Origin: Deltaproteobacteria bacterium
GTDB taxonomy: Bacteria; Desulfobacterota; Syntrophia; Syntrophales; UBA8958
DNA length: 32,890 nt
Direction of reading: 5' to 3'
Assembly (NCBI GenBank): GCA_026388335.1
Contig: JAPLJZ010000014.1
Location: 1 to 32,890 of the forward strand
Under the pieces are notes generated by a model. That model saw nothing but the letters and a program-made list of their open reading frames with translations, ran no database searches and had not been told where the DNA came from. Below are positions 1 through 32,890 of this stretch, one piece after another. How positions within the stretch are numbered: the first letter of the stretch is position 1; each line of letters opens with the position of its first letter. The translations under genes and the position numbers were made by a program.

Positions 1-1
1 A

Positions 2-409
2 ACCTTCAATCCCAACCACTACGCCATCCAGAGGGCCAGAGATCACGACTATGACGGTTTCTACGAAGAGGAAATCTCGCTGCGCCAATCCTTATTCTAC
101 CCCCCCTTTTCACGGGTGATTCATCTGCGCCTGTCTTGTATCCATCAAGCCAAAGGGGAGGAGGGAATCAATAGGCTCGCCGCAAAGGCGCGGGAGCTGC
201 TCAGGCTGGCCAGGGTGAGGGGAAAGGTGGAGATCGTCGGACCGGCGGAAGCCCCCCTGTTCCGGCTGCGGGGCCGCTACCGCTGGCAGTTGCTCCTGAA
301 AGGGGATGACAGCCGGTTTCTCCATGCCCTGACCCGGGATATTCTGGCCGGCTTCCACCCCCCGGGGGTACAGGTCAAGGTAGACGTCGATCCCGTCCAC
401 TTCATGTGA
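2..409 (+). CDS. priA: Primosomal protein N' (PriA helicase), C-terminal part
   Basis: The reading frame is open from base 2 to a TGA at 407-409, giving the last 135 residues of a gene that begins before the window. PriA is the 3'-to-5' DNA helicase that reloads the replisome at stalled forks and D-loops. The visible part is the PriA C-terminal domain: it opens with FNPNHYAI, has the aromatic/acid run HDYDGFYEEE, then the YPPF signature, GPAEAPLFRLRGRYRWQLLLK, and ends VKVDVDPVHFM, all features of the family's last about 130 residues. The zinc-binding and helicase motifs lie upstream of the window. The next gene on this strand is a toxin-antitoxin pair with its own promoter, so priA probably ends its own transcript here. 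Identification is firm; only completeness is unknown. Confidence 0.93.
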   Translation, partial: TFNPNHYAIQRARDHDYDGFYEEEISLRQSLFYPPFSRVIHLRLSCIHQAKGEEGINRLAAKARELLRLARVRGKVEIVGPAEAPLFRLRGRYRWQLLLKGDDSRFLHALTRDILAGFHPPGVQVKVDVDPVHFM

Positions 410-456
410 TTCCGATTCTCCGTGCTCTCCCCTACATCCTCTGTCCTGCTTCCCTC

Positions 457-485
457 TTGACATTACACATACCATTGTGTATTAA
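457..485 (+). promoter_or_regulatory. vapBC promoter with operator-like inverted repeat
   Basis: A perfect -35 box TTGACA (457-462) and a -10-like TATTAA (480-485) are 17 bases apart. The spacer and the edge of the -10 contain a perfect 6-bp inverted repeat, TACACA (464-469) and TGTGTA (476-481). A further ATGTGT lies at 487-492. An operator over the promoter is what an autorepressing VapBC complex would need. The ribosome site GGAGG at 493-497 follows directly, so the leader is very short. Confidence 0.65.
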
Positions 486-503
486 TATGTGTGGAGGTGA
501 TGT

Positions 504-704
504 ATGGCCACAAACTTGGCAATAGACGACAAACTCATCACAGAGGCTCAAACCATCGGCGGTGCCAGAACGAAAAAGGCAGTCGTTACGGAGGCACTAA
601 CGGAATATATCCAAAGAAGAAAACAGATACAGATCACGTCGCTATTTGGGAATGTGGATTACGATCCGGATTACGATTATAAAAAAACCAGGTCGCGGCA
701 GTGA
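504..704 (+). CDS. vapB: VapB-type antitoxin
   Basis: A 66-residue protein, the usual size of VapB antitoxins. Its N-terminal half MATNLAIDDKLITEAQ followed by KKAVVTEALTEYIQRRKQ matches the ribbon-helix-helix VapB type (DUF2191-like), where the first strand contacts operator DNA. The acidic, aromatic tail (FGNVDYDPDYDYKK) is the part that in this family wraps over the PIN toxin's active site. The ATG at 504 is preceded by GGAGG (493-497) at a normal distance. The stop codon overlaps the toxin's GTG start (bases GTGA, 701-704), so translation of the two is coupled and antitoxin is made first. The function is assigned from size, motif pattern and the adjacent toxin; the exact VapB subfamily is uncertain. 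Confidence 0.85.
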   Translation: MATNLAIDDKLITEAQTIGGARTKKAVVTEALTEYIQRRKQIQITSLFGNVDYDPDYDYKKTRSRQ

Positions 705-1126
705 AAATACTTATTGACACCTCCATCTGGTCTCTGGCGTTGAGACGATCAGGTGCGCTTTCCATGAAAGATCAATCTCTAGTTTACGAACTTACGGAAC
801 TTATTGGTGAAGTTCGCGTCGCAATGATTGGACCCATTCGCCAAGAACTGTTATCTGGTATTACGATAAAGAGTCAATTTGATGCACTCAAAGAAAAGCT
901 CTTGGCGTTTGAGGACATACCGTTGACCAGGGAAGATTATGAACGGGCAGCAGAATTCTACAACACCTGCCGTAAATCCGGCATCCAGGGGTCACAGATC
1001 GACTTCTTGATATGTGCAGTCGCAGCCGGCAGAGAGATCCCGATATTCACGACTGATAATGATTTCCTCCTTTACGCAAAATACCTGGCGATATCCCTTC
1101 ATCACCCGGCGAATAAAACATCTTGA
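701..1126 (+). CDS. vapC: VapC-type PIN-domain ribonuclease toxin
   Basis: A 141-residue PIN-domain protein, a Mg2+-dependent RNase that in the VapC family cleaves tRNA or rRNA when not bound by antitoxin. The acidic residues expected of the active site are visible: D6 in KILIDTSIW, E49 in GPIRQELLSG, D101 in SQIDFLICAVA, and D119/D121 in IFTTDNDF. The start is GTG at 701, supported by the 4-base GTGA overlap with the antitoxin stop and by the PIN fold beginning at residue 2. The pair sits between priA and fmt together with two reverse-strand hypotheticals, an arrangement that suggests insertion into a housekeeping cluster. All key residues look intact, so the toxin is probably active. Confidence 0.88.
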   Translation: MKILIDTSIWSLALRRSGALSMKDQSLVYELTELIGEVRVAMIGPIRQELLSGITIKSQFDALKEKLLAFEDIPLTREDYERAAEFYNTCRKSGIQGSQIDFLICAVAAGREIPIFTTDNDFLLYAKYLAISLHHPANKTS

Positions 1127-1275
1127 GCGTCCGGCTGCAATATTTTATCCGGCCTTATTTGTCGTGTATTGGACGTTATGTTGACTAATAGAAATTTACA
1201 TAGCTATCCGGAGAGAATCGAAGATGCTATTCTATTAAATTCAGGGACCGGTTTGACAACTTATCCCGCGATTGG

Positions 1276-1611
1276 TTAGCCGGCACATTGAAACCTCATA
1301 ATACCTTGTTCAAGTAGCATGGCAATCAACTGGAAAAGGAAGCCTATGAATAATAGTACAAACCCCCAAAATCTTGCCCGGAATTTTTCTACGGTTGAGC
1401 TTTGGGTATCCAAAACGTTTTTCGAACCAAAGGTTTTGGCGATTAAGCAAGTGATTTTATGGAAATAGGTTGGTTTTTGTTTTTCCCAAGACTTTTCTAA
1501 ATCGTCCCAGAAGTAATTAATTTGAGCTGCTGTAGTCGTTAATTCGCCCCTAACCGCAATTGCGGCCCCAAGAATTCCAAACAGTAGACCAATAATCTTA
1601 AGCAAGGCCAT
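1276..1611 (-). CDS. Small two-segment membrane protein, unknown function
   Basis: I do not recognise this 111-residue protein. It has a hydrophobic segment at about residues 4-20 (LKIIGLLFGILGAAIAV), a polar middle rich in K, E and aromatic residues, and a second hydrophobic segment at about 84-102 (FWGFVLLFIGFLFQLIAML). This predicts a hairpin-like inner-membrane protein with a soluble loop of about 60 residues. The ATG at 1611 lies three bases after the stop of the gene upstream (1615-2652, same strand), and no separate Shine-Dalgarno is evident, so translation is probably coupled to that gene. The two likely form one transcript. No function can be assigned. Confidence 0.6.
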   Translation of the reverse strand: MALLKIIGLLFGILGAAIAVRGELTTTAAQINYFWDDLEKSWEKQKPTYFHKITCLIAKTFGSKNVLDTQSSTVEKFRARFWGFVLLFIGFLFQLIAMLLEQGIMRFQCAG

Positions 1612-1614
1612 AAA

Positions 1615-2652
1615 TCAGAATTGTAATTTATTTCTATAAATATCGATTACTTCAATTATCTCATTGTAAGACACAATTTTTGACATCAAATATCTTTTAT
1701 ATGCCTCATATAGTTGGGTATTTATATTTTTATCTAAATGCTCAATATCTTTATTGGCAATATCAATGCCATGTTTAGCAAGTTTATCCGCCACCTTAAA
1801 ACTTATTATAGCGTCATCCATTAGTCCGATTGCTAAGAGTGACCTTGCCTTCGTAAAGTGCAGCCCTGGTTCTTTATAAGAAATGCTTATGCCGGCAACA
1901 CAAGCATTATTTGATTCTAAGTATTTTCCCATTTCATAATAAGCTATAGCCACTTGATCATATATATTGGCAATATCAGAAGGTTTATTTATTGTATCAC
2001 AATAAGCTATATCTTCTTTTGACTTAATCAATAATGCTTTCCAATCTCTAGCAGCAAATATTGCTGTTCGCTGATTCATACGTTCGCTACAGGTATTCAT
2101 GCGCTTTATGTCAATATCATCATTGAGAATAGTTACTGATTTCTCAAACCTTTTTCGATTCTTGGTATCACTCTTGAGTTTCTCAACTTCTCTTCTAAGA
2201 GAATCTATTTCTTTCGTGGCATTCCTTTGCCTTCTTGCCATATCTTCTAGATTTTCAATTTTTTTTCGATCTTTTCTCAAAGTATCTATAGATTTTGTAA
2301 CGTCATCAGGATCAGCTTTAACAATTGCTTTCAACCAATAGTTCTTCCCGTCCCACTTTTCATCAATAATCTGTGTCTTAACAATACCTGCTGTTATTGC
2401 AGAGATCCTATCTTTTGTAAGTTCAAAATTTTTAACTTCCGTATTACTCTCCAGATAAGTACCTAGTTCCTCAAGTAATAGTTGCTTAACATGCACAAGG
2501 GCAATCGTTCGTGATGACGCCAAACTGTCAAGCTCGCTAGCTTGATATGTGTATTCCTTTATGAAAGTTTTTGTTTCTGCGTAAGCATTAGTAGGAATGA
2601 GCAAGACAATAAGGAGAAATAAAAGGGTGATCCGTGTAAGATTTGACTGCAT
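1615..2652 (-). CDS. Secreted coiled-coil/TPR-like hypothetical protein
   Basis: A 345-residue protein starting at ATG 2652, chosen because GGAGG lies about nine bases upstream; an in-frame TTG at 2658 is too close to that site. The N-terminus is a signal peptide (basic start, hydrophobic ITLLFLLIVLLIPTNAYA, cleavage likely after AYA), so the protein should be exported. A charged stretch at about residues 125-180 (DTLRKDRKKIENLEDMARRQ and following) looks like a coiled coil. The part after about residue 210 has tetratricopeptide-like helical pairs with alternating small and aromatic residues (AIAYYEMGKYLESNNACVAG, KARSLLAIGLMDDAIISF). It is AT-rich compared with fmt-rsmB next door, as expected of acquired DNA. 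Function unknown; a periplasmic scaffold role is only a guess. Confidence 0.65.
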   Translation of the reverse strand: MQSNLTRITLLFLLIVLLIPTNAYAETKTFIKEYTYQASELDSLASSRTIALVHVKQLLLEELGTYLESNTEVKNFELTKDRISAITAGIVKTQIIDEKWDGKNYWLKAIVKADPDDVTKSIDTLRKDRKKIENLEDMARRQRNATKEIDSLRREVEKLKSDTKNRKRFEKSVTILNDDIDIKRMNTCSERMNQRTAIFAARDWKALLIKSKEDIAYCDTINKPSDIANIYDQVAIAYYEMGKYLESNNACVAGISISYKEPGLHFTKARSLLAIGLMDDAIISFKVADKLAKHGIDIANKDIEHLDKNINTQLYEAYKRYLMSKIVSYNEIIEVIDIYRNKLQF

Positions 2653-3114
2653 TGCCAAAGTCCTCCTTTTTAACAGATCGATACTACTTCATATCTTAAG
2701 CCTTACCAAATCGCAATTATATTTAAGTGCTTCGGCGAAATCTAGTATTTTAAAGTGGTTAAAGAAATATCAAGTTCCGGAAGATTTAAGCAGACCAATC
2801 AAGACTTGGTTGTGCGGATAAAACATTAGTTTTTACAGCACTGTCTCTCGTACCATAACGTGCCATTTTTACGTAACTAATTTTCCCTGATTGTAGAAGG
2901 TTTTTTCCGCATCCCCAAGAATTTTCTTTGAAGATTTCTTTTCATAATTTCTGAGGGATTTACAATGCCTGCCGGCAAACGGTTGTAGAAAGAAATGGGC
3001 ATAGAGGGAAAACGCTATCTTTGTTGGCATCGGCAGGGGTCAATAATTGTGTTTCCTTTTCAGGGAATTTTTGACTATATGGAAGTAATTACGTGCCGGG
3101 GAGGTTTATGCACC
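2653..3114. other. AT-rich intergenic stretch before fmt
   Basis: About 460 bases with no gene I can support. An open frame runs through 2597-2821 on the plus strand but has no ribosome site or recognisable content and overlaps the start of the reverse-strand secreted protein. The composition changes from AT-rich to GC-rich close to 3090. In related bacteria a peptide deformylase gene (def) is common just upstream of fmt; nothing resembling it is present here. Confidence 0.5.
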
Positions 3115-4053
3115 ATGCCCAAGTCGAGGCTGCTGTTTATGGGGACGCCGGAATTTGCCGTTCCGTCGCTGAAAATGCTTATTCATGCCGGCTATCCCGT
3201 GGTCGGGGTGACGACCCAGCCGGACAAGCCCAAGGGTCGGGGGCAGCGCCTCCAGCCCTCGCCGGTGAAAGAGCTGGCCGAAGAATACGGCCTCCTGGTC
3301 CTCCAGCCGGAACGGGTAAGGGACGATACCTTCCTGCAGCTCTTCCGGGGGCTGAACCCTGACCTGGTCGTCGTTGCCGCCTTCGGCCAGATCCTCCCCG
3401 GGGAGATTCTTGAACGCCCGAAACTGGGCTGTCTGAACGTCCACCCTTCCCTGCTCCCCAAATACCGGGGGGCGGCACCCCTCAACTGGGCCCTGATTCG
3501 CGGTGAAAAGACGACGGGGGTAACGATCATGATGATGGACGCCGGCGTCGATACGGGAGACATTATCCTCCAGGAAGAGACGCCGGTTAGAGAAGGGGAG
3601 ACTTGCGACGGCCTTCATGACCGTTTGGCTATGATGGGGGCGGACCTTCTCCTTAAAGCCGTCGGGCAGATCGAAGGGGGGACGGCGGTGCGGACGCCCC
3701 AGGATCATCAACAGGCCACCCATGCCCCCCGCCTGAAGAAAGAGGACGGACGGATCGACTGGGGCAGGGACGCCGCCGCCATCGTCAATTTTATCCGGGG
3801 CCTTGCTGCGACGCCCGGCGCATATACCAGCCTGGGGGGGAAGGTTTTGAAAATCTTCCGGGCCGAGGCGGAGGCGGGACCGGCTGGGGAGGCGACAGGT
3901 GAGATCGGTCCGGCGACAAAAAAAGGGCTCCCCGTTACCACGGGAAACGGCTGCGTCTATCTTCAAGAGGTGCAGTTGGAAGGGAAAAACCGAATGACCA
4001 TCCAGGACTTTTTACGGGGCTATCGTCTTCCCCCCCATACCCGGTTAGGATAA
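3115..4053 (+). CDS. fmt: Methionyl-tRNA formyltransferase
   Basis: A 312-residue enzyme that transfers a formyl group from 10-formyl-tetrahydrofolate to initiator Met-tRNA. The N-terminal hydrolase fold begins LLFMGTPEFAVPSL; the folate-binding and catalytic segment carries NVHPSLLPKYRGAAPLNWAL with the catalytic Asn-His pair, followed by TGVTIMMMDAGVDTGDII. The C-terminal OB-like tRNA-binding domain (about residues 205-312) is present, and the length is normal for the family. ATG 3115 is chosen because GGGGAGG lies ten bases upstream at 3098-3104 and because homologues start with this MPKSRLLF-type strand; the frame is open further upstream but without a ribosome site. rsmB starts six bases after its stop, so they form an operon. 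Confidence 0.95.
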   Translation: MPKSRLLFMGTPEFAVPSLKMLIHAGYPVVGVTTQPDKPKGRGQRLQPSPVKELAEEYGLLVLQPERVRDDTFLQLFRGLNPDLVVVAAFGQILPGEILERPKLGCLNVHPSLLPKYRGAAPLNWALIRGEKTTGVTIMMMDAGVDTGDIILQEETPVREGETCDGLHDRLAMMGADLLLKAVGQIEGGTAVRTPQDHQQATHAPRLKKEDGRIDWGRDAAAIVNFIRGLAATPGAYTSLGGKVLKIFRAEAEAGPAGEATGEIGPATKKGLPVTTGNGCVYLQEVQLEGKNRMTIQDFLRGYRLPPHTRLG

Positions 4054-4059
4054 TCAAAA

Positions 4060-5412
4060 TTGTCGATTCCACAACGTACACCTCGTTCCCTTGCCGTTGA
4101 GATCCTGAACCGGGTGGAGGATGGCAAGGCCTTTGCCGAACCCCTCCTCGATCAATATCTCTCAACGGATCTGCTCGGTGATCCCCGGGACCGGGGCCTC
4201 CTTACGGAACTGGTTTATGGAACCCTGCGGATGAGGGGGTTTGTGGACTGGGTCCTCGCCCAGTTTCTCCAGAAAAAACTCACCGCCGCCGATACGGGCG
4301 TGCAGAATATCCTCCGTACGGCACTGTATCAAATTTTTTTTACGGACAAAATTCCCGCCCATGCCATTGTCAATGAGGCCGTCGAACTGACCAGACGCAC
4401 CGATCCCGGCAAGGTTTCCTTCACCAATGGCGTCCTCAGAAACGTGCTGCGCCGCAAGGAAGAACTGCCTTTCCCGGAGCGCCGTCAGGACTTCCGGAAT
4501 TATGCTTCCGTCTGCCACTCCCACCCCGCCTGGCTCATCGAGAGCTGGAGGAGGTTATGGGGTGAGGAAGAAACCCTTGCCCTCTGTCAGGCCAATAACA
4601 GCATCCCCCCGCTGGCGATGCGTGTTAACCGGTTGCAAACGAACCGGGAAAAGATTATAGAAGAGCTGCATCGGGAAGGAATTACCGCCGAGAAAACCCC
4701 CTACTCTCCGGACGGACTTATTGTCCGGGAGGCGGGAAAACCCCTCCGGAACACGGCAGCTTACCGGCAAGGGCTGTTCCAGGTTCAGGACGAGGCATCC
4801 CAAATGATTGCCCGCCTGGTAAATCCGGCGGCAGGGGATACCATCCTGGATCTCTGCGCCGGGATGGGAGGAAAGGCGACCCACCTGGCGGAAATCATGG
4901 AAAACCGGGGCCGGATCATCGCCGTCGATCTCAGGAAAGACAAGCTCCGGCAGTTGCAGGCCCTGGCGGAACGGCTCGGAGTCGGGATCATTGAACCGGT
5001 CACGGCGGACGCCACGTTGGATCTGACTATGGTGGCTCACAACTCCTGCCACCGGGTCCTGGTCGATGTCCCCTGTTCCGGTCTGGGAACCCTGCGCAGG
5101 TGCCCCGAGATCAAATGGCGGCTGACGCCGGAGATCCTGCGCGGCAACACCCGGCTTCAGGCAAAGTTGCTCAGCCGGGCCGGAAAGTATGTAAAAACCG
5201 GGGGAATGTTGATCTACAGTACGTGCAGCATCATGCCGGAAGAGAACGAAGAGATAGTCTCATCATTTCTGGCGGCCCATCCGGAATTTAACCTGATCTT
5301 CCCCGCCGGCGTGGAGCGGTTGTTTTTAGACAACCGGGGATATTTCCGGACCTTCCCCCATCGCCATGGAACGGACGGCTTCTTCGGGGCGGTCATGGAA
5401 AAAATCGGATAA
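4060..5412 (+). CDS. rsmB: 16S rRNA (cytosine-967-C5)-methyltransferase RsmB
   Basis: A 450-residue SAM-dependent rRNA methyltransferase. Residues about 1-140 form the NusB-like RNA-binding domain (RSLAVEILNRVEDG, GLLTELVYGTLRMRG). The catalytic domain has the SAM loop LDLCAGMGGKATHLAEIM, a motif IV cysteine in VDVPCSGLGTLRRCPEIKW, and a motif VI cysteine in YSTCSIMPEENEEIV; together the two cysteines perform m5C transfer and release. It ends with the family's HGTDGFFGAVMEK. The start is TTG at 4060, six bases after the fmt stop, with AGGA around the fmt stop as the only ribosome site. A TTG start is unusual but the N-terminal domain would be cut by any later start. fmt-rsmB is a classic pairing. 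Confidence 0.93.
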   Translation: MSIPQRTPRSLAVEILNRVEDGKAFAEPLLDQYLSTDLLGDPRDRGLLTELVYGTLRMRGFVDWVLAQFLQKKLTAADTGVQNILRTALYQIFFTDKIPAHAIVNEAVELTRRTDPGKVSFTNGVLRNVLRRKEELPFPERRQDFRNYASVCHSHPAWLIESWRRLWGEEETLALCQANNSIPPLAMRVNRLQTNREKIIEELHREGITAEKTPYSPDGLIVREAGKPLRNTAAYRQGLFQVQDEASQMIARLVNPAAGDTILDLCAGMGGKATHLAEIMENRGRIIAVDLRKDKLRQLQALAERLGVGIIEPVTADATLDLTMVAHNSCHRVLVDVPCSGLGTLRRCPEIKWRLTPEILRGNTRLQAKLLSRAGKYVKTGGMLIYSTCSIMPEENEEIVSSFLAAHPEFNLIFPAGVERLFLDNRGYFRTFPHRHGTDGFFGAVMEKIG

Positions 5413-5450
5413 ATCACTATTGATTCATGGACATACGAGGTTATTTTCAG

Positions 5451-5855
5451 ATGAAAAAATATGGGAGCATTCTAATCATCATATTACTGGCAGGCTGTGC
5501 GTCGGGTCCGGTGTTTTATCCCAATGCCTACCTGAAGCAGGTCGGGCAGGAGCAGGCCCAGCGGGATATCGATGATTGCCGGCGCCAAGCCGACGCCTAC
5601 GTCAAATCCGATGCCGCCAAGACCATCGCCAAAGATACGGCCATCGGCGGTGCGGGCGGGGCCGTCGTCGGCGGGGCGATGGGGGCGGTGACGGGAAGCT
5701 TCGGTAAAGGCGTGGGCGTGGGCGCCGCGGGCGGGGCGGCGGCCGGCCTCGTATCCGGGGCCATCAAGGCGTCCCAGCCAAGCCCGGTTTACAAGACCTT
5801 CGTTAACCGTTGCTTGACCAATAAGGGTTACGACCCCATCGGCTGGCAGGATTGA
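5451..5855 (+). CDS. Glycine-zipper outer-membrane-type lipoprotein
   Basis: A 134-residue predicted lipoprotein. The start ATG 5451 has GAGG upstream and gives a compact signal peptide, MKKYGSILIIILLAGC, with a good lipobox (LAGC, lipidated Cys16); an upstream ATG at 5427 lacks a ribosome site. After a polar stretch (QRDIDDCRRQADAYVK) comes a glycine-zipper region (about residues 60-105) with GGAGGAVVGGAMGAVTG and GVGAAGGAAAGLVSGA, typical of small helical-hairpin proteins that sit in or on the outer membrane, such as the SlyB/OsmB-like and YMGG families. The next gene begins two bases after its stop codon. Role unknown beyond envelope association. Confidence 0.8.
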   Translation: MKKYGSILIIILLAGCASGPVFYPNAYLKQVGQEQAQRDIDDCRRQADAYVKSDAAKTIAKDTAIGGAGGAVVGGAMGAVTGSFGKGVGVGAAGGAAAGLVSGAIKASQPSPVYKTFVNRCLTNKGYDPIGWQD

Positions 5856-5857
5856 CC

Positions 5858-6394
5858 ATGAACAAGAAAATAATCATAATTTCCGGCATTCTGATCCTCG
5901 CCCTGGGAGCGGGAGCGATTTACAGCCTGCCTTACGTGACAATCTACCGGATCATTGCGGCTCTGGAAACAAAGGATACGCAGCAACTATCGGTACTCGT
6001 AGATTTTCCTCAGATCCGGGAGAATTTGAAGCGCCTTGTCGGGACAAAGATTCAAGCCGGGACGGCAGATGCGAAAACTGACGCCTGGGGGCAAATCCAG
6101 AAGTCCGCAGCCTCCCAAGTCATCGCCGGCGCCTTGGAAGAACTGGTCACCCCGGAGGGTCTGGTTAATTTCGCGCAGCAGCGCCTGGAAGCCGTAGCTG
6201 CGGCTCAGGACGGTCCAAACAAGATAAAACCTACTGCCTGGCTACTGTTCGTTACTCTTATCGGGAATGCCGATCTCGCCTATGCCTCCCCGTCCGAGTT
6301 CACCGTTGCTGTCAAGGTAAGCGACACCGGACGGATAAGGTTTATTCTGCGCAGGAACGGCGTGGCGTGGCGACTGACGAATATCGAATTCTAA
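5858..6394 (+). CDS. DUF2939-like membrane-anchored protein
   Basis: A 178-residue protein with an N-terminal hydrophobic anchor or signal (IIIISGILILALGAGAIYSL). The segment LPYVTIYRIIAALETKDTQQ followed by LSVLVDFPQIRENLKRLV closely follows the DUF2939 pattern: a YxxxxxIxxALxxxD helix and then a VDFPxxRExLKxQ motif. ATG 5858 is preferred over an in-frame TTG at 5852 because GGCAGG at 5845-5850 is correctly spaced for it. It follows the glycine-zipper lipoprotein in the same operon. The C-terminus (FTVAVKVSDTGRIRFILRR) is beta-rich. Family function is not established; a periplasmic location is inferred. It converges on the reverse-strand repeat protein with only about 20 bases between them. 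Confidence 0.75.
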   Translation: MNKKIIIISGILILALGAGAIYSLPYVTIYRIIAALETKDTQQLSVLVDFPQIRENLKRLVGTKIQAGTADAKTDAWGQIQKSAASQVIAGALEELVTPEGLVNFAQQRLEAVAAAQDGPNKIKPTAWLLFVTLIGNADLAYASPSEFTVAVKVSDTGRIRFILRRNGVAWRLTNIEF

Positions 6395-6415
6395 CGATTT
6401 TGTGAAAGATAATCC

Positions 6416-7234
6416 TTATTCCCGCCTGGCATAGGCGTCGACAAGGGACTGAAGGCGAGACAAGGCCTGACTGGCGTCGGCGGACCCTCCCGCCGGGATC
6501 GTGCCGGGAGGGAGGAGGATCACACGTTCATCCGCAGTTCCCGTTTGCTCGGCCATAATGATCATTCCCTCGGATACGACGAGGTCGGGAGAAATGGCTT
6601 CGATGCGCCGGGCGGCGATGACCCCGCTTAATACCTTGCCCAGGCGGCCAATCGTGCCGTCCGTTATGACCCTTGCCTCCGTGGCCTCTGCCAGGACATT
6701 GCTCCCCGTCATTGTTCCGCCCAGGATGACGGCCCGGATGCTGGAGCGCAGCAGATCCGGTCCCGAAAAATGCCCGCCGCGAATGACCATTCCGAAAGCG
6801 GTGATGCCACATTCCGCCCCATCAAAGCGGCCACCACGAACCTCGGCATTCCTGGCCTCGCTCAGGGCGCCCCGTCCCGTGACGTCCCCCCCGGTGAGAA
6901 CCACGTCGCTGCTTTCGCAGAAGGCGTATTCCCCTGTAAAGTTTCCCCCCTTGACGGCTGCGGCTTTGAGGCCGTAGCAGGCCATGGAACCGGAGAATTC
7001 ACCACCTTGGATCTCCAACCTTTCGGCGGCATAGAAGCAAAAGGTATTACTGAATCGACCGCCCAGGACGCGGGCATCCTGGGCGGCGTGAAAGGCGTGG
7101 GGTCCACGGAAATCTCCGTTCTGGACAGTGGCGTGGAAGCTGCCGCGGAAGGCATATTCCCCCTCAAAGAGACCCTCCTTAATATGCACATTTTTTTGAC
7201 CAGCCTTCTCGGGCTGGGGCTTGGAAAACCACAT
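6416..7234 (-). CDS. 19-residue-repeat solenoid protein (predicted beta-helix), unknown function
   Basis: A 272-residue protein without signal peptide or membrane segment. Residues about 20-195 form consecutive, gap-free 19-residue repeats of the pattern [V/I]-x-GG-x-F-x-G followed by 11 residues with small or aromatic positions: RVLGGRFSNTFCFYAAERL, EIQGGEFSGSMACYGLKAA, AVKGGNFTGEYAFCESSDV, VLTGGDVTGRGALSEARNA, EVRGGRFDGAECGITAFGM, and so on. This period suits one coil of a right-handed beta-helix. The last repeats lose the GG and lead into a divergent cap, and the tail (about 215-272) is non-repetitive. AAAGG lies seven bases before ATG 7234, and a promoter is visible at 7328-7357. I do not recognise a named family; DUF3737-type and bactofilin-type solenoids are the nearest concepts. 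Function unknown. Confidence 0.8.
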   Translation of the reverse strand: MWFSKPQPEKAGQKNVHIKEGLFEGEYAFRGSFHATVQNGDFRGPHAFHAAQDARVLGGRFSNTFCFYAAERLEIQGGEFSGSMACYGLKAAAVKGGNFTGEYAFCESSDVVLTGGDVTGRGALSEARNAEVRGGRFDGAECGITAFGMVIRGGHFSGPDLLRSSIRAVILGGTMTGSNVLAEATEARVITDGTIGRLGKVLSGVIAARRIEAISPDLVVSEGMIIMAEQTGTADERVILLPPGTIPAGGSADASQALSRLQSLVDAYARRE

Positions 7235-7327
7235 GGTTCAACCTTTCATGTCTAAGTCTTGGCACCCTTCGTACCTTGGGTTTAGCCTGTTTGTTTATGC
7301 GATAAAGTTGATTCCCGTTCGCAGGGG

Positions 7328-7357
7328 ACTATAGAGGGTACTGCCTATCTATGTCAA
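7328..7357 (-). promoter_or_regulatory. Promoter of the solenoid-protein gene
   Basis: Read on the reverse strand, TTGACA (7352-7357) is followed after 18 bases by TATAGT (7328-7333), a near-consensus sigma-70 promoter. It would give a leader of roughly 90 bases before ATG 7234. Confidence 0.6.
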
Positions 7358-7434
7358 TGAAAAATGGGAATTCGTAAAACTTCCTTTTTTTAGCAATATA
7401 AAGCGCTGGTTAAACCAAAAACCAAACAAAAAAC

Positions 7435-7462
7435 TTGACATAAATATCAATATTGATACTAT
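7435..7462 (+). promoter_or_regulatory. hicAB promoter with 14-bp palindromic operator
   Basis: TTGACA (7435-7440) and TACTAT (7457-7462) are 16 bases apart. The spacer is occupied by a perfect 14-bp palindrome, TATCAATATTGATA (7445-7458), the likely binding site of the HicB antitoxin DNA-binding domain. The expected transcription start (about 7469-7470) coincides with the hicA ATG at 7470 and no Shine-Dalgarno is present, so the first reading frame would be translated from a leaderless mRNA. Confidence 0.7.
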
Positions 7463-7469
7463 ATAAAAC

Positions 7470-7559
7470 ATGGCCAAAATCGAAGATATTCTTACACAGA
7501 TGAAAAACAATCCATTGGCTATTGAGAAGTTGGAGGTTGAACATGCCACTGAAAAATGA
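7470..7559 (+). pseudogene. hicA: hicA toxin remnant with in-frame internal deletion
   Basis: A 29-codon frame starting at ATG 7470 reads MAKIEDILTQMKNNP joined directly to LAIEKLEVEHATEK. The first part is the usual start of HicA mRNA-interferase toxins and the second is their usual C-terminus (…VLxAIEKLEVEH). The central part of about 55 residues, including the GGSH-type motif with the catalytic histidine of this family, is absent. The deletion kept the frame, the promoter, the operator and the overlap with hicB. The product cannot be an active RNase. Family length (about 85 residues) is from general knowledge; the deletion itself follows from the fused ends. Confidence 0.8.
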
Positions 7560-7872
7560 TCGTTATACATATCGAGTAACCTGGTCTGAAGATGATCAGG
7601 AATATGTAGGCCTATGTACCGAATTTCCTAGTTTGAGCTGGTTGGGTAAAACACCGGAATCGGCTCTAAAGGGCATCCGCGTGACTGTCGATAGCGTTAT
7701 CAAGGACATGACGCAAAGTGGTGAAGAGATACCTCAACCGATTGCTTGTAAAAGATACAGCGGTAAATTTATGGTGCGAGTCCCTCCTGAAATTCACAGA
7801 AATCTTGCCATTCAGGCATCGGAAGCAGGTGTCAGCCTGAACCGGATTGTTGGATCGAAGTTAAGCCGATAG
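7543..7872 (+). CDS. hicB: HicB-family antitoxin
   Basis: A 109-residue HicB protein. The N-terminal RNase-H-like domain reads YTYRVTWSEDDQEYVGLCTE then FPSLSWLGKTPESALKGIR, the HicB signature. The C-terminus contains a DNA-binding RHH/CopG-like segment (GKFMVRVPPEIHRNLAIQAS, EAGVSLNRIVGSKLSR) that should bind the palindrome in the promoter. ATG 7543 is preceded by TGGAGG (7531-7536); the frame overlaps the end of the hicA remnant by 17 bases, the normal hicAB arrangement. With its toxin partner deleted, this antitoxin is an orphan that may persist as a regulator or by protecting against a HicA encoded elsewhere. Confidence 0.85.
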   Translation: MPLKNDRYTYRVTWSEDDQEYVGLCTEFPSLSWLGKTPESALKGIRVTVDSVIKDMTQSGEEIPQPIACKRYSGKFMVRVPPEIHRNLAIQASEAGVSLNRIVGSKLSR

Positions 7873-7925
7873 AAGGGGAAAGAGCTGTTTTATTTGAGAA
7901 AATGGTCTTGATCGTCCAAAAACAA

Positions 7926-9251
7926 TCAAAAGTATTTCCTGGAAATTCCTCCGGCTGCGATGATCCCTGAAATCCCTGCTCCAACAATACCACGGCTCTT
8001 CCCTGTACCGTCGCCTGCCACAAAAATACCGTTCACATTCGTTTCAAGATTTTCATCCGTTATGAAGTGCGTATCGAAAAACTTAATCTCCGGTGCATAT
8101 AGTAGGGTCGACGGGTGAAGAATACCGGGCACTATCTTATCAAGCTTCTTCAGAGACTCCCATAGATTGTCGATGATGCGGGCGGGCAAACCAAGCGTTA
8201 TGTCCCCCGGTACAGCATTATATGTCGCCTTACACATCACGAAATGACGAATCGCGCTACTAAATGTTGACCTGGAACTTCTTCTTCCCTCCCGGAAGTC
8301 CCCCACCCTCTGAACAATCGGTCTACCTCCCCCCAGCAAAAAGAATTGTTTGGCGATCATGTGTCCGAACTCGGTCGTATCGGAAAAAGGCTCGGTTAAA
8401 GCAACCGTATTGATTAGGGCGAAATTCGTATTATCTGTTTTTCGCCCGGAGAGGGCATCACCGTTTACCAGCTTGAATTGGCCATAGTTTTCTACTCGTA
8501 CCCGCCCGCCTGGGTTGGTGCAGAAGGTCCTGACCTTATCTCCGTGGCACGCGGTGCGGAAAATGAATTTCGGGTCGTACACGACATCTGTAACGGCGTC
8601 GTAATACCTTCTGTTTAATTCAAGCCGGATTCCCACATCAATGGGGCCGAAATTATGGTGAACGTTTAATTTTGTAGCTACGTCACGGAACCAGTAAGCA
8701 CCGCTGCGTCCTGGAGCGGCGAGAACGACTTTCGTGGCATAGCAAACTTTTTTTCGCTGATGACTACAGAGAACATGATATGTATCGTCATCATGCTTCA
8801 CGATGGAGGTCACCGCTGTTCCCAACAAGAATTCTGTTTTTGTCAGGTGATTTCTCAAATAATCAACGACTAATTTGCCGTTGTCCGTTCCCCAGTGCCA
8901 TTGTTCCGGTGCAATGAATTGAGCGCCATGCTCTTTGGCGATGTTCCCAATCGCCTCGATCTTTTCATTTTTATCGGCAAACGTTACCTGCTGACATTTA
9001 GGAAAATGGATGAAGACCTGCCTGATTTCTTCCATCAGGCATTGCGCCGTATCACGATCAATTTGAAGTTCGTCCAGATCGATCCCGACTCGATAGTCAA
9101 AATTTAGTTTGCCGTCGTTTAGTAATCCTCCTGCCGGATAAGGGTGTCGATCAATGATGGCAATCCTGTCTATGCCCTGGCGCTCAAGCCACATCGCCGC
9201 AAACAAACCAGCGGGGCCAGATCCGACAATCAATACATTATAAGAACCCAT
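7926..9251 (-). CDS. FAD-dependent dehydrogenase (COG2509-like)
   Basis: A 441-residue flavoprotein. The N-terminal Rossmann fold is clear: NVLIVGSGPAGLFAAMWLER with GxGxxG at about residues 10-15, followed by an acidic strand end (IIDRHP). The C-terminal FAD-contacting block is NVNGIFVAGDGTGKSRGIVGAGISGIIAA. The middle (KVVLAAPGRSGAYWFRDVA, GPIDVGIRLE) matches the uncharacterised FAD-dependent dehydrogenases grouped with HI0933/COG2509 proteins. Substrate unknown. It is cytoplasmic by sequence and is transcribed divergently from a purine-type permease 150 bases away, so a link with purine or heterocycle catabolism is possible but only an inference. Confidence 0.8.
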   Translation of the reverse strand: MGSYNVLIVGSGPAGLFAAMWLERQGIDRIAIIDRHPYPAGGLLNDGKLNFDYRVGIDLDELQIDRDTAQCLMEEIRQVFIHFPKCQQVTFADKNEKIEAIGNIAKEHGAQFIAPEQWHWGTDNGKLVVDYLRNHLTKTEFLLGTAVTSIVKHDDDTYHVLCSHQRKKVCYATKVVLAAPGRSGAYWFRDVATKLNVHHNFGPIDVGIRLELNRRYYDAVTDVVYDPKFIFRTACHGDKVRTFCTNPGGRVRVENYGQFKLVNGDALSGRKTDNTNFALINTVALTEPFSDTTEFGHMIAKQFFLLGGGRPIVQRVGDFREGRRSSRSTFSSAIRHFVMCKATYNAVPGDITLGLPARIIDNLWESLKKLDKIVPGILHPSTLLYAPEIKFFDTHFITDENLETNVNGIFVAGDGTGKSRGIVGAGISGIIAAGGISRKYF

Positions 9252-9401
9252 AAGACATTTTAACTCCTTCCTAACTCTTTTAGCATATTATTTTTAAGTT
9301 CCGCTACATCAAATCAATGATGTCGTAGTTCATGGTGAAGGTCTTTCTGATTGACTAAAAGATACATATATAATAAAACTAAAAACCTATAAACTATCCT
9401 T
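9252..9401. promoter_or_regulatory. Divergent promoter region with short inverted repeat
   Basis: This region separates the FAD dehydrogenase from the permease. It has an inverted repeat ACATCA (9306-9311) and TGATGT (9318-9323), a possible operator or small hairpin, and a perfect TATAAT at 9369-9374 upstream of the permease. The nearest TTGACT (9351-9356) is too close to be its -35, so the promoter assignment is tentative. No purine riboswitch is recognisable. Confidence 0.35.
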
Positions 9402-10727
9402 ATGGAGAAATTGCGAGTGATCCGCAGATTTTTTCTCATTGACGAGCTTAAAACGACCCTGGGAACTGAAGTCATTGCAGGCATGGTCACCTTCATGACT
9501 ATGGCCTATATCATCTTTGTAAATCCCCACATAATCTCTGCCGCGGGAGTCCCCAAGGATGCTGCCATAATCACTACGTGCCTGGCTGCCGGTATCGCGA
9601 CATTGCTGATGGGACTTTTCACGAATTATCCCTTTGCCCTTGCCCCCGGAATGGGTTTGAACGCCTTCCTTGCATTCGGTGTTGTTGTGGGAATGAAGAT
9701 CCCGTGGCAGGTTGCCATGGGGATCGTGTTTCTGGAAGGATTGATTATCTTGCTCTTGGTCCTTACGAACTTCCGGGAGATGGTTATGGATGCCATTTCC
9801 ATCAATCTGAAAAGGGCAATCGGTGTAGGCATAGGGCTTTTTATCGCCTTCATCGGTCTCCAATCATCGGGAATGGTCGTGAAAAATCAGGCAACGCTGG
9901 TGATGTTCGGCAGTTTCACGAAACCCGTCGTTGTTACCGCTATCGGCTTGGTGATTACGGCAATTCTCATGTCCAGGAAGGTCAAAGGCGCCATCTTGAT
10001 CGGCATCTTCTCCACCACGGTCGTCGCCATCTTTGCGGGTCTCGCCAAAATTCCCGAGAGCATCATTGCAATTCCGCAAGCCTCGCAGTTCTCGACGATC
10101 GGCGCCGCTTTTGATCCTCAATATTTCTCTCAAATTTTTAACCTGACCATGGTCACCGTTATCTTCACATTTCTTTTAACAGACTTTTTCGACACCATGG
10201 GAACGGTAGTCGCCGTAGGGGGTGAGGCGGGATTTCTCGATGGTGAAGGAAAGATCCCGCGGATAAAAGGCGTCCTTGTCGTTGATTCCCTTGCCGCCAT
10301 GATCGGCGGCGCCTTCGGGTGCAGCTCCGTAACGACCTATGTGGAAAGCGCCGCCGGTGTCGGTGAGGGAGGCCGCACCGGGCTTACGGCCATCGTGACG
10401 GGCATGCTCTTTCTTCTGGCCGTCTTCTTTTGGCCCGTGGTGAGCATTGTTCCTCCGGCTGCCACAGCCCCTGCGCTTATTGTTGTGGGATTCCTGATGA
10501 TGATGGTCGTAAAGGATATTGAATGGAGCGAGTTTACCGAGGCATTCCCTGCCTTTCTCACCATCCTGACTATCCCTTTAACATACAGCATCTCCAAGGG
10601 AATTGGTTACGGCTTCATAAGCTATGTCCTCATCAAGGCCCTTTCCGGGAAGTTCCGGGATGTTCATCCGCTCATGTATTTTATTGCACTCCTCTTTGCC
10701 CTCGATTTCCTGATGTCCAGCATCTAA
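9402..10727 (+). CDS. AzgA-type NCS2 purine (adenine/guanine/hypoxanthine) permease
   Basis: A 441-residue polytopic membrane protein of the AzgA branch of NCS2 transporters, proton symporters for purine bases. Diagnostic segments are TEVIAGMVTFMTMAYIIFVN near the start, APGMGLNAF, LLTDFFDTMGTVVAVGG, and GAFGCSSVTTYVESAAGVGE followed by GGRTGLTA. About 12-14 transmembrane helices are expected. ATG 9402 has no ribosome site; GGAG at 9404-9407 sits nine bases before an in-frame GTG at 9417, which also fits the usual family N-terminus, so the true start may be 9417. Directly after its stop, the same frame stays open for 35 codons with coding-like content. The substrate within the purines cannot be told. 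Confidence 0.88.
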   Translation: MEKLRVIRRFFLIDELKTTLGTEVIAGMVTFMTMAYIIFVNPHIISAAGVPKDAAIITTCLAAGIATLLMGLFTNYPFALAPGMGLNAFLAFGVVVGMKIPWQVAMGIVFLEGLIILLLVLTNFREMVMDAISINLKRAIGVGIGLFIAFIGLQSSGMVVKNQATLVMFGSFTKPVVVTAIGLVITAILMSRKVKGAILIGIFSTTVVAIFAGLAKIPESIIAIPQASQFSTIGAAFDPQYFSQIFNLTMVTVIFTFLLTDFFDTMGTVVAVGGEAGFLDGEGKIPRIKGVLVVDSLAAMIGGAFGCSSVTTYVESAAGVGEGGRTGLTAIVTGMLFLLAVFFWPVVSIVPPAATAPALIVVGFLMMMVVKDIEWSEFTEAFPAFLTILTIPLTYSISKGIGYGFISYVLIKALSGKFRDVHPLMYFIALLFALDFLMSSI

Positions 10728-10844
10728 AAAAGTCTTGGGGAACAAGTAAAAGATGTAGGTATTATCGACGCTCTGGCAGATGGAGATATCAATCTTGAAA
10801 TTGAGAAGTTATTAGCAGGGATGAGTAATGTCTTGTAACCTTCC

Positions 10845-12098
10845 ATGTGGATCGTATCGATGATTAAACTTCCTGGTTTCTTAAAGTCGTACGGCTTTTC
10901 GCTTCTGTTGATCGTGTCAGTAATATTAGGTTGCATCCTCGGCATTGTTTTCAAAAAAGACACTGCTATCCTCAAGCCGTTCGGTGATGCTTTTCTGAAT
11001 CTCCTGTTTACGACCATCGTGCCATTAGTATTTTTTTCCATCTCCTCGGCAGTTGCGGGGATGTCGAACCTGAAACGCCTCGGTAAAATATTGTCCTGTA
11101 TGCTGCTCTTCTTTGTTCTGACTGGCATCATCGCATCTGTGATAATGGTGATAGCCATCCAGTTTTATCCGCCGACAGCCGCTGTCGCTGTCGATCTTAA
11201 TGCAAAGGTACAAATCGACCAGTTCAAAACCTCCGAGCAAATCGTCAAGGCCTTTACCGCTTCTGATTTCACGGAGATTCTGTCTAAGAGGAATATGCTG
11301 GCACTGATTGTCTTTGCTATTTTGGTAGGGTTGGCCACCTCATCTTGCGGTGAAAAAGGGAGAGCCTTTTCAGACTTCCTGTCTTCGGCAAATGAAGTGA
11401 TGATGAAGGTTATATCTTACATCATGTACTACGCCCCCATCGGCCTATGCGCGTATTTTGCGCATTTCATAGGCGTTTACGGCTCCGACCTCATGGGATC
11501 CTATTTCAGGGCCATGCTCTTGTACTATCCAATCGCCGTTCTATACTTTTTTATCGGCTTTTCGGCCTATGCGTATCTTGCAGCAAAAAGACGGGGGGTG
11601 CGAACTTTCTGGAGGAACATCATTCCACCATCTCTGACGGCGCTTGCCACGGGCAGCAGCGTAGCCACGATACCTGTAAATCTTGAGGCGGCAAATAAAA
11701 CAGGAATTCCCAAAGACATCAGCGAAGTGGTCATCCCCATTGGGGCAACGATCCACATGGACGGATCATGCCTGGGAGCTGTTTTGAAGATTGCCTTTCT
11801 TTTCGGAATGTTTCATCTCGATTTCACCGGCCCTGTTACCATGCTGACAGCTGTCGGCATCGCCATACTCGCCGGTACCGTTATAACAGGAATCCCAAGT
11901 GGAGGAGTTATAGGCGATATTCTGATTATCTCACTGTATGGATTCCCTCTGGAGGCATTCCCCCTGGTATCTATGATAGGCGCCTTGATTGACCCGCCGG
12001 CAACCATGCTTAACGCCGTAGGCGACAACGTGGCCAGCATGGTCGTAGCCAGAATGATCAACGGTAAGGATTGGATGAGCGTTGGGGAACAGTCATGA
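10845..12098 (+). CDS. Dicarboxylate/amino acid:cation symporter (DAACS family)
   Basis: A 417-residue transporter of the GltP/DctA-like family, which imports dicarboxylates or acidic amino acids with Na+ or H+. Family landmarks are present in divergent form: the serine-rich hairpin is ATGSSVATIPVNLE, the TM7 motif NMDGT is IHMDGS (in VIPIGATIHMDGSCLGA), hairpin 2 is GIPSGGVIGD, and TM8 reads DPPATMLNAVGDNVASMVVAR, with the conserved N-x-x-G-D but not the usual arginine that pairs with substrate carboxylates in DctA/GltP. This suggests a neutral or unusual substrate. Start is either ATG 10845 or ATG 10860; neither has a strong ribosome site. It may be cotranscribed with the upstream permease. 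Confidence 0.85.
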   Translation: MWIVSMIKLPGFLKSYGFSLLLIVSVILGCILGIVFKKDTAILKPFGDAFLNLLFTTIVPLVFFSISSAVAGMSNLKRLGKILSCMLLFFVLTGIIASVIMVIAIQFYPPTAAVAVDLNAKVQIDQFKTSEQIVKAFTASDFTEILSKRNMLALIVFAILVGLATSSCGEKGRAFSDFLSSANEVMMKVISYIMYYAPIGLCAYFAHFIGVYGSDLMGSYFRAMLLYYPIAVLYFFIGFSAYAYLAAKRRGVRTFWRNIIPPSLTALATGSSVATIPVNLEAANKTGIPKDISEVVIPIGATIHMDGSCLGAVLKIAFLFGMFHLDFTGPVTMLTAVGIAILAGTVITGIPSGGVIGDILIISLYGFPLEAFPLVSMIGALIDPPATMLNAVGDNVASMVVARMINGKDWMSVGEQS

Positions 12099-12325
12099 TA
12101 TTATCTCTTCATGCTTTCAAATTATTCTCTCGTGACCAGTGCTGCGGTGAGCACGCTAACAAAAAGATCAGCCGCCGAGAACAGTTAAAAATATTGCAAG
12201 TCACCTTTGCATAAGATAAGTTGCAAGTCATAGTAAAATATACGGAAAGATAACGCAAGCGATGGTTTATGTGACGTTTATGGATCAGGTTCGGAACGTC
12301 CTCCCGAAAAAGGAGAAAATAAGAA
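12099..12325. promoter_or_regulatory. mnmG upstream region with direct repeats
   Basis: This 227-base gap carries two identical 10-mers, TTGCAAGTCA at 12194-12203 and 12221-12230, 27 bases apart start to start, with TTGCAT between them. Spacing of nearly three helical turns suits two sites for one regulator. I see no gene here. Confidence 0.35.
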
Positions 12326-14230
<1,905 letters not shown>

Positions 14231-14233
14231 TAA

Positions 14234-14263
14234 TTGACGCCTTCGCAGGATTGCCATTATAAT
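14234..14263 (+). promoter_or_regulatory. Near-consensus promoter of the ComEA-like gene
   Basis: TTGACG (14234-14239) and a perfect TATAAT (14258-14263) are 18 bases apart, beginning three bases after the mnmG stop. A strong purine-rich ribosome site, GAGGAGGAG (14271-14279), follows before ATG 14285. The leader would be only about 15 bases. Confidence 0.75.
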
Positions 14264-14284
14264 CAAGGAAGAGGAGGAGTAGAT

Positions 14285-14635
14285 ATGAAAAAATCGTTAT
14301 TGGTAAGGATGTTAGCAGTGATCGTAGCCGTGATGTTTATGGCTGCGTCCGGCTGGGCGGCGGATCCGAAGGCGCCAACCAAACCCGCCCCGGCACCGGA
14401 CAAGAAAGTAGAAAAGAAGGCGGAAAAGGTGGCGGAACCCATTGATCTCAACACGGCGACGAAAGAGCAGCTCATGACCCTGACCGGCGTCGGCGAGGTG
14501 ACGGCGCAGCAGATTATCAAGAACCGTCCCTACGCAAAAAAGGATCAGTTGAAGTCGAAGAAGATTCTGACTGATCAGGGCTACGACAAGATCAAGGACA
14601 AGATTATAGCCAAGCAGCCGCCGAAAAAGAAGTAA
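14285..14635 (+). CDS. Secreted ComEA-like helix-hairpin-helix protein
   Basis: A 116-residue exported protein. The signal peptide is MKKSLLVRMLAVIVAVMFMA with cleavage likely after GWA. A lysine/proline/alanine-rich linker follows, then a helix-hairpin-helix domain of ComEA type: PIDLNTATKEQLMTLTGVGE and VTAQQIIKNRPYAKKDQL. Such domains bind DNA non-specifically; ComEA proteins bind incoming DNA in the periplasm during natural transformation, and shorter versions occur widely with unknown roles. The C-terminus is very basic (IIAKQPPKKK). A strong own promoter and ribosome site suggest high expression. Whether it acts in DNA uptake cannot be told, since no other competence gene is in the window. 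Confidence 0.85.
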   Translation: MKKSLLVRMLAVIVAVMFMAASGWAADPKAPTKPAPAPDKKVEKKAEKVAEPIDLNTATKEQLMTLTGVGEVTAQQIIKNRPYAKKDQLKSKKILTDQGYDKIKDKIIAKQPPKKK

Positions 14636-14646
14636 ACAGAATCGCC

Positions 14647-15399
14647 TTATTTTAGGGACGGAAAGAGCCGGGAAGTTAACAGGTTCATTTTGGACAGCCG
14701 GAACGTCAAGGCCGTGAAGAGACATCCGAATCCATATTTCATGCTCCGCTGGAAATTGATGGAAGATGCCTCTTCAAAATACTTGGTCGGGCAGCTGACC
14801 TCGGCAATGGTGTAGTCGAGCCAGACAATCTGTGCCAGCATCTGGTTGTCAAAGACAAAATCGTCCGAATTCTCGTGGAGGGGAATTTTTTCCAGCAACG
14901 TCCGGGAGAAGGCCCGGTAACCGGTATGATATTCCGATAGCTTCGCACCTATCAGGATGTTTTCCATAAGGGTGAGGAAACGGTTGGCGATATATTTCCA
15001 GGGCGGCATCCCGCCTTTCAGGGCGTACCCGCCCAGAATCCGCGATCCCAATACACAGTGGTAAAGTCCGTTCCCGATCATCGAGGCCATGGCCGGAATC
15101 AACTTGGGCGTATACTGGTAATCGGGATGAACCATGATGATGATGTCGCCCTCTTCTTCAAGGGCCAGGCGGTAACAGGTTTTCTGGTTTGCTCCGTAAC
15201 CCCGGTTCTTTTCATGGACATGAACCTTGGCCGCGGGAAGGCGCGCGGCGACCTTGACTGTTTCATCCCGGCTGGCGTCGTCCACCAGGATGACCATGTC
15301 CACAATGCCCTGTTCCATGACCTCTTCATAAGTCTTCACAATGGTTTTGGCGGCATTGTAGGCCGGCATGACGACGATGACTTTCTTATCTTTTAGCAT
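14647..15399 (-). CDS. Family 2 glycosyltransferase (dolichyl-phosphate-mannose-synthase-like)
   Basis: A 250-residue GT-A enzyme. It begins KVIVVMPAYNAAKTIVKTYE, has the nucleotide-sugar loop VILVDDASRDET and the metal-binding region MVHPDYQY in place of DxD (an HPDxQ form common in polyprenyl-phosphate glycosyltransferases). Later come a GSRILGG segment and HTGYRAFSR, typical of DPM1-like GT2 enzymes that move a sugar from a nucleotide donor to an acceptor at the inner face of the membrane. No transmembrane segment is evident. It converges on the ComEA-like gene, with 11 bases between them, and lies downstream of the GH9 gene, separated by a palindromic hairpin. Acceptor unknown. Confidence 0.87.
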   Translation of the reverse strand: MLKDKKVIVVMPAYNAAKTIVKTYEEVMEQGIVDMVILVDDASRDETVKVAARLPAAKVHVHEKNRGYGANQKTCYRLALEEEGDIIIMVHPDYQYTPKLIPAMASMIGNGLYHCVLGSRILGGYALKGGMPPWKYIANRFLTLMENILIGAKLSEYHTGYRAFSRTLLEKIPLHENSDDFVFDNQMLAQIVWLDYTIAEVSCPTKYFEEASSINFQRSMKYGFGCLFTALTFRLSKMNLLTSRLFPSLK

Positions 15400-15431
15400 A
15401 AGCTTCTTTTTTAGCTAAGAATTACAAGACG

Positions 15432-15458
15432 GGGGGACAGATTTCAAATCTGTCCCCC
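15432..15458. repeat. Palindromic REP-like hairpin
   Basis: A perfect 13-bp inverted repeat with a one-base centre: GGGGGACAGATTT, C, AAATCTGTCCCCC. This ACAGATTT/AAATCTGT hairpin with G/C ends is a form seen as dispersed palindromic elements linked to REP-associated tyrosine transposases (RAYTs). There is no T-run on either side, so it is not a standard intrinsic terminator, although it sits between two same-strand genes and could protect or end transcripts. Confidence 0.65.
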
Positions 15459-15524
15459 ATCTTAGGGCGGATTATACCGGTGTGTCCCTTGTGTGTCAAT
15501 GTGAATCAGGGGCACCCTTCCCTG

Positions 15525-17918
15525 TTAATGATAGCCCCTTGCCGCCAGATAACCCCACACGAAGGCGTTGGGGACGATGGTCTGATGAACGGTGAATTCA
15601 GACATGAGGGGGTACCAGAAGACATCCCAGTAGCTTTCCATGACCGGCCAGGTTTTCACGGTGGGATAGCAGAATCTACCTGCCACTTGATGATCCGGGG
15701 CATCGGCCCGGGACCATTCCACGTCCACCGGGCCGAGGACGGTCAAACCCGGCGGCGGAAGCTGTCCTGTGAAGCGGGAATCGACGTGGAGGGCGTGCCG
15801 GGGGCTTTTGTGCCCGACGCCGGTCGTATAGCAGATATTCAGGGGGTTGGCCCCCGCCCCCATCTGAGCGGCCAGTAGTATCGCCTTCAGAACGCTTTCC
15901 TTCCCGGTCAGGATATGGGCATGAATCAGATACAGGGCGTCGGGGGTGGTGAATGCCCCGGCCCGTGCTGGCCGCCAGGGGTCCTTAGACCACTTGAATC
16001 CGGTCTTCTCCTGGGCGGAAATGCGCTGGGAAGCTGCCTGAAGAATGGCCTCCCGGCATCTTTGCTGAAGTTGCTTGTCCGTATTCGGAGCCTTGGTACG
16101 GCAGTAAACCCACGCCGCCTCCCCCTGATCGTGCTTTTCATGACGGGATAAAGGTTCCCCCCTTTTATTGAAGACCGTTGTGGAAAGGAAGAGCTCATGC
16201 CATTTGCCCTCCCCGGTCAGACGGAATAACTCTGCCGCCGCCAGGTTCCGGGCGTCATGGACCTGATGGGGGAGGATCCTTTTTCTGTCACTCTTGAGAT
16301 CTTTTTCCGCCCATTCCATGGCTGAGAGGGCGCTTTTTTCATATTCCTGCGCCTTTTTCGGGTCACTCCTCCTGAACCAGTAGGCGACCCGGGCCGCCGC
16401 GCCGGCATACAGATACGTGGACCACAGATCCGGGGCATAGGCCATGACGGACTGCGACGTCCGCCAGCTTGTTTCGCCGAAGTGTGGATGGCCTGATGAT
16501 TCTATCCCTCCCCGGACGCCGCCTTCCGGCGTCTGAAGACGGCGGAAAAAATCTACCCCCCAGAGGGCCTCGTTGACGATGTCGGGAAGGGCGTCCTTGG
16601 ATTCCGGAATGTTGAGATTCACCCGGGAGAAAAAATCGGGAAAGATTTCGGCAAGATCCAGGAGGCGCCTTGCCGCTTCCAGATGCTGGATGCGTCTGTC
16701 CCAGTCCCCGGCGTCACAGTATCCTCCCCAGGCCTGCGGAACCAGCTCTGAGGTTCTTCCGGCGATGAGCTTCGAGAAGTTGTCCTCTCCCCCCAGAAAG
16801 CCGTTGGGCGTCTCCATAAGGGTGGTTCGGGAGGCATAAACCTTGACGCCGTCATCGGGATGTAAATTGCGGGGTCTTCGAAAATCCGTATAGGGCGGTC
16901 CCAAGGCTATACCGCTGCGCTGGTGGTACAGGCCCCGGGCGGAGATTGAGAAGGCCTTTTCCCATACTCCCTTCCTGATTTCAAAGGGATATGAGCAGCC
17001 CGTGCCTTCCACGTAGATCCGGTATAGCCCTTCCTGGTTTACATTGCTGAAATCCATCCAGTAAACGTTGACGCCGTTGTAATTTTTATAATAGGCGTCT
17101 TCATCTCTGTCCTTGGCCGCCTTGGAAAGTTTTACCGTTCCCCGGAACACCTCTGCCCCTGACGCCTGATCGAGGACATAAAAGGCGGTTCCCTCCCGGA
17201 AATCGACGGGTCCGCCGCTGCCTGCCCAAAGGGATAGAAAGGCAACCTTGACCGGGTCGTCGGGGCGGAAACCGATATGGCTCATGTGAACGGCCTCGCT
17301 CCTCATCGTCCGGGGATCGTAGCGAAAGGCAACGTCGGGAAGCTGTTTGTTCCTGAAAGCGAGGACATACCGATGGCCGGTCTTGAGGGGGCGGGGAAGT
17401 TTCAGGTACAGGGTATGCTCCAGCGGGGCGGTCAAACGCTCCTTGCTTGTCCGCAACAGATCCGTCGGCCTGGTCTTCCTAAATACGGCAACCGGTCCCA
17501 GGGGTTGGTTGTAATCGGGATCATCGGGTGAGGAAATAAGGTACTGGGTGCGGTCATCCGCCTGAGTAAGATTTAAAGTTTCCCCGGATAATTGATCGAA
17601 GCCCATCACATAGCCCTCTTTTGTCCCCAAAAGGGCGCCTTTGACCTGGCCATTACGGACCAGCCAGGTGTTATCCGGGTCGTTCGTCAGGAATTTGTCG
17701 TCTTTTTCTGTCCGATAGGGTTGGAGAGAGCCGTATTCTACCTGCCCGGTTGTAATGACTACCCCAAAGAAGTCAGGCGTTACGGGTTGGACCTGGGAGA
17801 TGAAGATACCTGCCGGCTTAGGGGGTTTTACGGCCGGCTGCGACGTGCAGGCGAGTTGGGAAAAAACAACTGCGGCGAGACAAACAGCCATCCACCAATA
17901 TTTACGGTATCTTCTCAC
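15525..17918 (-). CDS. Glycoside hydrolase family 9 (endoglucanase-like) exported enzyme
   Basis: A 797-residue secreted enzyme. The N-terminus is a signal sequence ending in a weak lipobox (QLAC, Cys24), so it may be a lipoprotein. Residues about 40-200 are an extra beta-rich region. About 205-315 is the Ig-like domain that precedes GH9 catalytic domains (HMSHIGFRPDDPVKVAFLSL, EGLYRIYVEG). The (alpha/alpha)6 catalytic domain has GGYCDAGDWDRR with the DAGD aspartates (about 402-405), GANPLNICYTTGVGHKSPRH, and a candidate catalytic acid near Glu774 (SEFTVHQT). GH9 enzymes invert beta-1,4-glucan-type bonds. The GTG start overlaps the previous stop as GTGA, so the two are coupled. A GH9 beside a polysaccharide glycosyltransferase suggests turnover of the cell's own glycan as readily as biomass digestion; the substrate is not determined. 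Confidence 0.88.
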   Translation of the reverse strand: MRRYRKYWWMAVCLAAVVFSQLACTSQPAVKPPKPAGIFISQVQPVTPDFFGVVITTGQVEYGSLQPYRTEKDDKFLTNDPDNTWLVRNGQVKGALLGTKEGYVMGFDQLSGETLNLTQADDRTQYLISSPDDPDYNQPLGPVAVFRKTRPTDLLRTSKERLTAPLEHTLYLKLPRPLKTGHRYVLAFRNKQLPDVAFRYDPRTMRSEAVHMSHIGFRPDDPVKVAFLSLWAGSGGPVDFREGTAFYVLDQASGAEVFRGTVKLSKAAKDRDEDAYYKNYNGVNVYWMDFSNVNQEGLYRIYVEGTGCSYPFEIRKGVWEKAFSISARGLYHQRSGIALGPPYTDFRRPRNLHPDDGVKVYASRTTLMETPNGFLGGEDNFSKLIAGRTSELVPQAWGGYCDAGDWDRRIQHLEAARRLLDLAEIFPDFFSRVNLNIPESKDALPDIVNEALWGVDFFRRLQTPEGGVRGGIESSGHPHFGETSWRTSQSVMAYAPDLWSTYLYAGAAARVAYWFRRSDPKKAQEYEKSALSAMEWAEKDLKSDRKRILPHQVHDARNLAAAELFRLTGEGKWHELFLSTTVFNKRGEPLSRHEKHDQGEAAWVYCRTKAPNTDKQLQQRCREAILQAASQRISAQEKTGFKWSKDPWRPARAGAFTTPDALYLIHAHILTGKESVLKAILLAAQMGAGANPLNICYTTGVGHKSPRHALHVDSRFTGQLPPPGLTVLGPVDVEWSRADAPDHQVAGRFCYPTVKTWPVMESYWDVFWYPLMSEFTVHQTIVPNAFVWGYLAARGYH

Positions 17919-18484
17919 TCTTCAACTTTTCCTGCAATAGCCGGCGACTCCGTCTCTTCGTGGACGTCGCTGCCGGAAAAAAGGGGGAAGCCTTCTGTTT
18001 GCGGGCAGACGACATCCTCAATGGCGATCCAGTAGCAGACGCTGAAATTGACGGGCCGGACCGGGACGAACCTGAAAACGGCGCCCCGGCAGTTATACTC
18101 GGGGAGGTTCATGCCCTGCAGCGCGGCCTGTTGAGGGTCGTTCTTCAGTGTTTCCAGGTCAAACTGACAGGAAAAGACCGGAGTGCCCTTTTTTATGGAG
18201 ACGAACTTCTTGTCCTGAAGCATTTTAACAAAGGCGATATGGAGCGGGTCGGAGTGGAGATCGATATCGTGGAGGGTCTGGGCGTTATCCGACTCCCGGG
18301 GGGGATCGGAATAGGTCCTGATTTCATGAAAGAAATAGTGACAGGCCCTTTCCTTAAAGTAGGGTTGACTGACCCCGAAGGTTTCTTTGCCGATATAACA
18401 CTGACCGGCGTCGGCTACCCCGGGAGAGACGCCGACAAAAAAAGCGACAATCAAGAAAAGCAAAATATATTTAAGATGTTTCAT
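17915..18484 (-). CDS. Exported cysteine-containing protein coupled to GH9
   Basis: A 189-residue protein I do not recognise. It has a clean signal peptide (LKYILLFLIVAFFVGVSPGV, cleavage probably after ADA), then a mature domain with six cysteines (GQCYIG, ERACHYF, VFSCQF, YNCRGA, FSVCYW, VVCPQT), consistent with disulfides in the periplasm. Its TGA stop overlaps the GTG start of the GH9 enzyme, so the two are made together and may work together. It begins where the cassette-like region to the right ends. The tail (about residues 168-189) is acidic and low in hydrophobic residues. A role as partner or chaperone of the hydrolase is only a suggestion. Confidence 0.7.
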   Translation of the reverse strand: MKHLKYILLFLIVAFFVGVSPGVADAGQCYIGKETFGVSQPYFKERACHYFFHEIRTYSDPPRESDNAQTLHDIDLHSDPLHIAFVKMLQDKKFVSIKKGTPVFSCQFDLETLKNDPQQAALQGMNLPEYNCRGAVFRFVPVRPVNFSVCYWIAIEDVVCPQTEGFPLFSGSDVHEETESPAIAGKVEE

Positions 18485-18515
18485 TTCCTGCCCATCTTTT
18501 GAATCAACGCTGTTC

Positions 18516-18574
18516 TACCCCACATCATCGGTTCTTTAAATATTGTTTCAAGTCCCGATAGTAGTTCTCAAGAG
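18516..18574 (-). repeat. 59-bp direct repeat, copy 1 (RelE 3' end)
   Basis: This copy differs from 19821-19879 at five of 59 positions by hand alignment and has the same orientation. Read on the reverse strand it encodes the last 14 residues [13 protein letters not shown] plus stop and about ten further bases. Those residues are natural for a RelE toxin (copy 2) but here they form the tail of a DUF3795 protein. The two copies flank the truncated alkA-ogt-DUF3795 block. Confidence 0.8.
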
Positions 18575-18881
18575 CTATACCTGCCTCAGGAGCCAATTTG
18601 ATGAATCCTGATAAAGTTTCACACACATACTCATCACATGCTGCACAGTTCTCTATACCTTTTGATTTACAACACCTGCGAATTTCACACATGTTATCGC
18701 AATAAAAGAACTTCCGTCCTTCGGATTTGCACCCATCGCAGTTAATCTGTTCTGGTTTAATATCTGCGTTATAAAGAGCTGACCATTTCTGAGCTACATC
18801 AGCTCTTTTGTTATCGCTGTCTGCTTGAGTTGCAAGATATCCCTCGCACTTTGAGCAATCTAATCCACAACATGCTATCAT
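18525..18881 (-). CDS. DUF3795 cysteine-rich protein with RelE-derived tail
   Basis: A 118-residue cysteine-rich protein. The pattern [48 protein letters not shown] and CDEYVCETL is that of DUF3795, proposed small metal-binding (zinc or Fe-S) proteins of unknown function. From about residue 105 to the end, [14 protein letters not shown], the protein is identical to the C-terminus of the RelE toxin encoded at 19830-20111, and the DNA is about 91 percent identical over 59 bp. This tail is probably not native: the gene end appears to be a fusion with a toxin gene's 3' end. AGGAGG lies upstream of the ATG. It lies in the distal, rearranged part of the cassette array, downstream of ogt. Confidence 0.8.
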
Positions 18882-18931
18882 TCTTGCCTCCTGTTACATT
18901 TATCAACAAACTCACTGTCCAATACCAACTA

Positions 18932-19468
18932 TCAGCGGAGCATTTTTTCGACCGCTGGACCATTGCTTATCTTTAAATTCGTTATGGTATGACCTTCAAT
19001 CTCGAGCAGGATCTGTTTTGTCGCCAGCCCTCCACCGAAACCGGTGAGAGAGGTATCCGATCCTACCACGCGATGACAGGGAATAATAATGGGAACCGGA
19101 TTGCTTCCGGTGGCCCGGCCGACGGCCCGGACGGCCTTTGGATGGGTTATGGATCGAGCCACGTCGGCATAGGTCCGAAGCTGCCCGTAGTCAATGGTCT
19201 GGAGGGCCTTCCAGACTGCCTTTTGGAAATCCGTTCCCGAAACCTCGACAGGGACGGTAAACTTCTTAAGGTTGCCTGAAAAGAAGGCCTTTAATTCCTC
19301 CTCAGCCTTAATGAGAACCTCGTTATCTCCTTTGTCGATGGGCTTAAATTCCCGATCACGACCCTTGTAGACTTCATCGGCCATCAGCAGGCCGACCACG
19401 GCCCTGTCATTGGCATAAACTCGGATTTCACCGATCAATGACGGTATTCTTCTCAAATACAGTGCCAT
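18932..19468 (-). CDS. ogt: Methylated-DNA--[protein]-cysteine S-methyltransferase
   Basis: A 178-residue suicide repair enzyme that takes the methyl group from O6-methylguanine onto its own cysteine. The active-site motif is PCHRVVG with acceptor Cys131. The preceding HTH region FQKAVWKALQTIDYGQLRTY, then ADVARSI and AVGRATGSNPVPIIIP, and the following LTGFGGGLATKQILLEIEG complete the family pattern. ATG 19468 is chosen because AGAGG lies just upstream and MALYLRRIPSLIGEIRVYA matches family N-termini; the frame stays open further back but that part overlaps alkA. It is translationally linked to a truncated 3-methyladenine glycosylase gene, an alkylation-repair pairing known in other bacteria. 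Confidence 0.92.
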   Translation of the reverse strand: MALYLRRIPSLIGEIRVYANDRAVVGLLMADEVYKGRDREFKPIDKGDNEVLIKAEEELKAFFSGNLKKFTVPVEVSGTDFQKAVWKALQTIDYGQLRTYADVARSITHPKAVRAVGRATGSNPVPIIIPCHRVVGSDTSLTGFGGGLATKQILLEIEGHTITNLKISNGPAVEKMLR

Positions 19469-19721
19469 CTTGAGTACCTCTTTTTTTCTTGGAAAGTTGT
19501 CCGGCATAGGCATCCCAGAGTAAATAGGCGGCATAAGCCCGCCAGGGTCGAATCCGTTGGAGATCGAGGCCCGGCTCCGATTGTTGCACTCTTTTCAAAA
19601 TAAGATCTGTTCGCGGGCAACTGTCGGGATCACTCAGGCACCTCATCCCGATGTACTCCACAGTCCAGGGACCTATTCCGGGAACGGCCAACATGGCTGC
19701 ATAAAATTGGTCGTGATCCAC
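19428..19721 (-). pseudogene. alkA: alkA fragment (3-methyladenine DNA glycosylase II, C-terminal part)
   Basis: From GTG 19721 the frame encodes 97 residues with the core of the HhH-GPD fold: AMLAVPGIGPWTVEYIGMR is the helix-hairpin-helix, RTDLILKRV carries the expected catalytic aspartate, and IRPWRAYAAYLLWDAY is the conserved C-terminal helix. AlkA proteins are normally 200-300 residues, so the N-terminal domain and the first half of the glycosylase domain are missing. The sequence just upstream is GC-rich, palindromic and not alkA-like, so the gene was cut by a rearrangement. Its end overlaps the ogt start by 41 bases, the remains of an alkA-ogt operon. The short product is unlikely to be active, but this is not proven. 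Confidence 0.78.
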
Positions 19722-19829
19722 TACCCGGATACAGCCCGGTAATCTCTGAGGATCGCCTGGTGCGGACCCGCATGCCGGGTGGTGTGGGGGCTGGGGGAGA
19801 AAACCCCCCGGCTATCCGATTACCCCACG
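19722..19829. other. GC-rich palindromic junction segment
   Basis: This segment lies between relE and the alkA fragment and contains two short hairpins: TGCGG-AC-CCGCA (19761-19772) and GGGGG-agaaaa-CCCCC (19793-19808). At its relE end, the reverse strand has GGGTAAT (19819-19825), one base from the GGGTAAC expected as the R'' half of the relBE cassette's own attC. The rest of that attC is not recognisable. It looks like a rearrangement junction, probably from a mobile element I cannot name. Confidence 0.45.
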
Positions 19830-19879
19830 TCATCTGTTCTTTAAATATTGCTTCAAGTCCCGATAGTAGTTTTCATGAG
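19821..19879 (-). repeat. 59-bp direct repeat, copy 2 (native relE 3' end)
   Basis: The partner of 18516-18574, about 1.3 kb away in the same orientation. Here the encoded residues [15 protein letters not shown] fit the RelE fold's last helix, so this is probably the source copy. Confidence 0.8.
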
Positions 19880-20111
19880 GCCCAATCATAACAAGTTCCA
19901 GATCCCCGTCAACTATCCGATATGCGAGCAAGTACTGCTTAGTTTTCAGTTCGAACTTGTGCACGGATACTCCTCGTAGGTCGCCTTTCTTTTCCTCCCC
20001 GATATTTGGGTCCTCCGCAATTCTCCTTATTTCTCGATCCAATTCGTTTTTTTCTTGTTTCGACATCTTCTTTATTTTTTTCTCAAAGGATCTCGACTGG
20101 TAGATTTTCAT
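19830..20111 (-). CDS. RelE/ParE-superfamily toxin
   Basis: A 93-residue protein with the RelE/ParE fold: basic start MKIYQSRSFEKKIKKMSKQE, then [43 protein letters not shown], where the strand YLLAYRI and the terminal HENYYRDL helix are typical of RelE-type mRNA interferases. It starts six bases after the antitoxin stop. Size and order are normal for a type II toxin-antitoxin cassette. Whether it cuts mRNA on the ribosome (RelE) or poisons gyrase (ParE) cannot be settled; the C-terminal HEN-YRDL pattern favours RelE. The pair lies in the attC-bounded array, where such modules are thought to stabilise cassettes. Confidence 0.85.
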   Translation of the reverse strand: MKIYQSRSFEKKIKKMSKQEKNELDREIRRIAEDPNIGEEKKGDLRGVSVHKFELKTKQYLLAYRIVDGDLELVMIGPHENYYRDLKQYLKNR

Positions 20112-20117
20112 GATCGG

Positions 20118-20336
20118 CTATCCAAAAGTATATTCAGTCTTTTCACTCTGATCCAATTCCTCCAATCCAAGCAAAATCTCCTTAATAAGTGAATAAGGCA
20201 AATCAGGATTCTCTTCGGCACATTTGCCCATACGTGCCCAATGTTCAATCTGGCCGGCTACGGACCTGTGGTCAATCCGGCTGAATTTCTTGGCTTCGCC
20301 GATAAGCTCTTCCGATACCCTTACTGCTGTTGCCAT
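20118..20336 (-). CDS. ParD-like ribbon-helix-helix antitoxin
   Basis: A 72-residue antitoxin. The first strand and helices, ATAVRVSEELIGEAKKFSRI then DHRSVAGQIEHWARMGKCAE, match the ParD-like family in which RSVAGQIEHWARMG is the most conserved part. The acidic C-terminus (LGLEELDQSEKTEYTF) should neutralise the toxin. A purine-rich site (GGGGGGAAT) precedes the ATG, and a good promoter with an inverted repeat lies just upstream, as needed for an autonomous cassette. It is immediately upstream of the RelE-type toxin. Confidence 0.85.
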   Translation of the reverse strand: MATAVRVSEELIGEAKKFSRIDHRSVAGQIEHWARMGKCAEENPDLPYSLIKEILLGLEELDQSEKTEYTFG

Positions 20337-20376
20337 GATAGATTCCCCCCAATTTATTTCCGTTGCATTATGCTAC

Positions 20377-20405
20377 ACTATACGCCTATGAATTGCATTG
20401 TGCAA
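20377..20405 (-). promoter_or_regulatory. Toxin-antitoxin cassette promoter and operator
   Basis: On the reverse strand TTGCAC (20400-20405) and TATAGT (20377-20382) are 17 bases apart. A perfect inverted repeat TTGCA-TTG-TGCAA (20393-20405) overlaps the -35, a suitable site for the RHH antitoxin. Having its own promoter lets the pair be expressed far from any integron promoter. Confidence 0.65.
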
Positions 20406-20434
20406 CAAATAGTTTTCCTTGTATTCTGTAGCGG

Positions 20435-20494
20435 GGGTAACGACAAGCTAAGCGGTCGCCCGCTAGGGCAATCCGCTTGAGCGCCGGGTTATCG
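20435..20494 (-). repeat. attC site 1 (after flavin reductase cassette)
   Basis: Reverse-strand order: R'' CGATAAC, L'' GCTCAAGCGG, an inner stem GCCC-TAGC-GGGC, L' CCGCTTAGCTTG, R' GTTACCC. The L''/L' arms pair apart from the mismatched or bulged base expected of attC extrahelical positions. The flavin reductase TAA stop lies inside R''. R'' resembles the complement of the same cassette's 5' boundary (GTTATCA) at six of seven positions. Confidence 0.75.
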
Positions 20495-21070
20495 TCTTCC
20501 GAAACCTTTATTCTTCAAACTTTTTCCTGTATTCCATGCCTTGCCAAGATTTTCCCCAACAGACCAATAACGATTGTCCGGCATTGTTAATGTGAACGGA
20601 TTAACTTTTTTAATATCCAACATGTTATCCGTCATATATTTTTCTTCTGTAAAAACCTCTTTCGGCTCTCCTATGTAAAGCGTATTAAACGGCAGTTTAA
20701 CTGTGTCAAATAAAGAGCATGACATACAAATCGGACATTCTTTGATAAGCGGAGCTTTGCCTAAATCACCAAAGAAAACATCGAAAAGTTCGGATTTATC
20801 TGTTTTACTGCCGGAAACCAGTCCGCAATAATCAGTTTTCTCAATTAACGAAACATCAGGAATATTGATACTGAATTCTTTGTTTTCCTCAATGCCTTTA
20901 TTTGTGTGATGCGGTCCTAATGCTATCGCAAACAAAGGCGGCTTGAAATTGACTCTTGAAACCCAGCCTACAGCCATGAAATTTACTTTCCCCTCAACAA
21001 CAGAGCCTACTAATACCATAGGCATCGGGTATGAAAAAGCAGCACCACTGTCAATCGTGATTTTTTCCAT
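20489..21070 (-). CDS. Flavin reductase-like FMN-binding protein (flavoredoxin type)
   Basis: A 193-residue protein of the flavin reductase/flavoredoxin family, split beta-barrels that bind FMN and pass electrons from NAD(P)H or other carriers. Features: AFSYPMPMVLVGSVVEGKVN and FMAVGWVSRVNFKPPLFAIA (strand and flavin-binding turn), then LGPHHTNKGIEENKEFSINI and DVSLIEKTDYCGLVSGSKTD, all close to the archaeal and deltaproteobacterial flavoredoxin-like pattern. It is a single-gene cassette between attC sites at 21102-21168 and 20435-20494, with its stop inside the downstream attC. CAAGGAGAG is a good ribosome site before the ATG. The region is AT-rich relative to the chromosome genes. Confidence 0.85.
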   Translation of the reverse strand: MEKITIDSGAAFSYPMPMVLVGSVVEGKVNFMAVGWVSRVNFKPPLFAIALGPHHTNKGIEENKEFSINIPDVSLIEKTDYCGLVSGSKTDKSELFDVFFGDLGKAPLIKECPICMSCSLFDTVKLPFNTLYIGEPKEVFTEEKYMTDNMLDIKKVNPFTLTMPDNRYWSVGENLGKAWNTGKSLKNKGFGRR

Positions 21071-21101
21071 AGTTTTCTCTCCTTGTTATTTGATTACAAA
21101 A

Positions 21102-21168
21102 TGATAACGTTTGAAATCACCGCCCTGCGCGGCTTTTCGCGCAGGTCCGGTGGAATGATGGGTTGGGC
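21102..21168 (-). repeat. attC site 2 (between DUF1697 and flavin reductase)
   Basis: Reverse-strand order: R'' GCCCAAC (a perfect RYYYAAC), L'' ATTCCACCGG, a perfect 8-bp inner stem CCTGCGCG / CGCGCAGG around AAAAGC, L' CGGTGATTTC, R' GTTATCA. Length 67 bp. The arms pair as CACCG/CGGTG with the offset expected from extrahelical bases. This is the usual anatomy of integron attC sites. Confidence 0.85.
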
Positions 21169-21176
21169 GTGGTCAT

Positions 21177-21713
21177 TTACTCTCCCGCCAGTTCTCTGAT
21201 TTTGCAAACTGTTTTCCAATTGCGATCCGTCATCGGAACGCCGAGCAATTTCTCAGTACTTGCCGCGAGCTTGGATCTACCCACCCCTTCAGGCGCATGT
21301 AGATAAAACACACGATCGCTCAGATGAAACCGTTCGCTTTCCTTCCTAAGGCTGTCGAGTTTCTTTAGGTCAGGGTTCTTGGGCGTGGAAGCCAGAAAGC
21401 CAAGATGCAAACTGCTGGGGTCTGCTTCTGCCTCCGGAAATGGGTTTTCCGCCATTGCTCTTTCCATTGCATCAAGCCCGAGAATGAGAACGTAGGGCTC
21501 GAAACCATGGCGTTTCTTGATTTCAGCGGCTAGTCGCTCGGAGAGTTGCGAGAAGTTATTTTCAGCGCTCTGGAATACTGCATTACCGCTTTGGATATAG
21601 GTCTTGATTTTTCGGACACCAATATCCTCCAGAAGGACAACAAGCTCTTTCATCGGCAAGGAATTTTCCCCGCCGACGTTGATGCCTCTGAAAAGTGCAA
21701 TGTAAGTATTCAT
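21177..21713 (-). CDS. DUF1697 family protein
   Basis: A 178-residue DUF1697 protein. The hallmark is the start MNTYIALFRGINVGGENSLP followed by MKELVVLLEDIGVRKIKTYI and QSGNAVFQS; the end ASTEKLLGVPMTDRNWKTV also fits. The family is small, cytosolic and of unknown function, and is widespread in soil and aquatic bacteria. The ATG at 21713 is chosen because the family starts exactly here; the frame is open further upstream only because it runs through an attC site. It is bounded by attC sites on both sides, so it is a single-gene cassette. Confidence 0.88.
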   Translation of the reverse strand: MNTYIALFRGINVGGENSLPMKELVVLLEDIGVRKIKTYIQSGNAVFQSAENNFSQLSERLAAEIKKRHGFEPYVLILGLDAMERAMAENPFPEAEADPSSLHLGFLASTPKNPDLKKLDSLRKESERFHLSDRVFYLHAPEGVGRSKLAASTEKLLGVPMTDRNWKTVCKIRELAGE

Positions 21714-21746
21714 TTGATCACCGATTGATATTGCGCCGCCAGTAAC

Positions 21747-21816
21747 GCTCAACATGAAGCTAACGGGCGCGCGGTTTTTTGCACGTCCGGGTTGAGCGCT
21801 TTGATAATAGTTATGG
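21747..21816 (-). repeat. attC site 3 (upstream of DUF1697)
   Basis: Reverse-strand order: probable R'' CCATAAC (21810-21816), L'' GCTCAACCCGG, a central loop rich in A and CGCG, L' CCCGTTAGC with one base fewer than its partner (extrahelical base), TTCAT spacer, R' GTTGAGC (21747-21753). R' GTTGAGC matches the complement of the DUF1697 cassette's own R'' (GTTGGGC) at six of seven bases, as expected if both came from one circular cassette. The left-hand R'' is less certain. The cassette it once ended is not present; the IS110 element lies there. Confidence 0.7.
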
Positions 21817-21848
21817 CCTTGCTGCCAGCACAATACGTTGTCAGAATT

Positions 21849-21890
21849 AACCAGTAGAATTTGATTTGTTAAAATCAAATTCTACTGGTT
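21849..21890. repeat. Perfect 19-bp inverted repeat at IS110 left side
   Basis: Arms 21849-21867 and 21872-21890 are perfect complements around a GTTA loop, starting AACCAGTAGAA. The hairpin abuts the SD-sequestering repeat of the transposase gene. There is no T-run, so it is a hairpin of the element's left end rather than an ordinary terminator. It marks a plausible left limit of the insertion sequence. Confidence 0.75.
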
Positions 21891-21958
21891 GCCTCCTTTA
21901 ATCGTGAAGAATATAAAGAGTTATCCAAGACTCAACTCTAAACGAAAAAAGGAGGCAA
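21889..21958 (+). promoter_or_regulatory. Transposase promoter and Shine-Dalgarno-sequestering repeat
   Basis: TTGCCTCCTTT (21889-21899) and AAAGGAGGCAA (21948-21958) are perfect complements; the right arm contains the transposase Shine-Dalgarno AAGGAGG just before ATG 21960. A promoter TTGCCT (21889-21894), 17 bases, TATAAA (21912-21917) starts transcription after the left arm. The element's own mRNA therefore has a free ribosome site, whereas a read-through transcript from outside would pair the arms and block translation. Confidence 0.7.
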
Positions 21959-21959
21959 T

Positions 21960-23003
21960 ATGAAATTTTACAATCAGCAACACAAGTATTACTGCGGCAT
22001 TGATCTGCATGCCCGAAAAATGTTCGTCTGTATTCTCGATCAAAAAGGCAAAACAATGGTTCACGAAAACATCAATACCGACTCGGATCTTTTTTTAAAA
22101 CTCATCTCACCCTATCTGGAGAACATCGTCGTGGGGGTTGAATGCGTCTTTTGCTGGTACTGGGTTTCAGATTTGTGCGCCAAGCATCAGATTTCATTTG
22201 TTCTCGGACACGCATTATACATGAAAGCCATTCACGGAGGAAAGACAAAAAATGATAAGATCGACTCCTATAAAATCGCCTTATTGCTTAAAGGCGGTAA
22301 TTTTCCGACAGCATATCCCTATCCTGCCGAGTGGCGGGCTACCAGAGATCTATTAAGACGACGGATGTATCTCATGCGCAGGTGCGGTGAACTGGTTGCG
22401 CATATCCAGAACACCAAGACGCAATATAATCTACCGGGATTTACCAAAAGGCTCGCCCGTAAATACAATCATGACGGCGTGGCCGAGAAATTCGAGAATC
22501 CGGAAGTGCGCAAAAGCGTCGAGGTCGATCTTGCCGCGATTGCATCGCTTAACCAAATCCTCAATCAGCTGGAATGGCATATTGAAAAAACAGCCGAACA
22601 GCATGATTACCACACGCTATACTTGCTTCGGTCGATCCCCGGTGTCGGGCTGATCCTGGCGCTGGTCTTCCTTTACGAAATCCAAGACATCAAACGCTTC
22701 CCTTCCGTTCAGGATTTCTCCTCTTATGCCCGGTTGATTAAACCGGTCAAAACATCAGACGGAAAATGGGCCGGTAAATCAAACGGCAAAATCGGCAACC
22801 ACCATCTGAAATGGGCATGCAATGAGGCGGCTATCCTCATGCTCAGGGAATCCGAAAAAGCCAAACAATATGTGGCGAAGCTCGAACGAAAATACAACAA
22901 GGGCAAAGCCCTGGGTATCTTCACCCACAAAATCGGCAGAGCTGTTTATTTTATTCTCAAAAACAAGGAGGCCTTTAATATGGAAAAATTCTTTAGCCAA
23001 TGA
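21960..23003 (+). CDS. IS110-family transposase (DEDD recombinase)
   Basis: A 347-residue IS110-type transposase. The N-terminal RuvC-like DEDD domain shows D15 (CGIDLHARK), E61 (VGVECVFCWYW), and D99 and D102 (KNDKIDSYKIA). The C-terminal Tnp_20 domain contains the HhH-like LLRSIPGVGLILALVFLYEI and the serine-containing region FSSYARLIKPVKTSDGK, KSNGKIGNHHLKWACNEAA, where this family's catalytic serine lies. The gene is full length with no frameshift, so the enzyme may be active. IS110 elements use a structured non-coding RNA to choose donor and target DNA. AAGGAGG is six bases before the ATG. It interrupts an attC cassette array between the PemK and DUF1697 cassettes. Confidence 0.93.
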   Translation: MKFYNQQHKYYCGIDLHARKMFVCILDQKGKTMVHENINTDSDLFLKLISPYLENIVVGVECVFCWYWVSDLCAKHQISFVLGHALYMKAIHGGKTKNDKIDSYKIALLLKGGNFPTAYPYPAEWRATRDLLRRRMYLMRRCGELVAHIQNTKTQYNLPGFTKRLARKYNHDGVAEKFENPEVRKSVEVDLAAIASLNQILNQLEWHIEKTAEQHDYHTLYLLRSIPGVGLILALVFLYEIQDIKRFPSVQDFSSYARLIKPVKTSDGKWAGKSNGKIGNHHLKWACNEAAILMLRESEKAKQYVAKLERKYNKGKALGIFTHKIGRAVYFILKNKEAFNMEKFFSQ

Positions 23004-23515
23004 TCTTGGGATTAAGGATGCCAGCTTGTTGCCTAACTGAGATTCCATAGGCGGACCTGATTATCTTTATTTACTACGTGCAGCTTGACTGCTAAAAAAG
23101 ATTGGGCCAAATGCCTCTAAGCTCATGGCTTTGATTGGCGGCATCCTTTTTCCCATTTACTCATAAATGATGCAAGACCAGACGACATCCGTGTTCTGCC
23201 CCTTGCCCGAGTGACGACCTAACTGGATGGAGTTTTCCTCCAAGCCGCTTAACTTTGACTGCGCCGGGATAAGGGTACCGAAATATATTCTAGAGCTGTC
23301 GAATGACGGCAAACTGATTGCCAAAGAGCCTTTTGGCTATTCAGTCAATCTCTATAGATGTTTGGTGCAGACGCTTTTAGCGTTCTGACTCTCACGACGG
23401 AAGACGCAAGTCCGAACCATAGGGTCGTTTGTCAAGGCTTCATTAACTTTTTGGACGGATACTTTTTATTGCTCTTTTTCCGATCTATAGGAGAACTACC
23501 GAAGGCCATATAGAG
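23004..23515 (+). ncRNA. Structured non-coding flank; candidate IS110 bridge/seeker RNA region
   Basis: About 510 bases with no gene on either strand. It holds a long-range 9-bp inverted repeat, AAGGATGCC (23014-23022) with GGCATCCTT (23140-23148), followed by a T-run, enclosing a small hairpin GCAG/CTGC (23080-23092). Further on are TGGAG/CTCCA (about 23227-23241), a two-part stem ACTGA + GCCAAA / TTTGGC + TCAGT (23313-23345), and a bulged hairpin CAGACGC / GCGTTCTG (23368-23387). Such density suggests a folded RNA. IS110-family guide RNAs are encoded in the longer non-coding end, which is here. Exact RNA limits and strand are not determined. Confidence 0.4.
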
Positions 23516-23516
23516 G

Positions 23517-23864
23517 TTATGTGCCTTGTATCCAATTCGCCAATCTTTGTTTGATGCGAGATAGACGTTGAGTATCAATTTGGCCTAATTTTCCCAAGAG
23601 AACAGCGCTATTAACTACAGCAAGTCTGCTAATTCTGATAACGCTTGCTAACTTCAAACCAGATTGTTGGAAATCTGAATCAGCGGGAGTGATAACTTCA
23701 TCAAAGTCAGGGATTTCTTGATGGAGTTGTGACGATATCATGCAAATTATCCAATCGTTATATTGGCCAGGTAATCGACGAAGTACGAGGGCAGGACGAA
23801 GCCTTGCTTCTGTTTGATCTGTTTGAGGAAATCTGAAAAGTACAATTTGGGCTTCGGTAATCAT
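23517..23864 (-). CDS. PemK/MazF-like toxin
   Basis: A 115-residue endoribonuclease-type toxin of the PemK/MazF superfamily. Features are the first strand GQIVLF-like (here AQIVLFRFPQTDQTEARLRP), the ALVLRRLPG strand, DWIICMISSQLHQEI, and the C-terminal SVIRISRLAVVNSAVLLGKL followed by the GQIDTQRLSRIKQRL helix. In this branch the toxin follows a DUF2281 antitoxin, as here; the genes overlap by four bases (ATGA). The stop TAA lies within ACATAAC (23516-23522, reverse strand), which is the R'' half of its attC. That half exactly complements GTTATGT, the 5' boundary of the same cassette at 24128-24134. The remainder of this attC is lost or altered at the IS110 side. Confidence 0.82.
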   Translation of the reverse strand: MITEAQIVLFRFPQTDQTEARLRPALVLRRLPGQYNDWIICMISSQLHQEIPDFDEVITPADSDFQQSGLKLASVIRISRLAVVNSAVLLGKLGQIDTQRLSRIKQRLANWIQGT

Positions 23865-24073
23865 GAAAATGATTCCTTAATATCATTGAGCGAATACGGA
23901 GCTTGTTCGTCCTCCATCCCTCGTATCGCAGAAGATAAGGAAAAATCTACCCAATCTTTTATCTCCTGTTTTTCTTCCTTTGAGCGAAGATATTGTACAA
24001 AATCCAGGACTTCTACCTGTTTAGATTCTGACAATGCTTCTACATCTTTAATAATCGTCTCTGCTAAACTCAT
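23861..24073 (-). CDS. DUF2281-type antitoxin
   Basis: A 70-residue protein of the DUF2281 type: MSLAETIIKDVEALSESKQV followed by EVLDFVQYLRSKEEKQEI, the family's helical core (SxxxQxEVLDFVxxL). The acidic C-terminus (GMEDEQAPYSLNDIKESF) probably covers the toxin. ATG 24073 is chosen because GGAGG lies seven bases upstream; the frame extends further but without a ribosome site. It overlaps the PemK-like toxin by four bases. No separate convincing promoter is visible upstream, where an attC site begins about 55 bases away. Confidence 0.8.
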   Translation of the reverse strand: MSLAETIIKDVEALSESKQVEVLDFVQYLRSKEEKQEIKDWVDFSLSSAIRGMEDEQAPYSLNDIKESFS

Positions 24074-24127
24074 AATGATACCTCCATTGGTGTTTTTGAG
24101 TATCATAAAATGTGAAATTTTGCGAGC

Positions 24128-24190
24128 ACATAACGAAAAAACCAGCCGGAGGCGGGCGTAGCCTGCCGATCCGCTGGATTGACTTTATGC
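24128..24190 (-). repeat. attC site 4 (after membrane-protein cassette)
   Basis: Reverse-strand order: R'' GCATAAA, L'' ATCCAGCGG, an inner stem GGCAGGC-TAC-GCCCGCC (one G-T type mismatch), L' CCGGCTGG, R' GTTATGT. The arms pair as CCAGC-GG / CCGGCTGG with an unpaired base. R'' complements TTTATGC, one base from this cassette's own 5' boundary GTTATGC at 24763-24769. Length 63 bp. Confidence 0.8.
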
Positions 24191-24191
24191 T

Positions 24192-24716
24192 TTATTTCTG
24201 GAACCAAAGCGCCAACCCCAGCAGTAAAATGTATGTAACGAGATTAGCCCATGCGCATGGCAGAGCCATGTCCCTAAATTTGACCTTGCGTAAGCGGGCA
24301 ATGACTAACGTTTCACTCGACCACGAAACTGCCCCCAGAACTGTAGCAAATGCAAGCGCAATACATGCATTTCGTAACGTCTCCGAGCCAAACTCGCCCT
24401 TGAACCACCAATAGAATAGGCGCTCTCCGACCAGAGGTATAGTTGCCAGATATAGTACCGCACCTAAAGCGGTTGATATGATGTTTCCAATGAAAGATTG
24501 AAAAAGAGTAGAAAGTACTGAGCCGCCAGCCAATTTACGAATAATGATACCTTCGATTAATATTACGATGGGTAGAAGAAATGCTTGCCCCCAAGGCACT
24601 GCCATATAAGGAATAATCGCATCTGCTCGGGCTTCCAACGGGATGCATAGTGCAATTATACCCAGCCCCACCAGTATTTTAGGATTCTTAATCATCGCCT
24701 CAATCCAATGATGCAT
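24192..24716 (-). CDS. Polytopic membrane protein, cassette-encoded, unknown function
   Basis: A hydrophobic protein of up to 174 residues with about four membrane segments (ILVGLGIIALCIPLE, AFLLPIVILIEGIIIRKL, FIGNIISTALGAVLYLATI, and the C-terminal LVTYILLLGLALWF). I do not recognise a family; it recalls uncharacterised proteins seen around predicted inner-membrane sensors. The first ATG (24716) lies within the R' core of the upstream attC (GTTATGC), so the cassette would have no leader; an in-frame ATG at 24695 is preceded closely by GAGG and may be the real start. The stop lies just before the next attC. It is a single-gene cassette. Confidence 0.7.
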   Translation of the reverse strand: MHHWIEAMIKNPKILVGLGIIALCIPLEARADAIIPYMAVPWGQAFLLPIVILIEGIIIRKLAGGSVLSTLFQSFIGNIISTALGAVLYLATIPLVGERLFYWWFKGEFGSETLRNACIALAFATVLGAVSWSSETLVIARLRKVKFRDMALPCAWANLVTYILLLGLALWFQK

Positions 24717-24774
24717 AACGTGGGCATCACCGGGAGCGGTACGCGATCCGGTGGATGCCCACGTTATGCATCAT
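24708..24774 (-). repeat. attC site 5 with extended perfect arms
   Basis: The clearest attC in the window. R'' GCATAAC and R' GTTATGC (core 24713-24769) are exact complements. The palindrome extends outward and inward to perfect 21-bp arms (24708-24728 and 24754-24774), followed by inner arms ACCGG / CCGGT separated from the outer arms by one unpaired base at 24753, the extrahelical base that IntI uses to choose the strand. The central loop is 14 bases. The upstream gene's TGA and the downstream gene's first ATG both lie inside. Confidence 0.9.
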
Positions 24775-25703
24775 TTATATTTCTTTGGGAACCACTCTTT
24801 TCCCGCCAACCACAAAAAGATGTCGATTTCTCTCAGAGAAAATTTTTCAAGCTTGTAAAAGCTTTGGAAGCTCTTGATGATCTGAATAAAGCATTCATAG
24901 TCTTTAAGATCGACTTTGTCGAAACCGTTGAAACTGTCTACTGTTTTATAGTGCAACATCATCTTTTCAACAAATGAATCGAAGATCGGATAGCTGGTGG
25001 GTTTGTGATGACTACAGTACTTTGATGCGAATGAGTAGAAGTTTATCGTTTTTGCCTTAATTGCGATTTGTGCTATGTCGTTGACCAAGGAATAGTCGTT
25101 TACTTCGAGCCGAGCATCGATATCTTTTGCGAGGATGTGCCTGGCTACTGAGTATGTGTCGAAAATATTCGTACTGTAAAAATCATTGAGCGCACTTACT
25201 TTTAACAGCACGTGCTCAATCTTCTTGTTCTCGGGGCACAGACTGTGAAAGAGGAGACCCAAGGAGGCCTCTTGGAGCCGGTAATTTTCTAACCGTTTCC
25301 ACCTGCCTAAATACTCTGCAATGAGGCTTGGGCATGGCGTTAATGGTTTTGACATCGTAACTTTATGTGACATAACGCCTGCTCTCAGTCTCTCAAGTTT
25401 TCCGATGTCCACTTCCTTATCGGCAGTATTGACATCGTTGCCTTGCCCGAGAGACAGAGTCAGTTTGAGTGGCTTTTGCGTTTTGTCGACGATTATTCGG
25501 TCAGCGGTGCGAGACGCCGAATAAATCTGAGCATCGACTGCATGGTCAACGTTCTTGTAATGCCCTTTCTCTACATTGCGCCGGTGAGACTCGGTGCCGT
25601 AGAAATCAGGATACTTAACCTTGATGATCTCTCGGATCTGCCGAGGAGTCATGCCTTCTGGATGCATCCGCAAAATTTGTCTAATCAGGGCAACAAAACT
25701 CAA
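24771..25703 (-). CDS. HTH-domain cassette protein of unknown function (candidate defence gene)
   Basis: A 310-residue protein with at least two domains. Residues about 1-70 (VALIRQILRMHPEGMTPRQI, REIIKVKYPDFYG, DAQIYSASR) look like a winged helix-turn-helix of HARE-HTH type. A charged linker follows. Residues about 170-310 contain NDFYSTNIFDTYSVARHIL, INFYSFASKYCSHHKPTSYP, IFDSFVEKMMLHY and FSLREIDIFLWLAGKEWFP, a helical domain I have seen only in uncharacterised proteins, with conserved-looking KYCSHH and YPIFDSFV motifs. The start is TTG 25703, supported by GAGGAG six bases upstream. The stop lies inside the downstream attC. Nucleic-acid binding is inferred from the HTH; a phage-defence role is a hypothesis based on domain style and cassette setting. 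Confidence 0.7.
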   Translation of the reverse strand: MSFVALIRQILRMHPEGMTPRQIREIIKVKYPDFYGTESHRRNVEKGHYKNVDHAVDAQIYSASRTADRIIVDKTQKPLKLTLSLGQGNDVNTADKEVDIGKLERLRAGVMSHKVTMSKPLTPCPSLIAEYLGRWKRLENYRLQEASLGLLFHSLCPENKKIEHVLLKVSALNDFYSTNIFDTYSVARHILAKDIDARLEVNDYSLVNDIAQIAIKAKTINFYSFASKYCSHHKPTSYPIFDSFVEKMMLHYKTVDSFNGFDKVDLKDYECFIQIIKSFQSFYKLEKFSLREIDIFLWLAGKEWFPKKYK

Positions 25704-25723
25704 GCACTTCTCCTCATTTCAAG

Positions 25724-25768
25724 GCATAATGGTGAGTTGCGCGTAGCGCGGCGGCAACAATTTAATAC
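25724..25768 (-). repeat. Degenerate attC-like site at array edge
   Basis: On the reverse strand GTATTAA, then GTTGCCGCCGCGCTACGCGCAAC (a hairpin with GTTG/CAAC ends and GCG stems, here given as two halves GTTGCCGCCGCG and CTACGCGCAAC), then ATTATGC. ATTATGC is one base from GTTATGC, the boundary expected for the HTH cassette. It is weaker than the other sites and may be a decayed attC or the old attI-side junction. Confidence 0.35.
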
Positions 25769-25915
25769 ACGAACAACTATGATTAACCCAACTGCCGGAT
25801 TACCGTGCTATATATTCAAAAACATTTCAAGTATTATCATCGGGAATTCTACTGGACCTTCGTGCTGGATCTGTAATATCGGATTAGACGTAATATATCT
25901 ATTTTGATGCAAGCC

Positions 25916-27349
25916 TTACAAGTTGCGTCTGAATCTTTCCGCCGTCTTCATGTTTATTAGAAAGGCAGTTATTTCCTCTTTTGGAATGGCTTTGAGGAGG
26001 AAAATACAGGCTGCGTAAAGGCACAGCGACACCGGAAGATTTATGAACGGAGGGAAGTATCCCATCAAAGAGTAGAGAAGAACCCCCAAAATGGCGTTCG
26101 CCAGGGCGACCTTTGCCCACCGATTCCACCTGATGACGTTTCCGAAATACTTGATTACGAAATAACCCGTCACGGACAAAAGAAAGATTTCACAAACGAG
26201 GGCCGTCACGGCGGACCCGAAGGACGAATAGCGGGGGATCAGTAAGTAATTCAGGGCGATACTGATGATCGCACCGGCGGCGGTGTCCCAGTAGGCAAAA
26301 TGGACGAAGCCGGTGGAGACCGCAAGGGAGGTGAAGAACAGGGAATAAAAGATCAGCACTCCCACCCAGGCGAGAACATTGAGGACGGGGGCCGAGGCGG
26401 TAAAGTTTTTTCCATAGAGGAGAGCGATCAGGTCATGGGAAATAAAGGGACAGATCAGGGCGCAAGGGACAAGCAATATGGCTAATATCTCGATAGTAGA
26501 GGAAAATTCCGCCCGCAGATTCTCCTTTTCCGCGATGATCTTGGCGGAATAAATGGGGATTAAGGGGCCTACAATCATCGACGCGGCCATCGCCGCTAAT
26601 TCGATAAACTTGTAAGCGGCATTGAAAATGGCCACGTCGTGGTCCGATTTCATGCTTTGGAGCATAAAGATGGCGGCGCGGCCGCCGACGATGGCAAAAA
26701 AAGAAGAAACGCCCAGGGGGGCGGCGATCTTCAGGATTTTCAGGATCATTTCCCGGTTTATGGAAAAGACAGGCTTCAACAACTTGTGGGAGGCCGTGTA
26801 GGCGACGGCGAAATAGATGATGTTGGCCAGGCAGTATGAAACAATCAGCCAGAATAGTGAGCCCTTTAATATAAAAACCGCCAGGGACAGGGCGATGTAA
26901 CTGAGGCCGTAGGCGAAGGAGGGATAGGTCGAAAACCAGGGGTGTTCAAAGACCTGATACACCGGCTCAAAAAACCGGGAGGCTAAAAATGGCAGGGCAA
27001 AGGCGCCGATAACAAGGGAGAAAAGGAAATCGTTCCTCATCTGATAGGCCACAATGATCGCGGCGGCAGCGACCACCAGGCTGATCACCAGGCGCAGGAA
27101 CAGATAATTGCCCCAGTAAACGGGGGCCGCTTCCTGAAGTTGGGCGATGTCCTTTCCCAGGACCTGCGACATGCCGAAATCAGCGACGGCAACGGCAACG
27201 GCGAGAAAGGCCAGGACGAATGAATATTGGCCGAAGAGATCCGTGCCCCCCAGGCGGGCAATAAAAATGAAGACGAAGAAATTGGCGCCGAAACTGACGA
27301 CTTTCCCGATGCCCTGGGCGACGACGTTGATCAGATAGCTCTTCAGCAT
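25916..27349 (-). CDS. Polysaccharide flippase (Wzx-like, MATE/MOP superfamily)
   Basis: A 477-residue membrane protein with 12-14 predicted helices. The start SYLINVVAQGIGKVVSFGAN followed by FFVFIFIARLGGTDLFGQYS is the typical first-helix pattern of Wzx/RfbX-type O-antigen and exopolysaccharide translocases, with SFVLAFLAVAVAVADFGMSQ in helix 2-3. It moves undecaprenyl-linked repeat units across the inner membrane. Its ATG shares one base with the TGA of the upstream aminotransferase gene, so translation is coupled. It is the last gene of the glycan operon; beyond its stop the cassette array begins after about 150 bases. The identity of the glycan is unknown. Confidence 0.87.
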   Translation of the reverse strand: MLKSYLINVVAQGIGKVVSFGANFFVFIFIARLGGTDLFGQYSFVLAFLAVAVAVADFGMSQVLGKDIAQLQEAAPVYWGNYLFLRLVISLVVAAAAIIVAYQMRNDFLFSLVIGAFALPFLASRFFEPVYQVFEHPWFSTYPSFAYGLSYIALSLAVFILKGSLFWLIVSYCLANIIYFAVAYTASHKLLKPVFSINREMILKILKIAAPLGVSSFFAIVGGRAAIFMLQSMKSDHDVAIFNAAYKFIELAAMAASMIVGPLIPIYSAKIIAEKENLRAEFSSTIEILAILLVPCALICPFISHDLIALLYGKNFTASAPVLNVLAWVGVLIFYSLFFTSLAVSTGFVHFAYWDTAAGAIISIALNYLLIPRYSSFGSAVTALVCEIFLLSVTGYFVIKYFGNVIRWNRWAKVALANAILGVLLYSLMGYFPPFINLPVSLCLYAACIFLLKAIPKEEITAFLINMKTAERFRRNL

Positions 27350-28584
27350 CAGCTGGAGGCAGCTCTTAACACCTTGTCAAAGGCGGTGATGACATCCTGC
27401 ACATCCTTTTCCGAAAGGGCGGGAGAGATGGGCAGGGAGATGGTCCGGGCCCCGATCCACTCGGAGTTGGGAAAGTCGCCCTTATGCCATCTGAACGTCT
27501 TGCGGTAGAAGGGATGGAGATGCACGGGGATGTAATGGACGCCCACGCCGATGCCTTCCGCCGTCAGGGCGTCGAGCACCCAGTCCCGCGATTTGCCTAT
27601 GTGGTCGATATCGATCAGGGGGGTGTATAGATGGTAGGCGTGTCTCGTATCCGGTTCCGGCGGGGCGGGAAGGATACAGGGAAGGTGGGCGAAGCTATCG
27701 TTGTATCGCTTCCATATTGCCGCCCGCCGTAGCCAGTTCTCCTCCACCCGCCGGAGCTGGTGAATCCCGAGGGAGGCTTGCAGATCCATCATATTGTATT
27801 TGAAGCCGGCGAAGGCAACCTCATAGTGACGGTAGCCGGCGTCGGAAAACCGCTTCCAGGCGTCCTTGTTCATACCGTGGAGGGCCAGCATCTTGATGCG
27901 GTTGGCCGTCCGGTCGTCGTCCGTGATGACCATACCGCCCTCGCCGGTGGTCATGTTCTTGGTGATATAAAAGCTGAAGCAGCCCATGTCGCCGTCCGTT
28001 CCCGCCTTCCTGCCCTTGTACTGGGTTTCGATGGCGTGGGCGCAATCCTCGATGACCATCAGGTCATAGCTTCTGGCAAGGTCGAGGATCGGGTCCATGT
28101 CGCAACTGCGGCCGGCAAAGTGGACAACAAGAATGGCCTTGGTTTTGGCGGTGATCTTTTCTTCAATCTGAGCGGGAGAGATGTTCATCGTATCCCGGTC
28201 ACAGTCCACCAGGACCGGGGTGGCGCCGCAATGGATGATCGAATTGACGGTGGCGCAGAAGGTCATAGGCGTGGTGATGACTTCATCTCCCGTCCTTACG
28301 CCTGTTGCGAGCATGGAGAGGTGCAGCGCCGCCGTACAGGAATGAACGGCCATGGCGTGACGTTTGCCTTTGTAAGCGGCAAAATCGTTTTCGAACTGAT
28401 GGGCTCGTGGTCCCGTGCCGATCCAGCCGCTCCGCAGGCACTGGACAACCTCGGTGATCTCTTCTTCACAAATCTGGGGGGCTCCGAAGACGAGAAATTC
28501 CTCTTTAGGGCGAACCGGGCTTCCCCCTTCCAGGGCGAGTTGGGTTTTCCTCTTACCTTGACGACGCGGCTTTAAGTTCTTCAT
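27349..28584 (-). CDS. DegT/DnrJ/EryC1/StrS-family sugar aminotransferase
   Basis: A 411-residue PLP enzyme of the sugar 3- or 4-aminotransferase class, which converts keto-sugar nucleotides to amino sugars. Active-site elements are HSCTAALHLSMLATGV near residue 81, VIEDCAHAIETQYKG with the Asp180 that holds the pyridine nitrogen, and FSFYITKNMTTGEGGMV with the PLP lysine Lys209. ATG 28584 has GGGAGG seven bases upstream and overlaps the end of the GT2 gene by 32 bases. The product suggests that the exported glycan contains an amino-deoxy sugar such as those in the perosamine, bacillosamine or QuiNAc-type routes; which one cannot be told. Confidence 0.9.
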   Translation of the reverse strand: MKNLKPRRQGKRKTQLALEGGSPVRPKEEFLVFGAPQICEEEITEVVQCLRSGWIGTGPRAHQFENDFAAYKGKRHAMAVHSCTAALHLSMLATGVRTGDEVITTPMTFCATVNSIIHCGATPVLVDCDRDTMNISPAQIEEKITAKTKAILVVHFAGRSCDMDPILDLARSYDLMVIEDCAHAIETQYKGRKAGTDGDMGCFSFYITKNMTTGEGGMVITDDDRTANRIKMLALHGMNKDAWKRFSDAGYRHYEVAFAGFKYNMMDLQASLGIHQLRRVEENWLRRAAIWKRYNDSFAHLPCILPAPPEPDTRHAYHLYTPLIDIDHIGKSRDWVLDALTAEGIGVGVHYIPVHLHPFYRKTFRWHKGDFPNSEWIGARTISLPISPALSEKDVQDVITAFDKVLRAASS

Positions 28585-29512
28585 TGATGGCCTCCCTTCG
28601 GAAAGAAGCGTAGAGCTTCCAGTAGAGAAATTTGGCTAAGTCACCGTTTTTATCGATGGACCAACGAGCCAGCTTCAGGAGCAGCGGGCGGGTATAACGA
28701 TTGATCAACAGGTCTCCCAGTATATAATAGGCCCTCTTCATGGGGTCGCTGGTCAGGTGAAAGCCAAAGGGGACGAGGATCCTTTCGAGATGGGGAAACT
28801 TGAGATACCAGCGGGCAAGGGCCTTCCCGTCCTTCTTGGCGGCATTGAGATATTCCGTCTCTTCGAGGTGGTGGTAATGATAACCGAGGGCTGCGGGGTT
28901 ATAGATTATTTTCAGGCCGTGGTGGGACAATCGCTCCGAGAGTTCCAGATCCTCGTGATAACGGATGCCTTCTTCAAAGAGGCCGTATTTCAATAAGAAA
29001 GAGCGTTTCACGGAAACATTACAGGTATAGAAGGCCCTCCAGTCGAGTTCCTTTTTCCCTTGCCACTGGTCATAGTCGGCGTCAAGGTGCAAGGCGGCAA
29101 AAAAGGACGGCGGCACCTCCGGCGAGATGGTCATTCTGCCGAGAATGGCAATATTTTCCTCAGGATACTGATCATGGGATAGTTTATGCTGACGGAGCAG
29201 GTCGGGGACGGCGATGGTGTCGTCGTTGATGATCAGGAGCAGTCTCCCCTTTGCCGACGTGATGCCCCTGTTTCTTGCCGCGTTGGCCCCCGCGTTGGGC
29301 TGAAAAAGGTACACGACGGAACAGGTCGCTTTTTGGGCAAAGGCTTCGGTTACCGCCCTGGTCCGATCAGCAGAGCCGTCGTCGCAGACGACAATCTCGT
29401 AGGCTTCGGAAGGCATGGTCTGGGTGATCAGAGCGGCGAGGCACCGCTCCAGGATGGCGCACCGATTGTAACTGGGGATGATCACGGAGATTTCAAATTC
29501 GGAAGCTTCCAT
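28553..29512 (-). CDS. Family 2 glycosyltransferase
   Basis: A 319-residue GT-A enzyme. It begins ISVIIPSYNRCAILERCLAA, has the donor loop VVCDDGSADRTRAV, the metal-binding IINDDTIAVPDLL (DDT in place of DxD), GANAARNRGITSAKGRLLLI and the acceptor-side FEEGIRYHEDLELSERL with its ED pair. These are typical of cytoplasmic, membrane-associated transferases that extend lipid-linked oligosaccharides. Start ATG 29512 comes three bases after the upstream gene's stop; its ribosome site AGAGGG belongs to a palindromic repeat element. Sugar specificity is unknown. Confidence 0.9.
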   Translation of the reverse strand: MEASEFEISVIIPSYNRCAILERCLAALITQTMPSEAYEIVVCDDGSADRTRAVTEAFAQKATCSVVYLFQPNAGANAARNRGITSAKGRLLLIINDDTIAVPDLLRQHKLSHDQYPEENIAILGRMTISPEVPPSFFAALHLDADYDQWQGKKELDWRAFYTCNVSVKRSFLLKYGLFEEGIRYHEDLELSERLSHHGLKIIYNPAALGYHYHHLEETEYLNAAKKDGKALARWYLKFPHLERILVPFGFHLTSDPMKRAYYILGDLLINRYTRPLLLKLARWSIDKNGDLAKFLYWKLYASFRREAINEELKAASSR

Positions 29513-29515
29513 ATT

Positions 29516-30685
29516 TTATTCCCTCTCCCTTTTTTCCCCTCCCGCAAGGGGAGGGGGAATAAGGGGTTTTGCGAGGTCGTCGATTATTTCCAGCATTTTT
29601 TCTGCGGTATGCTTCCAGGTAAAGAGCTTCGCCCGTTCCAGACCCCTGCTTGCCATTAACGATCTTCGCGTGGGATCGGTAAGGACGGCAACGATGGCGG
29701 CGGCGATCTCCCGGGGGTCAAGGGGGTCGATCAGTATCCCCGTGTCGCCGACAACCTCCGGTAATGACGTTGTATTTGATGTAACCACCGGGCAGCCGCA
29801 GGCCATCGCCTCCAGGCAGGGCAGGCCGAAACCCTCAAAAAGAGAAGGATACACAAAGACATCCGCCCGGCCATAGGCAAGGGGCAGGTGCTGGTCAGGC
29901 AGATAGCCCGTAAAAACGATATCTTGATAAAAGGGCGAGGAATTGATCATCTCCATATCCGAGGCGGGCAGGTAGTCGCGGCGCCCCACGATGACCAGTT
30001 GGTGTTCAAACTTTCCGTCCTTTTTGATCCTGTTGAAGGCGTCGATGAGGATATGGAGATTCTTCCTTCTGTTCAGCCGCCCGATATAAAGAATAAAGGC
30101 CTTGTTGATTCCATAACTGCTTAGAATATTTGCCGCCTCTTCCTGTTCTTCCCCGTCCGACAGGGGTTTGAAGGCCGGATTGACGCCGTTGTAACCGACA
30201 ACGATCTTTTCCGGCGCCGCCCCGTATAATTCCACCATGTCCTGCTTGGAAAACTCCGAGACCGTCAGGATCCGGTCCGCCCTTCTGATATAGAAGGGTA
30301 TGAGTAGCCGGTCTTTCACCCGTTCAAAGGTAGTAAAGCAATCGGGCAGGTGTTCGAAGGAAAGATCGTGAACGGTCATGATCAGCTTCCCCCGGTAAAA
30401 GGGAGGGCCGTAGTAATTGACGTGCAGGATATCGATATCGTTCCGGAAGGTCTGCCTGCCCAGACGAAACATCCGCTCCAGGGGAGAGCCGTTCCCGAGA
30501 TAGGATAGAGAGGCATTTTTGTGAGCGCGGAAGCGGTCATGATAGGGATAATTTTCCCTGGTGATGTATAAAATGTAGTCATTTCGGGAATCTATGGCCA
30601 GCAGGGATTCCACGAGGTTTCTCATGTAGGTGCAGTTTCCCGTACCTTCCCGCTCGGCCAAGTGAAAATCGATGCCAATTTTCAT
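29516..30685 (-). CDS. Family 4 glycosyltransferase with repeat-encoded tail
   Basis: A 389-residue GT-B enzyme. The N-terminal half starts MKIGIDFHLAEREGTGNCTY; the C-terminal donor-binding half has LYIGRLNRRKNLHILIDAF, VFTGYLPDQHLPLAYGRADV, FVYPSLFEGFGLPCLEAMAC with the conserved E(x)7E motif, and GDTGILIDPLDPREIAAAI, as in mannosyl- and other GT4 transferases. The final residues, IPPPLAGGEKRERE, are encoded by a palindromic repeat (29536-29555 and flanks) and look like an extension added when that element inserted near the stop codon. It belongs to the glycan operon, 76 bases downstream of another GT4 gene. Acceptor unknown. Confidence 0.9.
   Translation of the reverse strand: MKIGIDFHLAEREGTGNCTYMRNLVESLLAIDSRNDYILYITRENYPYHDRFRAHKNASLSYLGNGSPLERMFRLGRQTFRNDIDILHVNYYGPPFYRGKLIMTVHDLSFEHLPDCFTTFERVKDRLLIPFYIRRADRILTVSEFSKQDMVELYGAAPEKIVVGYNGVNPAFKPLSDGEEQEEAANILSSYGINKAFILYIGRLNRRKNLHILIDAFNRIKKDGKFEHQLVIVGRRDYLPASDMEMINSSPFYQDIVFTGYLPDQHLPLAYGRADVFVYPSLFEGFGLPCLEAMACGCPVVTSNTTSLPEVVGDTGILIDPLDPREIAAAIVAVLTDPTRRSLMASRGLERAKLFTWKHTAEKMLEIIDDLAKPLIPPPLAGGEKRERE
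29536..29555. repeat. Palindromic repeat inside a GT4 gene's 3' end
   Basis: CCCCTCCC-GCAA-GGGGAGGG, an 8-bp perfect stem with a four-base loop. It encodes part of the upstream glycosyltransferase's C-terminus on the reverse strand and its flank supplies the ribosome site of the next gene. A related element lies at 30724-30744. Confidence 0.7.
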
Positions 30686-30723
30686 GCCTACCGCCCTTCA
30701 AAAAATGTTCTTCAAATTTATCT

Positions 30724-30744
30724 CCTCCCCCTTCAAGGGGGAGG
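30724..30744. repeat. Palindromic hairpin between the two GT4 genes
   Basis: CCTCCCCC-TTCAA-GGGGGAGG, 8 bp (10 with the AA/TT pairs). Similar in composition to 29536-29555 and probably of the same dispersed family. It occupies the 76-base gap between two same-strand genes and could stabilise or end the transcript; no T-run follows directly. Confidence 0.65.
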
Positions 30745-30761
30745 GTGTTTTATGGCTTATC

Positions 30762-31772
30762 TTACCATGTCTCGCCGTCCCTGACCCGTTGATAGAGCTC
30801 GACGTAGTCCCGGGCCATCCGCGCCGCCGTGAAGTGCTCTTCCGCGTATTGCCGGCAGGTTTCGGGTTTGACTTGGGAGATGTTGTCCATCGCGGCGGCG
30901 ATATCCCCGGTGTTGTGACATAGAAAACCATTGACGCCGTTGACGATCTGTTCCGGAATCCCCCCTTCGGCAAGGCCAATCACCGGGGTTCCCGAGGCGA
31001 AGGCTTCGAGGATCACTAAGGGAAAGGCGTCGAACCAGCGGGGGGTCTGAACCAGGGCCGTAGCTTTGAGGAGGTGCTGGTTGGTGCCGTGAATTTCTCC
31101 GATGTAGGATATCTTTGGAAACAAGACGACGAAGGGCTTGACCATCGTGTAAAAGTACAAGGATTCTTCAATATTTCCGGCTATGGACAATCTGCTTCCC
31201 GTCTTGAGGGCCGCCAGGATGGCCAGATGTTGCCCCTTGTAACGGGCGATCTTGGAGATGTGAATGAAATGGGGCTTCTTCCGGTAGCTGTATTGAAAAC
31301 TTTCCAGGTCCAGGCCGTAATAGACATGTTTCGTGTCGCCACCGCAAAGCAGGGCATGGGCGCGGCTGCAGGCCACCAGATTTTGTCTTATGAAATCGGG
31401 GGCCGGGGGGATGCAGGTGGAAATGATATAGGGAAAATTTTCCGGGTGGCGAAGGACATACAGGTTTTGGAAGGACCAGTCGTGAATTATATCAACAGGA
31501 TGCGATTTTAGATGGTCGGTCATGGCCTCATAGAGGGGTTCTTCGGAAAGGATGTCGGCCTTGCTGGTTATACCGCTGGGGGCCGTAGCCGGATCATAAC
31601 CGGCCACCTCGACGGTTGTCCCCGAACAATGGCTCCCCGGGGTGGCGAAGAGGGTGACCTCGTGTCCCGCCCGGACAAGTGCTTCCACGAGGATGTGGAC
31701 AACCCTTTCAATCCCGCCGTAACCATCGGGCGGTGTTTTTTTGAAGATTGTGGAGACTACGCCTACACGCAT
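30762..31772 (-). CDS. Family 4 glycosyltransferase
   Basis: A 336-residue GT-B enzyme starting at ATG 31772, which has AAGGGTGA just upstream and begins MRVGVVSTIFKKTPPDGYGG; an ATG at 31793 adds seven residues without support. YGGIERVVHILVEALVRAGH is the standard acceptor-side motif of GT4 enzymes. The donor side has FIHISKIARYKGQHLAILAA, YIGEIHGTNQHLLKATALVQ, PLVILEAFASGTPVIGLAEG and GFLCHNTGDIAAAM. It is shorter than average because of a compact linker but has no missing motif. It is the first gene of the reverse-strand glycan operon. Confidence 0.9.
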   Translation of the reverse strand: MRVGVVSTIFKKTPPDGYGGIERVVHILVEALVRAGHEVTLFATPGSHCSGTTVEVAGYDPATAPSGITSKADILSEEPLYEAMTDHLKSHPVDIIHDWSFQNLYVLRHPENFPYIISTCIPPAPDFIRQNLVACSRAHALLCGGDTKHVYYGLDLESFQYSYRKKPHFIHISKIARYKGQHLAILAALKTGSRLSIAGNIEESLYFYTMVKPFVVLFPKISYIGEIHGTNQHLLKATALVQTPRWFDAFPLVILEAFASGTPVIGLAEGGIPEQIVNGVNGFLCHNTGDIAAAMDNISQVKPETCRQYAEEHFTAARMARDYVELYQRVRDGETW

Positions 31773-31901
31773 ATGAGTCACCCTTGACGGCATCGTAAAA
31801 AGTGGCGGTTCTGGAATCCTGTTCTTATTGGGCCAATGAAAACGCAGTTATGTTTCCATAGGACCTAATAGCTCCTGATTATACGAATGTTGGGATCGAC
31901 C

Positions 31902-32588
31902 TCACAAACCATCCTTCTTTAATAAATTCCCCTTAATATCTTCTTGTTGCTTCTTAAGCTCAGCAAAGATGCGGTCAACGTATTCCTTAAATAAATGTGA
32001 TTTATATGTAACTGTAAATGTTCTAGACTGGCAATCCATACGAATGGAGTTGCCCTCGCTATCTCCATATTCTTCATGCGTATTCCTGTGCGCCGTGACA
32101 GGTTTTGTTATTTTGTATTTTTGTCTAAGAAGTTCTCTTATAACATTCGGAGACCTTGCTTGCTCACACTCCGCATTTGCATATCCTTGTAAGTGAAGTA
32201 CAATGGTACGGTTTTTATCATCTCTGATACCCATAAGTTTCAATTGGCTTGAGTCAGGAAACATTGACTTTAAATCAACCGGTGGCTTTAGGTTGATGTA
32301 AGTAAATAAATTTCCTGAAACGCTCTCCAACCCTGGCACATACATTGAGTAACCGGCATAATGACCTTCAATATACGGTCCCATATCCTCTCCAAGTTTA
32401 ATACCAAAAGCTCCAGTAATCCTCTCCTTTTTGTCGCTTTGTATTGATTTGATAGGATTATCTTGCGCAAGAACTGGGGGAGTATAAGCAACTGCAGTTA
32501 ATAAAAATAATGTCAACCAGACGTATTTATTAAGTGAATGTCTGGAAGTCCAAGCTGTGAGTTTTTCGATTAAAGGGAATCCACACAT
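31902..32588 (-). CDS. Exported hypothetical protein
   Basis: A 228-residue protein I do not recognise. ATG 32588 is chosen because GGAGGAG lies about six bases upstream. A long n-region of about 20 residues is followed by a hydrophobic stretch (YVWLTLFLLTAVAYTPPVLA) with a likely cleavage site after VLA, so it should be exported; without cleavage it would be anchored by this segment. The mature part is mixed alpha/beta (FGIKLGEDMGPYIEGHY, GYSMYVPGLESVSGNLFTYI, RTFTVTYKSHLFKEYVDRIF), with a charged C-terminal helix. It is AT-rich relative to the neighbouring glycan genes, like the hypotheticals at 1276-2652. No functional assignment. Confidence 0.65.
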   Translation of the reverse strand: MCGFPLIEKLTAWTSRHSLNKYVWLTLFLLTAVAYTPPVLAQDNPIKSIQSDKKERITGAFGIKLGEDMGPYIEGHYAGYSMYVPGLESVSGNLFTYINLKPPVDLKSMFPDSSQLKLMGIRDDKNRTIVLHLQGYANAECEQARSPNVIRELLRQKYKITKPVTAHRNTHEEYGDSEGNSIRMDCQSRTFTVTYKSHLFKEYVDRIFAELKKQQEDIKGNLLKKDGL

Positions 32589-32890
32589 ATTTACTCCTCC
32601 CATTGATTAAAAAATTGCCTTTCTAATTAAAGACCCGGATGGTCACTTGAAAATCCTCGTCGTGCCAACCCACAATTTCCGCACGCCTAACTTCATTTTC
32701 GTATCTTAAATCATTTGACTATCATGACACATTTTACCCTTCTATCTTTTATCCTGAATCCGTGGCACTAAATGTGCGAGTTAGCTGAAATAGTCAAAAA
32801 TCAACCCTTGATCGATTTATCCTCATTCGAAGATAGAACGGTCTGCCCATTATCCAGCGGTCAGAGAGGGACATGATGCTTCAACTCATC
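32589..32890. other. End of window, no confident gene
   Basis: I see no convincing gene. A plus-strand ATG at 32772 opens a 34-codon frame whose TGA (32874-32876) overlaps a possible next ATG at 32873, preceded by GAGAGGG. This could be the start of a plus-strand gene that continues past the window, but six codons are too few to judge. Confidence 0.3.

What the first reader, a model, noticed from the sequence alone, without database searches (positions are those of the whole stretch)
21889..21958. IS110 transposase ribosome site is hidden in read-through RNA
An 11-bp perfect inverted repeat pairs the transposase Shine-Dalgarno with a sequence 48 bases upstream that overlaps the element's own -35 box. 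A native transcript, starting near 21924, lacks the left arm; a transcript entering from outside would contain both. This is the same logic known for IS10 and IS50, and I do not know it as a described feature of IS110 elements.
Basis: partly seen in the sequence, partly recalled or inferred. Interest (0 to 1): 0.7.

Follow-up and report, generated by a model that had tools for sequence, protein, structure and literature searches.

The report
Hidden ribosome site in IS1111 transposase
A jumping gene of the RNA-guided IS1111 kind carries, in its own left end, a stretch that can fold over and hide the start site of its transposase gene, and many distant relatives keep this pairing although the letters change, so it looks like a real brake on jumping, though nothing has been measured in cells.

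Summary
In detail: TTGCCTCCTTT (21889-21899) is the exact complement of AAAGGAGGCAA (21948-21958), which holds the transposase Shine-Dalgarno (SD); 6 of 20,000 shuffles do as well. The element is IS1111-type: subterminal inverted repeats, long downstream noncoding region, insertion in an attC-like site. It spans about 21800-23515, so its left end begins about 90 bases outside the left arm.

The pairing is not private to this copy. Of 40 related leaders, 33 pair SD and left end better than about 95% of shuffles. Exchanging partners among 33 elements destroys the fit (mean -20.1 against -14.9 kcal/mol; 0 of 100,000 permutations), which is covariation. In simple relatives the arm is the left terminal repeat; in the window it lies further in, on the -35 box of a predicted internal promoter.

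The read-through logic is partly supported. It fits the window (opening the ribosome site costs 16.0 against 2.4 kcal/mol), its close kin and six marine relatives; in 25 of 29 other elements a circle-junction transcript would stay closed too. No RNA 5' end is known. Precedents: IS10/IS50 fold-back (recalled) and ISPpu9. IS4321 lacks the feature.

The parts
21889..21899 (+). left arm (anti-SD), overlapping the -35 box TTGCCT of the predicted internal promoter
   Evidence: exact complement of 21948-21958
21948..21958 (+). right arm: Shine-Dalgarno region of tnp
21912..21917 (+). predicted -10 box TATAAA, 17 bases after TTGCCT; predicted start about 21924
   Evidence: sequence; TTGCC(T/C)-17 spacing also in L033, L038, L040 (by eye); not listed by the scanner
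21960..23003 (+). tnp, 347-aa DEDD transposase (PF01548, PF02371)
21849..21890 (+). perfect 19-bp hairpin next to the left arm; compared with L066, 4 of 4 changed pairs are changed on both sides; absent in L065 and L026
   Evidence: alignment, by eye
21800..21820 (+). left terminus: TGATAAT (junction-promoter -10 in relatives) and subterminal repeat TATGGCCTT
   Evidence: ends shared by copies at different sites; position
23501..23515 (+). right terminus with subterminal repeat AAGGCCATA; this copy lacks 12 bases holding TTGACA that L065 has
23004..23500 (+). long downstream noncoding region, place of the seekRNA/bridge RNA in IS1111; TATAGATGTT at 23353 resembles the right end TATAGAGGTT at 23509
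   Evidence: location by analogy with PMC11187229 and PMC11208160 (passages)
21747..21797 (+). attC-like inverted repeat directly left of the element; GTTATGT at 23516 on the other side
   Evidence: reading as attC is recalled knowledge

Best explanation
A conserved cis-acting translational brake. In this group of IS1111 elements a stretch of the left end is complementary to the SD and start region of the transposase gene. RNA that begins upstream of this arm folds back and hides the ribosome site, so little transposase is made. In simple relatives the arm is the left subterminal repeat with some neighbouring bases, at or across the predicted start of the circle-junction transcript. In the window clade the arm lies further in and coincides with the -35 box of an internal promoter: RNA from that promoter lacks the arm and could be translated, while read-through RNA, and any junction RNA, would be silent. 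Shown by computation: the complementarity, its conservation and covariation, the predicted energies. Inferred: that the fold forms in cells, that it lowers translation, where native RNA starts, and that limiting transposase is what is selected.
For: Exact 11-bp complement, 6 of 20,000 shuffles. Own-partner duplex mean -20.13 against -14.89 (sd 0.56) for permuted partners, 33 elements, 0 of 100,000; one element per deep clade, n=13, 0 of 100,000; window relatives alone, n=25, 0 of 100,000; second clade alone, n=8, 591 of 100,000. 33 of 40 leaders at or below 15 of 300 shuffles. Arms with different letters still pair: GTGCAGGC:GCCTGCAC (L077), CATTGAG:CTCAATG (marine), GGCACCTCC:GGAGGTGCC (L094), GACACCTCC:GGAGGTGTC (L069). 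The SD flank follows the left end where left and right repeats differ (L077, L081, by eye). Opening cost 16.0 from 21742, 18.1 from 21889, 1.5 from 21900, 2.4 from 21924.
Against: No transcript or protein measured. Seven of 40 leaders miss the shuffle threshold: L034, L038, L041, L058, L062, L078, L090. IS4321 shows no pairing: 277 of 300 shuffles as good or better. In 25 of 29 other elements junction RNA would be hidden too, so the outside/native distinction is not general. With 60 bases of host flank the marine values fall to 4.1-12.1. The six neighbouring ORFs that I scanned lie on the minus strand, so their read-through would be antisense to tnp. Related sequences are not independent, so the permutation count is not a true probability.
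Confidence: 0.7

Rival explanations
1. General attenuation: the leader hides the SD in all transcripts, native ones too, and keeps transposase low at all times, as in ISPpu9; exclusion of outside RNA is incidental.
For: Predicted junction transcripts stay closed at 9.5-20.5 kcal/mol in 25 of 29 elements; ISPpu9 precedent, 26-fold rise when the fold is weakened (PMC8450116, passages).
Against: In the window clade (4 elements) and L033 RNA from the internal promoter opens at 2.5-3.5, and in the six marine elements junction RNA at 3.0-6.1.
Confidence: 0.4
2. The SD region is a third DNA copy of the terminal repeat, for example a transposase or guide-RNA binding site that represses tnp; RNA pairing is a by-product.
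For: In simple relatives the SD flank resembles the right repeat, which is the inverted copy of the left one.
Against: In the window clade, L069, L094 and L095 the pairing arm is interior and not the terminal repeat; in L077 and L081 the SD flank follows the left end, not the right end (by eye).
Confidence: 0.1
3. The left arm is conserved only as promoter sequence (-35 box) and the complement is a coincidence.
For: TTGCC(T/C)-17 recurs in L033, L038 and L040 (by eye); L040's best duplex uses the terminal repeat instead.
Against: Does not explain pairing in relatives where the arm is no -35 box; partner permutations 0 of 100,000.
Confidence: 0.07
4. Chance: many SDs find a CCTCC upstream.
For: A perfect complement of 8 or more appears in 149 of 5000 shuffles.
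Against: 11 bp in 6 of 20,000; partner permutation 0 of 100,000.
Confidence: 0.03

Closest known systems
IS10 and IS50 fold-back inhibition (recalled; no paper read here)
   Same: An outer part of the element's end, absent from native RNA, pairs with the transposase ribosome site in RNA that enters from outside.
   Different: Unrelated transposases; here the arm can be the recombination repeat or a -35 box, and in most relatives examined native junction RNA may be hidden as well. No functional test exists.
ISPpu9 of Pseudomonas putida, IS110/IS492 family (PMC8450116; abstract and passages seen)
   Same: DEDD transposase; leader fold that buries the tnp ribosome site.
   Different: There the fold is in a long native 5'-UTR (start codon at +245) and is relieved by an antisense RNA, Asr9; no outside-versus-native logic in the passages seen.
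IS1111-attC group (named in PMC11187229 passages and PMC11616780; original papers not held)
   Same: Subterminal repeats, downstream noncoding region, attC targets, junction promoter.
   Different: SD pairing not mentioned in the passages I saw; the window copy lacks the right-end -35 box.

Membership tests
IS1111 family (IS110/IS1111 superfamily) | DEDD transposase with Transposase_20 domain | tested here: met
   PF01548 and PF02371 above cut-off
IS1111 family (IS110/IS1111 superfamily) | subterminal inverted repeats of 7-17 bp | tested here: met
   TATGGCCTT / AAGGCCATA, 9 bp
IS1111 family (IS110/IS1111 superfamily) | longer noncoding region downstream of tnp | tested here: met
   about 500 bases downstream against about 160 upstream
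IS1111 family (IS110/IS1111 superfamily) | junction promoter: -35 in right end, -10 in left end | tested here: not met
   -10 TGATAAT present; TTGACA missing in this copy but TTGAC seen in 17 of 40 relatives' rows, TTGACA in 14; sister L065 has it. The other 23 rows did not locate a convincing right end or that box. A lost box in one copy; I do not take it as excluding membership.
IS1111-attC group | insertion into an integron attC site | tested here: inconclusive
   attC-like flank, only match in the window, none in 100 shuffles; no integron integrase above cut-off in the genome
IS10/IS50-type fold-back inhibition (works like) | outer arm complementary to the ribosome site | tested here: met
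IS10/IS50-type fold-back inhibition (works like) | native transcript starts inside the arm | tested here: inconclusive
   predicted promoter only
IS10/IS50-type fold-back inhibition (works like) | read-through RNA poorly translated | not testable with these tools
   needs fusions

The most novel reading that the evidence does not exclude
In IS1111-type, RNA-guided elements the left subterminal repeat does double duty: as DNA it is an end for recombination, as RNA it is an anti-Shine-Dalgarno arm at or just upstream of the start of the element's own transcript, so that transposase is made mainly from correctly started RNA (for many, only after the ends have joined in the circle). The window clade re-created the arrangement with an internal promoter by making the -35 box itself the anti-SD.
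Probability: 0.3. Interest if true: 0.75.

Novelty: new variant of a known kind. Interest (0 to 1): 0.56.

Why it matters
IS110/IS1111 elements are the RNA-guided recombinases now studied as programmable tools. A conserved, covarying fold that ties a recombination end to translation of the recombinase would be a control layer of the family, and it can be tested with simple reporter fusions. It would also add this superfamily to the few transposon groups known to ignore transcripts that enter from outside.

Tried and rejected
Viral contigs: no relative. Rfam: no match in the window; in five relatives one match, a group II intron beside L035; a permissive search of the L029 left end gave only weak matches far below cut-off, taken as chance. 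Second copy in the window's genome: none found. Integron integrase: 24 partial matches, none over the cut-off; the 14 control genomes ring as well. A minus-strand promoter candidate spans a hairpin that L065 and L026 lack. The DNA-repeat, promoter-only and chance readings are treated as rivals. Literature: the listings show no report of SD pairing in IS1111 elements; led to ISPpu9. Two listed papers were checked by passages (PMC11616780; PMC3196728): nothing on it. The other listed papers were seen as listings only. Two older IS1111 papers most likely to bear on it are not held, so an earlier description cannot be excluded.

Rows dropped before counts: one search lists 45 distinct leaders. Twelve were left out: 8 near-duplicates (L036, L037, L042, L045, L053, L055, L074, L087), scored later at -17.4 to -30.9, and 4 without a recognisable left terminus (L051, L052, L057, L061). 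Seven clade-2 leaders were added (L089, L090, L091, L093-L096), giving 40. L092, L098, L101 had no usable left end there; L097, L099, L100 are partial matches. For the main permutation three near-duplicates of the window (L026, L065, L066) and four decayed elements (L058, L062, L090, L096; my judgement) were set aside; with the decayed ones back, n=37, 0 of 100,000. In one search the internal-promoter RNA was begun at 21918; one search repeats the window from 21924.

Full report
What is there. The two arms are exact complements at the stated places, 48 bases apart; the right one holds the SD of a 347-aa transposase with DEDD_Tnp_IS110 and Transposase_20 domains. An 11-base perfect complement appears in 6 of 20,000 dinucleotide shuffles of the left end.

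What the element is. Nine loci of Desulfosarcina alkanivorans PL12 and four of Desulfopila sp. IMCC35008 came back (transposases mostly 79% and 75% identical). Their copies at different sites show where such elements begin and end: left terminus TGATAAT or TGATACT followed by TATGGCC, right terminus GGCCATATAGA. In the window these lie at about 21800-21820 and 23501-23515. Subterminal repeats, a long noncoding region downstream of the gene and an attC-like flank (GCTCAAC-N37-GTTGAGC, 21747-21797, the only match in the window, none in 100 shuffles) are the IS1111 layout described in passages of PMC11187229 and PMC11208160. The window's genome has one copy. No integron integrase above cut-off was found, so 'attC' stays 'attC-like'.

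Promoters. In the right end TTGAC is seen in 17 of 40 rows, full TTGACA in 14; in the remaining 23 no convincing right end or box was located. With the left-end GATAAT this gives a spacing of 17-18 when the ends join, by my count: the junction promoter known for the family. The window copy lacks TTGACA: 12 bases present in its sister L065 are missing. It has instead TTGCCT-17-TATAAA inside the left end, and TTGCC(T/C) with a 17-base spacer recurs in L033, L038 and L040 (by eye). The left arm of the reported repeat is this -35 box.

Conservation. For 40 related leaders I took the left end and the 22 bases before the start plus the start codon and computed the best duplex. Own partners average -20.13 kcal/mol against -14.89 (sd 0.56) for permuted partners (33 elements, 0 of 100,000). 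One element per deep clade gives 0 of 100,000 (n=13), window relatives alone 0 of 100,000 (n=25), the second clade alone 591 of 100,000 (n=8). Element by element 33 of 40 lie at or below 15 of 300 shuffles; the misses are L034, L038, L041, L058, L062, L078 and L090. L041 has a substitution in the arm; its near-duplicates L042 and L055 reach -17.4. The letters differ between clades while pairing stays: GTGCAGGC:GCCTGCAC, CATTGAG:CTCAATG, GGCACCTCC:GGAGGTGCC, GACACCTCC:GGAGGTGTC. By record titles and taxonomy lines the sources include Desulfobacterota-type genomes, Alteromonadales and Vibrio plasmids, Candidatus Manganitrophus (Nitrospirota), and drafts labelled Planctomycetota and Bacteroidota. 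The named member IS4321 does not show it: 277 of 300 shuffles as good or better. Related sequences are not independent, so these counts are strong but not exact probabilities.

RNA or DNA? In simple relatives the arm is the left subterminal repeat, so the SD also resembles the right repeat. Two facts favour RNA pairing: in the window clade, L069, L094 and L095 the arm is interior; and in L077 and L081 the SD flank follows the left end where left and right differ (by eye).

Does it separate outside from native RNA? In the window, opening the ribosome site costs 16.0 kcal/mol for RNA from 21742, 15.9 from 21815 (junction RNA), 18.1 from 21889, 1.5 from 21900 and 2.4 from 21924. The three near relatives give 11.8-16.0 against 2.5-3.5, and L033 10.9 against 2.5 (internal RNA begun just after the -10 box). 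In the six marine elements L081-L086 the full left end costs 9.0-15.3, junction RNA taken to start at base 14 costs 3.0-6.1, and RNA with 60 bases of host flank 4.1-12.1, so the contrast is clear in five and small in L081. In the other 29 elements junction RNA stays at 9.5-20.5 in 25; L024, L041, L049 and L062 are lower. All start sites are assumed.

Further caution. The six neighbouring ORFs that I scanned (19830-24716; DUF1697, PemK/MazF-like, ParE-like, flavin-reductase-like, a DUF2281-like below cut-off, one without match) lie on the minus strand, so read-through from them would be antisense to tnp. Other plus-strand ORFs exist in the window and were not assessed.

Precedents. ISPpu9, assigned to IS110/IS492, has a native leader that buries its ribosome site; weakening the fold raised a reporter 26-fold (PMC8450116, abstract and passages). 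IS10 and IS50 fold-back inhibition is recalled. The searches showed no report for IS1111 elements; two possible papers are not held.

Side finding. In L029 and its sister copies, L038, L040 and L095 the place of the window's hairpin is taken by a hairpin with variable stem and constant loop CTCCGACGAGC...CCCATTCTC. The motif occurs in 25 of 395 genomes of the phylum; the reversed control shows 0 in the rows listed. Of the 20 loci fetched for it (L110-L129), one shows an IS110-type gene in the stretch examined, and several stretches are short. Rfam gave nothing for it in L029, L038 and L040, and a text search for CTCCGACGAGC gave five unrelated papers by title.

Noticed in passing
L029 about 1374-1403 and sister copies, L038, L040, L095, L110-L129: Hairpin with variable, complementary stem and constant loop CTCCGACGAGC-N4-14-CCCATTCTC; 25 of 395 genomes, several copies each, in the left end of some IS1111 elements and in other contexts, often with a TTGACA downstream. 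Unknown to Rfam in the loci searched; possibly a new structured element.
   Followed up: partly
21849-21890: Perfect 19-bp hairpin inside the left end; 4 of 4 changed pairs against L066 are changed on both sides; absent in L065 and L026. Role unknown; template switching could also homogenise the arms.
   Followed up: partly
23490-23505: This copy lacks 12 bases with TTGACA that its sister L065 carries, so its circle-junction promoter would have no -35 box.
   Followed up: partly
23353 and 23509: TATAGATGTT in the downstream noncoding region resembles the right terminus TATAGAGGTT: a likely guide segment of the seekRNA/bridge RNA.
   Followed up: no
L035 1217-1333, minus strand: Group II intron (RF01999) beside a Desulfopila copy of the element.
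   Followed up: no
L070 and L089, between left arm and SD: Clade-2 leaders hold an inner hairpin enclosed by the anti-SD/SD helix (by eye).
   Followed up: no
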